Below, one piece after another: positions 1-64,000 of a stretch of 64,000 bases of DNA. The stretch covers positions 186,001 through 250,000 of the forward strand of contig DUNG01000034.1 of the NCBI GenBank assembly GCA_012839475.1, given 5' to 3'. Every line of letters starts with the position of its first letter. Within the stretch, counting starts at the first letter, position 1. The position numbers and the translations under genes are program-made. A model generated the notes under the pieces. The model saw only the letters and a program-made list of their open reading frames with translations, did not search any database and had not been told where the DNA came from. Origin of the DNA: Petrimonas sp. (lineage in GTDB: Bacteria > Bacteroidota > Bacteroidia > Bacteroidales > Dysgonomonadaceae).

Positions 1-1151
1 ACCCAGTAGCGGTAGCCTACGCATACGTATCGGAGAAAGAGACGGTGCTATTTATCGACCCAGGTAAGCTGACAGATGACATCACCACCGACTACAAGGA
101 GGAAGGAATTACAATCGCTCCCTACCACGCCATCTTTGACTACGTGGCCGACCTCCCAGAGGAAAGTTCAGTCTGTGTAACGGGTAGCAAGATCAACTAC
201 AAGCTGTTGCACACCATCCCCACCACATGTAAGGTTATCGATGTGCCCTCGCCCTTAGACCTGATGAAGAGCGTGAAAAACGAAACCGAATTGAAAGGGT
301 TTCATAGCGCGATGGTCAAGGACGGGGTGGCACTCGTGAAATTTTACATGTGGCTGGAAAAAGCGATACCCACTGGCAAAGTCAACGAGGTAACGATCGC
401 TGATAAGCTCTACGAATTCCGGTCACAACAAGCGCTTTTCGTAGGCGAGAGCTTCGCCACCATCGCCGGGTACGGACCCAATGGGGCGGTTATTCACTAC
501 CGTGCAGTACCGGAAACCGCGCTCAAGGTGGAACCGAAAGGATTACTGCTGATTGACTCCGGTGCACAGTACAAGGATGGTACCACCGATATCACCCGGA
601 CAATTGCAGTGGGCGAACTTTCTGAGCAGATGAAAATCGACTACACGCTGGTGCTAAAAGGGCACATCGCGCTGGCTAGTGCCGTCTACCCGAAAGGAAC
701 GCGCGGTGCACAACTCGACGTGCTTGCCCGAAAAGCGCTATGGGAGCATGGGCTGACCTACTGGCACGGCACGGGACACGGTATAGGGCACTTCCTGAAC
801 GTGCACGAGGGACCACATAGCATTCGGCTGGAAGAGAACCCCACCCTGTTGGAACCGGGAATGGTTACATCGAATGAACCGGGTCTTTACCGGGCCAATC
901 AATACGGTGTCCGCGTCGAGAACCTGATCGTGACACGAAAGTGGCTGGAGAGCGAGGAGTTTGGGACGTTCTACAACTTCGAGACAATCACCCTTTGCCC
1001 CATTGACACAAGACCCATCGTCAAGGAGCTGCTAACCAAAAGCGAAGTTCAGTGGCTGAACGATTACCACGAGAAGGTGTACAATGGATTAAAAGGTTTT
1101 TTAAACGAGGAAGAGGCAGCCTGGTTGATAGAAAAAACCAAAGCCATTTAA
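1..1151 (+). CDS. Xaa-Pro aminopeptidase (aminopeptidase P, M24B), 5' partial
   Basis: Cytosolic metallopeptidase that removes an N-terminal residue preceding proline. The reading frame is open to the left edge (in-frame codons from base 3), so the N-terminus lies outside; a GTG at 45 is internal. Counting from that GTG, the C-terminal pita-bread domain starts near residue 85 and shows the family metal ligands in order: D171 (LLLIDSGAQ), D182 (DGTTDITR), H245 (HGTGHGIGHF), and the glutamates of TSNEPGLY and VRVENL. The family in Bacteroidota is usually near 590 residues in three domains, so about 200 residues are missing upstream. The next gene follows 21 bases later on the same strand. Confidence 0.93.
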   Translation, partial: PVAVAYAYVSEKETVLFIDPGKLTDDITTDYKEEGITIAPYHAIFDYVADLPEESSVCVTGSKINYKLLHTIPTTCKVIDVPSPLDLMKSVKNETELKGFHSAMVKDGVALVKFYMWLEKAIPTGKVNEVTIADKLYEFRSQQALFVGESFATIAGYGPNGAVIHYRAVPETALKVEPKGLLLIDSGAQYKDGTTDITRTIAVGELSEQMKIDYTLVLKGHIALASAVYPKGTRGAQLDVLARKALWEHGLTYWHGTGHGIGHFLNVHEGPHSIRLEENPTLLEPGMVTSNEPGLYRANQYGVRVENLIVTRKWLESEEFGTFYNFETITLCPIDTRPIVKELLTKSEVQWLNDYHEKVYNGLKGFLNEEEAAWLIEKTKAI

Positions 1152-1172
1152 CAAGCAAAACGTAGATTGAGC

Positions 1173-1691
1173 ATGGCACTGGTGAAATCGGTTCGCGGAT
1201 TTACCCCCGAGATAGGTGAAAACTGCTACTTGGCAGAGAACGCCACCATTATCGGTGACGTGATCATGGGGCGTAACTGCAGCATATGGTTCAACGCTGT
1301 GCTGCGTGGCGACGTCAACTCCATCCGTTTGGGTGATCGGGTGAACGTGCAGGACGGTGCGGTTATCCACACCTTGTACCAAAACTCGGTGTCGGTGATT
1401 GGAAACGACGTCTCGATAGGGCACAACGCGATCATTCATGGTGCGGAGATACGAGATGGTGCCCTGATTGGAATGGGCGCCATCGTGTTAGATCACGCGA
1501 TCGTAGGTGAAGGGGCCATCATCGCCGCTGGGGCGGTGGTACTGAGCAGCACCCAGGTGGAGCCGGGGAGCATTTACGCTGGTGTCCCTGCCAAGTTCGT
1601 CAAGAAAGTCGACCCCGAACAGTCCAAGGAGATAAACCAGAAAATCGCGGGTAACTACCTGTTCTACTCCAAGTGGTTCAAGGAGGAGTAA
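1173..1691 (+). CDS. Gamma-carbonic anhydrase / YrdA-type hexapeptide protein
   Basis: 172-residue left-handed parallel beta-helix protein. Hexapeptide-type turns run through residues 15-150 (for example GDVIMG, GAIVLD, GAVVLS). Histidines at HTLYQN, GHNAIIHG and the following coil occupy the usual trimer-interface zinc site of gamma-class carbonic anhydrases. Activity is not certain: YrdA/PaaY relatives often lack measurable activity and are named by fold only. ATG at 1173 is preferred over the TTG two codons upstream. It follows the aminopeptidase by 21 bases, so the two may be cotranscribed, and a strong hairpin lies downstream. Confidence 0.9.
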   Translation: MALVKSVRGFTPEIGENCYLAENATIIGDVIMGRNCSIWFNAVLRGDVNSIRLGDRVNVQDGAVIHTLYQNSVSVIGNDVSIGHNAIIHGAEIRDGALIGMGAIVLDHAIVGEGAIIAAGAVVLSSTQVEPGSIYAGVPAKFVKKVDPEQSKEINQKIAGNYLFYSKWFKEE

Positions 1692-1752
1692 CGTTGCGAG
1701 TCACCCATTATCGCAAAAGCTTCCTGGGGTTTATAACCCGTTGTATACAAAG

Positions 1753-1790
1753 ACAAAGAGCGTGTTAGTTTTTTAACACGCTCTTTGTTT
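1753..1790 (+). terminator. Hairpin terminator after the carbonic anhydrase-like gene
   Basis: A perfect 15-bp inverted repeat (1753-1767 with 1774-1788) with a six-base T-rich loop, 61 bases after the stop codon. The 3' tail is only modestly T-rich (GTTTAC), so it may act as a terminator, a 3' stabiliser, or both. Confidence 0.7.
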
Positions 1791-1867
1791 ACCTAGATCG
1801 ATAGCGCCAGATTCACCTAAAACAGACAAGTACTCACCTTGTGAACAAGGTGTTTTTCTCTGATGGG

Positions 1868-2311
1868 TTAATTCTTTAACACGCCAGAAATATACTCGTT
1901 CCCTTCGGAGTCCATTAAAATGGTTGGTTGTTCCGCCTTATCATCCAATGAAGCATGCTGAAGGGGTTTCAGCTCGTACATGTGCGTGGGATTGTACTTC
2001 ATGGTCCATAGGAACGGGAACAAGAAAAATATGCCCCCGATAATGGCTCCCACGTCGGCACTCTCATTCCTCGTCAACGTTGTATATAACGTTTCGTACC
2101 CCTCCTTCTCAAAACGCACGGACGTTATGCTTCCCACGATCTTGGTATCAGAATAGGACAACGGGGTAACCCCTTTATACTCCTCATTCATATACACCTT
2201 GGCACCGCTCGGTTCCGTTTGGATAAGCGTGGTACTAGAGCAGCTTGCAAACAACACCGCGAATGCCAACACGATAGCTGCACCTCTAATAAAAAATGAC
2301 TGTTTTACCAT
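1868..2311 (-). CDS. PEGA-domain lipoprotein
   Basis: 147-residue exported protein. Residues 1-24 form a signal peptide ending in a lipobox (VLFASC), so it should be lipid-anchored. Residues 30-75 match the PEGA pattern (TEPSGAKVYMNEEYKG, then GYETLY), a small beta domain found in surface and S-layer-associated proteins. A hydrophobic segment with glycines follows (GAIIGGIFFLFPFLW), which could be a transmembrane helix or an amphipathic hairpin. No enzymatic motif is visible and the function is unknown. It is transcribed alone, away from the neighbouring barrel gene, from a promoter placed at 2342-2372. Confidence 0.8.
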   Translation of the reverse strand: MVKQSFFIRGAAIVLAFAVLFASCSSTTLIQTEPSGAKVYMNEEYKGVTPLSYSDTKIVGSITSVRFEKEGYETLYTTLTRNESADVGAIIGGIFFLFPFLWTMKYNPTHMYELKPLQHASLDDKAEQPTILMDSEGNEYISGVLKN

Positions 2312-2341
2312 TTCAAATTAATTTAAAATAAAACGACCCCA

Positions 2342-2372
2342 CAAAAGTAGGTGAAAAAAAATCCTCCCGCAA
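2342..2372 (-). promoter_or_regulatory. Bacteroidota promoter for the PEGA lipoprotein
   Basis: On the minus strand: TTGC (2372-2369), 19 bases, TACTTTTG (2349-2342). The -7 box fits TAnnTTTG exactly and the -33 box is one base off TTTG. Transcription would start near 2335, about 25 bases before the ATG. Confidence 0.55.
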
Positions 2373-2644
2373 GAGAGCCCAACGAAAATCAAAAAGATTT
2401 CTGTTAAACACTCCATTTTTACATTTTGGTTTACATTTACACTCAAGGTTGGCTAACATTAATTAACATTAATCGTGCAGCATTTTTGTTTAAGACGCAT
2501 CTTAACAGTATGTGTGCCATTCCAGCACAAATGCCACGGGCGAAAAACATGGCATTGACAATATAAAGTGCTGTAGCTGTTATCCAAAACGGCCACAAAA
2601 ATAGCAAGACGCTATGGTATCGAGTATTGAAACAAAATCATCGT
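2373..2644. other. Divergent intergenic region
   Basis: About 270 AT-rich bases between the PEGA lipoprotein promoter and the barrel gene. It contains a TTAACATTAA direct repeat near 2454-2472 and a 7-bp inverted repeat (2530-2536 with 2550-2556). I found no exact TAnnTTTG box for the rightward gene and no small ORF worth calling. Confidence 0.5.
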
Positions 2645-3424
2645 ATGAAACATTGGCTTTTATCCCTACTCTTCCTGTCGGTTCCTTTCTTCTCCATGGA
2701 GGCACAGCACCCCACCTCCATTCGCGTGGGAGCCGAGTACGGTTTCATGAACCTCTCGGGCAGGTTGAGCGGACATTGGGAGTTTCGGCATCCGCCACAG
2801 GGTTACTTCAACCCCGATTACCAAGGAGACGAGTATGCCACCGGTGAAGGTAAGATACATTACACGGGGCTAAAGGTAGAAGTGCCCGCCTGGAAAAGCC
2901 GTGTCACCCTGGCTTCAGGGTTACGATACACGAACGTAAGTCAACAGGTCCTACCTTTTAATAGCATGTCACACCTCTACCTCTACCATCCTGCCGGAAG
3001 GGGAATAGATATTTACCGATTGGACGAAATGAATGAGTCGATTGGTTACGTGAGTATCCCGCTGGAGGCGGACATTATCCTGCTGGGGTACTACAGCAAC
3101 TGGCAGGTATACCTGAAAGGGGGTATTCAAGCGGGAGTGAAAATACATGAGAAAAGCCACATCCACTTCACCTCACCCGGCATGCAGTCACACGAGAATG
3201 AGGTGTTAGCAGTAATCGACAAAACGCCCGGCATGTTTTATTCTAACCTTTATGGTAGCCTGGGGCTTCGCTGGACCCTTAACAATGGGATACGTGTAGG
3301 GGCCGAAATGGTCATGCCCTACCTGTTCCTATCGAAACCCAACTGGTCGTTTCTCACCTCGGATACCTTTCCGGGATTGCAACTTACGGTTGCCATACCT
3401 CTCCATTCATCATCATTCAAGTAA
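2645..3424 (+). CDS. Predicted outer-membrane beta-barrel protein
   Basis: 259-residue exported protein of unknown function. ATG 2645 is preferred over the upstream TTG at 2627 because it places a clean Sec signal at the N-terminus (KHWLLSLLFLSVPFF, then SMEAQ, signal peptidase I type). The mature part alternates polar and aromatic residues in the way of an outer-membrane barrel (IRVGAEYGFMNLSG, VTLASGLRYTN, NLYGSLGLRWTLN, GLQLTVAIPL), with glycine-rich turns. No conserved catalytic residues are seen. It is followed after 21 bases by a lipoprotein gene, and the pair is probably an envelope operon. Confidence 0.7.
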   Translation: MKHWLLSLLFLSVPFFSMEAQHPTSIRVGAEYGFMNLSGRLSGHWEFRHPPQGYFNPDYQGDEYATGEGKIHYTGLKVEVPAWKSRVTLASGLRYTNVSQQVLPFNSMSHLYLYHPAGRGIDIYRLDEMNESIGYVSIPLEADIILLGYYSNWQVYLKGGIQAGVKIHEKSHIHFTSPGMQSHENEVLAVIDKTPGMFYSNLYGSLGLRWTLNNGIRVGAEMVMPYLFLSKPNWSFLTSDTFPGLQLTVAIPLHSSSFK

Positions 3425-3445
3425 CATCCCAAAAAAATTACCGCG

Positions 3446-4138
3446 ATGAAACGAATAGACGCGTTCATGCTGATTATAGTTATCCTGGCTGCTGCCACAG
3501 CCTGCGACACGAAGTTTGACTACCACCTCTCCCGATCAATCTTTATCCCGGACCAGGACAATCCCGGCCTGCCGATCTACTCGGAAAAAGGATACAACAG
3601 TTTCGGGGTGTACTGGGGACTTAAGCCGTTCACCTCACAATCCAACGAGGAGTCGTCACAGGTAATCGTGTGGGGCGACTCCTGCCACATTAATTTTTAC
3701 GGGCTTGCTGACTCTTCTACCCGGATGGTAGCAACCCGGACGTCTGACAGCGACATCCATCAAGCAGGCCTGTTTTATTACGGGGAGACAGGCTATGCCG
3801 CACACACCTTGACTTTCACGATACCCGACTTTAAACCAAACGCTTTCGGCGATTTACTATCCCTAAATAACAAAAAGTATAACTTGAAGGAGGACAAGTG
3901 CGTGGTCTCACTAATGGCAGGCTCAGATTCCCTGCATGTAGAAATTCTAGAAGGCGAGTTCTACATCAAAAAAGCCCAAAATCTCTACGTTGATAACGTG
4001 CTGACACGGGTGGTACTATCCGGTACCTTCTCGTTTAAAGCGCTACTGAACGATATGCCAACCTCTTTCCTGAACGGGCGTTTCGATATGGGGTACGGCG
4101 ATGAAAACTTCTTTCTATTACAAAAGAAAACACCTTGA
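3446..4138 (+). CDS. Hypothetical lipoprotein
   Basis: 230 residues. A signal peptide with lipobox AATAC places the lipidated cysteine at about residue 20. The remainder is beta-rich with many serines and threonines and no motif I recognise. It lies 21 bases after a predicted outer-membrane barrel and converges on the U32 peptidase gene (13 bases between stops), so it likely belongs to the same transcription unit as the barrel. The function is unknown; a surface or periplasmic partner of the barrel is only a guess from position. Confidence 0.65.
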   Translation: MKRIDAFMLIIVILAAATACDTKFDYHLSRSIFIPDQDNPGLPIYSEKGYNSFGVYWGLKPFTSQSNEESSQVIVWGDSCHINFYGLADSSTRMVATRTSDSDIHQAGLFYYGETGYAAHTLTFTIPDFKPNAFGDLLSLNNKKYNLKEDKCVVSLMAGSDSLHVEILEGEFYIKKAQNLYVDNVLTRVVLSGTFSFKALLNDMPTSFLNGRFDMGYGDENFFLLQKKTP

Positions 4139-4151
4139 TATTTTCGCCTCC

Positions 4152-5420
4152 TCACCTTTCGTGTGCCGTGCCCCGGCGGTTGGCAGCCACCATCTTGTAG
4201 AGCTGGTCGTTGGGGCGAATCTTCTCCCCGGTCTTGATGGAGAAATGGTCACCCTTTACCGCTTCCGGAACCGCCTCCCTCTCCACCCGGATATCGTGAG
4301 CCGTAACGAATACCACACCGGTAGTGGGACCGGTAATTAGCAGTTCGTCTCCCTCCTTTACCGGTTGAGCCTCCACAAGGAACTCGGTCACCCCCAGGTT
4401 CCCAAAATGCTTGATCGCTTTACCCACGTAGACCTTCCGCTTGGTAGCCCCTGAACCATACCGATGCGTCCATTCGCCCAAACGCTGACCCAGGTAGTAG
4501 CCATCCCAAAAACCCCGGTTAAAAACGGTCGATAGTCGCTCGTTCCAGTCGGCTATCTTCTCCTCATCGTACGTTCCATTACAGTAAGCCTCCACCGCCT
4601 CCTTGTAGCAGGAGGTGACCACCCGAACGTACTCAGGTCCGCGTGCGCGTCCCTCTATCTTGAACACCCGCACACCCACATCCATCATCTTGTTCAAGAA
4701 GTGAATGGTTTTCAAATCCTTGGGCGACATGATGTACTCGTTATCAATCTCCAGCTCAATATCGCTGCTCGTGTCTTTCACGAGGTATCCTCTCCGGCAG
4801 ATCTGATTGCAGGCTCCCCGGTTAGCCGAAAGGTTCACCTCGTGCAAGCTAAGGTAACACTTCCCCGACACGGCCATACAGAGAGCACCATGCGCGAACA
4901 TCTCGATGCGAATCAACTCACCGGAAGGCCCCTTGATCTGCCGCTCCACGATCGCTTTATGGATGGCAGCCACCTGCTCCAAGTTCAGCTCGCGGGCCAA
5001 CACCACCACGTCGGCATACTGCGCGTAAAATTCAAGCGACTCGATATTGGTGATGTTGAGCTGCGTGGATAGGTGCACCACCACCCCGATGCTCCGGGCG
5101 TACAGTAACACAGCCACATCGGCCGCGATAATAGCCGTGAGGCCCGCCTCCTTTGCCGCGTCCACGATCTTTCGCATCAACCCCATATCCTGGTCGTAAA
5201 TAATGGTATTGACCGTGAGATAGCTCTTGATCCCGTTATCCCGGCATATCTCGGCGATGGCATGCAGGTCGTCCACCGTGAAATTGTTGGACGATTTGGC
5301 ACGCATGTTCAGCCCCTCGATACCGAAATAGATAGAGTCCGCACCCCCCTGGATGGCTGCCCAAAGCGACTCGTATGAACCGGCAGGAGCCATGATCTCG
5401 TAATCATGAATATGTTTCAT
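4152..5420 (-). CDS. Peptidase U32 family protein (TrhP/YegQ-like)
   Basis: 422 residues. The N-terminal TIM-barrel opening EIMAPAGSYESLWAAI, with GGADSIYFG, is the U32 signature. The conserved central block carries four cysteines (HGALCMAVSGKCYLS, then NRGACNQICRRGY), known in this family to hold an iron-sulfur cluster, followed by FKIEGRARGPEYV. Family members act in tRNA uridine-34 hydroxylation (TrhP) or in ubiquinone side reactions; protease activity is doubtful for most. The length fits the long TrhP-type form with a C-terminal beta domain. It is monocistronic and divergent from lacZ; an exact -7 box sits at 5516-5523. Confidence 0.87.
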   Translation of the reverse strand: MKHIHDYEIMAPAGSYESLWAAIQGGADSIYFGIEGLNMRAKSSNNFTVDDLHAIAEICRDNGIKSYLTVNTIIYDQDMGLMRKIVDAAKEAGLTAIIAADVAVLLYARSIGVVVHLSTQLNITNIESLEFYAQYADVVVLARELNLEQVAAIHKAIVERQIKGPSGELIRIEMFAHGALCMAVSGKCYLSLHEVNLSANRGACNQICRRGYLVKDTSSDIELEIDNEYIMSPKDLKTIHFLNKMMDVGVRVFKIEGRARGPEYVRVVTSCYKEAVEAYCNGTYDEEKIADWNERLSTVFNRGFWDGYYLGQRLGEWTHRYGSGATKRKVYVGKAIKHFGNLGVTEFLVEAQPVKEGDELLITGPTTGVVFVTAHDIRVEREAVPEAVKGDHFSIKTGEKIRPNDQLYKMVAANRRGTAHER

Positions 5421-5515
5421 ACGATTAATCCGTTTTTATGTCTTAAAAAATCATTCACACGAGGCTTAGTGACCGTTATAAACATATCACATTCACCCTG
5501 TTTATACCCAAAACA

Positions 5516-5523
5516 CAAAAATA
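5516..5523 (-). promoter_or_regulatory. -7 box candidate for the U32 gene
   Basis: The minus strand reads TATTTTTG, an exact TAnnTTTG match, about 95 bases before the ATG at 5420. No good -33 element is visible at the expected distance, so this is a candidate only. Confidence 0.4.
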
Positions 5524-5648
5524 CAAATTTTACGCGATTGGCGGGAAACTATGTTAACCTCTTCCCCCTTTACAGCATTATCTCTTTGCAAAATTATCTC
5601 TTCGTGGCATTATCTCACGTGAAAAGCTTCCTTTTCTCATTTCCACAC

Positions 5649-5681
5649 TTTGCGTGTTAACTGAAAAATGTTGTATCTTTG
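5649..5681 (+). promoter_or_regulatory. Bacteroidota promoter for the GH2 beta-galactosidase
   Basis: TTTG at 5649-5652, 21 bases, TATCTTTG at 5674-5681: a full match to the Bacteroides sigma-ABfr consensus. The start site would be near 5688, which rules out the upstream in-frame GTG at 5654 and places translation at ATG 5711 or 5717. Confidence 0.8.
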
Positions 5682-5710
5682 TAAAAACATACAACAAATG
5701 TAAAACCGTT

Positions 5711-8700
5711 ATGAATATGAAAAAGATTCTATTGATTACACTTATCTCTGTTTTCTCATTCGGCTTATTGAAAGCACAACTTCAAGAAAACAGGTACACG
5801 GAAATTACCAATCCAAAATTGGTTGAGATGAACAAAGAGCCCGCGAGAGCCAGCTTTTTCTCCTTTACAAGTGCTAACGAAGCGCTATCCGCTTCAAACA
5901 GCTCCAAGGGCAGTGATTTTTTACTGCTCAACGGGACATGGAAGTTTAATTACGTGGAAAATTTCGAAGAGAGACCTAAAGAGGGTTTTTATGAATTGGA
6001 TTTTAATGATACAAGCTGGAGCGACATACAGGTTCCGGGAAACTGGGAGGTTCAAGGCTTCGGGTATCCCATTTACGTGAACACCACTTACGAGTTCACC
6101 TCTCCGGGATTCCCCCCTTTTTGGGACAGACCGATGCCACCGCTCGTGCCGCGTGAATTTAATCCAACGGGGACCTATCGGAAAGAGTTTGATCTACCAA
6201 GCTCTTGGCAAGGGAAAGATATCATCATCTCGTTCGATGGAGTGAAAGGGGCTTCCTACTTTTACCTGAACGGGGAATTTCTCGGGATGAGCAAAGACAG
6301 CAAGCTGCCGGTTCGCTTCAACATAACGAGCAGGGCAAAACCCGGTAAAAATGTTATCGCTATGCAAACCCATCGCTGGAGCGAAGCCACCTACCTTGAG
6401 TGTCAGGATTTTTGGCGAATAAGCGGTATTGAACGTGATGTATACCTCTACGCCCGACCAAAAGTGCATATAGCCGATTTCTTCGCCCTCCCCTCATTAG
6501 ATGCATCCTACACCCACGGCGAATTTTCACTCAGCGTTGACTTGAAAAACGCTGAAGGCAATTCTCAAGATGCATCGGTAACCTACACGATATTAGACCG
6601 TGACAACAACACCATTGCAACGGAGAGCAAAATCACCCGTATCGGTGATACAGGTAGTTTGAATTTCTCAAAATCGATTCCTAATGTACTGAAATGGTCA
6701 GCGGAAGAACCCAACCTTTACTCGTTGGTTATTGAACTGAAAGATGGAAGCGGAACCGTAACGGAAGCAACCGCGATAAAAATCGGTTTCCGGACCGCGG
6801 AGATAAAGGATAAGCAGTTCTTGGTTAACGGAAAACCGGTACTCGTGAAAGGGGTAAATATTCACGAAACCTGTGAACACACAGGACATTACGTTACGGA
6901 AGAGTTAATGCGAAAAGATTTTGAACTGTTCAGAAAATACAACGTTAACACCGCCCGCACCGCTCACTACCCTCAACCCGAACTGTTTTACAAGCTTGCC
7001 GATGAGTATGGAATTTACGTGATTGATGAGGCCAACATCGAAAGTCACGGCATGGGGTATAACAGAAGGAAGGGAGGCACCCTTGCCAACAACCCCCTGT
7101 TTTTAGAAAGTCACCTGAACAGGACCAAGGGCGTGGTTGAACGTGATAAAAACCACGCGTGCGTTGTTACCTGGTCTCTTGGCAATGAAGCCGGTAACGG
7201 GTACAATTTCTATGAAACCTACTTGTGGACTAAAAATAGAGACGCTTCGCGTCCGGTACAATACGAACAGTCGAGTTATGAATGGAATACAGACATCATT
7301 TGCCCCATGTACTTTACGCCCGCCCAATTAGAAGAACATGCACAAGCCCCCAATTTAGACCGCCCCATTATCCAGTGCGAATACGCCCACGCTATGGGAA
7401 ACAGCCTCGGAAACTTCATCGAGTATTGGGATTTGATACGCAAATACCCTTTGCTCCAAGGTGGCTGTATTTGGGACTGGGTGGATCAAGGATTCGCGGA
7501 AACAGATGAAGAGGGGAACAAGTATTGGGCTTTCGGTGCCGATTACGGACCAAAAGGTGCCCCTTCCTCTGGAAGCTTTAATTGTAACGGTATGGTTCGT
7601 CCGGATAGATCTCCGAAAGATCAGATGGAGGAGATGCGCAAGGTTTATCAAAACATTTGGTTCAAAAACCTTGACCCACAAACAGGGAAGGTGGAGCTGT
7701 TCAATGAGAACTTTTTCATCGATTTAAGCCAATACAACTTCGAATATGAAATCAAATCAAACGGTAAAGTACTGAATTCAGGCAAACTTACTATAAATGC
7801 CAAACCGCAGGAAACCGTCACGATAAATATTCCCAACCTGGCGAAACATGTAAAAAGCGGAACCCAGACGACCGTTAACTTCTACGCGAAGCAAAAAGAG
7901 GCAACACGGCTTATTCCTGCTGGATGGGTCGTGGCAAAAGAGCAGTTTGTACTCGATAGTTACCCCTCGTTAACGCTCACCAACATGAAGCCCGCGCAGT
8001 TGGTTGATGACTCGAACACGATAACGGTTAAAGGTAGGAACTTTGAAGCTATCTTCGATAAAATATCGGGTATCATGACTTCATATAAATACAAAGGTAC
8101 GGAGTACATTAGCGAAGGATTTGGATTTAGACCATTTTTTTGGCGCGCTCCGTTAGAAAATGATTACGGCGCACGTACTCCCTTGAGATTAAAAGCATGG
8201 GAAACCGCGAGCTATCAAAACTTGAAGGCCGAAAACTTAAACATCTCCAGCGGTGAAGAGACCGTGATCAGCTGCCAATACCTCTATCCTGAAGTAAACG
8301 CAACATGGAACATCCGTTATACCATCTTTAATGATGGCAGAATAAAGATTGACAACCATTTCGACGCGACCAAAAACAGCGATTTACCGTTGATTTTCCG
8401 TGTTGGAATGCGCGCGCAGCTGCCCGGGAATTTCGTGAACGCCGAATATTACGGCAGAGGACCCTTTGGCAATTATTGCGACCGCAAAACGGCCGCCTTT
8501 ATCGACAGGTACAAATCTCCCATCATCAATATGGTTGACAAGTACGTCATCGCGCAAGAAAACGCGCATCATGTTGACGCCAGCTGGCTCGCCGTTACTG
8601 ACAGAAAAGGTAAAGGCGTACTGTTCGCGGCTGATAATACTTTTGAGTTTAACGTTTCAAACTACCTGCTTGAAACATTGAGTAACGGAAACGATTTACA

Positions 8701-8935
8701 CAACGATGCACCGAGAGGTACAGCCCCGGAAAAGAAGCACGTGAATGCCTATAAAGCTTCGGACAAAATAGACGTTTTCATCGACTACAAGATGCAAGGT
8801 GTAGGTGGCAACAACAGCTGGGGACGCCTGCCTGAAGAACCCTATTTAATCGTGCCAAAAGAGACAAATGTTCAATACGGTTTTTCCATTATCCCTATCG
8901 ACAACGTATCAAAAATTGATGCCTATTTCAAATAA
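5711..8935 (+). CDS. lacZ: GH2 beta-galactosidase (LacZ type), secreted
   Basis: 1074 residues from ATG 5711; ATG 5717 is equally possible. A Sec signal (KKILLITLISVFSFGLL, cleaved near KAQLQ) directs export. The domain order is that of large LacZ enzymes: N-terminal jelly roll (about 50-230), two immunoglobulin-like domains flanking the TIM barrel (about 340-650), and a C-terminal beta-sandwich (from about 770, the Bgal_small_N type). The acid/base Glu493 lies in WSLGNEAGNG and the nucleophile Glu557 in QCEYAHAMGNS. It removes terminal beta-galactose. It is alone between its own promoter and a GC-rich hairpin at 8998, and not part of a visible PUL. Confidence 0.93.
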   Translation: MNMKKILLITLISVFSFGLLKAQLQENRYTEITNPKLVEMNKEPARASFFSFTSANEALSASNSSKGSDFLLLNGTWKFNYVENFEERPKEGFYELDFNDTSWSDIQVPGNWEVQGFGYPIYVNTTYEFTSPGFPPFWDRPMPPLVPREFNPTGTYRKEFDLPSSWQGKDIIISFDGVKGASYFYLNGEFLGMSKDSKLPVRFNITSRAKPGKNVIAMQTHRWSEATYLECQDFWRISGIERDVYLYARPKVHIADFFALPSLDASYTHGEFSLSVDLKNAEGNSQDASVTYTILDRDNNTIATESKITRIGDTGSLNFSKSIPNVLKWSAEEPNLYSLVIELKDGSGTVTEATAIKIGFRTAEIKDKQFLVNGKPVLVKGVNIHETCEHTGHYVTEELMRKDFELFRKYNVNTARTAHYPQPELFYKLADEYGIYVIDEANIESHGMGYNRRKGGTLANNPLFLESHLNRTKGVVERDKNHACVVTWSLGNEAGNGYNFYETYLWTKNRDASRPVQYEQSSYEWNTDIICPMYFTPAQLEEHAQAPNLDRPIIQCEYAHAMGNSLGNFIEYWDLIRKYPLLQGGCIWDWVDQGFAETDEEGNKYWAFGADYGPKGAPSSGSFNCNGMVRPDRSPKDQMEEMRKVYQNIWFKNLDPQTGKVELFNENFFIDLSQYNFEYEIKSNGKVLNSGKLTINAKPQETVTINIPNLAKHVKSGTQTTVNFYAKQKEATRLIPAGWVVAKEQFVLDSYPSLTLTNMKPAQLVDDSNTITVKGRNFEAIFDKISGIMTSYKYKGTEYISEGFGFRPFFWRAPLENDYGARTPLRLKAWETASYQNLKAENLNISSGEETVISCQYLYPEVNATWNIRYTIFNDGRIKIDNHFDATKNSDLPLIFRVGMRAQLPGNFVNAEYYGRGPFGNYCDRKTAAFIDRYKSPIINMVDKYVIAQENAHHVDASWLAVTDRKGKGVLFAADNTFEFNVSNYLLETLSNGNDLHNDAPRGTAPEKKHVNAYKASDKIDVFIDYKMQGVGGNNSWGRLPEEPYLIVPKETNVQYGFSIIPIDNVSKIDAYFK

Positions 8936-8997
8936 ATCACTTAAGGGGATAACTTCACATTCAATATTGCCAAAAGGCGCATAATTAACCATCAAAC

Positions 8998-9025
8998 AGG
9001 TAGGGGGCAACAGTTCCCCCTACCT
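8998..9025 (+). terminator. GC-rich hairpin after lacZ
   Basis: A perfect 10-bp stem (AGGTAGGGGG at 8998-9007 with its complement at 9016-9025) with an eight-base loop, followed by CCTTTATC. It lies 62 bases after the lacZ stop and is the likely terminator, although the T-run is short. Confidence 0.65.
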
Positions 9026-9131
9026 CCTTTATCACCGTGCACTCTCTCGCACCCGGTAGTATATATTATTGATTTTATCTCCCATCATTGATCGAGGGAT
9101 TGTAAACAGCGCTGTCATTAGCGAATTATGC

Positions 9132-10373
9132 TTACCGTTTCACACATAGTGCTTCATAAATTTCTTCCATGGAGTGTAAAGCTCCTTCCGGAAGTTGTTT
9201 ATCGGGAAACACAGCCAATTGTTCAACAGTTAAAAAAGTGAACCGTGTTTCAACAAACTCCCCATTTTCATCGGTAATCAATTCAAGGTCTAAATCCCAT
9301 TGTTTTGCAAAATACCGTATAACCGCACTCCGTTTGTTATATGTGTTTTCATGTTTCTCGTCGGCAAAATGTGCATTTTCAACCAAATCCGTTTTACCGT
9401 AATACCCATAAATCGTTTGAAGGTAAGGGAATTCCACTTCGGGCACAGTTCGCGTCCAATCCTTCCCTTCCGAAATGAGCAGTTGTGGCCGAGGTGCCGC
9501 CATTGCAGCGATTTCGACGTTATTACTTAACGTGCCACATTGTGAATGTATGGGACGGCCACTTTCACATGTGCAACCACCGGGGAAAAAGCAAGACACC
9601 TGGTCTATCGGGGCCGATATCGATATACGCTCATCAACCGCGGCAGCAAGGAAGCTCTGTGTACCGCCGCCCGATCTACCGGATATGGCTATACGTTCCG
9701 GATCAACATCCTCTAAGGATAAAAGAAAGTCAACGGCCCGTATGCTGCTCCATGTCTGAATGCTCATGGCCAGGGATGAATTATGCACCTGGGTTCCGAC
9801 ATGATACGCCGACTCCGCGAACCCGAACATATCGTAGGCAAAAACGATTACCCCTATTTGGGCGAGCGCGGCGGCCAGGTACTGTGATTTTTCCAGGAAT
9901 CGTGGAGCCGCTTCCAATGGTTCCCGTTTACCATGACCGTGTGGTATAAGCATGGCAGGATAAGAAGCGCCTCCGCCCACCGGTTTGTACAGGTTACCAA
10001 TTACCCATAACCCTGGAACACATTCAAAAGCCACATTGTCTACCATGTAATGTTCGAAGGAAATATGTCCCGTGTGTAAAGGCTTTATGGGTAGTTTTAC
10101 CGGTAGCGGGTTCAACTCCATAGCAGTTAACAGCCCTTCGCGCAAGCACTCTTTGCGTTTTTCCCAACTGTCGAGGTCGGGAAACTCTTTCAGAAGTGTT
10201 TGCAGCCGTTGGCTCCCTATTTCCGGTTCTACCGGGAGGTTGTACAGCGTGTCATTCAATGCCAATTCCATCTTTCGCACGTCAACTCCGGTTGACTTGT
10301 TCCCACAAGAAGTAAATAATAGCGGCATGAGGAATAGCAAGCATAATAAAAAGAAAGAGAGATTATGTTTCAT
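9132..10373 (-). CDS. Lipoprotein alpha/beta hydrolase, possible carbohydrate esterase
   Basis: 413 residues. A signal peptide with lipobox LLFTSC anchors it to a membrane. The hydrolase fold starts near residue 120: an oxyanion strand (AMLIPHGHGKREP), a nucleophile elbow GRSGGG in place of the usual GxSxG with Ser in ISGRSGGGTQ, an acid region near PRPQLLISEGKDW, and a late histidine near ENAHFADEKHENTY. The overall pattern is that of the Abhydrolase_7/acetyl-xylan-esterase-like group common in Bacteroidota. A CESGRP segment with nearby cysteines may form a disulfide. The substrate is unknown; ester removal from plant glycans is inferred from relatives. It is monocistronic and convergent with lacZ. 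Confidence 0.75.
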   Translation of the reverse strand: MKHNLSFFLLCLLFLMPLLFTSCGNKSTGVDVRKMELALNDTLYNLPVEPEIGSQRLQTLLKEFPDLDSWEKRKECLREGLLTAMELNPLPVKLPIKPLHTGHISFEHYMVDNVAFECVPGLWVIGNLYKPVGGGASYPAMLIPHGHGKREPLEAAPRFLEKSQYLAAALAQIGVIVFAYDMFGFAESAYHVGTQVHNSSLAMSIQTWSSIRAVDFLLSLEDVDPERIAISGRSGGGTQSFLAAAVDERISISAPIDQVSCFFPGGCTCESGRPIHSQCGTLSNNVEIAAMAAPRPQLLISEGKDWTRTVPEVEFPYLQTIYGYYGKTDLVENAHFADEKHENTYNKRSAVIRYFAKQWDLDLELITDENGEFVETRFTFLTVEQLAVFPDKQLPEGALHSMEEIYEALCVKR

Positions 10374-10625
10374 AGCAAAAAAATAATATTGTCAATGATT
10401 GATTGCTCATAGATGTATATATAGTATCGAACAATAGAGTCTTTCGTAAATCATACTTGCACTAACAGCGATGTTATAGTTAACAGACCATATGGCAATT
10501 GCCTGTTAACTTCTCCCTGTTGAGTTGCTATTGTTTGCAAAGATGGGAAAAAAGAATGTAAAAAGTACACGATAAGTTAACAATAGTTCTCAATCAAGCA
10601 GTTAGCCTCTGCCACATGATATGAG
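10374..10625. other. Intergenic region upstream of the hydrolase lipoprotein
   Basis: AT-rich, without a credible ORF. A near-consensus -7 box (CATCTTTG on the minus strand, 10545-10538) could serve the hydrolase gene, but the distance to its ATG is about 165 bases and no -33 box is clear. Nothing else stands out. Confidence 0.35.
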
Positions 10626-10655
10626 TAAAAGAGCCGCCTCGTTTTGAGACAGCTC
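10626..10655 (-). terminator. Terminator of the arsR-thioredoxin operon
   Basis: On the minus strand the sequence 10655-10631 folds into a 10-bp stem (eight Watson-Crick and two G-U pairs) with a five-base AAAAC loop, followed by TTTTAC. It lies about 90 bases after the thioredoxin stop and is a good rho-independent terminator. Confidence 0.75.
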
Positions 10656-10746
10656 CCGTTAAATCATTTACTGTAAACCTGAAATAGTAAGTTGTAAGTT
10701 ATGATGCGAAGGTGAAGTCCACCATCGTCACAACATTTACCAATCC

Positions 10747-11259
10747 CTAATTTTTAAGCAAAACCTCGTCAATCGCCTGCTTAAGGGCATCCTTGGGAAG
10801 AGCACCTTGCGCCATTTGTGGAGCCCCTTTCATAGGCACGAAAAGCAGTGACGGGATGCTCCGGATACCGAACTCGGCCGCCAACTGCTGTTCAACCTCA
10901 GTGTCTACCTTATAGATATACAGCTTACCTTCATACTCCTGAGCCAACTCTTCAAGGATGGGAGCGATCATCTTGCAGGGACCACACCAATCGGCGTAAA
11001 AGTCAATGATAGCAGGCTTATCGCCCAGGTAAACCCACTCTTCGGAATTTTTCTCGAAATTGGCCACTTTTTCTAGGAAGTCGGCCCTTGTCAACTGAAT
11101 TGTTTTTGCTTTTGTTGTTGTCATGTTATTTGTTGTTGATGTTATTTTATTTTCTACTTTTTGATCGTTTCCCGCGGCAGTATTGGACTTCAACTGGTTA
11201 CAGGAGATAAACAGGGTGCCCATTAATAGGGTGGCTACAATGATTTTTTTAGCGTTCAT
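10747..11259 (-). CDS. Lipid-anchored thioredoxin
   Basis: 170 residues. A signal peptide with lipobox LFISC makes Cys20 the lipid site. A 40-residue Ser/Thr/Asn-rich linker precedes a thioredoxin domain (about 55-168) with the classical active site WCGPC (Cys92, Cys95), the buried Asp of IIDFYADW and the cis-proline of RSIPSLLF. Unlike cytosolic TrxA it should work outside the inner membrane, reducing disulfides or passing electrons to a peroxidase or other envelope partner. It follows an ArsR-type regulator by 13 bases, so its expression is probably tied to a metal or thiol signal. DsbD at 17863 could be its reductant. Confidence 0.9.
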   Translation of the reverse strand: MNAKKIIVATLLMGTLFISCNQLKSNTAAGNDQKVENKITSTTNNMTTTKAKTIQLTRADFLEKVANFEKNSEEWVYLGDKPAIIDFYADWCGPCKMIAPILEELAQEYEGKLYIYKVDTEVEQQLAAEFGIRSIPSLLFVPMKGAPQMAQGALPKDALKQAIDEVLLKN

Positions 11260-11272
11260 AATGTTATGTTTT

Positions 11273-11617
11273 TTAGTCTAACTTCTCGTTACCTCCAAGT
11301 GGCTGACCGTCGGAGCCACACTTCAGCACGCATTTCAACACCTTCACTACACGTGGATCCTTAATGGAATAGAACCTGTTCTTGCCGCTTCGCCTGCAGG
11401 AGAGAACCCCCCTCGCACGCATACCAATAAGGTGATGAGAAAGAAGCGATTGCTCACAGCGAGTCGACTCCTGCAACTCGGTGACAGACATCTCCCCCAC
11501 CCTTGCCAGGGTGGTAATCACCCGCAGGCGCACCTCGTTAGCCAATGACCTAAGAAGGTAAGCAGCTTCCTCAAATTGATACGATTCCATTAAAATATCC
11601 ACGCTTTCATTAGTCAT
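11273..11617 (-). CDS. ArsR/SmtB-family transcriptional regulator
   Basis: 114 residues from ATG 11617. Winged-helix order: AAYLLRSLANEVRLRVITTL (helices 1-2), MSVTELQEST (helix 3), CEQSLLSHHLIGMRARG (recognition helix), CRRSGKNRFYSI (wing), and a C-terminal helix KVLKCVLKCG. Cysteines at the start of the recognition helix and two in the last helix could bind a soft metal or form a redox pair; the classical ELCVCD arsenic site is absent. I chose ATG 11617 over ATG 11674 because an operator-like palindrome (11622-11645) sits directly upstream and would otherwise be inside the gene. It is cotranscribed with the thioredoxin gene. Confidence 0.85.
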   Translation of the reverse strand: MTNESVDILMESYQFEEAAYLLRSLANEVRLRVITTLARVGEMSVTELQESTRCEQSLLSHHLIGMRARGVLSCRRSGKNRFYSIKDPRVVKVLKCVLKCGSDGQPLGGNEKLD

Positions 11618-11621
11618 ATTA

Positions 11622-11645
11622 ATACATGAACATATATTCATACAT
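11622..11645 (-). promoter_or_regulatory. SmtB/CzrA-type operator of the arsR-trx operon
   Basis: An imperfect 24-bp palindrome in the style ATACATGAACA-TATATTCATACAT, closely resembling the ATGAACA..TATTCA operators of SmtB/CzrA regulators. It ends four bases before the regulator's ATG, which suggests autorepression. This is a pattern match by eye. Confidence 0.65.
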
Positions 11646-11778
11646 TTTTGTTCACGAGAAGTCCATTTTTTCACAAATTTCTAATTGTTAATTCTCAAAT
11701 GCGCCTTTCCTGTCGTTGTTCGGAAAAGTTTTTCGTAGCAACACTTATGCTATCGCTCCTAAAAAATTGCTGATTGAA

Positions 11779-12471
11779 TTACTTCACTTGAATGTAGTAG
11801 GTGAGTTTCGCCATGATTACCCGGTGTGCCGAACGGGTAAAGTACGCTTTATCTTTTCGGCGGCTTGTAAAGATATCGCCCAAGCCAAAGTAATAGCGTC
11901 CTTCCAGGTCGAAAACGCCGATCGCGGTTCTAAGTTCCAACCCCACCCCTCCTGTCAAGCCATAATCCACACGTTTCATCTCGCTCATGGGAGCATATTG
12001 AACACCGATGGGTGCATTCGGATCAACCGACCTTCGGGCCTCCACATCGTCGCTCAGCGCCTGGTTCATTTGCGCGTTTTCGCCGATCAGCACGCTTATT
12101 TGTGGCCCGGCGTTGAAAACGAAACGGGTTTTATCACCAAAGTAAACATGTGTCATAAAGGGCACATCGATGTAGGTTAGGGTTCGTTCGTAGGCAAACT
12201 CTTTCTCGGCATCAAACTTCTCATGCCACCCTTTACGTGTGAAGTTAACCTCGGTGATCAACCCCAGGTGTTTCTCGGAAACATATTTTGCCGCGATACC
12301 CCCTTGGTAGGAATAGAGAAGGGTTTGCGGGATAGAGGGTACGAAGCTCATATTCGCGGCTACGCCCCCCGCTCCAGCCCCGATATACAATTCTGTAGGG
12401 AATGTTTGCTTCTGTGCAAAGAGCATACTTCCCAGGGCAGTGCAGATAAGGAGAAGGCAAACACGTTTCAT
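11779..12471 (-). CDS. PorT-family outer-membrane beta-barrel protein
   Basis: 230 residues: a Sec signal (LLLICTALGSMLFAQ) followed by alternating beta-strand pattern typical of small PorT/OmpA-like barrels (LYIGAGAGGVAANMSF, LGLITEVNFTRKGWHEKF, YIDVPFMTHVYFGD, RFVFNAGPQISVLIGE, GLTGGVGLELRTA, FDLEGRYYFGLGDIF, VIMAKLTYYI). It belongs to the beta-barrel domain PF13568 group, whose best-known member takes part in type IX secretion; most members have no assigned job. Its ATG overlaps the stop of the LysM/PBP1 gene (ATGA at 12468-12471), so the two are translationally coupled. Confidence 0.82.
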   Translation of the reverse strand: MKRVCLLLICTALGSMLFAQKQTFPTELYIGAGAGGVAANMSFVPSIPQTLLYSYQGGIAAKYVSEKHLGLITEVNFTRKGWHEKFDAEKEFAYERTLTYIDVPFMTHVYFGDKTRFVFNAGPQISVLIGENAQMNQALSDDVEARRSVDPNAPIGVQYAPMSEMKRVDYGLTGGVGLELRTAIGVFDLEGRYYFGLGDIFTSRRKDKAYFTRSAHRVIMAKLTYYIQVK

Positions 12472-14309
12472 CGGCTCTTATCCATTTTAATGATGCGACC
12501 GTTGGTGTCGTAAAAAACGAGGTAAAGCCCGGTATTAATAAATCCGCCCCAGTTGTTCATCCGCTCAAAATGAAAGGCGAACTGGATAGAGTGCACCTTA
12601 ACCTCATCTAACCGATATTCAAAGTCGAGGCCAAAGCGTTGAAGCGCAGTCAAAAAGTAGAGGGCTGTATCATATCCCCACATGGCGTAATCAGGATAGG
12701 TGTTTAAGGGGATACGACCGTACCATCTGCTAAAGGCATCGTTGAAATTACCGACCATTGGGTCCTTTTCATCCACGAAAAAGGGAGAAAAGAAGTAGAC
12801 ACCCACCCGGTAGTACTCGTCAATCAGGGTGGAGTAGGTCTGCCATTCAGGGTAACCAAGAAGGCGCAGGGTGTACGAGGGATTGCTCTCTTGCACCTCC
12901 ATCAGCTTGTCAAGCAGGTCACGCAACGTGTTGGAGTCACCACTGGTAGGGATAATCAGGTTCTCCCTGTTCGTGGATAAGAGTGAAAGTATCGTTGAAG
13001 TCAACGCGCTAGAATTATGTACCGTTTCATACCGGACACCATTTTCACGCAGCAGGTTCTGTATCCGCGAAATGAACTCCATCTTGTCATTGTCACCCCC
13101 GTTCACGAAGACAAGGTTCGCATTTCTGAACGTGTCGAGAAACACTTTCGCCGTTTTAGACTGTATAGATTGCAAAAGGGAGTTCACTTGAAAGATGTTG
13201 CCGTTGTTCAACACCTCGCCATTACTTTGTGAGAAGGGTACGACGTAAGTGATGTTACGCGACCTGGAGAAATCGGACAGTATCTTAATTTGTGCATCGT
13301 TCACTCCACCCACGATAAGGTGAAGTGATTGCATCTCCATCGTCTCCAAGAGACTTTCCAGCTTTCTAGTATCCGTTCCTTTCCCTATCTCAAACACGTA
13401 AAGCTGCAGGTTACCGCCACGCTCTTTAAACTCATTCACGGCCAATAGAAACCCCTCGTAATACTCCTGGAGACGTAGATGGCCGTTACCTGTCTCATCG
13501 AGTAACGGCAGAAGGAGCGCCACGTTAATCATGTTCAATCGCTCCGCTGAACCTTCATGGTACAGGAGACGGTTTGCCTGCTGCTCATCTCTACTATTCT
13601 CTCCCTCGTAAGGTACAAAGGTCTCGTATGACTCGAAAAAGGGAATTCGTATTACCCTTCCAATCTGGAAGGTTTCAACCGATAGGCCGGGGTTGGCCAC
13701 CACCACATCCTCCGGTTTCAGCGAATAGGTTCGGGAGACCGAGTAGAGCGTCTCCTTAGGAAGAATGGTGTGGTAGCGGTAATTCTCTTCTTTCTCTTCA
13801 CTGATAATGCGCCGTTGCGGGATAACGAGCAACTGCCCCTCGGCAATTCCATCGCGAGCGGCCGGGTTAAGCCGGTACACCTCCTCTACGGTGGTGTTGT
13901 ACATCCTGGAGATACCGTAGACCGTTTCGCCACTACTTACCGTGTGGTTGAACGTGATATTCTGATCGGTCGGGTTCGTTTGTGCTGAACCGGAAGCCAA
14001 TGTTTGTACCGGTCTGGAAGAACTTTCGGCAGACAATGAAGCGGTGGAAACGGGGATAAGCAGCTCTTGCCCAACTTTTAAACCCGTGTTGGCGTTTGGG
14101 TTATGGCGCAGGATATCGGCCACCGTAACCGAAAAGGTTCGGGATATCGCGTAAAGCCCCTCCCCTTGCTGCACCTTATACTTGTAATAGGATTGCCCGT
14201 TAACGGTTACCTTATCGTAAGACAAATCCTGAGCGTGTGAAAACTGTAAACCGATACAAAGCGTAAAGATCACAGCGAACACCCTACTCAACTGGCGCGG
14301 GAAACACAT
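12468..14309 (-). CDS. LysM-repeat protein with periplasmic-binding-protein (type 1) domain
   Basis: 613 residues from ATG 14309, where a Sec signal begins (CFPRQLSRVFAVIFTLCIG, cleaved near SHAQ). ATG 14351 is less likely because a -7 box sits at 14360-14367 and would leave no leader. Three LysM modules follow (about 20-75, 110-155, 170-215), each with the YAISRTF/YGISRMY/YSVSRTY turn and a VIP ending, and should bind peptidoglycan. From about 250 to the end lies a type-1 periplasmic-binding-protein fold (INVALLLPLLDETG, LIVGGVNDAQ) like ABC ligand receptors, but no transporter genes are near. Coupled with a PorT-like barrel, it may bridge wall and outer membrane. Confidence 0.85.
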   Translation of the reverse strand: MCFPRQLSRVFAVIFTLCIGLQFSHAQDLSYDKVTVNGQSYYKYKVQQGEGLYAISRTFSVTVADILRHNPNANTGLKVGQELLIPVSTASLSAESSSRPVQTLASGSAQTNPTDQNITFNHTVSSGETVYGISRMYNTTVEEVYRLNPAARDGIAEGQLLVIPQRRIISEEKEENYRYHTILPKETLYSVSRTYSLKPEDVVVANPGLSVETFQIGRVIRIPFFESYETFVPYEGENSRDEQQANRLLYHEGSAERLNMINVALLLPLLDETGNGHLRLQEYYEGFLLAVNEFKERGGNLQLYVFEIGKGTDTRKLESLLETMEMQSLHLIVGGVNDAQIKILSDFSRSRNITYVVPFSQSNGEVLNNGNIFQVNSLLQSIQSKTAKVFLDTFRNANLVFVNGGDNDKMEFISRIQNLLRENGVRYETVHNSSALTSTILSLLSTNRENLIIPTSGDSNTLRDLLDKLMEVQESNPSYTLRLLGYPEWQTYSTLIDEYYRVGVYFFSPFFVDEKDPMVGNFNDAFSRWYGRIPLNTYPDYAMWGYDTALYFLTALQRFGLDFEYRLDEVKVHSIQFAFHFERMNNWGGFINTGLYLVFYDTNGRIIKMDKSR

Positions 14310-14359
14310 GTTATAGTTATTTTTATTGTGCAACGGTCGGTCGTGCAACATTTAACCCA

Positions 14360-14367
14360 CAAAAATA
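14360..14367 (-). promoter_or_regulatory. -7 box candidate for the LysM-PorT operon
   Basis: The minus strand reads TATTTTTG, an exact TAnnTTTG. The start site would be near 14353, about 44 bases before ATG 14309. No clear -33 box is seen. Confidence 0.45.
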
Positions 14368-14533
14368 GGAATAAATTCGCTTATCTCCCGCATCTAAACG
14401 GTTTTTTGCTTTCATACGATTATTTTATTTTGTTGTTAAATGTATGGAGCCTTGAATCTTAAAAAGCCAACAAGAAAAAAAGAGATACCCGAAAGGGCGA
14501 AGATGCGCGAAAGCATGCATTAATCATGTGCTG

Positions 14534-16093
14534 TTAAAACGGGACCTGCTCATTGCTCGAATGTAAAGTAACCGCGTCATTATGTGGAGCAGTGGAAGCG
14601 GGGGTAGCTACAGTACGTGATTCGGTTGACTTGGTTGACTTGGCCTGTTTATTCATGCGCGAAGGTCGTTCCACGTAGTTTCTCCCCACCCGGTTAGCAT
14701 CAAGGTTTTGGAAGCGGGCGTACTCACCATCGAAGCGCATGAGCGCTATACCCGTGGGGCCATTCCTATGCTTCGCCACGATGATCTCGGCGATACCCAC
14801 GAGCGAGTTACCTTGCTCGTCCTCCGTGATCCTATAATACTCGGGGCGGTGAATAAAACAGACGATATCGGCATCCTGCTCAATAGCGCCCGATTCACGC
14901 AGGTCGGCCAGTTGCGGCCGTTTCCCTTCGGTTCCTTGCCGTGTCTCCACCGCTCTATTAAGCTGTGACAATGCGATAACGGGAATGTTGAGCTCCTTCG
15001 CCAACCCCTTGAGGGATCGGGATATCATGCTTACCTCCTGCTCCCGGTTCCCGAAATTCATGCCGCTGGCATTCATCAACTGGAGGTAGTCGATCATGAT
15101 TGCCTTCACCTTATGTTCCCGTACCAGTCGCCGTGCTTTGGTACGCAACTCGAATACCGAGAGGCTGGGCGTATCGTCGATGTAGATGGGGGCATTATAT
15201 AAGAAGCGGTGGTTCTCCAACCGCTCCCACTCGTCTTCAGTGAGCCTTCCACTTTTAATGCTCTCTCCCCGTATCTGACACACGTTGATAATCAACCTGT
15301 TTACCAGCTGAACGTTAGCCATCTCGAGCGAAAATATACCCACCGGGATATCATAGTCCAACGCCATGTTTTTTGCCATAGAGAGAGCGAACGCGGTCTT
15401 CCCCATCGCGGGACGGGCGGCAACGATGATCAAGTCGGAGTTCTGCCACCCCGCCGTGAGCTTATCCAACTGGGTAAAGCCAGTAGGAAGGCCGCTCATA
15501 CCATCCTTCCGATTGGCCGCTATTTGGATGTTGTTGAAAGCCTCCTTGATGATCGGGTTAATCTGGATGACATCCTTCTTCACGTTGCGTTGCGATATCT
15601 CGAACAGCCGCCCCTCGGTCTCCTGCATCAGGTCGTCCACATCCACCGTCTCGTCGAACGCGTGCTGTGACACCTCCGATGAGAAGGAGATAAGCTCACG
15701 CGCCAGGAACTTTTGCGCGATAATTCGGGCGTGGTACTCAATATGCGCCGCTGAAGCCACCTTGTCTGAGAGCTCCGCGATGTAGAGCGCACCACCAGCC
15801 GTCTCCAGCTCTCCTCGCCGTTTTAGCTCCTCCACCACGGTAAGCACGTCCACGGGTTCCTGCTGCATGCTCAAACCTTGAATGGCACCGTAGATGAGTT
15901 GATGTGACGGGTCGTAAAAACTCTCGGGGCGAAGAATCTCACTAACAACCGAGTAAGCATCTTTTTCCAGCATCAAAGCACCCAGCACCGCCTCCTCTAG
16001 CTCTCGTGCCTGCGGGGGCAATTTCCCGACATCGGGTGCGATAACCGCTTTCTCTACTACTTTTACCGTTGTTTTCCGTCTCTGCTTTTCCAT
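14534..16093 (-). CDS. dnaB: Replicative DNA helicase DnaB
   Basis: 519 residues. The N-terminal helical domain (about 25-130) begins PPQARELEEAVLGALMLEK, the primase-contact region. A RecA-like ATPase follows with Walker A at 225-233 (AARPAMGKT), Walker B in VKAIMIDYLQLM, and the DnaB motif SQLNRAVE with an arginine-finger region near RPQLADLRESG. The last 60 residues are a Ser/Thr/Asn-rich tail, common in Bacteroidota DnaB and not conserved. The hexamer unwinds DNA ahead of the replisome. It is monocistronic, with a long 5' region and a -7 box candidate at 16274. Confidence 0.97.
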   Translation of the reverse strand: MEKQRRKTTVKVVEKAVIAPDVGKLPPQARELEEAVLGALMLEKDAYSVVSEILRPESFYDPSHQLIYGAIQGLSMQQEPVDVLTVVEELKRRGELETAGGALYIAELSDKVASAAHIEYHARIIAQKFLARELISFSSEVSQHAFDETVDVDDLMQETEGRLFEISQRNVKKDVIQINPIIKEAFNNIQIAANRKDGMSGLPTGFTQLDKLTAGWQNSDLIIVAARPAMGKTAFALSMAKNMALDYDIPVGIFSLEMANVQLVNRLIINVCQIRGESIKSGRLTEDEWERLENHRFLYNAPIYIDDTPSLSVFELRTKARRLVREHKVKAIMIDYLQLMNASGMNFGNREQEVSMISRSLKGLAKELNIPVIALSQLNRAVETRQGTEGKRPQLADLRESGAIEQDADIVCFIHRPEYYRITEDEQGNSLVGIAEIIVAKHRNGPTGIALMRFDGEYARFQNLDANRVGRNYVERPSRMNKQAKSTKSTESRTVATPASTAPHNDAVTLHSSNEQVPF

Positions 16094-16460
16094 TTTTTTA
16101 TACGTTGTTGTTGTCCGTCACCATTGTCCGTCGTTATTACACGCACGCTTATTATTCGTCAATCTTCCCCGTTGTTAGTAAAATAGGTTGTTAATTATTA
16201 TTAGGGTGTAGCCACTCATCGCGCTACTTTTCATTCCTCAATGCTACCCAACATCTGTAATGTCCACGTGCTGCAAAGGTAGGAAGTAATTCGCTCCGCC
16301 GGGGCATTTCCCGGCTACATGTTCTCAAAAGTTATAAACAGAGGGCTGTTGAAAACCCTCTCTTCACCCAATACATACAATTATCGTATAACATAACTAA
16401 CAATATACAAAATTATCGCGTAGCATAACTAAAAACGGGAACAAATTGCTCTTTTTTGGC
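16094..16460. other. Divergent region between dnaB and the desulfidase gene
   Basis: About 370 bases without an ORF. The minus strand has an exact -7 box TACCTTTG (16281-16274), about 180 bases before dnaB. Two near-identical stretches, ACAATTATCGTATAACATAACTAA and ACAAAATTATCGCGTAGCATAACTAA in type, lie at about 16378-16430 and form an imperfect direct repeat next to the rightward promoter. Confidence 0.4.
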
Positions 16461-16468
16461 TATTTTTG
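16461..16468 (+). promoter_or_regulatory. -7 box of the cysteine desulfidase-family gene
   Basis: TATTTTTG, an exact TAnnTTTG, with a predicted start near 16475 and only about 25 bases before ATG 16499. This excludes the in-frame TTG at 16466 as a start. The -33 box is not convincing. Confidence 0.5.
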
Positions 16469-16498
16469 CAGCATCGTAAATGGCAAACAAGTAACAAT

Positions 16499-17779
16499 AT
16501 GCTTCCGATAAGTGAGAGAAAACGGATAAAATCGCTGATGCAGCAAGAGATCATACCGGCCATCGGCTGCACCGAACCCATGGCGGTATCGCTGTGCACC
16601 GCTAAGGCGACTGAAGTTTTGGGTGAACAGCCCGACACGATTACTGTATCCCTTAGTACCAACGTGCTGAAAAACGCCATGGGGGTTGGCATACCAGGCA
16701 CTGGCATGATCGGGTTACCCATCGCGATTGCCCTTGGGGCGCTGGTAGGGAAATCAGATAATGGACTGGAGGTTCTCAAAGGACTCACACCGGCAGACGT
16801 TGAAAAGGGGAAGCAGTTTATTGATGAAGGGAGGATTACTATCCGACACCAGAAGAACGCCCCCGACACCCTATACATCAAGGTTGTTTGCTACACGACG
16901 TGCAACCGTGCAACCACGGTGATTCAAGGGAGCCACACCTCCTTCTCTTACATTGAGAGGAATGGAACGGTTCTCCTCGAAAAAAAGACCGAGAGCCAAG
17001 CGGAAACTGACGAAACGGTATGGCTGACCTTTCAAAAAACATACGACTACGCGATCCTCTCACCCATCGAGGAGCTGGCCTTTATCCTTGATGCCGCCAA
17101 GATGAACAAAAAGGCAGTGGAGAGCTCTCGCGAAGGCACGTTTGGACACGACGTCTCCAAGAAGATCGAGGGAGAAAAAGGGAGATACCTGTTTGGTGAC
17201 AACTTACACAGCCAGATGTTGGTCGCTACTACCGGGGCATGTGATGCACGCATGGCCGGGGCCATGGTACCCGTGATGAGCAACAGCGGCAGCGGTAACC
17301 AAGGTATCGCGGCTACCCTACCCGTACTGACATACGCCGAGAATACAGGTTGCACGGAAGAGCAGTTGATTCGTGCGCTGGTAATCAGCAACCTCTCCAT
17401 GATCTATATTAAGCAGTACATCGGCAGACTTTCCCCGTTATGTGGCTGCGTGATCGCTTCAACCGGGGCCAGCTGTGGTATCACCTACCTGATGGGTGGC
17501 ACCTACGAGCAGGTAACCTACGCCGCAAAGAACATGGTAGCGAACATCACCGGCATGATCTGCGACGGGGCCAAGCCCAGTTGCTCGTTAAAGATCGCAA
17601 GCGGCGTCTCTACGGCGACCCTGTCCGCCTTGATGGCCATCGAGAACACGACGGTCACCAATCAAGAGGGGATTATCGACGAGGATATCGACAAAACCAT
17701 CATGAATTTGGGGTTGATAGGGACGAAAGGGATGAACGAAACCGATCAAATAGTGTTGGAAATGTTAACGAACAAATGA
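16499..17779 (+). CDS. L-cysteine desulfidase / UPF0597 family protein (CyuA-like)
   Basis: 426 residues. Begins RIKSLMQQEIIPAIGCTEP, the family hallmark in which the Cys of GCTEP helps hold a [4Fe-4S] cluster; further conserved cysteines occur in NTGCTEEQL, PLCGCVIAS and MICDGAKPSC. CyuA/CdsB relatives break L-cysteine into pyruvate, sulfide and ammonia in anaerobes, and are often annotated as serine dehydratase alpha-like. The protein has no signal peptide and should be cytosolic. DsbD follows after 83 bases on the same strand, but cotranscription is not proven. Confidence 0.88.
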   Translation: MLPISERKRIKSLMQQEIIPAIGCTEPMAVSLCTAKATEVLGEQPDTITVSLSTNVLKNAMGVGIPGTGMIGLPIAIALGALVGKSDNGLEVLKGLTPADVEKGKQFIDEGRITIRHQKNAPDTLYIKVVCYTTCNRATTVIQGSHTSFSYIERNGTVLLEKKTESQAETDETVWLTFQKTYDYAILSPIEELAFILDAAKMNKKAVESSREGTFGHDVSKKIEGEKGRYLFGDNLHSQMLVATTGACDARMAGAMVPVMSNSGSGNQGIAATLPVLTYAENTGCTEEQLIRALVISNLSMIYIKQYIGRLSPLCGCVIASTGASCGITYLMGGTYEQVTYAAKNMVANITGMICDGAKPSCSLKIASGVSTATLSALMAIENTTVTNQEGIIDEDIDKTIMNLGLIGTKGMNETDQIVLEMLTNK

Positions 17780-17862
17780 GATAAACCCGTTGGTATAAAC
17801 CCGACAGGATTAAATAATCATCTGAAACTCCATACACTGAAATATTAAGATCAAATTATCAT

Positions 17863-19971
17863 ATGAAACAATTAGCGTACCGATTGATAACCATCCTCCT
17901 ATTTCTGGCAGCCATCCCGGTTGTCGCGCAATCTCCGCTATCGTGGAGATTCTCACTGGAGGATATGGAAAGCGGGGAGGTCGCCCTTGTTGCCAAAGTG
18001 ACCGTAGAACAGGGATGGTACATGTACGACACCCAAATCCCGGAGGGTGGGCCCACGCCGACCCAAATCGAGTTTGACCGGGTAGAAGGTGCGGAGCCGG
18101 TTGGCAAGTTCCAGGCAAAAGGGATCCAACCGTCCGTCAAATACGATGACATTTTCGAGATGGAAATCGGGTCGTTTACCGGAACCGTCGAATTCGTGCA
18201 ACGACTCAAGGTAACGGATAAGCAACGATTTGCCGTGGAGGGGAGCGTACGTGCTCAAGCGTGTAACGACCAGACCTGCACGCCACCCCTGCCTGTGGAT
18301 TTCTCATTTACCGAAACGCAACTACCGGCTACCTTAACCGTCACGTTAACAGCTGCTCAAACCCCTACCACGATGGCAGGGGGGAATGAAAGCGCGGCGG
18401 TATCGAGCATACCGGCTTCAAGAATACTCACTCCAGCCGAAGCTGCACAGGCTACACTGCAACCCTCCGGTTCAGGGATAACACCGGAAGAAGTTACCAC
18501 CGGTAGCCCGGATGCCCTCTCGCCGGGCAGTATCGATCGTGAAACTTTATGGACACCCGTGATCGCTGAACTCAACGCGTTAGGTATTGAAGATCCCTCG
18601 AAAGGTTCCCTATGGAGTATCCTCCTTAAAGGGTTTCTCTGGGGCTTCGCGGCCCTTATCACCCCCTGTGTCTGGCCCATGATCCCGATCACGGTCAGCT
18701 TCTTCCTCAACCGCAATAAGAAGAGCCGGGAAAAAGCAATCAAAGACGCCACCATATACGGTGCCTCTATCGTGGTCATCTATGTAACCCTTGGATTAAT
18801 CGTTACGGCCATCTTTGGCGCCAGCGCGCTTAACACCATGGCCACGAGTGCAGCCTTCAACCTGATCTTCTTCGCGCTGCTCCTGGTGTTCGCCTTTTCG
18901 TTCATGGGTGCGTTTGAGCTGGTGCTACCCGCCTCCTGGACCAACAAGATGGACAGTAAGGTCGACAGCACGAGCGGCATCATCAGTCTCTTCTTCATGG
19001 CGTTTACCTTGGCGCTCGTCTCCTTCTCCTGCACCGGCCCCATTATTGGGTGGTTGCTGGTAGACGCCGCAACGCACGGCAACTTCCTCGCGCCCGCCAT
19101 CGGCATGTTCGGCTTCGCGGTCGCCCTGGCCATCCCGTTCACGCTCTTCGCCATCTTCCCCTCCTGGCTAAAATCGCTCCCTAAATCGGGCAGCTGGCTC
19201 AACTCGGTCAAGGTGGTGCTCGGTTTTATCGTGCTGGCTGTCTCGCTCAAATTCCTGTCGGTCGCCGACCTGGCTGCCGGGTGGGGGCTTTTGAACCGGG
19301 ATCTCTTCCTCGCGATCTGGATCGTGCTCTTTGCGATGCTCGGCTTCTACCTGTTGGGTAAAATCAAGTTCAAGGGCGATAGCGATCTCACGCACGTCTC
19401 CCTCACACGGGTCTTCCTCGCGATGGCATCCTTCACCTTTGCCATCTATATGGTACCGGGACTGTGGGGTGCCCCTCTCAAACCCATCAGCTCCATCGTC
19501 CCACCGCTATCGACCCAAGATTTCAAGTTGGGTGACAAACCGATGAGCCTGGTCTTTGACGATTACGAGACGGGGATGGCCTACGCGATCCAGGCTAATA
19601 AGCCGGTACTGCTCCAATTCGGAGGCCACGGCTGCGTCAACTGCCACAAGATGGACGCGACCGTGCTCGCGGATGACAAGGTACGTGAGCTGATCGAGGA
19701 GGAGTTCGTGTTTATAACGCTTATGGTGGATGAGCGCACCCGCCTTCCTGAAATAACCGAGGTGGAAGAGAACGGTAGGACCACTAAACTGAGGACGGTC
19801 GGCGACAAGTGGAGCTACCTGCAACGCCACAAGTTCGGTACGCAGTCGCAACCCTTCTACGTGGTACTGGATCAGCAAGGAAAACCACTTTCCCCCTCCC
19901 ACGCGTTTGACGAAAGCGTGGACAACTACGTCAGGTTCCTTGAGGACGGACTTCGCAATTTTAAACATTGA
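17863..19971 (+). CDS. dsbD: Thiol:disulfide interchange protein DsbD
   Basis: 702-residue inner-membrane electron carrier passing reducing power from cytosolic thioredoxin to the periplasm. Order: Sec signal (1-23), N-terminal immunoglobulin-like domain (about 25-150) with the exchange cysteines Cys134 and Cys139 (QACNDQTC), a Ser/Thr/Pro linker (about 160-240), an eight-helix membrane core (about 255-540) with Cys269 (ITPCVWPM) and Cys390 (VSFSCTGPI), and a C-terminal thioredoxin domain with Cys591/Cys594 (GCVNC). All six exchange cysteines are present. Likely clients are envelope thioredoxins such as that at 10747. mazG follows within 15 bases. Confidence 0.95.
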   Translation: MKQLAYRLITILLFLAAIPVVAQSPLSWRFSLEDMESGEVALVAKVTVEQGWYMYDTQIPEGGPTPTQIEFDRVEGAEPVGKFQAKGIQPSVKYDDIFEMEIGSFTGTVEFVQRLKVTDKQRFAVEGSVRAQACNDQTCTPPLPVDFSFTETQLPATLTVTLTAAQTPTTMAGGNESAAVSSIPASRILTPAEAAQATLQPSGSGITPEEVTTGSPDALSPGSIDRETLWTPVIAELNALGIEDPSKGSLWSILLKGFLWGFAALITPCVWPMIPITVSFFLNRNKKSREKAIKDATIYGASIVVIYVTLGLIVTAIFGASALNTMATSAAFNLIFFALLLVFAFSFMGAFELVLPASWTNKMDSKVDSTSGIISLFFMAFTLALVSFSCTGPIIGWLLVDAATHGNFLAPAIGMFGFAVALAIPFTLFAIFPSWLKSLPKSGSWLNSVKVVLGFIVLAVSLKFLSVADLAAGWGLLNRDLFLAIWIVLFAMLGFYLLGKIKFKGDSDLTHVSLTRVFLAMASFTFAIYMVPGLWGAPLKPISSIVPPLSTQDFKLGDKPMSLVFDDYETGMAYAIQANKPVLLQFGGHGCVNCHKMDATVLADDKVRELIEEEFVFITLMVDERTRLPEITEVEENGRTTKLRTVGDKWSYLQRHKFGTQSQPFYVVLDQQGKPLSPSHAFDESVDNYVRFLEDGLRNFKH

Positions 19972-19985
19972 AAGGCCTAAAACAT

Positions 19986-20807
19986 ATGAGTCAAAGGGAA
20001 GAGAGAATAAACGCTTTCGGGCGATTGCTCGACGTTATGGACGAGCTGCGGGCGAAATGCCCGTGGGACCGCGAGCAGACCAACGAGAGCTTGCGTGCCA
20101 ACACCATCGAGGAGACGTACGAACTGTCGGAAGCCATCCTCGCGGACGATAACTACGAGATTAAGAAAGAGCTGGGTGACCTGCTCCTTCATGTTGTCTT
20201 CTACTCGAAGATAGGCGAGGAGAAAGGGGCTTTTGATGTAGCTGACGTCTGCAACGCGATCAGTGACAAGCTTATTTTCCGCCACCCCCACGTGTTTGGG
20301 GAGACTAAAGTAAACGACCCCGCTACGGTAGCCAAGACGTGGGAGCAGATAAAGCTCAAGGAAAAGGGAGGTAACAAGACGGTATTGGAAGGTGTGCCCG
20401 TCTCCCTCCCCTCAATGGTAAAAGCCTACCGCATCCAGGATAAGGCCCGCAATTACGGGTTCGACTGGGACCAGCGGAAGCAGGTCTGGGATAAGGTGAG
20501 GGAAGAGATTGGCGAACTGGAAAAGGAGATCGGGACGATGGACGATGACCGGATGGAAGCGGAGTTCGGTGACCTGCTTTTCGCCATTATCAATGCCGCG
20601 AGGCTATACGGGGTGAACCCCGACAATGCGCTCGAACGGACCAACCGGACGTTTATCCGCCGGTTCACCTACATGGAGAAGAGGGCCAAGGAAGCGGGCC
20701 GCGACCTCCGAAAGATGACGCTCGACGAGATGGAGGCCATCTGGCAGGAAGCAAAGCGGGAGGAGCGGCGCAATAGCACGCTACTTGCCGACCCGCCATC
20801 GCGTTAA
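19986..20807 (+). CDS. mazG: Nucleoside triphosphate pyrophosphohydrolase MazG
   Basis: 273 residues. Two MazG halves: the first (about 10-130) has the start CPWDREQTNESLRANTIEE and metal ligands in EETYEL and GDLLLHVVF; the second (about 160-260) carries KVREEIGELEKEI and EFGDLLFAIINAAR. It hydrolyses NTPs to NMP and pyrophosphate, as a house-cleaning or stress enzyme. ATG 19986 is 14 bases after the dsbD stop; the in-frame TTG at 19968 overlaps dsbD and is less likely. The 3' end overlaps the convergent DUF2179 gene by 27 bases. Confidence 0.95.
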   Translation: MSQREERINAFGRLLDVMDELRAKCPWDREQTNESLRANTIEETYELSEAILADDNYEIKKELGDLLLHVVFYSKIGEEKGAFDVADVCNAISDKLIFRHPHVFGETKVNDPATVAKTWEQIKLKEKGGNKTVLEGVPVSLPSMVKAYRIQDKARNYGFDWDQRKQVWDKVREEIGELEKEIGTMDDDRMEAEFGDLLFAIINAARLYGVNPDNALERTNRTFIRRFTYMEKRAKEAGRDLRKMTLDEMEAIWQEAKREERRNSTLLADPPSR

Positions 20808-21344
20808 CACGTTGTCCTTCTTCGGGAATATCCCGTTTTTCTTGGAGCGCACATCCTCAACGACGTAGAAAATATCGCTATCGAACTCGTCCAGCGTGCG
20901 GGCCAGTTTCTTAAACTCTTTCCTGCCCACCACGATCTCCACGATATCCACCTCGTCGGTCGATCCTACCCCTCGTGTCAACGTGGCGCCCACGTCCAGT
21001 TTGTTCAAAGTCTGCACCAGGTCCCGCCCATTCTTCTGGGTATAGATGCGGCAAAGCACGATCCCATAGGCGATTTTATCCTCGATGATGAGCCCAATGT
21101 AGTTGCCAGCCGCGTAACCGGCCGCGTACGACAGGTAGGAGACCATATCGTTGGCCCTAACCAGGATCTGCGAGATGATCACCACCCAGATAAATACCTC
21201 CACGAAACCAATAAGTGGCGCTTTGGCCTTATCCCCTTTCGAGACAAAGATAATACGCAACGTGCCGAGCGATACGTCAACAATGCGCCCGAAAAAAATC
21301 ATGATGGGCAAAAGCCACGGGTAAACGTCTAAAAAATCAAACAT
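20781..21344 (-). CDS. DUF2179/UPF0316 family membrane protein
   Basis: 187 residues. Three hydrophobic helices (about 10-30, 42-62, 68-90) precede a cytosolic DUF2179 domain (about 110-165; VGATLTRGVGSTDEVDIVEIVV), a small ferredoxin-like module often linked with YitT proteins. The opening PIMIFFGRIVDVSLGTLRII is characteristic of UPF0316. The function is unknown; a ligand-sensing membrane protein is the usual guess. Its C-terminal 27 bases overlap mazG on the other strand. Confidence 0.85.
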   Translation of the reverse strand: MFDFLDVYPWLLPIMIFFGRIVDVSLGTLRIIFVSKGDKAKAPLIGFVEVFIWVVIISQILVRANDMVSYLSYAAGYAAGNYIGLIIEDKIAYGIVLCRIYTQKNGRDLVQTLNKLDVGATLTRGVGSTDEVDIVEIVVGRKEFKKLARTLDEFDSDIFYVVEDVRSKKNGIFPKKDNVLTRWRVGK

Positions 21345-21514
21345 GTTAAATTATAAAGTAAAAAGTGAAAACACAAACACAATGCGCTAAAGTTTTATAC
21401 AACACGCAAAGGTTCATTACGACACACGAAAGCCAACTAAGCTCGTCGCTTTGAAAACCTAAAACAACCTTAACACGATCAGTGAACTTTCAATACAACC
21501 ATTGAAAAGACCGG

Positions 21515-24500
21515 TTAAAGCAGGAACTTCCTGAGGGCCTCTACCGGCACACCCTTACGGCGCGCGTAGTCGGCTAACTGCTCATCATCGATCTCGCCAA
21601 TTGCGAAGTACTTAGACTCCGGATGCGCCAGAAAGAGGCCGCTGACTGACGCGTTGGGGTACATCGCCCCGTTTTCAGTGAGCGAAATCCCTATCTCGTG
21701 GCTGCCCAGCAAGTCGTGCAAGATAAAGTTCGCCGATTGGTCGGGTATGGACGAATAACCAACTGCAGGACGAATGCCGACGTACTTCACCGCGAACATC
21801 TCCTCCACGCTAAGAGCCTCCTTTTGCGCATACCCCCAGTAAGTGCGCCGCACTGCCGCGTGCAGCCACTCGGTGGTGGCCTCCGCCAGGCGATCGAGCA
21901 ACGACCGCATCAACAAACCGTTGTAATCATCGCCCTCTTCCTCGTACCGTTTCAGTTGCTCACCGGCACCTGCCCCAGCAGTCACCGCGAAAACAGCGGC
22001 GTAGTCCTTAATCCCCTGCAAATTGGGTGCCACAAAATCGCTTAGGCAAAGATAACCCTTCGCATCCGATCTCACCTGCTGTCGAAGCAGGGGGAACGGT
22101 GTGCCATCCAGGTAGATGGTATCCTCATCGCTCCAGGCCTCGTACAGCCCGAAGAGCGCCTTCACGTAGTCCACCTCTTCCCGGATGAACCGCGACAACA
22201 TCACCTGCGCGTCGTCATAGAGTCGGGCCGCCTCCAATGCCCGTTCACGTTCCGCCTCACGGAACGATAATGCCCATGCCTCGCGTGCCACTTTACCCTT
22301 GCCCACTTTGGTGACCGTGTGGAACCTGGCCGACAACTTCCAGGCGTGAAAGAAAAACTTCCAGTTGATATAGGGAACGACCTCCCGAACGGGGATCGGA
22401 TCCAACTTGATTCGCCCAAGGGTCACGGGTCTCGGGGCCACATACCCCTCCCAGTCGATGACGTACGCATGCGCACGTGCTTCCTCCAGGGAGACGAGCC
22501 GCTCTTTTCTCGCAGAACTCCCCTCTCTCAACCGTTCGTACTCTTCCCTCACCTGCTTGATATACCCTTCCCTACGCTCATCGCTCACCAGGTTGGCCAC
22601 GGCCGCCGGGTTTTGCGATGCATCCTTCACGTGCACTACCCCATGGCTGTACTTAGGCTCGATCTTCAACGCGGTGTGCAGCTTAGAGGTGGTCGCCCCA
22701 CCAATCATCAACGGGATTTTCAGCCCCGCTTTCTCCATCTCAGTGGCCACCACCGCCATCTCTTCCAGTGAGGGGGTAATCAGTCCGCTCAACCCAACGA
22801 CATCTACCTTCTCCCGGATGGCCGTCTCGATAATTTTTTCCGGCGGCACCATCACCCCCAGGTCCACCACCTCGTAATTGTTGCAAGCCAGCACGATACC
22901 CACGATGTTCTTACCGATATCGTGCACATCGCCCTTCACCGTGGCCAGCAGGACCTTCCCCGCCCTGGTCGCATCGTTTCCCGACCCTTTCTCCGCCTCC
23001 AGCGCCGGCTGCAGAATCGCCACCGCCTGTTTCATGGTACGCGCCGCCTTAACCACCTGTGGCAGGAACATCTTGCCCGACCCAAAGAGGTCTCCCACCC
23101 GGTTCATTCCATCCATCAACGGCTTGTCAATGATATCCACCGCACGCGGATAACGCGTTAACGCTTCGGTGAGGTCCTCTTCCAGGTAGTCGCCAATTCC
23201 TTTTACCAGCGCGTAACTCAGTCGCTCCTCCAGCGGGTAACCGCGCCACTCCTTCACCCGCTCCCGTTCACCGCCGGCTACCTTCTCACCCTTCACCCGC
23301 TCCGCGTACTCCATCAGCCGCTCCGTCGCGTCTTCCCGACGATTAAGGATCGCGTCTTCAATCCGCTCTTTCGCCTCCTCCGGGATCTCCTCGTAGATGA
23401 GCGACTGCGCGGGGTTGACGATTCCCATATCGAGTCCCGCCTTAATCGCGTGGTAGAGGAACGCGGAGTGCATCATCTCCCGGATAGCATCGTTACCCCG
23501 GAAGGAGAACGACAGGTTGCTAATCCCGCCACTCACCTTGGCATGGGGCAGGTTCTCCTTAATCCAGCGGGTGGCCCGTATGAAATCGACAGCGTAGTTG
23601 GCATGATCCACGATACCGGTGGCGATCGCCAGCACGTTGGGGTCAAAGATGATGTCGTGTGGGTCAAACCCGTTCTCGCTAAGCAGCTTATATGCCCGAC
23701 TGCAAATCTCGATGCGCCGTTCGAACGTGTCAGCCTGTCCCCTCTCATCGAACGCCATCACCACCACGGCCGCCCCGTACTCCTTTATTCGATTCGCCTG
23801 CCAGATGAACTCCGCCTCCCCGTTCTTGAGCGATATGGAGTTCACGATCGACTTGCCTTGCACGCACTTCAACCCGGCCTCCAACACTTCCCACTTGGAG
23901 GAGTCGATCATCACGGGTACCCGCGACGCGTCAGGGTCAGACGCCAGCATGTTCAGGAAGCGGGTCATCTCCTCCACACCATCAAGCAGGCCGTCATCCA
24001 TATTAACATCGATTACCTGCGCCCCGTCCTGCACCTGTTCACGGGCGATCGCGAGGGCCTCTTCGTAACGCTTCTGCTGGATCAGCCGTGCAAAGCGGCG
24101 CGAACCGGCCACGTTACACCGCTCCCCGATATTCAGGAAGTTGATTGCCGGCGAAACCTCCAACCGCTCCAACCCGGATAGCTGCATATAAGGTGGGGGA
24201 GTGGCTTTCCGATGTGGCGTGGCATGTTCCACCATACGGGTGTACTCCGCGATATGCGCCGGCGTGGTGCCACAGCAGCCACCCACGATATTCACCAGCC
24301 CCTCGTCGATAAACTCCTTCATCTGCGCCGCCATCTTCTCCGGCGTCTCGTCGTACTCACCCAGCTGGTTGGGTAGCCCGGCGTTGGGGTAAACGCTGAT
24401 ATAGAACGGTGCAATTCGTCCCAATTCCTTCGCGTACGGCTTCAGATCGGCCGCCCCAAACGAGCAGTTCAACCCTATGGACAAGGGGTTGGCATGACTT

Positions 24501-25189
24501 ACCGACGTGACAAACGCACCAAGTGTCTGCCCCGAAAGGGTTCTACCCGCCTTATCGGATATGGTAACCGACAGCATGATGGGGAGTGGTCGTCCCGTCT
24601 CCTCGCCCACCTCCTTAGCCGCGGAAATAGCCGCCTTTGCGTTCAGCGTATCGAAAATGGTCTCGATCAACAACAAATCCACCCCACCTTCCGTGAGTGC
24701 GAGGATCTGTTCCTTGTAACTCGATTTGAAATCATCGAACGTGGCGGCCCGGAACATCGGCTCCTCCACCCGGGGGCTCATTGAAGCGGTTTTGTTGGTC
24801 GGCCCAATGGCACCCGCCACGAAACGCGGTTTACCGGGCGTAGCACGGGTAAACTCATCAGCCACCTCACGGGCAACACGTGCGGCACACCGGTTCATCT
24901 CGGTCACCCAGCGCTCCAGCTTGTAGTCGCCCTGCGATATCGAGGTCGCGTTAAAGGTGTTGGTCTCGATGATATCGGCACCAACCTCCAAGTATGCCCT
25001 GTGAATCTCCCCGATCACATCGGGACGGGTAATGGAGAGGATATCGTTGTTACCCCTCAGCGGCACCTCCGAATGGGTGAAACGGTCGCCCCTGAAATCC
25101 TCTTCGGTCAGCCCGTACCGCTGTATCATCGTACCCATCGCGCCATCCAAGATAAGGATGCGGTCGGCCAGTAGGTTTTCTATCGTCAT
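21515..25189 (-). CDS. metH: Cobalamin-dependent methionine synthase MetH
   Basis: 1224 residues, full length with all four modules: homocysteine-binding barrel (about 1-330; zinc cysteines in NCSFGA and GGCCGTTP), pterin/methyl-THF barrel (about 350-620; [14 protein letters not shown]), cobalamin cap and Rossmann domain (about 645-890; DVHDIGKN with the axial His756), and the AdoMet activation domain (about 910-1224; [21 protein letters not shown]). It methylates homocysteine using methyl-THF. ATG 25189 is chosen because it overlaps the upstream stop as ATGA; the GTG at 25237 lies inside the preceding gene. I saw no cobalamin riboswitch-like leader upstream. Confidence 0.97.
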
Positions 25190-26115
25190 AAAACGCTCCT
25201 CTTTAGTGTTAATGAAAGAATCCCCCGTCGTACCCAAACCACTATCCAGGCGAGTGTGAGCCGCACCCCAAGGATCAACCCGAATGAAACCCCCAGTGCG
25301 ACGAACAGCAGGTTATCTTCAATCACCGAATGCGACACCGCCAGGTGGTGATTCAGCAGGTCTGCCTCGGTCCGGGTCACCTTCCCCTCTTTCATTTGAT
25401 CGATCATTAATGCCCCTCCGTACGCTAGCCCAACGATGTAGCCAATCAGCCACAGGAAGCTGGTGCTCGTAGGAAGCCCAAACAGCTTCATCAGCGGCTC
25501 CACCGCCTTACTCAAGCGGGGAATCAAGTTGTACTCCTGTAGAAACAGGTAGAGAAGGTGCAATACAAAAACAATGCTGGCGATGATAAGCGAAGTGGCC
25601 AACGAGGTTTGTAGCCAGGCCACCAACAACTCCGGGATGTTGCTTATCGCCTCGATAGCAGTCTGCGTGAAAATAGGCATGCCCATCTCTCGCGGAAGGA
25701 TAAGGTTCAAGACGAAGCCGGTCGCTATGCTGGCCGTGATACGAAGCAGGCTCATCTTCCAGAAAGAGGTTCCCGTTCTCGCTTGTATCGCGCTCTCTAC
25801 CGGGAGACCATGCGCGATTTGGCACATCAACGCCAGGATGGTCAACTCCCTTAACGTGAGAGACATCGAGGTGATAATGGCCAGCGGGGCGTAAAGGGGC
25901 AAGAAGATGCTGGTGACGAACACGATGGCCGTGCTACCAGGCAGTCCCAGGTAGTTGAATACCGGATCCAAGTAGGTCGCCACCAGCGCAATAATACCAT
26001 AATAGTCGAGGAACCTTACCAGCAAGGATATGGGTAAGATGATCTTCAACAACCAGAGGATGGTAGGACCAGCTTTTTTAAGAGCGGGAACCAGTATTTT
26101 ATCTCGGAATCGCAT
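25186..26115 (-). CDS. Nucleoside-recognition (Gate) domain membrane protein
   Basis: 309 residues with about eight hydrophobic helices. Two Gate-type segments (near 20-120 and 190-290) carry [19 protein letters not shown] and [20 protein letters not shown], which resemble the spore-maturation/nucleoside-transport superfamily. The substrate is unknown. Its stop overlaps the metH start (ATGA at 25186-25189), so translation is coupled; a link to a methionine or cobalamin-related small molecule is inferred from this position only. smpB lies 78 bases upstream on the same strand, with no terminator between them. Confidence 0.8.
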
Positions 26116-26193
26116 ATACTACTCCCATTACGTGACAACCTGAAACAAGGCGTCAAAAGAGTTTAACACCTTAATGCCGACGATGGTTCAAAC

Positions 26194-26646
26194 TTACCTT
26201 TTGAACATCCTGTCCATGCTTCGCTTGTCCTCTTTCTCCCGCAGCGACTGCCGTTTATCGTACGCTTTCTTTCCCTTGGCCACGGCAATCACCAGCTTGG
26301 CCAATCCCTTCTGGTTAATGAACAGGCGAACGGGAACGATGGTGAAACCGGTCTCTTTGGTCATCCGCGACAGTTTGCGCAACTCGTTCTTATTCAACAA
26401 TAATTTCCGATCGCGACGGGCTGCATGGTTGCTGTAGGTGCCGTAAAAGTACTCCGCGATATACATGTTACGAACCCACAGTTCACCCCGCTCAAACATA
26501 CAGTAGGTATCCACCAGGCTCGCCTTACCCAGCCGAATCGATTTGATCTCCGTCCCGGTAAGAACGATGCCCGCGGTAAAGGTTTCCAACAATTCGTAAT
26601 CGAACGTGGCACGTCTATTCCTTATATTGATCGGTGTCTGTTTCAT
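26194..26646 (-). CDS. smpB: SsrA-binding protein SmpB
   Basis: 150 residues. Typical OB-fold opening [20 protein letters not shown], the GTEIKSIR core and a basic C-terminal tail ([18 protein letters not shown]) that enters the ribosomal mRNA channel. It binds tmRNA and starts trans-translation for stalled ribosomes. The tmRNA gene is not in this window. A strong hairpin sits in the 5' untranslated region between the -7 box and the ATG. Confidence 0.96.
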
Positions 26647-26670
26647 CCATTCAACCTAAGTTGGCAAAAG

Positions 26671-26691
26671 CGGCTGGGAATATCCCAGCCG
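26671..26691 (-). promoter_or_regulatory. Hairpin in the smpB leader
   Basis: A perfect 9-bp GC-rich stem (CGGCTGGGA with TCCCAGCCG) and a three-base loop, followed on the minus strand by CTTTTG. It lies 25 bases before the smpB ATG and downstream of the -7 box at 26706, so it should be in the leader; it could be an attenuator or a stability element. Confidence 0.5.
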
Positions 26692-26705
26692 TTCCTACCG
26701 AAATA

Positions 26706-26713
26706 CAAAGTTA
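26706..26713 (-). promoter_or_regulatory. -7 box for smpB
   Basis: The minus strand reads TAACTTTG, an exact TAnnTTTG, with a start site near 26699 and a 5' leader of about 53 bases. The -33 region is only T-rich. Confidence 0.5.
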
Positions 26714-26728
26714 CAAGATTCTCGTTAA

Positions 26729-26756
26729 TAAAAAAACCGTGACACGGGGCCACGGT
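26729..26756 (-). terminator. Terminator of the sigma/anti-sigma operon
   Basis: On the minus strand a 6-bp ACCGTG/CACGGT stem with a nine-base loop is followed by seven T residues and ATT. It lies about 125 bases after the lipoprotein stop at 26880 and just before the smpB promoter. Confidence 0.75.
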
Positions 26757-26879
26757 GAAGGCCGCAATATAAAACCACGGCTGAAAAACCTTACTAAAGT
26801 ATAGCTACAAAACCCTGAAACAAGCGGTACCGTAAATCCTCTAAATAATGAATCGCCGAAAAGAATCTCCGTGTAAGAC

Positions 26880-27617
26880 CTATTCCTTAACAATCTGCAT
26901 GGGATAGAATTGCATGGTTTTGTACAGTTCCACCTTATCGCCAACTTCACGATAGTAACGGAAATAGACGTTCAAGCTCTTATGGTCACCCTTGGAGGAG
27001 AGGCTAGACGCGTAGTAGTCATGGATTGGCCTCAGGTTGACCGCGTGCAATAGATCTGACTGATCCTTATCCACGGTTCCTGGTGCATCTACCAGGCGGA
27101 TATCGATAATCACCTCATTTTCCTTGCCCTCTTTTACATCATGATAAAAGACCAGCGTCTTTTTGCCGCCATCTCCTTTTTTATATCCGAAGCTGCAGAT
27201 CCAGTGGTAGTCGAAGTAGTTTCCTCCATAAAGAAGTTGACTGAACGATGTCAGTGGTGTTGTTGAACGCTCGGACTCTATTCCTTCGGTGGGTGCAGCA
27301 ACAGGTCTGAGACTCGATTGATCGACAGGATCCGAGATCTCGCTGACCGTAACATTGTAAATACCCTCATCGGTGATGGTGTTCTCACTCTCTCTCCAGC
27401 TATAGTTTATATAGACAAAGCTACCGGGGGTCTCCAGCCTAATTTCCGAGGAGGTGATAGGCAACCCGTCAATCGTCCGCGCATACACTACTCCCGTCTC
27501 CGTTTGCGCGATGTAAGAAAGCGGGGTGCCCGAATAGGCAGTTTCACCGCCCTCCAAACAAGAGGTCATCAGGAGCGTCGCCCCGATGACCATTGACAAC
27601 AAAACAACTTTTTTCAT
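26880..27617 (-). CDS. Hypothetical lipoprotein of the sigma-factor operon
   Basis: 245 residues. A signal peptide with lipobox LLMTSC gives an N-terminal lipid anchor. The mature protein is beta-rich, with an immunoglobulin-like look (TPGSFVYINYSWRESEN, GIYNVTVSEI, KTLVFYHDV), and has no catalytic motif that I recognise. It lies 26 bases after the anti-sigma-barrel gene and is the last gene before the terminator. The operon context suggests an envelope component whose state is reported to, or controlled by, the ECF sigma factor; this is inference. Confidence 0.7.
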   Translation of the reverse strand: MKKVVLLSMVIGATLLMTSCLEGGETAYSGTPLSYIAQTETGVVYARTIDGLPITSSEIRLETPGSFVYINYSWRESENTITDEGIYNVTVSEISDPVDQSSLRPVAAPTEGIESERSTTPLTSFSQLLYGGNYFDYHWICSFGYKKGDGGKKTLVFYHDVKEGKENEVIIDIRLVDAPGTVDKDQSDLLHAVNLRPIHDYYASSLSSKGDHKSLNVYFRYYREVGDKVELYKTMQFYPMQIVKE

Positions 27618-27643
27618 TTTCTCAATGTTCTATTTGATTCATT

Positions 27644-28993
27644 CTAAAACTCATACCTCAATCCAACGTTCAGGTCCAGCATGATCTTCTGGTCGGAGTA
27701 AATGGTTTTATACTCATTATCCGCATCGAAGTAGTAGGCACCCCCTATTTTCCCGTATAACCTTAACCGGTTGTATAACGGGTAAGAGAGTCCTACACCC
27801 ACGTTCAACGACAGCTGCGGGTTACGTTGCGAAATCGGTTCTACCTCCCTTTTCAGGGACTGGCCGTTGCCTATTGTCTCCTCCTCACTCAACTTCTTGC
27901 GGTTACCGCACACATCTTTCTCGATCATTCCTCCAACGGATGCGTAAAGGTTTAGCTTGTTGAATGAAAACACGGTATAGTTCACGCTCAACGGCACGCC
28001 AATATAGTGAAGATGCTGCGACTCTCTTTCATCAAGGCTGGAACTCGCGTTCCGCACCTTAGAATATAGGTAGCTATAAACGAGCCCCGACTCGATAGAA
28101 AGACCATCGATTAACTCCTTCGACAGGGTAATACCAAATGAGATGGGTTGATTGTGCTCCATCTGAGAAACGTTATCGGCAACTTTCTGGGTGGCGAACA
28201 GAGGGAGGGAGGCATCCTCAGGTATATCATGGGCAGGAGAAGCACTACGCAACGTCATGGGCGTATTCACGACCTGCTGGTAGGAATGTAAGCCACCGCG
28301 ACCGCCCAACGCGAGAAGCAGGGGTTCTTCCCTTTCTAGCCTGCCCGTCTCTTCAACCAACAACCTATCCCATTCGTCTGCCACGATCATCACCTCCTCT
28401 TCGAAGCGACTACTCGCTTCAAAGGATGGGGCGGTATGCTTAGAGCCAACCGCGTGAATCCGGCTTACCGCCTCTTCTACTTTTTTCCTGATCGCCAACC
28501 GATCGCTGATTACCTCAATTGGACGAGAGGCGAGGACAACCTCTTTTGAAACCACGTCTGAGGTTGTATACAAACCTGCACCTGGTTTCTCGTTCACTTC
28601 CGAAGCTGAAGCCTGGGTCGCTTGCAAAATCGTTTCAGTAACTTCACCCTGACCCGCTTCCGAAGCTACTATAGCATCGGTTTCTGTAGCCGCGGACAAT
28701 CCCTCTTTCGGCTCGCTACGCTTACCTACCGCCATGTCCGTGGTACTTTCCGCAACCAACGACTCGGGTTGCTCCCAAGGCCGCTGTGTAAACAACAGGC
28801 TTCCCACGATAAACAGAAACACCGCCGCCACGGATGCCACCGCGTAGCGCCACCTCCTTCGGGGTATCAAGACCACGGGAGCAGCCTCATTCAACGCCTT
28901 CTCCAGGCGTTTCCACCCGTCGGGGGGTACCTCTCCCTTGAAGTCGCTAAACTTCTCTTGAAACTGTTTCCGTATGTAGTTATCTGAACTCAT
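27644..28993 (-). CDS. Anti-sigma-like membrane protein with C-terminal barrel domain
   Basis: 449 residues in three parts: a cytosolic N-terminus (1-45; NYIRKQFQEKFSDFKGEVPPDGW), one transmembrane helix (about 48-68; YAVASVAAVFLFIVGSLLF), a long Glu/Ser/Ala-rich periplasmic stalk (about 70-270), and a C-terminal region with beta-barrel strands (about 280-449; ISFGITLSKELIDGLSIES, LYASVGGMIE, LSLNVGVGLSYPL, ending LNVGLRYEF). Such proteins follow ECF sigma factors in Bacteroidota. An inner-membrane helix joined to a barrel-like domain could reach across the periplasm. Its start overlaps the sigma stop (ATGA at 28990-28993). Confidence 0.75.
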   Translation of the reverse strand: MSSDNYIRKQFQEKFSDFKGEVPPDGWKRLEKALNEAAPVVLIPRRRWRYAVASVAAVFLFIVGSLLFTQRPWEQPESLVAESTTDMAVGKRSEPKEGLSAATETDAIVASEAGQGEVTETILQATQASASEVNEKPGAGLYTTSDVVSKEVVLASRPIEVISDRLAIRKKVEEAVSRIHAVGSKHTAPSFEASSRFEEEVMIVADEWDRLLVEETGRLEREEPLLLALGGRGGLHSYQQVVNTPMTLRSASPAHDIPEDASLPLFATQKVADNVSQMEHNQPISFGITLSKELIDGLSIESGLVYSYLYSKVRNASSSLDERESQHLHYIGVPLSVNYTVFSFNKLNLYASVGGMIEKDVCGNRKKLSEEETIGNGQSLKREVEPISQRNPQLSLNVGVGLSYPLYNRLRLYGKIGGAYYFDADNEYKTIYSDQKIMLDLNVGLRYEF

Positions 28994-29559
28994 TGTACTT
29001 TTCTTCGCTGGTTTTTACTTAGGATAGTCAAAATCTTCTTCTGCAACAGGGACTTGGCCCTAAAAAACTGCGATCGTGATGCGGCTTCGTTGATTCCCAG
29101 TTCACGGGCAATCTCCTTGTGCGACATCTCCTCGAAGATAAATAGGTTGAACACGGTTCTATACCCGGGTGGTAAACTCCTGATCATCTCAAGCACCTCT
29201 GCCCGCGGAATATCCCCGATATCGAGCAAGTCGTCCTCTTGGAGCTCCACCACGTTGGAAGCGAAGTATCCGTACTCATCCATGAACTTCACCTTCTGCT
29301 TCTCCTTCCGGTAGTGCTCCAGTGCCAAGTTCACGAAAATCCTCCTTAGCCAGCCTTCAAAAGAACCCTTGCCCGTGTACGAGCCAATCTTTGTGAACGC
29401 GCGAATGAACCCATCGTGCAACAGGTCGCGAGCGGTTTCTTCCTCCCTGCAGTAACGCAAACATACCGCCATCATTGTTGGAGCGTATCGCTCGTATAAT
29501 GCTCGTTGAGCATCACGGTCCTGTTTCTTACACGCTATAATCAGTTGAGAATCGTCCAT
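28990..29559 (-). CDS. ECF RNA polymerase sigma factor
   Basis: 189 residues. Region 2 (about 20-90) has the opening YERYAPTMMAVCLRYCR with LLHDGFIRAFTKIGSY and EGWLRRIFVNLALE, binding the -10 box and core polymerase. Region 4 (about 120-175) has LPPGYRTVFNLFIFEEMSHKEIA in outline, a helix-turn-helix for the -35 box. The linker is acidic. The gene is coupled to its putative anti-sigma partner by an ATGA overlap and has a good housekeeping-type promoter at 29696-29726. Targets are unknown; the operon's own genes are the first candidates. Confidence 0.93.
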   Translation of the reverse strand: MDDSQLIIACKKQDRDAQRALYERYAPTMMAVCLRYCREEETARDLLHDGFIRAFTKIGSYTGKGSFEGWLRRIFVNLALEHYRKEKQKVKFMDEYGYFASNVVELQEDDLLDIGDIPRAEVLEMIRSLPPGYRTVFNLFIFEEMSHKEIARELGINEAASRSQFFRAKSLLQKKILTILSKNQRRKVQ

Positions 29560-29695
29560 TCTACTTCGCAGTTCATTATGATAGATGGATAATTAAGAAA
29601 AACGCTGCGCGAATCGGTTCGTTTTACAAGAATTTATCTTTTTTTAAGAATTCACCCCGTTTTTCATCCACTTGTTATTTCATCCTTTTCACATT

Positions 29696-29726
29696 CAAAA
29701 ATACAACCGCACAAAAAATATTGCAA
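29696..29726 (-). promoter_or_regulatory. Promoter of the sigma-factor operon
   Basis: On the minus strand: TTGC (29726-29723), 19 bases, TATTTTTG (29703-29696). The leader to ATG 29559 is about 130 bases. It is a mirror image of the sppA promoter 33 bases away. Confidence 0.6.
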
Positions 29727-29758
29727 GAAAATATATTTAAAGAATGTGTATTTATAAA

Positions 29759-29789
29759 TTGCAGTCTATCTGTTTTTTATTTATTTTTG
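29759..29789 (+). promoter_or_regulatory. Promoter of the sppA-lpxK-pnp-thiL cluster
   Basis: TTGC (29759-29762), 19 bases, TATTTTTG (29782-29789). The leader to ATG 29930 is about 135 bases and contains two inverted repeats: 29793-29801 with 29822-29830, and 29841-29850 with 29880-29889. The rest of the 370-base divergent region has no ORF. Confidence 0.6.
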
Positions 29790-29929
29790 TACTGTCAAGT
29801 TCGGAGCAGATCAATTCAACAAACTTGACATGAAACCAATGTGTTTAAAAACCGTCTTTAAGCCCCATGGAAATGATTGTTTTAAACACCAAAGGTTTTG
29901 TACGCTGAAATGTAAAATAGATTAAACGT

Positions 29930-31705
29930 ATGAAAGATTTTGTAAAAATCATGCTGGCCTCTGCGTTGGGTTTCCTCATCGCGAACATCTTGCTGTCATT
30001 CATTGCCCTTATTTTCTTCGTGGGCGTCATGGGTTCACTCATGGGTTCTATGTCGTCTGACAAATTCATCCTGCAAGAAAATTCGGTGCTGAACTTGCGA
30101 TTAAATGCCCCCATCAACGAGCGGATCGCCGAAGATGACCCCTTCACCGCTCTCCTTACCTCTGATATGCCTTCGCCGATGGGGTTGAATGAGATCGTGA
30201 GTGCCATTCGCAAGGCAAAAAATGAAGATAAGATCAAAGGCATTTACCTCGATTCCCGCAATTTATCGGCCTCAACAGCCACGTTGGCCGAGATCCGCCA
30301 GGAGTTGGAAAGCTTCAAGGAGAGCGGCAAGTTCATCGTTGCTTATGCCGACACCTACACGCAGGAGGGTTATTACCTGGCCTCTGTAGCCGATAAAGTA
30401 GCTTTAAACCCGCAAGGTGTACTGGACCTGCACGGCCTTGCCTCCACCCCCATCTTCATCAAGGATGCCCTGGATAAGCTGGGCATCCAAGTGCAGGTGT
30501 TCAAGGTGGGCACCTACAAGTCGGCCGTGGAGCCGTTTATACAGAACGAGATGAGCGAAGCGAACCGGGAGCAGCTCTCCTCTTTCCTGAACGATTCCTG
30601 GAGTGCCATGCGCACCGATTTTGCCATGTCTCGCTCACTCACGGAAGAGGCCATCGACTCGTTGGCCAACACCCTTCCCCTATTGCAGCCTGCCGAATCT
30701 CTCTTGGCAGCTGGGTTGGTAGACACCCTGCTCTACGAAACCGAGATGAAAGCATACCTGCGTACCCTTCTCGATATCGACGAAGACGACAAGATACCCT
30801 CTGCTACTGTCAGCGACATGAAGTCGGTTAAGACCAAGAGTGTGAAGAAGACGGAAAACTCAATAGCCCTCCTCTATGCCTACGGTAACATCGAGTCGGG
30901 CAGTGGCTCGACCAATATCCAGGACAAGTACATGGTCAATCAGATCGAAAAACTGAAAAACGATGACGATATCAAGGCGGTAGTCTTTCGAATTAACTCG
31001 GGGGGTGGTAGCGCCTACGCATCTGAGCAGATATGGAAGGCAATCTCCGAGTTGAAAGAGGTGAAACCGGTGATCGCTTCGATGGGCGATATGGCTGCCT
31101 CAGGAGGATACTACATCGCCTGCAACGCCGACAAGATCGTGGCACAACCCACCACCCTAACCGGCTCCATCGGGGTATTCGGAATCATCCCGGACCTCGA
31201 GGGAACCTCCAAGAAAATCGGTGTCCGCACCGATATGGTGAAGACCAACGAGTTTGCCGACTTCGGAAACATTACCCGTCCCCTTAATGATCGGGAAGGC
31301 GAGAAGCTGCAAGCCATGGTTGAGCGAGGGTACGACATCTTTCTGATGCGCTGTGCCGATGGACGCGGCATAGAAAAAGACTCCCTGGCCCGTTACGCGG
31401 AAGGGCGTATCTGGACTGGCAACCAAGCCAAGGAGATCGGCCTCGTGGACGAGCTGGGAGGTATCGAGCGGGCCATCGAGATTGCCGCCGAAAAGGCTAA
31501 CCTGGGAAAGAGCTACGTGGTACTCGAGTACCCGAGGCTCCGCTCCCGCATTGATGAACTCATCAATCCCGCTAAAGAGGAACTGGCAGCACGCACGCTG
31601 AAAGAGTACCTGGGTGAGAGCTACGAGCTTTTCATGCTAATTAAGAATCTGAAAAAGCAGGATTACCTGCAGGCACGCATCCCTTACGATTTGAACATCC
31701 ATTAA
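29930..31705 (+). CDS. sppA: Signal peptide peptidase SppA, 67K type
   Basis: 591 residues: one N-terminal membrane anchor (about 8-38) and two S49 repeats in the periplasm. The first repeat supplies the catalytic lysine Lys197 (FKVGTYKSAVEPF), the second the nucleophile Ser391 (DMAASGGYYIA), matching the Lys/Ser dyad split across halves in E. coli SppA. It degrades cleaved signal peptides in the membrane. It is the first gene of a same-strand set with lpxK (16-base gap), pnp and thiL, all apparently read from the promoter at 29759. Confidence 0.95.
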   Translation: MKDFVKIMLASALGFLIANILLSFIALIFFVGVMGSLMGSMSSDKFILQENSVLNLRLNAPINERIAEDDPFTALLTSDMPSPMGLNEIVSAIRKAKNEDKIKGIYLDSRNLSASTATLAEIRQELESFKESGKFIVAYADTYTQEGYYLASVADKVALNPQGVLDLHGLASTPIFIKDALDKLGIQVQVFKVGTYKSAVEPFIQNEMSEANREQLSSFLNDSWSAMRTDFAMSRSLTEEAIDSLANTLPLLQPAESLLAAGLVDTLLYETEMKAYLRTLLDIDEDDKIPSATVSDMKSVKTKSVKKTENSIALLYAYGNIESGSGSTNIQDKYMVNQIEKLKNDDDIKAVVFRINSGGGSAYASEQIWKAISELKEVKPVIASMGDMAASGGYYIACNADKIVAQPTTLTGSIGVFGIIPDLEGTSKKIGVRTDMVKTNEFADFGNITRPLNDREGEKLQAMVERGYDIFLMRCADGRGIEKDSLARYAEGRIWTGNQAKEIGLVDELGGIERAIEIAAEKANLGKSYVVLEYPRLRSRIDELINPAKEELAARTLKEYLGESYELFMLIKNLKKQDYLQARIPYDLNIH

Positions 31706-31721
31706 CCCGTTCCCTCAGCTG

Positions 31722-32843
31722 ATGGTGCAACCTATCGGTGACATACGTCGTTCATTGCTGCCACTATCGTGGTTGTACGGGGGCGTTGTGAACCTACGAA
31801 ACTGGTTGTTCGACCGGGAAATACTCAAGCAGAGGTCGTTCGATGTCCCGGTCATTTGCGTAGGCAATATCACCGTGGGCGGCACTGGGAAAACCCCCCA
31901 TATCGAGTATCTTATCCGCTTGCTCTCAAAGCAATACAGGGTAGCGGTACTGAGCCGGGGGTACAAACGAAAGAGCAGGGGATTCAGGGTAGTTGAAACG
32001 GATTCGCGGGTACAAGATGTTGGGGACGAGCCGCTCCAGATCAAGCGCAAGTTCCCCGACACGATGGTTTTCGTGGATGCAAACCGTGTACGAGCCATCG
32101 AGAGAATCCTCAACGCGGGGTCCGCATCTCGCCCCGATGTAATTTTGCTGGACGACGGCTTTCAACACCGCCGCGTGAAACCCTCCCTATCCATTCTTCT
32201 CGTGGACAGCAACCGCCCGGTATTCGAGGATGAACTGCTTCCGGCGGGGCTTCTACGTGAGCCGCTTAGCGGGAAGAACAGGGCCTCCATCGTGCTGGTA
32301 ACCAAATGTCACCCCGATATGCAACCCATCGACTTTCGTATCTACTCCAACGGGCTGGATCTGTACCCCTTTCAAAAGCTTTACTTCACATCGCTAGAGT
32401 ACGGTGCGATTCGACCCCTATTCCCAGAACTGGGAGGTGAGGAGCTGGAGCTGAACGACCTCCGTAAGAAACACCTCTTCCTGGTGACCGGTATTGCATC
32501 GCCCGCACCGCTGGTGGATAAGCTGGAACACAAGACGTACAACCTCTACACCAAATTTTTCCCCGATCACCACTCGTTCACCAAAGAGAATATCCGCTCC
32601 ATTTGGAGGATGGTGGCATCGGTAGACGATCCCAATAAAATCATCCTTACCACGGAGAAAGATGCCGTCCGTTTTCAGTCGCTTCCCTTCTTGGAGGAAG
32701 AGATGAAACGGATACTCTACTATATCCCGGTACGGATTTCGTTTATCAACGAAAACAAACAGGAATCATTCAACAACCATATCCATAAACATGTTAGAAA
32801 CTATCAAGCAAACCGCCGATTACCTGGCGAACAAAATCAGTGA
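31722..32843 (+). CDS. lpxK: Tetraacyldisaccharide 4'-kinase LpxK
   Basis: 373 residues. An N-terminal membrane-associated helix is followed by the P-loop GNITVGGTGKTPH (about 47-59), then LSRGYKRKSRGF and LLDDGFQHRRVK, all diagnostic of LpxK. It phosphorylates the 4' position of the lipid A disaccharide at the inner membrane. The last 53 bases overlap the purine nucleoside phosphorylase start, and the final 18 or so residues look like the out-of-frame reading of that gene rather than conserved protein. Confidence 0.95.
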   Translation: MVQPIGDIRRSLLPLSWLYGGVVNLRNWLFDREILKQRSFDVPVICVGNITVGGTGKTPHIEYLIRLLSKQYRVAVLSRGYKRKSRGFRVVETDSRVQDVGDEPLQIKRKFPDTMVFVDANRVRAIERILNAGSASRPDVILLDDGFQHRRVKPSLSILLVDSNRPVFEDELLPAGLLREPLSGKNRASIVLVTKCHPDMQPIDFRIYSNGLDLYPFQKLYFTSLEYGAIRPLFPELGGEELELNDLRKKHLFLVTGIASPAPLVDKLEHKTYNLYTKFFPDHHSFTKENIRSIWRMVASVDDPNKIILTTEKDAVRFQSLPFLEEEMKRILYYIPVRISFINENKQESFNNHIHKHVRNYQANRRLPGEQNQ

Positions 32844-33603
32844 CGTACCCAACACGGCCATCATCTTAGGCACCGGCCTGGGTGAATTAGCCCGCGAGAT
32901 TACAGAACGGGAGGAGATCCCGTACTCGGAGATACCCAACTTCCCCGTTTCCACCGTCGAGGGGCACAGCGGGAAACTAATCGTTGGCAAGCTTGGCGGC
33001 AAAAGGGTGCTCGCCATGCAAGGCCGTTTTCACTACTACGAGGGGTATAATATGAAGCAGGTCACCTTCCCCATCCGCGTATTCAAGGCACTAGGTGTCG
33101 AGTACCTATTCGTGTCGAACGCCGCGGGGGGTATGAACTCCTCGTTTGACGTGGGCGACATTATGCTGATTGAAGACCACATCAATCTTTTCCCCGAGCA
33201 CCCGCTTCACGGGAAGAATTACGACCAACTGGGTACCCGTTTCCCCGATATGAGTGAAGCGTACAACAAAGAGCTACGGTTATTGGCCATGGAGATCGCT
33301 AAGGAGAAGGACATCAAGCTGCAACACGGTGTTTACATTGGGTTACAGGGACCTACCTTCGAGACCCCGGCCGAGTACAATTTCCTGAGGATCATCGGTG
33401 GCGATGCCGTGGGCATGTCTACTGTTCCCGAGGTCATCGTGGCCAACCACGCGGGAATGAAGGTGTTGGCTTTCTCTATCATCACCGACCTGGGCGTGAT
33501 CGGCAAGATCGTGGAGATCTCTCACGAGGAGGTGCAGGAAGCGGCCAAGATAGCCCAACCCAAGATCGCTGAGATCATGCGTACCGTCATCGAGCGTATG
33601 TAA
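32791..33603 (+). CDS. Purine nucleoside phosphorylase (trimeric type)
   Basis: 270 residues. Phosphate-binding opening IILGTGLGELA, then GHSGKLIVGKL, MQGRFHYYEGY, NAAGGMN and the purine-site block GMSTVPEVIVANHAGM. This is the mammalian/PunA-like trimeric form that cleaves guanosine and inosine with phosphate. It starts inside the lpxK 3' end by 53 bases, so ribosome coupling is likely, and is followed by thiL after 10 bases. Confidence 0.95.
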   Translation: MLETIKQTADYLANKISDVPNTAIILGTGLGELAREITEREEIPYSEIPNFPVSTVEGHSGKLIVGKLGGKRVLAMQGRFHYYEGYNMKQVTFPIRVFKALGVEYLFVSNAAGGMNSSFDVGDIMLIEDHINLFPEHPLHGKNYDQLGTRFPDMSEAYNKELRLLAMEIAKEKDIKLQHGVYIGLQGPTFETPAEYNFLRIIGGDAVGMSTVPEVIVANHAGMKVLAFSIITDLGVIGKIVEISHEEVQEAAKIAQPKIAEIMRTVIERM

Positions 33604-33613
33604 CGGGCGCCAA

Positions 33614-34645
33614 ATGAAACGTACAGAAATAGCGACACTCGGGGAGTTCGGCCTCATCGACCACCTCACGGGTGACATCCGGCTTGCCCAAGAGAGCTCA
33701 ATCAAAGGGGTAGGCGACGATGCCGCCGTCCTGAACCATGACGAGGAGCGGACGCTGGTCGCCACCGACCTGCTGCTCGAGGGGATCCATTTCGACCTCG
33801 TCTACACCCCGTTGAAACACTTGGGGTACAAGGCAGCGATCGTCAACTTCTCCGACATCTACGCGATGAACGGAACGCCCCGGCAGATCACGATCTCCCT
33901 GGGTATCTCCAAGCGCTTCTCGGTGGAGGATATTGAGAGCTTCTACAGCGGCGTGAAGCTGGCTTGCAGCATCTATGGTGTGGATATCGTGGGTGGTGAC
34001 ACCACCTCATCGCTTACCGGGTTCACCGTGAGCGTAACCTGCATCGGGAGCGCTAAGGAAGGAAATATCGTCTTTCGAAACGGTGCGAAGGATACCGATT
34101 TGATCTACGTGTCGGGCGACTTAGGGGCCTCCTACATGGGACTACAGCTACTGGAGCGCGAGAAGGCGGTGTTCGACGGGAGCAGCGACTTCCAACCCGA
34201 TTTCGCGGGTAAAGAGTACCTGCTGGAGCGCCAACTGAAACCCGAGGCAAGAAGGGATGTCGTGGCATTGCTCAAAGAGCATGGCATCCTCCCCACCTCG
34301 ATGATCGATATTTCAGACGGTCTATCGTCCGACCTGCTCCATATCTGCAAGCAGAGCAATACCGGCTGCCAGCTCTACGAAGAGCGGCTTCCCATCGACT
34401 ACCAGACCGCCGTGGCGGCCGAAATGTTCAATATGAACGTGAGCACGGTGGCGCTCAACGGCGGCGAAGATTACGAACTGCTCTTTACCGTTCCCCTAAC
34501 GTCGCTCGAAGCGATGGAGCGGGTAACCGGCGTGCGCTTGGTGGGTCACATGACCAAGCCGGAGCATGGCTGCCACCTCGTTACGCGGGATGGGCAAGAG
34601 ATGCGCTTACGTGCCCAAGGGTGGGAACCCATTGCCGGGAGATAA
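33614..34645 (+). CDS. thiL: Thiamine-monophosphate kinase ThiL
   Basis: 343 residues. Metal and nucleotide ligands are in place: GVGDDAAVL near residue 35, TDLLLEGIHF, the KAAIVNFSDIYAM helix, VGGDTTSS, and SMIDISDGLSSDL in the second half, with NGGEDYELLFTV near the end. It makes thiamine pyrophosphate from thiamine monophosphate with ATP. Other thiamine genes are absent from the window. It is the last gene of the sppA-lpxK-pnp-thiL set; the AT-rich accessory strip begins just after it. Confidence 0.96.
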   Translation: MKRTEIATLGEFGLIDHLTGDIRLAQESSIKGVGDDAAVLNHDEERTLVATDLLLEGIHFDLVYTPLKHLGYKAAIVNFSDIYAMNGTPRQITISLGISKRFSVEDIESFYSGVKLACSIYGVDIVGGDTTSSLTGFTVSVTCIGSAKEGNIVFRNGAKDTDLIYVSGDLGASYMGLQLLEREKAVFDGSSDFQPDFAGKEYLLERQLKPEARRDVVALLKEHGILPTSMIDISDGLSSDLLHICKQSNTGCQLYEERLPIDYQTAVAAEMFNMNVSTVALNGGEDYELLFTVPLTSLEAMERVTGVRLVGHMTKPEHGCHLVTRDGQEMRLRAQGWEPIAGR

Positions 34646-34848
34646 AAGCGAACCGTTAGACACAACCCTGATCGTGAACTCTTTCTTTACCGAACGCACG
34701 GGAAACGAGATTTTTTCGTACTTTCGTCTTGCATATGCTAGGTGAGTGTTGGCTTTGCTTTAACCAATAGTACAATTCTATAAGGTTTTCTATCAAATAG
34801 GAAATTAGCGCTTTTAATTAAATCGGTTAACAATAATAAATAAAATTA

Positions 34849-36417
34849 ATGCTTATGAACACAAAAGTTGAAATTGATTCACGAAATTTCTCAAGAAGAA
34901 AATTTATCTCTACTTGTGCAGCATGTGCAGCCTATGGAGTTTGTATGGCTAAATCACCAATAGAAGTCAGTTCTTCTCACTCGTATACAAATATAAAAAA
35001 TGAAAAGTTGAGAATAAGAGTGATTTATTCATTACATAACATTGTTCAGGATAGGCCAGATTGGCCAAATATTGGATTCGATTTTAAACCATCCATCGAA
35101 AAATATAATTCTGTTTTTAAAAAGGAGTTTCCATCTTATGAATTTATTTCAACTTTAGCCTCAAATCAAGAAGATGCTGAAAGTATTATAGCTCAAGATA
35201 AAAATGAAAAAATAGATGCATATATCGTTTTTCAAATGAATTGCTGGAATAGAGTAGTTCAGACCATTGCAAAATCGAAAAAGCCTGTCCTCTATGTAGA
35301 TTTTAAATATGCAGGCAGCGGGGGATTCCTGGTATATAATTCAGAATTTTTAAGAAATAAACAGTCTAATGTGGGCTTTGTTTCATCTTCACGAGTTGAA
35401 GATTTAATTGAGGGGGTTAAATGTTTTGAATCATCTGTTCAAAATCCCGACCATTTTGCTTCTGCTACAACTATGGCGAGATTGAAATCAACACCCTCCT
35501 CTGGACAAATATCTTGGAAATCAGACAAATTAGATGTTCTGTCAATGGATGAAACGAAACGAAGATTGAAAGAATCCAAGATTTTAGCGTTTCGTGATCA
35601 AAATGCTCATACTGCTGAACCCATAATGGGAATACCAATTGAATTCCTTACTTTTGCTGAATTAAATAAGGCTTGGGAAGCAGCAAATAGGGATGAAGCT
35701 AAAGTAGTCGCTGAAAAGTGGAAAAATAATTCATCAAAAATTGTTGATGTTTCGTTTGATGAGCTACAAAATTCAGCTGCTTTTTATTTAGGAATGAAAT
35801 CAATATTAAAAAAGCATCAAGCAAATGCTATTACAGTAAATTGTCTCGGAGGATTTTATGGCAATCATATTCATGCTTATCCTTGTTTGGGATTCCACGA
35901 ATTAGCAAATGAAGGATTAATTGGAGCCTGTGAGTGTGATATTCGTTCTACAGTAACAATGGTCGCCTTTAGCACAATGACAGGACGCCCTGGTTACATT
36001 TCTGATCCAGTGATTGACACCTCTAAACGTCAGATAATTTATGCTCATTGCGTTGCACCTAATAAAATGTTTGGTACAGAAGGAGCTGCAAATCCATATA
36101 ATATTATGACCCATTCAGAAGACAGGCAAGGGGCAGCGGTTCAGTCAATGTTGCCTCTAGGTTACTTAACTACAACATTAGAGATCGACAATGATAAAAA
36201 AGAGATAATTTTCCATCAAGCAAAAGCGGTTGATAATGATCCGGATGATAGGGCTTGCAGAACTAAACTTTGTGCAGAACCCATTGGTGACATAGAAAAA
36301 TTATTTACTGAATGGGATAGATGGGGGTGGCATCGTGTTACTTTTTATGGTGACTTGAAAAAACCTGTTTATGACTTGGCTGATTCAATCGGTTGGAGAG
36401 TTATTGAAGAAACCTGA
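34849..36417 (+). CDS. Exported FucI/AraA-like (L-fucose isomerase fold) protein, AT-rich
   Basis: 522 residues; ATG 34855 is an equally good start. The N-terminus carries a twin-arginine-like motif (FSRRKFIS) followed by a short Cys/Ala-rich hydrophobic stretch (TCAACAAYGVC), so Tat export or lipidation is possible. The C-terminal half resembles the L-fucose/L-arabinose isomerase fold: CLGFHELANEGLIGACECD (about 346-364) places Glu and Asp as in FucI metal ligands, and a late histidine block KMFGTEG..HSEDR follows. An isomerase-fold protein outside the cytosol is odd, and catalysis is unproven. Base composition is visibly much more AT-rich than the upstream genes, suggesting transfer. Terminator at 36491. 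Confidence 0.7.
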   Translation: MLMNTKVEIDSRNFSRRKFISTCAACAAYGVCMAKSPIEVSSSHSYTNIKNEKLRIRVIYSLHNIVQDRPDWPNIGFDFKPSIEKYNSVFKKEFPSYEFISTLASNQEDAESIIAQDKNEKIDAYIVFQMNCWNRVVQTIAKSKKPVLYVDFKYAGSGGFLVYNSEFLRNKQSNVGFVSSSRVEDLIEGVKCFESSVQNPDHFASATTMARLKSTPSSGQISWKSDKLDVLSMDETKRRLKESKILAFRDQNAHTAEPIMGIPIEFLTFAELNKAWEAANRDEAKVVAEKWKNNSSKIVDVSFDELQNSAAFYLGMKSILKKHQANAITVNCLGGFYGNHIHAYPCLGFHELANEGLIGACECDIRSTVTMVAFSTMTGRPGYISDPVIDTSKRQIIYAHCVAPNKMFGTEGAANPYNIMTHSEDRQGAAVQSMLPLGYLTTTLEIDNDKKEIIFHQAKAVDNDPDDRACRTKLCAEPIGDIEKLFTEWDRWGWHRVTFYGDLKKPVYDLADSIGWRVIEET

Positions 36418-36490
36418 TGTATAAGGTTCGGTAATTTTATTAAATGAATATTTGTGCTTACAGCTAAAAATTCACTAAAGTTGTTGAATT

Positions 36491-36519
36491 ACAGCTTGTT
36501 ATTTCAACAAGCTGTTTTA
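36491..36519 (+). terminator. Terminator of the FucI-like gene
   Basis: A perfect 10-bp stem (ACAGCTTGTT with AACAAGCTGT), five-base loop ATTTC, then TTTTA. It lies 73 bases after the stop codon. Confidence 0.85.
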
Positions 36520-36730
36520 GATGTAAACTTTTGTATATCGGGATACAACTATTTTTAGGCATGTATGCGGCCACTTATTTCCTGACTTCGTCAACATGTC
36601 ACCCAAAAATTCTCATCAAATAATTTAGCTATTTTTTATGCCTGCGCATAATCATAGTTTTTCTTATGCTCTTCTTGTTCTTTGGCAATCGTATCTCTAG
36701 AACAATTTCCCGAACTTTTCTATAGCAAAT
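36520..36730. other. AT-rich spacer before tRNA-Phe
   Basis: About 210 bases with no convincing ORF, repeat or tRNA-derived direct repeat. I looked for a copy of the tRNA 3' end marking an integration site and did not see one. Confidence 0.4.
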
Positions 36731-36761
36731 TTTGCAAATATCAAAAATGGGTGTATCTTTG
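36731..36761 (+). promoter_or_regulatory. Promoter of tRNA-Phe
   Basis: TTTG (36731-36734), 19 bases, TATCTTTG (36754-36761): a full match to the Bacteroidota consensus, 22 bases before the tRNA. Confidence 0.85.
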
Positions 36762-36782
36762 CGTTCGCATTTGTGAAATGTG

Positions 36783-36855
36783 GGTGCCATAGCTCAGTTG
36801 GTAGAGCAAAGGACTGAAAATCCTTGTGTCCCCGGTTCGATTCCTGGTGGCACCA
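36783..36855 (+). tRNA. tRNA-Phe (GAA)
   Basis: 73 bases with a complete cloverleaf: acceptor GGTGCCA/TGGCACC, D-arm GCTC/GAGC with AGTTGGTA, anticodon stem AAGGA/TCCTT with loop CTGAAAA (anticodon GAA), and T-arm CCCGG/CCTGG with TTCGATT. The discriminator is A and CCA is not encoded. It has its own promoter and terminator. Confidence 0.96.
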
Positions 36856-36864
36856 CAATCCGAG

Positions 36865-36896
36865 ACGCTTAAATAGAGATATTTAGGCGTTTTTTT
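36865..36896 (+). terminator. Terminator of tRNA-Phe
   Basis: An 11-bp stem (36865-36875 with 36880-36890, one G-U pair) with loop GAGA, followed by seven T residues, 9 bases after the tRNA. Confidence 0.85.
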
Positions 36897-36974
36897 GTAT
36901 GCCCCTAACCGAAATCCCCTGTTTTTCTACTGGTTTTCAATAAAAAGGTAAACCGAGAGGTAAACCGAAAAAAC

Positions 36975-38300
36975 CTACAAACTATCCCCCAGCAAAAAAT
37001 CCATCAGGCTAACGGTTATTATGCCGTTTTCATCCACTTTTGACTTGATGTCGTCTCCCACGATAATCACCTTACGAAAGTTATCGCCTATATTCAGCAA
37101 AGGTCTCTGCTCTTGTTTCCTTTTCTCCGGTGAATGCATGCGGTAAACCGACTGTATATAAAGCCTTTCAGCTCCCCGGTTTACTACGAAATCCACTTCC
37201 AACTTCCGTCGATTATTCTTGCCATTAACACTACCACCGTCACGAAAGCTACTGTTATCACCTCCTATATCGCCACCTTTGTACCCGCTGACGTTGCGGT
37301 CTCCTTTGTTGTTTTCCCAAACTTGAACCATGCCTACATCCACCAGGTAGCCCCGCCTACGAAGCTCGTTATATATCATGTTTTCCATTATATGGCTCTC
37401 TTCCTGTTGCCGAAAATTTAAAACCGCATTCCGTATCCCCAGGTCGGCAAAATAGTATTTCGTTTCGGTTCCAATATATTTCCGCCCCTTCACATCATAC
37501 CTCAACGCACCCTCTACGAGGAAAGCATCTTGCAGGTAATCAATATACTCTTTGATTGTGGCTGGCTTGATACTAACCTGCTCTCTCGATTTAAACGTGT
37601 TGCTTATTCGGGTAGGATTTACGGGTGATCCGATGGATGACGCGAGAATCTGCACCAGCTGTTTCAGTCCCTCAACATTGCGTAGACGGTTGCGTTCAAT
37701 CACATCTTTCAAGTAGGTCAGCTCGTATATATTTTGCAGGTACTCCATCTTTTTCTGCTCCGTGGGAAGTTGCGGGACCAAGGGAAGTCCCCCGTAAGTG
37801 TAATAATCCTGCCACGCGCTTAAACGGTCACCTCCAACGGCGCTATAATACTCGCTAAAAGAGAGGGGCCACACATGTATCTCATCGCCCCTACCACGAA
37901 ATTCGGTTACTACATCCTTAGAAAGAAACCTGGAATTCGATCCAGAAACGTAAATATCGAGTTGTGGGTTACGCGTTAAGCTGAGCAGAACACCTACAAA
38001 ATCATCAACAAACTGTATCTCATCAAGAATAATATAGTGCGTTTTTCCATCTTTCTGTAGGCGGGTATCGATATAATCCAGTAGAGTATCAGGATCACGA
38101 AGAGCTCGACTACGCCTGTCATCAAGCGAAATCCCTATTATATGATCCTCCTCTACACCTTGCCGGAGTAAATAGTTGCGGAATAGGACGAACAAGAGGA
38201 ACGATTTGCCACACCGCCTGCCACCGGTAACTATTTTTACCAACCCGTTGCCCTGTCCGGCAGTCAGCATATCGAGATATTTTGGCCGTTGAATCGTCAT
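36975..38300 (-). CDS. AAA ATPase with DUF4143 domain, carrying a glycine-rich insertion
   Basis: 441 residues. The ATPase part (about 15-200) has Walker A GGRRCGKSF (26-34), Walker B YIILDEIQ and sensor VSGSNS. The C-terminal DUF4143 region includes a PD-(D/E)XK-like nuclease core (ENMIYNELRRRG and KLEVDFVV). Between these nuclease strands lies an unusual insertion of about 30 residues rich in Gly, Asn and Asp (for example YKGGDIGGDNSSF). Members of this widespread family are of unknown role and are often carried on mobile or variable regions. The gene faces the tRNA and is separated from the CRISPR remnant by 230 bases. Confidence 0.85.
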   Translation of the reverse strand: MTIQRPKYLDMLTAGQGNGLVKIVTGGRRCGKSFLLFVLFRNYLLRQGVEEDHIIGISLDDRRSRALRDPDTLLDYIDTRLQKDGKTHYIILDEIQFVDDFVGVLLSLTRNPQLDIYVSGSNSRFLSKDVVTEFRGRGDEIHVWPLSFSEYYSAVGGDRLSAWQDYYTYGGLPLVPQLPTEQKKMEYLQNIYELTYLKDVIERNRLRNVEGLKQLVQILASSIGSPVNPTRISNTFKSREQVSIKPATIKEYIDYLQDAFLVEGALRYDVKGRKYIGTETKYYFADLGIRNAVLNFRQQEESHIMENMIYNELRRRGYLVDVGMVQVWENNKGDRNVSGYKGGDIGGDNSSFRDGGSVNGKNNRRKLEVDFVVNRGAERLYIQSVYRMHSPEKRKQEQRPLLNIGDNFRKVIIVGDDIKSKVDENGIITVSLMDFLLGDSL

Positions 38301-38531
38301 ATAGGGGCTGTTTTTTGTGGTTTACCACACATTTTGCCCCTAAGTTGCACATATTTTGTCTTATTTGCAAATATTTTGCAAATATTTAACATCGCGGATT
38401 TAAGTTGCATTTACTAATTAAACTTTGCCATGAAAGGAGGAAATATGCGATAAAACAGGATACGTCTTTGCAATTATTTTTGCATCTTTGTGAAACTTCG
38501 TATAACATAAGCTAAATTCACGTCAACCCCT

Positions 38532-38735
38532 ATGAATTACACTAAAATTATATTAATACGTTTCGAGAATTATCTACCTGCACATGAAATCGAAGCTTTT
38601 AGGGGTGCAGTCATCAGTCAACTAAAAAGCAAAGACCTTTTATTTCATAATCACTTGCCCGATAGTGAGGGCTTTCGCTACTCCTATCCCCTCATCCAAT
38701 ACTCGGAGAGTATCTTCCACTGGAATAAGGATTAA
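38532..38735 (+). pseudogene. cas6: Truncated cas6 (N-terminal fragment) fused to a CRISPR repeat
   Basis: 67 codons. Residues 1-57 match the N-terminal RRM half of Bacteroidota Cas6 endoribonucleases by pattern: PAHEIEAFRGAVISQL, then LLFHNH and FRYSYPLIQY. A complete Cas6 of this type would be roughly 220-250 residues. The last 10 codons (SESIFHWNKD and the stop) are the CRISPR repeat itself read in frame. So the catalytic half, and any other cas genes between cas6 and the array, have been lost, most simply by one deletion joining cas6 to the array. No other cas gene is in the window. Family assignment is from memory of conserved blocks. Confidence 0.75.
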
Positions 38736-38811
38736 GACAGTTCATACGCTTCGTCTCCCCATATCTCTGTAACACTCGGAGAGTATCTTCCACTGAAATA
38801 AGGATTAAAAC
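38701..38811 (+). CRISPR. Remnant CRISPR array: two repeats, one spacer
   Basis: Two 38-base repeats (38701-38738 and 38774-38811) differ at two positions and enclose a 35-base spacer (38739-38773). The 3' ends ATTAAGAC and ATTAAAAC resemble the ATTGAAAC handle of Cas6-processed type I/III repeats. The first copy contains TTCC-ACT-GGAA, a small hairpin; one of the two changes breaks it in copy 2. The repeat could be 36-37 bases in life, since its 5' limit cannot be set from two copies. A 35-base stretch after copy 2 may be one further spacer, but no third repeat follows. Confidence 0.75.
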
Positions 38812-38896
38812 TGGATATGTTCTACCATACCCAAAGAAAAATCTTATAGAAAATCAGCGTTGAATGTACGCACGATGTTTAAGGGTTAACTGTTAT

Positions 38897-39079
38897 ATAT
38901 CACAACATCGTTGACATTCTAAAGAGCATTTAGTATATCAACACATCGTTGACAAAAAAGATAAATTCCTTAAGGAATTTCGCTCGCTAAAGAAAGGAAA
39001 GTATCAGCACATCGTTGACAAAAATCTCTTAAGAGATTTCGCTTTCTAAAGCGGGCAAAATATCAAGAGTTCATTGACA
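38897..39079. repeat. Left-end transposase-site array with two palindromes
   Basis: Four direct copies of the 20-bp motif at 38897-38916, 38935-38954, 39001-39020 and 39060-39079. After copies 2 and 3 comes a perfect 18-bp palindrome (38963-38980, core CCTTAAGG; 39022-39039, core CTCTTAAGAG), each followed by CGCT.. and CTAAAG. The fourth copy lies within the transposase coding end. Confidence 0.8.
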
Positions 39080-40242
39080 TATTGTATTTTTAAAGGCAAT
39101 GACATTGCAAAGTTGAAAACGTGGTACAGGACACTGTTCCGGCTTACTGTCAGAACGTATCTATCAATGATAACTTCCGCGACCACGTAGCTATAGATTA
39201 ACTCTGCGTTCACGATAAAACTCTCGTTTAGTAAATGTAGCTTACGATCGCTTCTGATGAAGCGGATGAAAATAATTCGTCCACTATCAACGAGTATCTT
39301 TTCATTTAAATCAATCTCTGCCGTCAGTGGTGATTTCCGAGTTATATCATTTAAAAGCTGTTCCGGAGTTCGATTGTTTTGTGAACTATACCTATGGTGT
39401 TTGTTATGAAAAGCGGAGAAGTCAACGGCTCTTTCCTTTACATCTTCAAATGACTTGAACTTTCGCGTGTTATAAAAGTACCTTATAACATTGTCATTAA
39501 ATTTTTCAATGACACCGTTTCTCCAAGGCTCTGCCGGTGGTATGAAAACGGGGGTTACCGAGTTCGATAAAGCAACTCGCATCAGTAGCCCGAGCGAGCG
39601 CGGATGCCTATTGCTGCCCCTGAAAGAAAGCTCGTTATCCATTTGGAGAAAATCCGGCATTTGATAGTTTCGCCAAAAGTCAATCACACTTGCAGCTGCG
39701 CTTTTCGCTAATTTGTTTTTAATAGGATAAACACCTGCATAGTGGTTTTCAGTATCAATGATGTTGAAAAAATAAAAACGACAACCACCTTTCAGGTATT
39801 TAGGCCCCACTATATCCATTTGTTGAACACCGTGAAAGTAAGTGGGATATTCCGTGTCTTTCAATCTTTTCACTTCAGATTGATGCAAGAGCTTGTTGCG
39901 TCGCAATATCCTGTTTACAGTTGATATCGAGGGAGGTGTAACACCTAATCTTTCAAATTCATACAAGATACTTACAGCACCTTTTTGAGCGTAAGGCTCA
40001 TTTTCTAAGCGTTTGCGAATGTCAATAACAAGCTGTTCTGTTTGCTCTGCTGTTTTTGCAGGAATGGTTTTGGGTGCAGTAGATTTGGTTTTATACCAAT
40101 CCGGCGAACCACCTTTAAACTCCTTCAACCACTTGTAAAACCATTGACGAGTACGATTGACTTGTTGAGTAACCAACTTTACAGGTACTCCTTGTAGGTG
40201 TAAACGGATAGCCTCTTGCCTTAAAATTTCTTCTCGTTCCAT
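39046..40242 (-). CDS. DDE transposase, IS481-like integrase core
   Basis: 398 residues. An N-terminal helix-turn-helix (about 8-45; EAIRLHLQGVPVKLVTQQVN, then TRQWFYKWLKEF) is followed by a second small DNA-binding domain and an rve/integrase core with the catalytic triad in VQQMDIVGPKYL (Asp), DFLQMDNELSF (Asp) and WRNGVIEKFND (Glu). A C-terminal beta domain (about 310-398) ends inside the left IS end. All three acidic residues are present and the frame is intact, so the element may be active. The family name rests on motif spacing and protein size. Confidence 0.88.
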   Translation of the reverse strand: MEREEILRQEAIRLHLQGVPVKLVTQQVNRTRQWFYKWLKEFKGGSPDWYKTKSTAPKTIPAKTAEQTEQLVIDIRKRLENEPYAQKGAVSILYEFERLGVTPPSISTVNRILRRNKLLHQSEVKRLKDTEYPTYFHGVQQMDIVGPKYLKGGCRFYFFNIIDTENHYAGVYPIKNKLAKSAAASVIDFWRNYQMPDFLQMDNELSFRGSNRHPRSLGLLMRVALSNSVTPVFIPPAEPWRNGVIEKFNDNVIRYFYNTRKFKSFEDVKERAVDFSAFHNKHHRYSSQNNRTPEQLLNDITRKSPLTAEIDLNEKILVDSGRIIFIRFIRSDRKLHLLNESFIVNAELIYSYVVAEVIIDRYVLTVSRNSVLYHVFNFAMSLPLKIQYVNELLIFCPL

Positions 40243-40299
40243 TTTTTAAGGGAAAAATAGAACGAAACGTACAATATTTCAAAGAGCTTTTTATCGTTT

Positions 40300-40380
40300 T
40301 GTAAACGATGTCATGATACGAAATTGACCATTAAGTGTAAACGATGTTATGACACTTTTTTGTAAACAATGTTATGATAT
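40300..40380. repeat. Right-end transposase-site array
   Basis: Three copies of the same 20-bp motif, inverted relative to the left end: 40300-40319, 40336-40355 and 40361-40380 (consensus TGTAAACGATGTTATGATAT). Copy starts are 36 and 25 bases apart. The array also lies between the transposase start and the outside, where it may overlap the transposase promoter. Confidence 0.8.
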
Positions 40381-40505
40381 TTATCAGTTAACACTAGACT
40401 GATACTACAGGCATGAGAGTCCTACCTCGAAGCTTTGCTATAGGACAACATTCAAGGAGTGGTTTTTCAAAAACGGTAAAACAAGGCAAAGAGGTTTCTA
40501 AATTT

Positions 40506-40973
40506 TTAATTCAATTCTATTACCCATCTATTTTCGCAATAGCATTCGGTAATTAGTTTTTCTTTTATCCAAAGTAAATCTTGTGTTATTATCTCATTAA
40601 GAAGATGGTAAATGCACTCTTCGAACTTACCTAAATTCCTATTTAGTTCTGCAATCATCAACTTGTTTTCAGGAACAAACGGGAGAGCAAGCTCGATTAA
40701 CTTATAGCAATTCTCAGCCCACTTTAACTCATAGTCCTCATCGACGAATATCTCTTTACCTTCTCTAATCCTATCGTTATAACTCATCCAAATATCAAGC
40801 CTAATCAGAAACTCCTCACCAATATTCTCATACGCCTTATTTTCAAGCGTTTTAAAGTAGTCCTCAATACTTAAAAACTCAACCTCATCTGCTTTTCCCC
40901 ACTCCGCCGTGAATCTTTCACGAAAAAGGAAAAAAGTGTATATTTGTATCGCTTGGTAACCCTCGTAGTCCAT
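40506..40973 (-). CDS. Hypothetical protein
   Basis: 155 residues from ATG 40973; a TTG at 41000 would add nine residues but overlaps the opposite gene. The protein is helical and acidic (FLSIEDYFKTLENKAYENIG, KWAENCYKLIELALPF), without signal peptide or membrane segment. I do not recognise the family. Codon use is AT-rich, like the rest of the accessory strip. It is divergent from the metallophosphoesterase with only 26 bases between the ATGs, and the likely promoter of that gene lies inside this ORF. It could be a decayed or foreign gene. Confidence 0.55.
   Translation of the reverse strand: MDYEGYQAIQIYTFFLFRERFTAEWGKADEVEFLSIEDYFKTLENKAYENIGEEFLIRLDIWMSYNDRIREGKEIFVDEDYELKWAENCYKLIELALPFVPENKLMIAELNRNLGKFEECIYHLLNEIITQDLLWIKEKLITECYCENRWVIELN
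40916..40946 (+). promoter_or_regulatory. Promoter of the metallophosphoesterase gene
   Basis: TTTC (40916-40919), 19 bases, TATATTTG (40939-40946), an exact -7 box 54 bases before ATG 41000. It falls within the first codons of the opposite hypothetical ORF. Confidence 0.55.
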
Positions 40974-40999
40974 GCTATTGGGGATAAAGGTTAAAAGCA

Positions 41000-41701
41000 A
41001 TGAGAATAGCCGTTATCGGGGACGTACACGGGAGCTCGAAATGGTCAAGCTTGATTACCCGTAACGAAAAGGAGTACGACAAACTGGTATTCCTGGGAGA
41101 CTACGTGGACGATTGGTGGATAAGCGATGAGCGCATCAAAGAGGCGTTGGCAGACATCATCTTCTACGCGGAATACGAGGGTTCCGACACAGTGAAATTG
41201 CTTATTGGCAATCACGACTACCAATACATCAACCCAAATTGCGACTACCGAAGTACCGGGTTTAGAGAAAAAACATACCCAGAACTGCACGAACTCTTCT
41301 CGAACCATCTTGACCTATTTAGCTTCGCATACCAAGTAGATGATGTGCTTTTTACGCACGCCGGTGTGTGCCACTCGTGGTTCACCCATTTCTTCGAGGG
41401 CGACCTCAACGAGGATATCGCAACGCAACTGAACCACCCCGCGAGCCTAAGCCAATTGAAAGCCCTAACTATCGTGGGAACAGAAAGGGGAGGATGGCTC
41501 CCCTTTGGTGGCCCGCTTTGGTGCGACCAAGCCGAGTTGAAGGAGGAACCGCTGAAAGGGTACACTCAAGTGGTCGGCCACACGCGTACAAACGAGATCG
41601 AAAAGTACGAACATGAACATGGCGTGCTCTACTTCGCCGATTGCCTGGAAAACATGAAGGAACTACCCATTTTCGATACGGAATCGAAAAAGTTTGTTTG
41701 A
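41000..41701 (+). CDS. Calcineurin-like metallophosphoesterase
   Basis: 233 residues. The five metallophosphatase blocks are visible: GDVHG (7-11), LGDYVDDWW, LLIGNHDYQY, a histidine in LFTHAGVCHSW, and VVGHTRTNE. Two metals bound by these residues cleave a phosphoester; the substrate could be a protein phosphoserine, a nucleotide or a cyclic nucleotide. It is cytosolic, without a signal sequence. The base composition is intermediate between the island and the core. It is the last gene of the accessory strip before the rhamnosidase locus. Confidence 0.9.
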   Translation: MRIAVIGDVHGSSKWSSLITRNEKEYDKLVFLGDYVDDWWISDERIKEALADIIFYAEYEGSDTVKLLIGNHDYQYINPNCDYRSTGFREKTYPELHELFSNHLDLFSFAYQVDDVLFTHAGVCHSWFTHFFEGDLNEDIATQLNHPASLSQLKALTIVGTERGGWLPFGGPLWCDQAELKEEPLKGYTQVVGHTRTNEIEKYEHEHGVLYFADCLENMKELPIFDTESKKFV

Positions 41702-42116
41702 ATTCGTGGAGAATAATGTCCCCGATTCAAAAAATTTCACTATTTTTGTGTTGAATTCTGCAGCATCAAGAATTCTCTCTCGACAGAGATACCAACCGAG
41801 CAAAAAAGCCACGGTGGTCAAAATGATGCGGATGTCTCATCAAAAAAATTAAAAGCTATGATTTTTTTTGACCTATTTCAGTTCAATTTTTTGAACGGCC
41901 GGTTACTTCACGTGGATACCGACAATGACTTTATCGGCTATGACCCGATATTCAGCGAACCGATGGATTACCCTAAATAAATCCTGTTAATATTAAATAA
42001 GGTAGTTGGAATATCACGTAACAGTGGTGACTAATTAAAAAAAAGCTTTATTTTTGTATAATAAAGCAAAGGTTGTTGTAGCGATAACCGATAATAAAAA
42101 CTGTAAAAACACCAGG
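41702..42116. other. Intergenic region before the rhamnosidase locus
   Basis: 415 bases. It holds two exact -7 boxes (TATTTTTG at 41741-41748 and 42049-42056) without clear -33 partners, and a 40-codon ORF at 41858-41980 listed separately. The second box is 60 bases before the first rhamnosidase ATG (42117) and is the best candidate for the start of the long sugar operon; it also excludes the in-frame TTG at 42054. Confidence 0.4.
41858..41980 (+). CDS. Possible 40-residue protein or gene remnant
   Basis: ATG 41858 to TAA 41980. Acidic and aromatic-rich, with FNFLNGRLLHVDTDNDF in the middle and no signal peptide. I do not recognise it. It could be a small protein, the remnant of a larger gene, or chance. 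Confidence 0.25.
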   Translation: MIFFDLFQFNFLNGRLLHVDTDNDFIGYDPIFSEPMDYPK

Positions 42117-43886
42117 ATGAGAACTTACCTACACCTTGTGATACTTGTTTTCTTGTTGCCCAAAAGCGTGTCCGGACAAACGTACCTTTCAGAACGAGCG
42201 TTTCAAGAGCGACTGGTTAAAGACGAGATTACCCGTGCTTATCTTATGCCCGTCGATATCCTTTGGCTGTCAGACGACCAGGGTAAGCAGGTCAAGAACC
42301 CGGAGGTATTGTTAGCCCCGTTCGATGGGCAGCTTACCACCGATGGCAGTGGCATGTGCGTGTTGCTATCTGACAACAACGCCCAAGCCTCCCTGCTGCT
42401 CGACTTCGGCAAAGAGATCTACGGGGGCATCGAGATAGCCGCCGCGATACGGGGCGAGAAAAAACCGGTTAAGGTCCGCGTTCGCTTCGGGGAGTCGGTC
42501 ACGGAAACCATGAGCGATTGCATCGACAACAGCGTGCCGGGAATGGGGTCCGCAACTAATGACCACGCGATGCGCGACTTCACGTTGGATATCCCCTGGC
42601 TGGGAACCATCGAAGTCGGGAACTCCGGTTTCCGTTACGTCCTCATCGACCTGCTGGACAAAGGTGTAGAGCTGCCTATCCGTGCCGTACGGGGCATCTT
42701 GCGGTATAGGGACCTCCCTTACCTGGGCTCGTTCAGATCGAGCAACGAGCGACTGAACGAGATATGGAACACGGGGGCCTACACCGTCCACCTCAACATG
42801 CAGGATTACCTTTGGGACGGCATCAAAAGGGACCGCCTGGTGTGGCTGGGCGACGTGCACCCCGAGGTGATGTCCATCAACACGGTATTCGGTGATACCG
42901 AGGTAGTGAGGAAAAGCCTCGATTTTGGCCGCGACACCACCCCCCTACCCGGCTGGATGAACGGGATGTCCTCCTACTCCCTATGGTGGATCATCAGCCA
43001 CCGCGACTTCTACCTGGCCCATGGCGACCTGGATTACCTCAATGAACAACGCACCTACCTGTCGGGACTGGTGGAGCAACTGATATCTAAAATCGACCCC
43101 GATGGGACGGAGCAACTGGATGGCGGCCGCTTCCTGGATTGGCCTACCTCCGAAGACCAGGACGTGATCCATTCCGGCCTCCAAGCGTTGATGGTGATTG
43201 CCATGGAAGCGGGGAAGGATATTGCGGAATGGCTTGATGACAAACCGCTGGCAAAGAAATGCGAAGATGGCATCCGCTCGTTGAGGAGACAGAACCCCTC
43301 GATGCACGATAACAAGCAGGCAGCTGCCCTCCTCTCCCTGGCCGATATGGTGCCCGCCAACGAGGCCGCAAAGGTAATCCTTAAGGGGGGAGCCAACGAT
43401 TTCGCCACCTTCTACGGCTACTACATGCTGGAGGCGTTGGCGAAAGATGGCAAGTACCAGGAGGCGATGGAGATCATTTCGGACTACTGGGGTGCAATGC
43501 TCGACCTGGGGGCCACCACGTTCTGGGAGAACTTTACCTATCAGGAACGAATCAACGCGGTGGGCATCGATGAGCTGCCCGATCCAACGCGGTTCAACAT
43601 TCACGCTGACGGGGGCAAACACTGCTACATCGGCCTTAGGGCAAGCCTGTGCCACGGCTGGGCATCCGGTCCAACCACGTGGTTAACAGCCCATGTACTG
43701 GGGATTCAAGTAGTGGAACCGGGAGCAAAGGTTGTCCGTGTATCACCCAACTTGGGTGACCTGACGTTCGCGGAAGGCACCTATCCAACTCCCTACGGCG
43801 AGATTTTCGTGAGACACGTGAAACAGGCCGACGGAACCGTTGAAAGTGAAATCAAAGCGCCAAACGAGGTGAAAATCATCCGATAG
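42117..43886 (+). CDS. GH78-type alpha-L-rhamnosidase, compact form
   Basis: 589 residues from ATG 42117. Sec signal (RTYLHLVILVFLLPKSVSG, cleaved near QTYL). After a beta domain (about 30-190) comes an (alpha/alpha)6 barrel (about 205-520) and a short C-terminal beta-sandwich. The catalytic block reads DGIKRDRLVWLGD: Asp234, Asp239 and Asp246 occupy the positions where many GH78 enzymes have Asp-Glu-Asp, so the general-acid position holds Asp rather than Glu. The second catalytic glutamate is kept in TTFWENF (Glu471). Many GH78 enzymes of about 900 residues have extra N-terminal modules that are missing here. It is the first gene of the sugar locus. Confidence 0.85.
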   Translation: MRTYLHLVILVFLLPKSVSGQTYLSERAFQERLVKDEITRAYLMPVDILWLSDDQGKQVKNPEVLLAPFDGQLTTDGSGMCVLLSDNNAQASLLLDFGKEIYGGIEIAAAIRGEKKPVKVRVRFGESVTETMSDCIDNSVPGMGSATNDHAMRDFTLDIPWLGTIEVGNSGFRYVLIDLLDKGVELPIRAVRGILRYRDLPYLGSFRSSNERLNEIWNTGAYTVHLNMQDYLWDGIKRDRLVWLGDVHPEVMSINTVFGDTEVVRKSLDFGRDTTPLPGWMNGMSSYSLWWIISHRDFYLAHGDLDYLNEQRTYLSGLVEQLISKIDPDGTEQLDGGRFLDWPTSEDQDVIHSGLQALMVIAMEAGKDIAEWLDDKPLAKKCEDGIRSLRRQNPSMHDNKQAAALLSLADMVPANEAAKVILKGGANDFATFYGYYMLEALAKDGKYQEAMEIISDYWGAMLDLGATTFWENFTYQERINAVGIDELPDPTRFNIHADGGKHCYIGLRASLCHGWASGPTTWLTAHVLGIQVVEPGAKVVRVSPNLGDLTFAEGTYPTPYGEIFVRHVKQADGTVESEIKAPNEVKIIR

Positions 43887-43964
43887 CTCTTAATCGTTGC
43901 TGACAGATATTTCCATGGCTCACTTGTTACTGGTAAAAATTATTGTTTTAAACACGACAAAATA

Positions 43965-46127
43965 ATGGGGCAAATAACACCAGAAAAATGCATCCTTCGA
44001 TCAATCTATTCTATCCTATTGATCGGGGTTTGCCTTTTTGTTGGCGGATGCAAAGAAAAGTTGCCGAAGCCCCAAATCATTATGCCCGGCACTACTTCCC
44101 GGTACATGAAGCTCAACCTGTCCAGCGCCAACCAAATGAATATTACCCGCACGGCCTCTAACGAGTACCGATTGACAACAACGGGAGAAGACCCCTACAT
44201 TGTTAGCGAAAAGTTGATGAGGTCTGTGCATAAGGACTCCGTCGTATTGACATTCGAGTACAAAAGCAGTGCTAAAATCGATTTTATTCAAGTGTTTTTG
44301 GGACACCCTATAACAGAAGCTCGCTCCATTTTCTTTGGTTCGCTATCCCCGACTACCTCATGGGAAACTGCCTCCTTGAACCTATACGAGATAATAAACA
44401 AGTTATCGTGGGGCAAAGTGGGCGATGTGTTCCGGCTGGATTTTGGCAATCGCCCAGGTATCAATATCGAGATAAAAAATATCTATTTCAGGACTTTGAA
44501 CGAAGAGGAAAGGGGAATAGTCATCGCTGTAGAAGAACAAACAAAAAAAGATGAAGCAGTTGCCCAATCCCTGTCCAAGTACATAGCACAGAAGTTTTCA
44601 TCCCAGATAGAAGAGGTCAAGGTGGAGAATGATAAAATAACCATCAGCGGTCACCATGCCGGAGAGGGCACCTTTAGCCTTCGAGAGATCTTGCCCAACG
44701 ATACGCTGACAACCACCACCCATTTCAGGAATAGGATCCCGCTGGAAAACAAAACATTCCAGGTAACGGTCGATCGGAAAGGATATATTGACGATTTACA
44801 GTACGATCGAATCCTTTCCAAGTGGGTGATCGTGAAAGAGACGCCTTCGAAAAACGAGATCGCCTCGCATGCCCGATACGCCGATATTATCACCCCCCAA
44901 CGCTCCATGCAGCCAGGTATCATGAAAAGCAAAAAGGGGTTGGGCGGTTTCTTCATGAACCAATTCCAAAGCGATCTGGATATCTTGGGAATACATAGCA
45001 TAACCGTTAACATCCCCTTTACCGTTTTCATGTACGCTAGCCCGGGAGCAAACCGTATCGCACATCGGTATGGAAACAAAACCTACTACTTCGCACGCGA
45101 TGGCTACCTGAATGGCTTAGACCAAGCCCTAAAAGCAGCCGCACGGAGAGATATCGTGGTCGCCGCGATCATCCTGGTGCAGAAAGCATCGGAATGCGCC
45201 GATCCCGAGATAGGCAGGTTGCTGCAACATCCAGACTTCACCTCCGAGGGGATATACACGATGCCGAACCTGACCACCGATGAGTCGGTTCACTGCTACG
45301 CGGCCGCCCTCGACTTCCTGGCTTCACGCTACAACACCCCTGAAAACAGGCACGGCAGAATCCACAAATGGATCATGCACAACGAAGTGGATGCTGGACT
45401 CACCTGGACCAACATGGGAAGGAAACCGATGATGGTCTATCTCGACACCTATATCAAATCGATGAGGATGTGCCATAACATTTCACGTGCCTATGACGGA
45501 CACAGCGAGGTGATGGGCTCCTATACCCATTCGTGGACCGAGCCGGTGGAACTTTACGCTTCAAAAGAGCTTCTGGAGAACCTGGTCTCATTCAGTCAGG
45601 TAGAGGGCGACTTCCCGTGGGGCGTCGCCTACCACCCCTACCCGCAGGATTTGAACGAGCCCAAAACGTGGCTCGATACAAAAGCGACATTCAGCACCGC
45701 GAGCCAGCTGGTTACCTTCAAAAACCTGGAAGTGATCGACCACTGGATAAAACAACCGGGAAACCAATACCTGGGAGCGACCAAGCGCACCTTGTGGCTC
45801 TCTGAAAACGGGACCAACTCCAGGACTTACGGTGAACAGGATTTGAAAGAGCAAGCAGCCGGCTTTGCCTACGCGTGGAAGAAACTGAGCAAGCTGGACG
45901 GGATAGACGGTATCCAATGGCACAACTGGATCGATAACCGCCATGAATTTGGCTTGAAGATAGGGTTGCGAAAGTTCCCGGATGACGAGACAGACCCGGG
46001 AGGAGCCAAGCCGGTGTGGCATGCCTACAAGGCTGGCGACACGGATGAGGAAGACACCGTGTTTGACCAATACAAAACCCTGATAGGGATTAAAGACTGG
46101 AGTGAGATCATGAAGGCCATACATTAA
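43965..46127 (+). CDS. DUF5722 lipoprotein, putative TIM-barrel glycosidase
   Basis: 720 residues. Lipobox LFVGGC near residue 29. A beta-sandwich region (about 45-290) precedes a barrel-like domain (about 300-690). Two blocks look like clan GH-A catalytic motifs: KWIMHNEVDAGLTW (Asn-Glu as in an acid/base site) and RTLWLSENGTNSRTY (Glu as in a nucleophile strand end), with HNWIDNRHEFGL after it. This reading is inference; DUF5722 has no function known to me. It lies between rhamnosidases on the same strand, 78 bases after the first one. Confidence 0.75.
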   Translation: MGQITPEKCILRSIYSILLIGVCLFVGGCKEKLPKPQIIMPGTTSRYMKLNLSSANQMNITRTASNEYRLTTTGEDPYIVSEKLMRSVHKDSVVLTFEYKSSAKIDFIQVFLGHPITEARSIFFGSLSPTTSWETASLNLYEIINKLSWGKVGDVFRLDFGNRPGINIEIKNIYFRTLNEEERGIVIAVEEQTKKDEAVAQSLSKYIAQKFSSQIEEVKVENDKITISGHHAGEGTFSLREILPNDTLTTTTHFRNRIPLENKTFQVTVDRKGYIDDLQYDRILSKWVIVKETPSKNEIASHARYADIITPQRSMQPGIMKSKKGLGGFFMNQFQSDLDILGIHSITVNIPFTVFMYASPGANRIAHRYGNKTYYFARDGYLNGLDQALKAAARRDIVVAAIILVQKASECADPEIGRLLQHPDFTSEGIYTMPNLTTDESVHCYAAALDFLASRYNTPENRHGRIHKWIMHNEVDAGLTWTNMGRKPMMVYLDTYIKSMRMCHNISRAYDGHSEVMGSYTHSWTEPVELYASKELLENLVSFSQVEGDFPWGVAYHPYPQDLNEPKTWLDTKATFSTASQLVTFKNLEVIDHWIKQPGNQYLGATKRTLWLSENGTNSRTYGEQDLKEQAAGFAYAWKKLSKLDGIDGIQWHNWIDNRHEFGLKIGLRKFPDDETDPGGAKPVWHAYKAGDTDEEDTVFDQYKTLIGIKDWSEIMKAIH

Positions 46128-46133
46128 TGCAGA

Positions 46134-46379
46134 ATGAAGAACAAAAAACGACTTATCGTAAATGGAATACTAGGTCTGTTCCTCCTGATGACACACGTGG
46201 CATGCCAAACCGGCGTGCAGAACAAGGTGAACGACCAGCTCGTGCCCCTGCCACCCCACTCCGTCCGGTTGGAGGGTTACCTGGACGACTACATCCAACT
46301 CTCCATCGACAACTGGAATAACGGTATGCATGTCTGTACCTGGATACCACGAAAGCAACATGATTACAATAATCATTAA
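46134..46379 (+). pseudogene. Truncated glycosidase N-terminus (lipoprotein stub)
   Basis: 81 codons beginning 6 bases after the DUF5722 stop. A good lipoprotein signal (LIVNGILGLFLLMTHVAC) is followed by QLVPLPPHSVRLEGYLDDYI, which resembles the start of GH127/DUF1680-type six-hairpin enzymes in Bacteroidota. The similarity fades after about residue 65 and the frame stops at 46379, with no continuing glycosidase frame downstream. Most likely a gene that lost its body by deletion. The family call is tentative. Confidence 0.5.
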
Positions 46380-46499
46380 ACACCCTTGGGAACTATTTCG
46401 TTAAGCCAAACGAGCAGAGGACAAGTTTACTTGGAGTATGCCGTGGCGAGAAATAGTCTAACTTTAGTGAATGATTATTCCATACGAATATACAACTAC

Positions 46500-49400
46500 A
46501 TGACAATGAAAAAAACAGCACATTCCCTATCTCTACGGGCAACCCTTTTCGTAGGGGTAGTCTTTCTGATCTTGGGCGTATCCTGTACGCCATCGTCCAA
46601 GCTCCCTACTAAGGAGTTATCAGCCGCGCTGGAGAGCGGGTTCGTCACGCCACCCGACTCCATCCAGACCGGCGTTTACTGGTACTGGATATCGGACCAC
46701 ATCTCCAAAGAGGGAGTGGTTAAAGACCTCCACGCCATGAGGGAGGCGGGGATTAATCGCGCCTTTATTGGTAACATCGGTATCAATGAGCTCCCCTACG
46801 GCGATGTGAAAATGTTTAGCGACGAGTGGTGGGAAATCCTGCACCTCGCGTTAAAAACGGCCACCGAACTCGACATCGAGATTGGGATATTCAACTCCCC
46901 CGGGTGGAGCCAATCGGGGGGACCGTGGATCAAGCCGGAGGAGGCGATGAGGTACCTGGCCTCTTCCCAGGTGACCGTGCAAGGAGCACAAGAATTTAAG
47001 CAGGCCCTGCCACAACCTACCGATGAGTTTCAGGATGTGAAGGTCGTCGCCTTCCCCTCACCGGGGGACGACTCCCATAGGCTGAGCCATTTGAATGCAT
47101 CCATCCTGTCGAACCCATCCGTAGCAGGGCTCTCGAAAATCACGGACCGGGATAACCGCACGGGCATAACCTTCCCCGCCGATGGGGAGTTCCAACTGCT
47201 TTTCAAAACGGAAAAGCCCTTTACCGCAAGAAGCCTTACCCTGCAAATTGCCGAATCGCCCCTGCATGCAAGAGCCTCTCTCGAGGCGAAGCAGGAGATC
47301 GGCGAATATACAACCGTGGCCGAGTTCGAGGTCAACCGTTCCAACACTGCCTTGAACGTGGGGTTCGATCCCTACGCGCCGGTGGTCATCACCCTCCCGG
47401 AAGTCACCGCAACGGAGTTCAAGCTAACCCTGAGCAACGTCCAGCCATCGGCCGGGCTGACCGAGGTGCTGTTAAGCGCTGTCCCAAGGCTGGAGAGGTA
47501 TAGCGAAAAGACGCTGGCCAAGATGCACCCTACACCCCTCCCCTACTGGGGTGACTACCTCTGGAGGGAGCAACCCGAACCGAGCGATCAGACACTCGTG
47601 CTCCAGTGCGAGGAGGTGATCGACCTTACAAGTCAACTCGATGAAAACGGCGTGCTCACCTGGAACGTGCCCGAGGGGGAGTGGACCATCCTACGCCTGG
47701 GAATGGCCCCCACCCTTGTCACCAACAGTCCAGCCTCACCGGAAGCAACGGGCCTCGAAGTGGATAAGATGAGCAAGGAGTGGGTGAAAGAGCACTTCGA
47801 CAGGTTCCTCGGGGAGATATTAAGGAAGATTCCCGAAAAAGATAGGAGATCGTTCAAAGTGGTCGTGCAGGATAGCTACGAGACGGGGGGACAAAACATC
47901 ACCGATGGATTCCTGGAAGAGTTTCAAGAGCGATACGGGTACAACCCCTTCCCGTACCTCCCGGTGTACCAGGGGTTCGTTGTCAACAGCCAGCGCGCAT
48001 CCGACGCTTTCCTGTGGGACGTGCGGCGTATGGTGGCCGATAAGGTGGCCTACGACTACGTGGGGGGACTCAGGGAGGTGAGCCATCAACACGGGCTCAC
48101 CACCTGGCTGGAAAACTACGGCCACTGGGGCTTTCCCGGCGAGTTCCTCATGTATGGAGGACAATCAGACGAGGTGTCAGGAGAGTACTGGAGTGAAGGA
48201 GACCTTGGTGATATCGAGAACCGGGCAGCCACCTCGGCTGGCCATATCTACGGCAAAACCAAGATATCGGCCGAGTCGAACACCTCCGGGGGGCCTGCTT
48301 ATTCGCGCCACCCAGCCATGATGAAGCAACGTACCGACCGTTTCTTCGCCGAGGGGATCAATAACACCCTGCTGCACGTCTTTATCATGCAGCCCTACGA
48401 GGAGAGGAACCCGGGCGTGAACGCCTGGTTTGGCAACGAGTTCGACCGTAAGAACACCTGGTTCTCGCAACTGGATCTCTTTACAAGCTACCTGAAGCGG
48501 TCCAACTTCATGCTCCAGCAGGGGTTGAACGTGGCCGACGTGGCCTACTTTATCGGGGAAGATACACCGAAGATGACGGGGGTAACCGATCCGCCACTGC
48601 CCATCGGCTACCAGTTCGACTATATCAACGCCGAGGTAATCACACGGGATATGTACGTGAAGGACAGGATGCTTACCTTGCCGCACGGCACCCGGTACAA
48701 ACTGCTCGTGCTGCCCAAGCAGGAGACGATGCGGCCCGAACTGCTCGAGAAGATCAAGGAGCTGGTAAACAAGGGAGCTAACGTGCTCGGTCCCGCACCC
48801 ACCCGCTCCCCGAGCCTACAGAACCAGCCTGAAGCAGACCAACGGGTACAGGAGATGGCGGCCGAACTCTGGGCGGGAGTGGACGGCGTGAACAGGAAAG
48901 AGGCCCGCTACGGAAAAGGGAGGATCATGAGCGGACTCACCCTGGAAGAGGCGTTCCAACTGATCCGCTGCATCCCCGACTGTAAGCTGCCGGAAGACAA
49001 CTCCATCCACTACGGACACCGGGCGTTGGAGGGAATCGATATCTACTTTGTCTCCAACCAAGCCAATGAGGTGAAAGAGATTCAACCGGAGTTTAGGGTC
49101 ACCGGAAAGCAACCCGAGCTGTGGAATGCTATCGATGGATCGATACGACCACTGCCTGCCTACGAACAGAAGGGCGAAACGACCGCGGTGCCGATGAGAC
49201 TCGCACCGTACGAAAGTGCATTCGTGGTATTCCGTGACAAGGCAACATCGATCCCCTCTATGAACCTATTCGATAACTACCCGGAAGAGGAGGTCGTGGA
49301 AGAGCTACAAGGACCATGGAAAGTGCAGTTCGACCCCTCAAGGAGGGGACCAAGCGAGCCCGTTACCTTCCAAGCGCTGCAGGACTGGACTACCTCAAGC

Positions 49401-49778
49401 GATGAACGGGTTAAGTACTACTCCGGTGAAGCAGCCTACGTGACTCCATTCACCCTCCCCGAAAAGCGGGAAGGGGAAACCATATGGTTGGACCTGGGAA
49501 ACCTGACCGCCATGGCCAAGGTACGAGTTAATGGTGTATACGCCGGTGGTGCCTGGACGCCCCCCTACAGGGTGAACATCACCGAGCAGGTACAAGCGGG
49601 AGAGAATCAACTGGAAGTCACCGTGGTGAACAACTGGATGAACCGGGTGATCGGCGATTTGAACCTGCCGAAAGCGAAACGAGAGACGTGGTCCCTCGTG
49701 AACCCGTACAATAAAAACAGCCCGCTGCAACCTTCGGGGTTACTCGGACCTGTAACGATCAAGAGAGTCAACTATTAA
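46500..49778 (+). CDS. GH106-type alpha-L-rhamnosidase, lipoprotein
   Basis: 1092 residues from ATG 46500 (ATG 46506 also fits). Lipobox near LILGVSC. The glycosidase barrel region opens with GVYWYWISDHISKEGVVKDL and continues REAGINRAFIGNIGINE, IEIGIFNSPGWSQSGGPWI, characteristic of GH106. Acidic residues in VVQDSYETGGQN and TKISAESNTSGG are candidates for the calcium-dependent inverting centre. C-terminal beta-sandwich domains (about 880-1092) end with a GH2-like sugar-binding fold (EGETIWLDLGNLTAMAKV). It removes alpha-rhamnose, typically from rhamnogalacturonan side chains or similar glycans. Confidence 0.88.
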   Translation: MTMKKTAHSLSLRATLFVGVVFLILGVSCTPSSKLPTKELSAALESGFVTPPDSIQTGVYWYWISDHISKEGVVKDLHAMREAGINRAFIGNIGINELPYGDVKMFSDEWWEILHLALKTATELDIEIGIFNSPGWSQSGGPWIKPEEAMRYLASSQVTVQGAQEFKQALPQPTDEFQDVKVVAFPSPGDDSHRLSHLNASILSNPSVAGLSKITDRDNRTGITFPADGEFQLLFKTEKPFTARSLTLQIAESPLHARASLEAKQEIGEYTTVAEFEVNRSNTALNVGFDPYAPVVITLPEVTATEFKLTLSNVQPSAGLTEVLLSAVPRLERYSEKTLAKMHPTPLPYWGDYLWREQPEPSDQTLVLQCEEVIDLTSQLDENGVLTWNVPEGEWTILRLGMAPTLVTNSPASPEATGLEVDKMSKEWVKEHFDRFLGEILRKIPEKDRRSFKVVVQDSYETGGQNITDGFLEEFQERYGYNPFPYLPVYQGFVVNSQRASDAFLWDVRRMVADKVAYDYVGGLREVSHQHGLTTWLENYGHWGFPGEFLMYGGQSDEVSGEYWSEGDLGDIENRAATSAGHIYGKTKISAESNTSGGPAYSRHPAMMKQRTDRFFAEGINNTLLHVFIMQPYEERNPGVNAWFGNEFDRKNTWFSQLDLFTSYLKRSNFMLQQGLNVADVAYFIGEDTPKMTGVTDPPLPIGYQFDYINAEVITRDMYVKDRMLTLPHGTRYKLLVLPKQETMRPELLEKIKELVNKGANVLGPAPTRSPSLQNQPEADQRVQEMAAELWAGVDGVNRKEARYGKGRIMSGLTLEEAFQLIRCIPDCKLPEDNSIHYGHRALEGIDIYFVSNQANEVKEIQPEFRVTGKQPELWNAIDGSIRPLPAYEQKGETTAVPMRLAPYESAFVVFRDKATSIPSMNLFDNYPEEEVVEELQGPWKVQFDPSRRGPSEPVTFQALQDWTTSSDERVKYYSGEAAYVTPFTLPEKREGETIWLDLGNLTAMAKVRVNGVYAGGAWTPPYRVNITEQVQAGENQLEVTVVNNWMNRVIGDLNLPKAKRETWSLVNPYNKNSPLQPSGLLGPVTIKRVNY

Positions 49779-49860
49779 CGCCATTTTACCCGGTTACGCC
49801 CCAACTTATCGGAGCATATCAATTAAGAAAATCAACTAATAACCCATAAACAAAAACAAC

Positions 49861-51069
49861 ATGACAAGTCGTAGAGAGTTCTTGAAAAAAACAGCCGCCG
49901 CGGGAGCCGCAATTGCCCTAACACCTGGTTCCATCACGGGACGGAACACAAGGATACATGCTCGCCTATCCAATGACCCCGTATCGAACAAACCGGTAGA
50001 CACTTTCACGGTAAATGCCCGTTCCGCCATGAATATACCATCAATCCGACCGAGAGAGATCACCATCCCCGATACCGCGGGGTTCAAGGTGTTGAAAGGC
50101 GACTTCCACATACACACGCTCTTCTCCGATGGACAAGTGATGCCGGCAGATAGGGTGAACGAAGCCGTGCAAAACGGGCTGGATGTTATCTCGATAACTG
50201 ACCACATCGAGGTGCGCCCCTTTTTCAGTACCGTGGGACGTTGGAAGATAAATGACGAGCAGGGGTTAAACCACAACTTATCGTACGAGATCGCGAAACC
50301 GGAGGCCGAACGAAATAATCTCTTGTTGGTACCCGGTACGGAAATTACCAAATCCCATATGCCTCCCGGCCATTTCAACGTCCTCTTCACCCAAGATGTT
50401 AACCCCATCTCGGCCGCGGTAGACGACTGGAAGAAAATGTTACAAATAGCCGTTGACCAAGGAGGGTTCGTAATCTGGGATCACCCCGGATGGCAAGCAC
50501 CGCAATATGGGGGCATAGAGCAAGGCTCACCGCTACGGTTCACCAAAGAGCACGAAGAGACATACAAGAAAGGGTGGATACACGGGATCGAGATATTTAA
50601 CGGTACCGAGTACTACCCGGTGGTTTTGGACTGGTGCAACGAGCGTGACCTGGCCCTCTTCGCCAATAGTGATATCCACCCTTCCGAACTGAGCCAATAC
50701 GGGATACATAACCCGGCACGACCCATCACACTGGTACTGGCCAAGGATCGAACGCTGGAAAGTATACGTGAAGCGCTATTCGCGAAACGCACCATCGCCT
50801 GGGCAGCCCATATGCTGTGGGGACGTGACCCTTGGTTGCCGGAACTGTTCAACGCGTCAGTCGAGATGAAATCCATCTCCCCGGGTACGCTGGAACTGAC
50901 CAACAAGAGCTCACTCCCCATCACCGTGTCAAGCGGGGGAGTAGCCATCAACCTGCACCAAAACCAAAAACAGCAACTCTACCGCGCGGAAAGGTGCAAA
51001 AAGCTCACGGTGCTAAACTGGATGATAGGAATGGACAAACCACTGGAAGTACCACTTTCAATGGGTTGA
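49861..51069 (+). CDS. Exported PHP-domain phosphoesterase, Tat signal
   Basis: 402 residues. N-terminal twin-arginine signal (SRREFLKKTAAAGAAIAL). The PHP domain starts near residue 78: FHIHTLFSDGQ (metal histidines), DVISITDHIEV, then PGTEITKSH, WDHPGW and ANSDIHPSEL, supplying the usual His/Asp/Glu cluster for two or three metals. The last 70 residues form a small beta domain (ITVSSGGVAINL). The related PHP enzymes hydrolyse phosphomonoesters or diesters. Export by Tat fits a folded metal enzyme. Placement among rhamnosidases suggests a phosphate-bearing or phosphodiester-linked sugar substrate; that is inference. Confidence 0.85.
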   Translation: MTSRREFLKKTAAAGAAIALTPGSITGRNTRIHARLSNDPVSNKPVDTFTVNARSAMNIPSIRPREITIPDTAGFKVLKGDFHIHTLFSDGQVMPADRVNEAVQNGLDVISITDHIEVRPFFSTVGRWKINDEQGLNHNLSYEIAKPEAERNNLLLVPGTEITKSHMPPGHFNVLFTQDVNPISAAVDDWKKMLQIAVDQGGFVIWDHPGWQAPQYGGIEQGSPLRFTKEHEETYKKGWIHGIEIFNGTEYYPVVLDWCNERDLALFANSDIHPSELSQYGIHNPARPITLVLAKDRTLESIREALFAKRTIAWAAHMLWGRDPWLPELFNASVEMKSISPGTLELTNKSSLPITVSSGGVAINLHQNQKQQLYRAERCKKLTVLNWMIGMDKPLEVPLSMG

Positions 51070-51195
51070 GTAAGGCAAGATCCGCGTGATACGTCCCTAC
51101 AATAATTCACATGAATAGATTATTTGCCACGTTCGGCAAAATAAGAGCAAAAAAACAACAACTTAATGTGACCAAAAATTAAGAACCTGAAAACA

Positions 51196-54100
51196 ATGAT
51201 AATAGTGTCGAAGATTTACATGAAAACGGTTAACAGGGTTATTTTGCCAATAACAATCCTGTTTTTCCTGCTGGGAGCGATTGCCTGCTCTCCCACCCGG
51301 CTCGATTCTCTGAAAGTAGAGTACGAGGAGACCCCATTAGGCATCGATGTCGAGAAACCACGCTTTAGCTGGCAAATGAACTCCCGACAACCGGGTATAT
51401 CTCAACGGGCCTACCGTATCGTAGTCACGGACGAAACGGGGCAGGAAGTATGGGATAGTGGAACCATCGAGGACGACCGCTCCTTGAATATCGAGTATGC
51501 CGGTGAAGCGCTGCATCCCACCACGCGCTACCACTGGAAGGTAAACGTCTGGAGCCAAAATACGGGGAAACAAAATGCCGGGCAAACAAACACGGGAAGT
51601 CGGGAAGAGAAGCCGTTGTCTGCCGAATCCTGGTTCGAGACGGGCTTGATGGATCCCTCGATAGCGGCATGGGCCGGTGCGAAATGGATCGGGGGCGGTG
51701 ACGACGATCGGGTGCTCTATCCCGACTACTTCCACACGTTCAATATCCATTACACCATCCAGCTGGACAGGGAGAGCGGCTCCACGAAAGCGGGGTTCAT
51801 TTACGGTGCCAACGACCCCCGGCTAATGAATAAAAACCTGAATATCTACAACCTTCAGAACGAAAAAGACGCATCGTACGTAGAGGTAGAACTGGATATA
51901 TCGGGACTGGATAACGGGGAACCCGCCTACTTGAACGTCTACCGTGTAGGGTACGCGCCGGGAGACAGCCGGGAGACCCCGTTACGACGATTGTCCATTC
52001 CAACTTCCCTTATCAACAAGCAGAACAGGTACGACCCCCATAAGATAACCTTGAAAGCCACGTATAGCGTAACCGAGTTCCACCTGGGCGATAAAGGAAA
52101 CACCAACAGGCTGGGATCAGTGGTTATCAACCCGATAGGTGACAGCGGGGACTACATCTGCTTTCCGCACCTTTGCGAGATTGGGTTCACGGCTCAACCA
52201 GGGCAATCGGCCACGTTCTCCCAGGTGGAAGTGCGCAACTACCGGGTACCAAACAACCTACTGTTTTCCATCGCAGACAACGCCTATAAAATCTCGGGTG
52301 GTGAGACCGGCACGTTCACCACCGCTAACACGGGGAGAAACGCGATGCCCATGCTCCGCACCACCTTTTCATCGCGGCGGGAACCGATCGAAAAGGCACG
52401 CCTCTACGTTACCTCAAGGGGCATCTACGAGGTGTACATGAACGGCAGGCGGGTTGGCGACGACTACTTCAATCCGGGATTGACGCAATACAACAAGCAC
52501 CATATGTACCAAACGTACGACGTAACGGAGTTCGTGCAACCGGGGCTAAACGCCATGGGGGCCATCTTGGGTGAAGGGTGGTGGAGCGGCTCTATCACCT
52601 ACATGGGGTACCTTTGGAACCTGTTTGGCGACTGCCAGTCGCTCCTGGCCAAGCTGGTCATCACCTACGCCGACGGGACGGAAGAGACGGTAGTAACCGA
52701 TCCCAACACGTGGTACTACTTCAACGATGGGCCGATAACCTACAGTAGTATATTTCAAGGGGAGGTGTACGACGCCCGGAAAGAGACCGCGATCGAGGGG
52801 TGGGCAGAAGCCTCGTACGACCCCTCTGGTTGGGAAAAAGCCAGGGAGGTAAACCCAGAAGGAGTAATCACCCACGACCAAATGATAGAGCAGAACAGGA
52901 TGCCCGCCGTGAACGACTTCTCCGCGCTAAAACTGATTGGGCAGTACGGCCAAACCGTCAAAAAGATCGATGAGTTGACCGCGATCGCCGTTGAGGAGGT
53001 CCGCCCGGGCGTATACGTGTACGACATGGGACAAAACATGGTGGGTGTACCACGTATTACCCTTTCGGGAGAGACGGCGGGCAAAGAGATCAAGCTTCGC
53101 TTTGCCGAGGTGACCTACCCCGATCTCCCGGAGTTCCGGGAAAACAACGGGATGATCATGCTCGAGAACATCCGTGGGGCACTGGCACAGGACACCTATA
53201 TCACCAAGGGGGGCAATGAAGTAATCCAGCCCCGTTTCACCTTTCACGGCTACCGCTACATCGAAATCACGGGAATAGAGAAGCCACTGCCGCTACATGC
53301 GGTGAAGGGCGAAGTGCTAAGCTCTATCCACGAACTGACTTCCGCCTACGAAACGTCCCACCAAAAAGTGAACAAACTGTGGAGGAATATCACCTGGACC
53401 ATCTTCGGCAACTTCCTGTCAATCCCTACCGACTGCCCTCAACGCAACGAGCGCATGGGCTGGAACGGCGATTTATCGGCCTTCTCCCGCACGGCCACCT
53501 ATATGGCCAACCTTCCGCAATTCCTGAGACGGCACATGCTGGCCATGCGTGACACACAACGGGAAGATGGGCGGTTTTCCGATGTGGCACCCGTGGGTGG
53601 TGGGTTTGGTAGTATCCTGTGGGGCAGCGCCGGGATTACCGTGCCATGGGAAAGCTACATGCAGTATCGAGATACCCGGTTGCTGGCAGAGCACTACGAC
53701 GCGATGAAAGCCTACATCGAATACCTGGTGGCGTACATCGACCCCGAAACGGGCGTGCTCACCGAGGGAAACCTGGGCGACTGGCTGGGACCCGAGCAGG
53801 AGAAAAACGACAACTCTTTGCTCTGGGAGGCCTACTTTATATATGACCTGGAATTAATGCACCGCGTGGCAACCCTTTTGAACAAGCCGGATGACGCGGC
53901 ACGGTTCCTCCAATTACACGGGGAGCGAAAAAGCTTCTTCAACCAAACCTATATAGACCGGGAGACAGGGAAAACCATCCACTCGGGGTTCAGGAATCCA
54001 CAACGGAAAGGGGATGTGATTGATACGCAGACCTCGTACGTGCTGCCACTCGCGTTTGACATCTGCGACGAGGAGATCAAGGAGCGATTCACAACGAACC

Positions 54101-54825
54101 TCATCACGCGCATAGAGAACGAAAGCCCAAGAAGCGGCGGCGCAGCGTTCGCTCCCTACTCGCTGATGACCGGCATTATTGCCACCGCGTGGATCAACCG
54201 GGTGCTGTCTGATCAAGGGTATAGCGAAACCGCCTACCGAATTCTCCAACAGACCAGCTACCCATCATGGCTCTACTCGGTAGACCAAGGGGCCACCACC
54301 ATTTGGGAAAGACTTAACTCCTACACGAAAGAGGAGGGTTTTGGCGGGAACAACTCCATGAACTCGTTCAACCACTACGCCTTCGGGGCTATCGGATCGT
54401 GGATGTACAATCACTCGTTAGGAATTAAGCGGGATGAGACCTGCCCGGGATTCAAACGGTTTGTCCTCAAGCCCGAACCCGATCCCACGGGAGGGATAAC
54501 GTGGGCCAAAGGGCATTACGACTCCATGTATGGGCGCATTGAAAGCGAGTGGGAAGTGGACCCAGACCGTGGCGTGCACCGTTATCGCTTCAAAGTACCG
54601 GCCAACACCACCGCCACGCTCTATTTGCCCGCGAGCGACCTCGAAAAGGTCAAAGAGGGAAACAAACCCATTGCGTCATCCCCCTATATTCAGCTGCTCG
54701 AAAGTAACGGAGGAGAAAAAAGGAATGACAAGGATAGCAGGATTGAAAGGGAAAAAGGAAACAAAACGGGTATAATCCGCATGAAACTGCTCCCCGGCGA
54801 GTACCGGTTTACGGTGAAAGAGTGA
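51196..54825 (+). CDS. GH78 alpha-L-rhamnosidase, large lipoprotein form
   Basis: 1209 residues from ATG 51196; ATG 51220 gives a tidier lipoprotein signal (lipobox LLGAIAC). Order: immunoglobulin-like domain (about 35-140), an inserted beta domain (about 155-390), the rhamnosidase N-domain (about 395-570, YVTSRGIYEVYMNGRRVGDD), a further sandwich, then the (alpha/alpha)6 barrel (about 710-1080) and a C-terminal sandwich. Catalytic Asp746, Glu752 and Asp759 lie in DCPQRNERMGWNGD and Glu1038 in ATTIWERLN, all as expected. A 40-residue charged insertion (GGEKRNDKDSRIEREKGN) sits near the C-terminus. It cleaves terminal alpha-L-rhamnose. Confidence 0.93.
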   Translation: MIIVSKIYMKTVNRVILPITILFFLLGAIACSPTRLDSLKVEYEETPLGIDVEKPRFSWQMNSRQPGISQRAYRIVVTDETGQEVWDSGTIEDDRSLNIEYAGEALHPTTRYHWKVNVWSQNTGKQNAGQTNTGSREEKPLSAESWFETGLMDPSIAAWAGAKWIGGGDDDRVLYPDYFHTFNIHYTIQLDRESGSTKAGFIYGANDPRLMNKNLNIYNLQNEKDASYVEVELDISGLDNGEPAYLNVYRVGYAPGDSRETPLRRLSIPTSLINKQNRYDPHKITLKATYSVTEFHLGDKGNTNRLGSVVINPIGDSGDYICFPHLCEIGFTAQPGQSATFSQVEVRNYRVPNNLLFSIADNAYKISGGETGTFTTANTGRNAMPMLRTTFSSRREPIEKARLYVTSRGIYEVYMNGRRVGDDYFNPGLTQYNKHHMYQTYDVTEFVQPGLNAMGAILGEGWWSGSITYMGYLWNLFGDCQSLLAKLVITYADGTEETVVTDPNTWYYFNDGPITYSSIFQGEVYDARKETAIEGWAEASYDPSGWEKAREVNPEGVITHDQMIEQNRMPAVNDFSALKLIGQYGQTVKKIDELTAIAVEEVRPGVYVYDMGQNMVGVPRITLSGETAGKEIKLRFAEVTYPDLPEFRENNGMIMLENIRGALAQDTYITKGGNEVIQPRFTFHGYRYIEITGIEKPLPLHAVKGEVLSSIHELTSAYETSHQKVNKLWRNITWTIFGNFLSIPTDCPQRNERMGWNGDLSAFSRTATYMANLPQFLRRHMLAMRDTQREDGRFSDVAPVGGGFGSILWGSAGITVPWESYMQYRDTRLLAEHYDAMKAYIEYLVAYIDPETGVLTEGNLGDWLGPEQEKNDNSLLWEAYFIYDLELMHRVATLLNKPDDAARFLQLHGERKSFFNQTYIDRETGKTIHSGFRNPQRKGDVIDTQTSYVLPLAFDICDEEIKERFTTNLITRIENESPRSGGAAFAPYSLMTGIIATAWINRVLSDQGYSETAYRILQQTSYPSWLYSVDQGATTIWERLNSYTKEEGFGGNNSMNSFNHYAFGAIGSWMYNHSLGIKRDETCPGFKRFVLKPEPDPTGGITWAKGHYDSMYGRIESEWEVDPDRGVHRYRFKVPANTTATLYLPASDLEKVKEGNKPIASSPYIQLLESNGGEKRNDKDSRIEREKGNKTGIIRMKLLPGEYRFTVKE

Positions 54826-54862
54826 AACCGACCATCGAGTTCCACCAAGATTTACACCGTTA

Positions 54863-54926
54863 AAAGTGACAACAAAAAGTGACAACAAAAAGTGACAACA
54901 AAAAGTGACAACAAAAAGTGACAACA
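54863..54926 (+). repeat. 13-bp tandem repeat, five copies
   Basis: Unit AAAAAGTGACAAC, the first copy one base short, repeated without mismatch and followed by a degenerate AAAAAAAGTAACAG. It lies in the 183-base gap between two GH78 genes, so copy number could affect spacing or mRNA structure. No secondary structure is obvious. Confidence 0.9.
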
Positions 54927-55008
54927 AAAAAAGTAACAGAAACAAAAGCAGTCACGGAACAGTCATGAAACAGTGAGCGAAAGCACAATCAATTTATATC
55001 GACAGAAT

Positions 55009-57450
55009 ATGAAACAGTTACAACAGACCGCTATCCTGGCAAGCGTTGTTCTCTTCTTCACCTTGGGGTGCACCCCCTCTTCCTTGGAAAAGGAAACCGC
55101 CCGGTTTGAGAAAGCCGTCCCGGTTTGGGCGGAAGGGCGTGAGAAGGAGATGAACCTGAACCTGGGATTCAGGGCCAGTTTTACCGCGGAGAAAGGGCAA
55201 GAAGCCCGAGTGAAAGTCGCGGCGGCTACCCTCTACCGGATCTACCTCAACGGCCAATTTATCGGCTCAGGCCCCGCTAGAGCTGCCCACGGGTATTACC
55301 GCGTCGACGAGTTCCCCGTGAGCGATATCATCCAGGAGGGTGAAAACATCCTCGCCATCGAGGTGGCGGGGTACAACGTGAACTCCTACTACACCCTCGA
55401 CCAACCCTCGTTCCTCCTGGCCGAGCTGAGCCTGGACGGGCAGGTGGTACGGGCAACCGGGTCGGGGGGTGATTTCGAGGCGTTTCAAATCAAAGAGCGA
55501 CTCCAAAAGGTGGAACGGTACAGTTTTCAACGTCCTTTCACGGAATACTACCGACTGTCGGAAGGGTATGACCAGTGGCGCACGGCATCTGACGTGCCGG
55601 TTGAAACAGTACAGTTAGCCATGTATCCACCCGTGTCTCTCCTCCCCCGCCACGTGGCTATGCCCACGTTCAACGTGCAAGAGCCAGTGGCCCTCCACTC
55701 CAAGGGGAACATCACGAAAGTCACCCCGGAAAGGTACCACAAGGACCGCTCTTTGGCGTCGATAAGCGACAAGCTCAAAGGTTACACCGAGGCGGAGCTG
55801 GAGGTATACCCCGTTTCGCAAGAGATACAGGAGATCGTGACCAGCTCACAGGAAGCAGTCAACGAGCCGTACGCGCCGTCAAGCGTTGCCTCCCTGAAAA
55901 AGGGAGAGTTCAACCTGTACGACTTCGGCACCAACCTCTCCGGTTTCATCGGGGCGCGGGTTCAATGCACTGAGCCTACGAGGATCATGTTCTATTTTGA
56001 TGAGCTTCTAACCGATGGCGATGTGAAGACCAAGCAGCGACAAAGCGATATCTGCAACCACATCGTGTACGAGTTGCAACCAGGCGCGTACGATATCGAG
56101 ACATTGGAGTCGTACACCTTCCGGTACCTTAAGCTCATGGTGCTGGATGGAACGGTCGACGTTGAAAAGCTCTACCTGCGGGAATTTTCCTACCCGAACA
56201 ACGAGGATGCCTGGTTCACGTGCAGCAACGACAAGCTGAACAAGATTTTCGAAGCGGCGAAGCAGACATTTCGTCAAAACGCGGTGGATGTTTTCATGGA
56301 CTGCCCCTCCCGCGAACGTGCGGGTTGGTTGTGCGACAGCTACTTCAGCTCTATCACGGAGAGAGTGTTCACTGGGAAAACCGTCGTTTCTGATAACTTT
56401 CTGGAGAACTACGCCCTGCCGGAACGATTCGAGTTCCTCCCCGACGGGATGATCCCCATGTGTTACCCGGCCGATCATAACGATGGCACATTTATTCCCA
56501 ACTGGTCGCTCTGGTTCATCGTGCAACTCGATAACTACGCGCGCAACGGGGGTGATCCCCGATTGGTGGCACAACTAAAGCCCCGCGTTACCAACCTGCT
56601 AGCCTACTTCGCCAACCTGGAAAATGAGGAGGGCCTGCTTGAAAAGCTGGAGAGTTGGGTCTTCGTCGAATGGTCTAAGGCCAACGACTTCGTGCAGGAT
56701 GTGAACTACCCCTCCAACATGCTCTACAGTGTGGCACTGAAGTGCGCCGGGCGACTCTACGGCAACGGCGACTGGTTAAAGAAATCGGACAACGTGCGGG
56801 AAGCCGTGCTACGTCAATCCTACAACGGGGAGTTCTTCGTGGACAACGCCATCAGGGGAGAGAACGGGGAGCTGACCATCACGAACAATACCACGGAGGC
56901 ATGCCAATATTACGCGTTCTTCTTCAACATGGCCACTCCCGAGTCGCACCCCGAGTTATGGAACAAGATCGTGAACGATTTCGGGCCTAACCGCGACGAC
57001 CAGGTGACCCACCCCACCGTGTTCCGCGCAAACGCTTTTGTTGGGAACTACTTGCGGATGGATATCCTGTCGCGCTACAACCTACAAAGCCAACTTCTAT
57101 CTGAAATCCAGGATTACTTCTACTCGATGGCCTACCTGACAGGTACGCTGTGGGAGAACATGCATAGCCACGCGAGCTGCAACCACGGTTTCGCCTCTTT
57201 CATAGGACAGGTCTTATACAGGGACGTACTGGGAATCAAAGAGGTTGACCGCGTGAAGAAAAAAATCACGATCAGGTTCACTGACATCGACCTGGAACAT
57301 TGCAGTGGCTCTATGCCGGTAAGTGATGAGGTGATCAAGCTGGAATGGCGCCGGACAAACAACACCCTCCGCTACAAGATAGAAGCACCTAAGGCATTCA
57401 AGGTGGAAATCGAAAACATGAGCAGTGCGGAAATCATGCCGATAGAGTAA
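55009..57450 (+). CDS. GH78-type alpha-L-rhamnosidase, lipoprotein
   Basis: 813 residues from ATG 55009 (the GTG at 54973 precedes the signal and is unlikely). Lipobox FFTLGC. The N-terminal sugar-binding fold (about 55-175; LYRIYLNGQFIGSGPAR) and a second sandwich lead to the barrel (about 400-730). The catalytic block is DCPSRERAGWLCD with Asp431, Glu436 and Asp443; the second glutamate is Glu716 in GTLWENM. WLCD replaces the usual W-x-G-D, with a cysteine where glycine is normal. The spacing Asp+5 Glu differs from the neighbouring large enzyme (Asp+6), suggesting a distinct subgroup and linkage. The next gene is 14 bases downstream. Confidence 0.85.
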   Translation: MKQLQQTAILASVVLFFTLGCTPSSLEKETARFEKAVPVWAEGREKEMNLNLGFRASFTAEKGQEARVKVAAATLYRIYLNGQFIGSGPARAAHGYYRVDEFPVSDIIQEGENILAIEVAGYNVNSYYTLDQPSFLLAELSLDGQVVRATGSGGDFEAFQIKERLQKVERYSFQRPFTEYYRLSEGYDQWRTASDVPVETVQLAMYPPVSLLPRHVAMPTFNVQEPVALHSKGNITKVTPERYHKDRSLASISDKLKGYTEAELEVYPVSQEIQEIVTSSQEAVNEPYAPSSVASLKKGEFNLYDFGTNLSGFIGARVQCTEPTRIMFYFDELLTDGDVKTKQRQSDICNHIVYELQPGAYDIETLESYTFRYLKLMVLDGTVDVEKLYLREFSYPNNEDAWFTCSNDKLNKIFEAAKQTFRQNAVDVFMDCPSRERAGWLCDSYFSSITERVFTGKTVVSDNFLENYALPERFEFLPDGMIPMCYPADHNDGTFIPNWSLWFIVQLDNYARNGGDPRLVAQLKPRVTNLLAYFANLENEEGLLEKLESWVFVEWSKANDFVQDVNYPSNMLYSVALKCAGRLYGNGDWLKKSDNVREAVLRQSYNGEFFVDNAIRGENGELTITNNTTEACQYYAFFFNMATPESHPELWNKIVNDFGPNRDDQVTHPTVFRANAFVGNYLRMDILSRYNLQSQLLSEIQDYFYSMAYLTGTLWENMHSHASCNHGFASFIGQVLYRDVLGIKEVDRVKKKITIRFTDIDLEHCSGSMPVSDEVIKLEWRRTNNTLRYKIEAPKAFKVEIENMSSAEIMPIE

Positions 57451-57464
57451 CCCAAACTTTCTAT

Positions 57465-59528
57465 ATGATGAAAAAAAACAGTATACTTTACGTGGCCCTT
57501 TTAGTGACCATGATGGCCATGATGACAGCGATGGCCCTCCCCTCGTACGGACAAGCCGCTTCGGCATTCGGTAAAAAAGAGGTAAAAGTAAGCGATTGGG
57601 TCAACCGTCACTTTAAAAAAGGGCAGCTGCCCCCTTTCTCGTTCGTTTACAACGACGTGCATTCGAGCCAGTTTATCAAAAGGTGGAAGTTTACGTCGCA
57701 GAAGGGAACTACCCTACACGAGGGAGCGATGCACAACCTCTACAGGTGGAGCGATGAAAAAATGGGACTGAACGTGGAGTGCGACCTGAAGTACTACCCC
57801 GACTATAACGCGGTAGAATGGGTGCTCCGCTTCACCAATACATCAAGCACCAACACTCCCTCCATTCGTGAGGTAAAAGTGATGGACGTCGACTGGAGGT
57901 ACGGGGCCAATAACGAGGTCACGCTCCATTACGCGAACGGGAGTTCAGCCTCGCGGGCCGATTTCAATCCCCGGGAAAAAACATTCGCACCGGGCGAAAG
58001 CCTCGAAATTGCTCCACTGAACGGACGCTCTTCCGATCACGCTTTCCCATTCTTTAACGTGACATCCCAAACGGGACAGGGTGCCATGCTGGCCGTGGGA
58101 TGGACGGGCACCTGGTACGCCTGCTTCAACAAGAACAGCGGCGAGGGGCTGACCATCCACTCGGGCATGAAATGGTTGGACACTTACCTACGTCCCGGTG
58201 AATCCATTCGGCAACCCAGCGTATGCCTGCTGTTTTGGAACCATCCAGACCGCATGGTAGGCCACAACACCTTCCGGAGATTCATGATTCACCAGCAAGC
58301 CCCAAAAATAAACGAGAAACCTGCCGTGTACCCTATTTCCAGCAGCTTCAATTACGGGGACCCACACCCCTGTAACGAGTACACCTGCCTCACCACCGAC
58401 TACGCCCTGGCCATGATCAACCGGTACAAGCGGTTCAAGCTAATCCCCGAAGTGTTCTGGCTGGATGCCGGGTGGTATGAGCACGCAGATGAAGTGGAAA
58501 ACAACCGAAACTGGGCAAACACCGTCGGGAATTGGGAGGTGGATCAAGAGAGGTTCCCCGGTGGACTGAAGCCAATCTCCGACGCCATACACCAGGTCGG
58601 TGCCAAGTTCATGGTCTGGTTTGAACCGGAGAGGGTAGTCAAGGATTCAAAATGGGGAAGGGAGCGCAAAGAGTGGATGCTCGACGCAGAAGGAAGCAGC
58701 TCTTACCTGTTCGACCTGGGCAACCCGGAAGCATTAAAGTGGTTCTGCCAATACATCGGCGACTTCATGGAAGAAAATGGCATCGACTACTATCGGCAAG
58801 ATTTCAACATGAGGGCCGATAACTTCTGGAAGGAGAACGACGAGCCCGGGCGCACCGGGATACGCGAGATACGCCATATTGAGGGACTATACGCGTTCTG
58901 GGATTACCTCCTGGGGCGATTTCCGGAGGCCCTCATTGACAACTGCTCAAGCGGTGGTCGACGCCTCGATTTCGAGACGATGAAACGCAGCGCCCCCATG
59001 TGGAGAACTGATTACACGTACGGGGAACCCATCGGCTACCAGACACATACCTACGGGCTCAGCTTCTTCCTGCCCCTAACCGGTACGGGCGTGCAAAAAA
59101 GCGACCGCTTCACGTTCCGCTCTAGCCTGGGCACCTCCGTCATTTTCAACTGGAAGATAACAGACGCCTCCTCCTCGTTCACGGAGATGCAGCGCTGCTA
59201 CCAGGAGTTCAGAGAGTTACGTCCCTATTTCTACGAGGACTTCTACCCGCTGACCCCGCATGAAGATATAACGACCGATGACATCTGGCTGGCCTACCAG
59301 CTGCACAAGCAGGATGATGACACGGGCGTCATCGTGGCCTTCCGAAGAGACCTAGCCCCGGAAGAGCAGATCACGGTACACCTGTCCGGTCTGCAGGCGG
59401 GGAAAACCTACAAACTCACGGATAGGGATTCGAGGGAAAGCTTCCAGAAAACGGGAGACGAACTGAGGGAGGGGCTACAACTCACGCTAAAAGAGCCACG
59501 TAGTTCACTTATACTCCACTACAAGTAG
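57465..59528 (+). CDS. GH36 alpha-galactosidase, secreted
   Basis: 687 residues. A Met-rich Sec signal (about 1-30, cleaved near SYGQAAS). A beta-supersandwich (about 40-300) precedes the TIM barrel (about 300-600). Family motifs: FWLDAGWYEHADE, GAKFMVWFEPERV, nucleophile Asp446 in YYRQDFN and acid/base Asp502 in DNCSSGGRRLDFE. The C-terminal sandwich is short. GH36 releases terminal alpha-galactose; related forms cut alpha-N-acetylgalactosamine. It is coupled to the preceding rhamnosidase (14-base gap), so one substrate probably carries both alpha-galactose and rhamnose. Confidence 0.92.
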   Translation: MMKKNSILYVALLVTMMAMMTAMALPSYGQAASAFGKKEVKVSDWVNRHFKKGQLPPFSFVYNDVHSSQFIKRWKFTSQKGTTLHEGAMHNLYRWSDEKMGLNVECDLKYYPDYNAVEWVLRFTNTSSTNTPSIREVKVMDVDWRYGANNEVTLHYANGSSASRADFNPREKTFAPGESLEIAPLNGRSSDHAFPFFNVTSQTGQGAMLAVGWTGTWYACFNKNSGEGLTIHSGMKWLDTYLRPGESIRQPSVCLLFWNHPDRMVGHNTFRRFMIHQQAPKINEKPAVYPISSSFNYGDPHPCNEYTCLTTDYALAMINRYKRFKLIPEVFWLDAGWYEHADEVENNRNWANTVGNWEVDQERFPGGLKPISDAIHQVGAKFMVWFEPERVVKDSKWGRERKEWMLDAEGSSSYLFDLGNPEALKWFCQYIGDFMEENGIDYYRQDFNMRADNFWKENDEPGRTGIREIRHIEGLYAFWDYLLGRFPEALIDNCSSGGRRLDFETMKRSAPMWRTDYTYGEPIGYQTHTYGLSFFLPLTGTGVQKSDRFTFRSSLGTSVIFNWKITDASSSFTEMQRCYQEFRELRPYFYEDFYPLTPHEDITTDDIWLAYQLHKQDDDTGVIVAFRRDLAPEEQITVHLSGLQAGKTYKLTDRDSRESFQKTGDELREGLQLTLKEPRSSLILHYK

Positions 59529-59653
59529 TTAGGTGAGAGTGCTTGCTTACTGCTAAAACGAGAAACAGAAGTCAAGCCAGGTCTTTAAACAATGGTGACA
59601 ACATGACTTCAATGATTCCATGGATTTGTAAAACTGTCAACCCAGGTTTCACA

Positions 59654-62101
59654 ATGAAAGATAAAAGCGTGAAGAAAATAGTGATTGCCGCGGTGCTGGC
59701 TATCCCTTTCCTATGCTGCACTGGTAAAAAAAAGGCCGATATCGTTGAACTAGAACCCTCCTCATCTATTTACTGGATTGGGGATGGGAAAGTTCCCTTT
59801 GCCGACGATTCGCTTTTTTATGGCGATGACCCGGCTCCCATGTTTAGGAAAGAATTTCAAGTAGAGGAAAAACTTGAATCCGCGACGTTGTTCATCACGG
59901 CTGCCGGCTATTACAAGACGACCATCAACGGGAAAAGGGTGGGCCTGAATTACCTGGATCCCGCGTGGACCGATACAAGTAAACGGGTATATTACACCGA
60001 GTACGACCTGTCCGATCTGCTTAACGAAGGGGTAAATTGCGTGGGAGTGGTACTAGGCAACGGATTTTACAACCCTTTGCCCCTGAGAATGTGGGGACAC
60101 CGGAACCTCCGCGAAGCGTTGCATGTCGGGCGACCGGTCTTCCTGGCTAAATTGGTTTTACGGTATGAAAACGGAGAAAAGGTAGAGGTAGGCACCAATG
60201 AAAACTGGAAGTTTGCCCCTGGTCCCATACTGAAAAACAACGTCTACCTGGGTGAGGTATACAACGCCAACCACGAGGCCGAAGGATGGGATCTACCCGG
60301 CTTTGATGATTCCAACTGGTCTACAGCGCAGTCTTCAACCGGTCCTGGAGGTAAGCTACAAAGAGCTTTTTTCCCGCCCATTCAGGTCACAGAACAGATT
60401 AACCCCACAAATATTTACGCCGCCGGGAAAGAGACATTTATTGTCGACATGGGCGTGAATTTCACCGGAACCTACCGAGTAAAGCTATCAGGTAATCCCG
60501 GGGATTCGATTGTTTTCCGCTTCGGTGAAAGAGTCCACGCGGATGGGAGCTTAAACCCCCTGACAACGGTCTGCGGACAAATTAAACAGCGTGGAAGGGG
60601 AGGTCCCGGATCACCGAATATCGCCTGGCAAACCGATACCTATATACTGAAAGATAAAAACCCAGTTTGGGTTCAACCCGAATTTACTTTCCACACGTTT
60701 CGCTACATGGAGGTGTCGGGGTTAACCGAGCCACCCGCCTTAAGCGATATCACCGGATTGGCCTTACATAGTGCCGTGGAGGCGGACAACAGCTTTCACA
60801 GCTCTTCCAGCTTGCTCAACGCCATTCAAGATGCGACGCGAAGGACATTCAAATCCAACCTGCAAAGCGTTCAATCCGACTGCCCGGCCCGGGAGAAATT
60901 TGGCTACGGGGGTGACCTAAACGCGACAAGCGAGTCGTTTATTTACAACTTCAACATGCAGTCGCTCTACAGGAAGACGGTCTACGACTGGATGGATGCC
61001 ATCAACGACTCGGTCTTCGTGGATACAGCTCCATTCGTGGGCATTCAATATTGCGGGATAAGCTGGGAGTCGGCTTTCCTGATCACCCAGTACTACCTAC
61101 TCCTTTATTACAACGATCGGGAATTGGTTAAAGAGATGTACCCGGTTAACAAAAAATGGATGGAAAAAGTGCATCGTCTCCACCCCGGGGGGTTGGTAGA
61201 TTTCGGGTTAGGGGATCACGAATCCCTGTTGCCCGTCCCCGTACAGCTAATCGGAACCAGCCATTACTTGATGTGCGCGGAGATCATGCAACATTTCGCC
61301 TCGATCATGAATGACCGTTCAGCCGAAAGGGAGTACGGACAACTCGCCATCACCCTAAGGAAACGGCTGAAGGAGGAGTTCTGGGATAAGCCGGTGACCG
61401 AACCCATCAACAAGCAGACGCTGTTCGCAACCTTGCTGTATCACCAGGTGATTCCTGAAGAGGAGGTAGAGAGGGCCGCCGACTCCCTCATGTTGGCCGT
61501 GGAAGAGGCACCTGCCGGCCACTTTATCACCGGTATCTTTGGAACCAAATATATCCTGGAGGCTCTTTCGGGGTATGTCTCTCCCGAAAAGGTGTTCGAG
61601 ATAGTGAACAGCGATGCGTTTCCGGGCTGGGGCTACATGATATCGAGGGGTGCCACCACCATTTGGGAAACATGGAAAGAGAGCGACGACGTCTATTCCA
61701 ATTGTCACCCTATGTTTGGTGTCGTAACCGAATGGTTCTACAGGTGGTTGGGAGGCATACGCCCCATCCTGCAACGTCCCGGTTTCGAGGAATTTATCAT
61801 CGCCCCTTACACGCCCGAAGGGTTAAACGAGGTAAAGGTGAACTACCGCTCACCTTACGGCACCATTGTTTCCAACTGGGTGAAAGATAAGAGCAAGATT
61901 ACCTATGAGTTTGAAGTTCCCCAACAGTCAAACGCACGAATCAAGCTTAACAAAGACCCGGATCAGGAAATCACCATTACTACCCCGTCTGACCCCTCGT
62001 TCGACCCTAACTCCGTTAAAGGGGTAAAGGAGGGAAGCTTTGAACTGGGTGCGGGAAAATATATTGTCACCGTGTATCATCAACCGATTGACATACAGTA
62101 A
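59654..62101 (+). CDS. GH78 alpha-L-rhamnosidase, lipoprotein
   Basis: 815 residues from ATG 59654, chosen because the signal peptide starts there (KKIVIAAVLAIPFLCC, lipobox at the double cysteine); upstream in-frame codons from 59543 look non-coding. The N-domain (about 50-170; ITAAGYYKTTINGKRVG) is a sugar-binding fold, the barrel spans about 385-700. The catalytic block is DCPAREKFGYGGD with Asp409, Glu414 and Asp421, and the second glutamate is Glu672 in ATTIWETW. The last 60 residues form a small sandwich. It is the fourth GH78 protein of the locus, with a different motif from the other three. Confidence 0.92.
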   Translation: MKDKSVKKIVIAAVLAIPFLCCTGKKKADIVELEPSSSIYWIGDGKVPFADDSLFYGDDPAPMFRKEFQVEEKLESATLFITAAGYYKTTINGKRVGLNYLDPAWTDTSKRVYYTEYDLSDLLNEGVNCVGVVLGNGFYNPLPLRMWGHRNLREALHVGRPVFLAKLVLRYENGEKVEVGTNENWKFAPGPILKNNVYLGEVYNANHEAEGWDLPGFDDSNWSTAQSSTGPGGKLQRAFFPPIQVTEQINPTNIYAAGKETFIVDMGVNFTGTYRVKLSGNPGDSIVFRFGERVHADGSLNPLTTVCGQIKQRGRGGPGSPNIAWQTDTYILKDKNPVWVQPEFTFHTFRYMEVSGLTEPPALSDITGLALHSAVEADNSFHSSSSLLNAIQDATRRTFKSNLQSVQSDCPAREKFGYGGDLNATSESFIYNFNMQSLYRKTVYDWMDAINDSVFVDTAPFVGIQYCGISWESAFLITQYYLLLYYNDRELVKEMYPVNKKWMEKVHRLHPGGLVDFGLGDHESLLPVPVQLIGTSHYLMCAEIMQHFASIMNDRSAEREYGQLAITLRKRLKEEFWDKPVTEPINKQTLFATLLYHQVIPEEEVERAADSLMLAVEEAPAGHFITGIFGTKYILEALSGYVSPEKVFEIVNSDAFPGWGYMISRGATTIWETWKESDDVYSNCHPMFGVVTEWFYRWLGGIRPILQRPGFEEFIIAPYTPEGLNEVKVNYRSPYGTIVSNWVKDKSKITYEFEVPQQSNARIKLNKDPDQEITITTPSDPSFDPNSVKGVKEGSFELGAGKYIVTVYHQPIDIQ

Positions 62102-62112
62102 ACATGATGTAT

Positions 62113-62232
62113 GCCATTCCAGCGTGCACAAAAAACATCAAACCTATGAACGAAACCGGAAGCCAACGCCCCCGAAACGCCATCCCAACGTTCACAACAG
62201 ATATCAAACCTATGCAAAGTAGAATCCAAAAC
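62113..62232 (+). repeat. Imperfect 66-bp tandem duplication upstream of the last gene
   Basis: Two copies beginning GCCATTCC (62113) and GCCATCCC (62179), each with ATCAAACCTATG about 25 bases later. Each copy therefore contains a candidate ATG (62146 and 62212), in the same frame as the gene that follows. Confidence 0.6.
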
Positions 62233-64000
62233 ATTTCGCAGATATGGATGAAGAGCGTAACTGCATCCATAAATAAAATCGCTCTCGTCCTCTTGTCGCT
62301 TTTTGTCTCACAGGGTATTGCTCATGCCTCAGCGGATCAACCTCGGGAGATGAGGTTCGAAAAGGTGATGAAAGAGGTGAAAGATCCTCCCGCATCGTTT
62401 CGCTCAGCCCCCTTATGGGTATGGAACACCGATGTCACGAAAGAGGACATCGACAGGATGTTGAACGAGTTCAAGGAGCAAGGCTTCGGGGGAGCTTTCG
62501 TTCACCCAAGGCCTGGCCTGATAACCGACTACCTCTCGGAAGATTGGTTCGCCCTGTACGCGTATAGCCTGGAGGTAGCTGAGAGGTTAGGACTCGATAT
62601 TTGGATATACGACGAGAACTCCTACCCGAGCGGATTCGCGGGGGGACATGTTCCCTCTCAAATGCCCGAATCCTATAATCAAGGACAGGGGTTGAGGCTT
62701 GAGAAAATGAACCTGCTGCCGGAAAACGTGAAGGAGTACTTCCTTTGCCTGAAACGGGAGGACGATACCTTCATCGATATCACCTCATCGAGCGATCGTT
62801 ACAAGGAGATGGAGGGTGACTTCTATCTCTACAAGAAAACCTACCATGGGCGCTCTAAATGGCATGGAGGCTACTCCTACATCGACTTGTTGTATCCCGG
62901 AGTTACGCAGAAGTTCATCGATGTGACCATGTCGGGGTACGAAAAGCAGTTCGGGAAGAAGTTAGGAACCGCGATTAAAGGTATTTTCACGGATGAGCCG
63001 CACGTTGCTAGCCCGGGAGGTACACGGTGGACACCCGATCTCTTTGATCTCTTCCGGGAGCAGTGGGGATACGACCTGAAAACGACCCTACCCCTACTCG
63101 ATGAAACGGAAGCAAACTACAAGCAGGTCCGACACAACTACATGAGAACGTTGACCCAACTCTTTATCGATCGGTGGTCAAAACCTTGGTTCGCGTATAC
63201 CGAGAAGAAAAATATGCGCTGGACGGGGCACTACTGGGAACATGGGTGGCCCGACCTTTCGCACGGGGGGGACAACATGGCCATGTACGCGTGGCATCAG
63301 ATGCCCGCCATCGACATGCTGTTCAATCAGTATAACGACTCGAACCCGCAGGCCCAATTCGGCAACGTGAGGGCTGTAAAAGAGTTGAGCAGCGTGGCCA
63401 ACCAAATGGGATACACCCGTACCCTCAGCGAGACGTACGGAGGTGGTGGCTGGGATGTTACCTTTGAAGATTTAAAAAGGTTGGGAGACTGGGAGTACGC
63501 GTTGGGCGTCAACTTCATGAATCAGCACCTATCGCATATGACCATCGTGGGGGCAAGGAAATATGACTATCCACCGGTATTCACTTCCCTCTCGCCGTGG
63601 TGGTCAAACTACAAGTGGCTAAATGATTACTTCGCACGTTTATCCTTACTTCTGAGCCAGGGCGAGCAGGTAAACAGCACGCTCATCCTGGAGCCCACCA
63701 CCACTTTGTGGCTCTACTACTCCTACTCGACTGGGCACCCGAAGGTCATGGAGATTGGCTCCAACTTTCAACATTTCATCACGAAGCTCGAAAAAGCCCA
63801 AGTGGAGTATGACTTGGGATCCGAAAACATCATTAAGGACCAAGGAAGCGTGAAGCACGGTTCGTTCATAGTTGGAAAAAGAGCATACAGTCAGGTGATT
63901 ATTCCCCCCATGACCGAGAACCTGAACAGGGAAACGTTCAAGCTGTTAAAAGAGTTCATCAATACCGGCGGGGAACTGATCGCGTTTTCAAAGCCCACCT
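62212..64000 (+). CDS. GH106-type glycoside hydrolase, 3' partial
   Basis: At least 596 residues, open at the right edge. Starts at 62146 or 62248 are also in frame; 62212 or 62248 give a Sec signal (KIALVLLSLFVSQGIA, cleaved near HASA). The barrel opens PLWVWNTDVTKEDIDRML and goes on GFGGAFVHPRPGL, LGLDIWIYDENSYPSGFAGG, then AIKGIFTDEPHV, the layout of Glyco_hydro_106-like proteins. It is only distantly like the GH106 protein at 46500, so the pair may have different specificities. The C-terminal half and the stop codon are outside the window. Confidence 0.85.
   Translation, partial: MQSRIQNISQIWMKSVTASINKIALVLLSLFVSQGIAHASADQPREMRFEKVMKEVKDPPASFRSAPLWVWNTDVTKEDIDRMLNEFKEQGFGGAFVHPRPGLITDYLSEDWFALYAYSLEVAERLGLDIWIYDENSYPSGFAGGHVPSQMPESYNQGQGLRLEKMNLLPENVKEYFLCLKREDDTFIDITSSSDRYKEMEGDFYLYKKTYHGRSKWHGGYSYIDLLYPGVTQKFIDVTMSGYEKQFGKKLGTAIKGIFTDEPHVASPGGTRWTPDLFDLFREQWGYDLKTTLPLLDETEANYKQVRHNYMRTLTQLFIDRWSKPWFAYTEKKNMRWTGHYWEHGWPDLSHGGDNMAMYAWHQMPAIDMLFNQYNDSNPQAQFGNVRAVKELSSVANQMGYTRTLSETYGGGGWDVTFEDLKRLGDWEYALGVNFMNQHLSHMTIVGARKYDYPPVFTSLSPWWSNYKWLNDYFARLSLLLSQGEQVNSTLILEPTTTLWLYYSYSTGHPKVMEIGSNFQHFITKLEKAQVEYDLGSENIIKDQGSVKHGSFIVGKRAYSQVIIPPMTENLNRETFKLLKEFINTGGELIAFSKPT

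Follow-up and report, generated by a model that had tools for sequence, protein, structure and literature searches.

A CRISPR-Cas fossil in Petrimonas sp.: a truncated cas6 gene that runs into the edge of a repeat

Loss of a type III-A CRISPR-Cas system has been documented in the laboratory in Staphylococcus epidermidis. Escapers there carried 16 different whole-locus deletions, which arose through transposons (13), homologous regions (2) and excision of SCCmec (1), and in 14 of 111 escapers spacers had been lost, presumably by recombination of repeats (PMC3784566). CreTA units are reported to use one or two ectopic repeats (PMC9458426).

The locus considered here lies in a Petrimonas sp. contig (DUNG01000034.1, positions 186,001 to 250,000 of the forward strand; this whole stretch of 64,000 nt is referred to as the window, and coordinates are counted within it). 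It is a well-supported CRISPR-Cas fossil, with more to it than chance resemblance. Very probably it represents what was left of a type III CRISPR-Cas system after one deletion, running from codon 57 of cas6 to the edge of a repeat.

The cas6 stub and the repeat pair

The features of the locus are as follows.

38532..38702, + strand: cas6 remnant, first 57 codons, then cut (Pfam Cas6b_N, PADLOC Cas6 and alignments of relatives)
38702..38703: putative deletion junction, where cas6 meets the 5' edge of a repeat without filler (from the sequence and the repeat edge seen in other arrays)
38703..38738, + strand: CRISPR repeat copy 1, 36 nt, holding the stop codon of the ORF (edge set by other arrays)
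38739..38775, + strand: sole remaining spacer, 37 nt, with no significant target match
38776..38811, + strand: CRISPR repeat copy 2, 36 nt, 3' end TTAAAAC, probably the leader-distal terminal repeat

An ORF of 67 codons and a stop occupies positions 38532-38735, and the first-pass annotation had recognized Cas6-like blocks in its N-terminal part. Profile searches bear this out: residues 5-57 match Pfam Cas6b_N (PF17955) with E 6.4e-13 and 49.1 bits against a cut-off of 25, over profile positions 4-56 of 105, and residues 8-57 match the PADLOC Cas6 model (E 3.7e-9). At E 0.01, NCBIfam returned no family for the peptide, nor did it for the full-length Cas6 proteins of two relatives that recur below, G061 (same family) and G010 (same genus). 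Homologs of the stub were found in 14 of 150 whole genomes, namely its own and 13 relatives, and in all 13 relatives the alignment ends at residue 58 or 59 of 67; their open frames extend to 161-308 aa in 12 cases and to 112 aa in one. Where the relatives were displayed around the joint (8 of the 13), the residues QY are followed by K in seven and by R in one, while in the window QY leads directly into repeat sequence. Seven plasmid records also matched the stub, four of them annotated as Cas6 (best E 4e-8) and the other three at chance level (E 6). Judged from its sequence, the stub is thus a remnant of a Cas6 gene and not itself a Cas6, since it matches the N-terminal profile and lacks the C-terminal half of the complete protein. 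Such short frames are rare: of 393 genomes of the order, 41 had Cas6b_N matches, 50 in all, and just three of these lie in open frames of fewer than 120 aa, those of the window, of G286 (at the start of a contig) and of G346.

The tyrosine codon of cas6 ends at 38702 and the repeat begins at 38703. The dinucleotide AC precedes both repeat copies, which leaves room for an overlap of up to 2 bases at the junction. The reading frame does continue into the repeat, as had been pointed out under the description of an in-frame fusion, but the final 10 codons of the ORF, like its stop, belong to the repeat, and the fusion therefore looks incidental.

The two repeat copies stand in direct orientation, 73 bases apart, and are the only ones in the 3.39-Mb genome with as many as 3 mismatches allowed. 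A 24-base core of the repeat was matched, at no more than 2 mismatches, in 34 of 393 genomes of Bacteroidales, including this one, and in the arrays that were inspected 12 bases that vary between species stand before this core. Because the repeat of other Bacteroidales arrays is thus built of 12 plus 24 bases, we set the repeat length in the window at 36 nt. The spacing of 73 bases reported at first pass stands, while the 38-base repeat and 35-base spacer become 36 and 37 nt, respectively. The thought that this might be an ordinary dispersed repeat finds no footing, given two copies in the genome and a core shared with true CRISPR arrays of the order. The hairpin pair supposedly lost from the second repeat has had to be given up, as both copies have the same predicted fold (-2.9 kcal/mol), which is no better than that of shuffled sequences. 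At the base in question it is copy 2 (CTGAAA) that agrees with the repeat of G010, and copy 1 (CTGGAA) that is the odd one out. Copy 2 deviates elsewhere, ending in TTAAAAC where copy 1 and the G010 repeat have TTAAGAC. Since a short run of array on contig C15 of G061 closes with a repeat that also ends in TTAAAAC, copy 2 is probably the leader-distal terminal repeat.

All told, the pair shows the regular repeats and even-sized unique spacers of a CRISPR array, at the minimum of two repeats, and there is no leader beside the first repeat, where cas6 coding sequence abuts copy 1. Of the one or two spacers thought to be recorded here, one remains. It has no exact 24-base match in IMG/VR, and the BLAST searches that had been proposed gave nothing significant: six phage records (best E 2), and 473 plasmid records at E values up to 10, with the best at E 1 and the other seven listed at E 5. 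The search with the spacer of G010 covered IMG/VR and the window. The surrounding region (38400-39050, 651 bases) has no match among phages.

As for the neighbours, neither cas10 nor Cas7/Cas5-like genes, the usual mark of a type III locus, lie beside the stub, and the nearby ORFs encode an ATPase and an integrase-core protein. The ATPase (36975-38300, minus strand) adjoins the scar, is of the AAA_14/DUF4143 kind and matches a PADLOC candidate defence family, PDC-S01, at E 6e-119. Just 3' of the last repeat (38898-40242) is the integrase-core (rve) element, present in one copy in the genome; at its end a TATCA-CACATCGTTGACA motif is present three times, and contig C47 of G010 has a motif resembling it (L171). 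A deletion mediated by an insertion sequence was considered and set aside, as this single-copy element sits downstream of the second repeat, away from the joint.

A complete operon in a relative and the proposed deletion

A complete operon is seen in G061, an 82% complete genome of the same family. On one strand it has, in order, cas6 (238 aa), Cas10/Csm1 (840 aa, TIGR02578) and Csm3 (TIGR02582) among further ORFs, and after these effector genes Cas1, a CRISPR primase-polymerase of type B and Cas2; a run of N and then an array that shares the repeat core come next. We take the further ORFs, from their position in the operon, to be Csm2, Csm4, Csm5, a CARF-like protein and a helicase. Counted from the point that corresponds to the window joint, the first visible repeat is about 12.1 kb away, a distance to be read with the caveat that the run of N stands where the leader is expected and that the array is split over two contigs. 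Gene order is not constant among relatives, the array being upstream of cas6 at two further loci (L018 and L020).

Because G061 has cas6 and the array in this order on one strand, a single deletion of about 12 kb and most of the array could explain the window locus, and the single-deletion account given at first pass is strengthened accordingly by its fit to that same-strand order. The original operon would have comprised cas6, effector genes, adaptation genes, leader and array, all on the + strand. The deletion would have brought codon 57 of cas6 up against the 5' edge of a repeat close to the distal end of the array. Lost with it would be about 12 kb, if the system was built like that of G061, plus the leader and most spacers; a dead stub of cas6 would remain, together with one repeat, its spacer and the terminal repeat. 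We infer a single event and non-functional leftovers. Recombination between repeats at a later time could have shortened the array without shifting the junction; the spacer losses described for S. epidermidis likewise suggest that one spacer could remain with the junction unmoved (PMC3784566).

No strain with an uncut locus at the same site was found, and for that reason we infer the deletion from other genera and from G010. Former membership in type III, as III-A or III-D, would follow by analogy with G061 and G010; of the type I/III assignment first proposed, the type III part is thus retained and type I dropped.

The genome itself (G000) holds three further CRISPR-Cas loci, with repeats that differ from those of the window.

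Contig C57 (L036): Cas3 and Cas1b, I-B-like by PADLOC names
Contig C26 (L037): Cas12a, 1356 aa, and Cas1, V-A
Contig C14 (L172), 13.4 kb: cas10 and CARF-like ORFs, III-B-like, with Cas10b as the best subtype-labelled model

The III-B-like cas10 on C14 is the only match to the Csm1 profile in the genome, and the one check that C14 belongs to this genome is its G+C content of 0.47 against 0.50 for the window. It would seem that the host gave up one CRISPR-Cas system and kept others.

The presence of these loci bears on the idea that the locus is a small functional unit, in which the two repeats would yield a short guide RNA for another Cas system, in the manner of CreTA, or the stub peptide would be of some use. 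CreTA units, reported to have one or two ectopic repeats, are a precedent for it (PMC9458426), and three other systems are at hand. That said, their repeats are different ones, the spacer matches elsewhere in the window at 9-13 nt, which is chance level, and the stub stops at the join, its last codons being repeat. We regard a functional unit as highly improbable.

Nor does it seem credible that an assembly error joined cas6 to the end of an array. The genome is a draft of 61 contigs, and repeats do cause misjoins, but the join lies inside a contig of 277,653 bases, the assembly has no other copy of the repeat and, by profile search, no second Cas6b_N, and an analogous join exists in an independent genome, that of G010.

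A second scar in the genus and the question of the repeat edge

A 33-base repeat pattern, allowed up to 3 mismatches, occurs in two of 101 genomes of the family, the present one and G010. The looser core at up to 2 mismatches matched 19 of the 101, the reversed control also giving some matches. Within the genus (39 genomes, this one included) the core without mismatch is again confined to these two; four others have hits at 2 mismatches, and the one of these that was inspected (L080) has no visible array. A scan of the phylum at 1 mismatch matched 3 of 395 genomes, including this one, and gave no further scar.

In G010 a whole cas6 (244 aa) is followed by a Cas10 fragment of 341 aa that is cut after the GGDD region; its best PADLOC match is Cas10d, over profile positions 1-272 of 441. 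The fragment ends right after the residues CAGI. Among five homologs in the fetched loci, the next residues are A or A-Y in L141, L139 and L144 and S in L147, and the alignment of L143 stops there. On the 3' side of cas10 come a repeat (first base L023:1498), a 37-nt spacer and, 73 bases on, a decayed repeat, with cas10 sequence ending 1-4 nt before the first repeat. G010 thus resembles the window: in each, a cas gene breaks off within a domain and meets the 5' edge of a repeat, and a single spacer of 37 nt and a decayed last repeat follow. The repeats of the two are 94-97% identical over 31-32 bases. G010 differs in that the cut is in cas10, of a type III-D-like system, with cas6 intact, and in its chromosomal neighbours. 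Four genes flanking the G010 scar were tested and none is in the window, so the scar would be a separate event at a separate place. On the sequences available, this cas10-repeat scar, which had no part in the first-pass annotation, appears independent of the cas6-repeat scar in the window.

Two natural CRISPR-Cas losses in one genus can be read to the base; they cut different cas genes and have in common the repeat type and the edge of it at which they end. Both stop at the 5' edge, with 0 nt to spare in the window and 1-4 nt in G010. Were breakpoints spread evenly over the 73-base unit, two landings within 4 bases upstream would have a probability of about 0.005, a figure that was calculated after the fact for two cases, either of which could be found only by a recognizable first repeat, so that the true odds are less striking. 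The coincidence nevertheless raises the testable idea that the place of the break may be determined by the array itself. More specifically, type III arrays might fix the boundaries of the deletion that removes their own system, through a cas-derived sense spacer or through Cas1-Cas2 acting on a broken end. We think this rather unlikely; if true, type III systems would be deleted in a characteristic, recognizable way, with the window and G010 as two independent products.

The first of these routes is a special case of the one-deletion explanation and not its opposite. Recombination between cas6 and a spacer derived from cas6 in the sense direction would delete everything between them, and in the product the gene sequence would extend to the final base of the spacer and pass straight into the next repeat, placing the junction on the repeat's 5' edge, where both junctions in fact are. 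Direct-repeat recombination also needs genes and array on one strand, as they are here. The case nonetheless consists of two scars, each recognizable only by its first repeat, and a search for a cas-derived spacer among 375 unique spacers (508 in all, from the fetched loci) found none: blastn gave 17 matches outside arrays, each of 16-20 nt and at chance level, and the best match of a spacer to a cas gene of its own locus was 16 of 37 nt, with many of the spacer loci holding no complete operon. The III-A whole-locus deletions in S. epidermidis arose otherwise, and their ends argue against array-guided loss as the usual route (PMC3784566). Recombination with such a spacer is accordingly an improbable source of the scars.

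In the second route, the chromosome would break within a cas gene and Cas1-Cas2 would attach the free end to the leader-proximal repeat at its 5' edge, as it does with a new spacer, and the DNA between would be lost. In strand and polarity the two joins agree with the normal first integration step of Cas1-Cas2. The route would give the same repeat-edge junctions in the window and in G010, and the single spacer left in each scar looks as if the arrays were short when hit. It requires, however, that the array was very short when this happened or shrank afterwards; among the titles and abstract openings searched, no Cas1-Cas2 joining event of the kind is reported. We consider it very doubtful. 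The same titles and abstract openings describe no cas genes joined at repeat edges, which is no proof of absence, and by eye no recognizable cas frame was seen to enter a repeat in 12 other arrays or single repeats. Should the repeat-edge rule fail on more junctions, the window locus would be an ordinary fossil, informative on how the genes of a lost system were ordered and on which strand they lay.

Several other repeats are of note. In two genera (L045 in G042 and L075 in G047) the sequence that follows a single repeat ending in AAGAG is nearly identical; in G047 a cas6 lies about 700 bases beyond it, and no Cas6b_N was found in G042. This single repeat is possibly another remnant. At L064 (G470) an open frame of about 145 nt on the repeat-oriented strand, gene-like and not recognizably cas, enters a lone repeat. 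At L062 (G408) and L040 (G389) antisense translation of the repeat, on the minus strand, yields NPCFSGRYSL-like peptides, which could pass for small proteins in annotation.

Comparison with described systems

The S. epidermidis deletions resemble the proposed history of the window in the removal of a whole locus and in the loss of spacers through repeat recombination. They differ in their size (65.7-306.5 kb) and in their ends, which fall at transposons, homologous genes or SCCmec and not at a cas gene and a repeat (PMC3784566). With CreTA, as reported, the window shares one or two repeats outside a normal array (PMC9458426); unlike CreTA, the window locus yielded no toxin RNA, partner effector or target, and its repeats join a truncated cas gene. 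A further close counterpart is the type III-A operon of G061 with its primase-polymerase. Relative to that operon, the window lacks all that separates codon 57 of cas6 from the last repeats, and the first 12 bases of the repeat differ; what is left agrees with it in a Cas6 sequence 74% identical over residues 1-58, in the core of the repeat, and in having cas6 and array on one strand.
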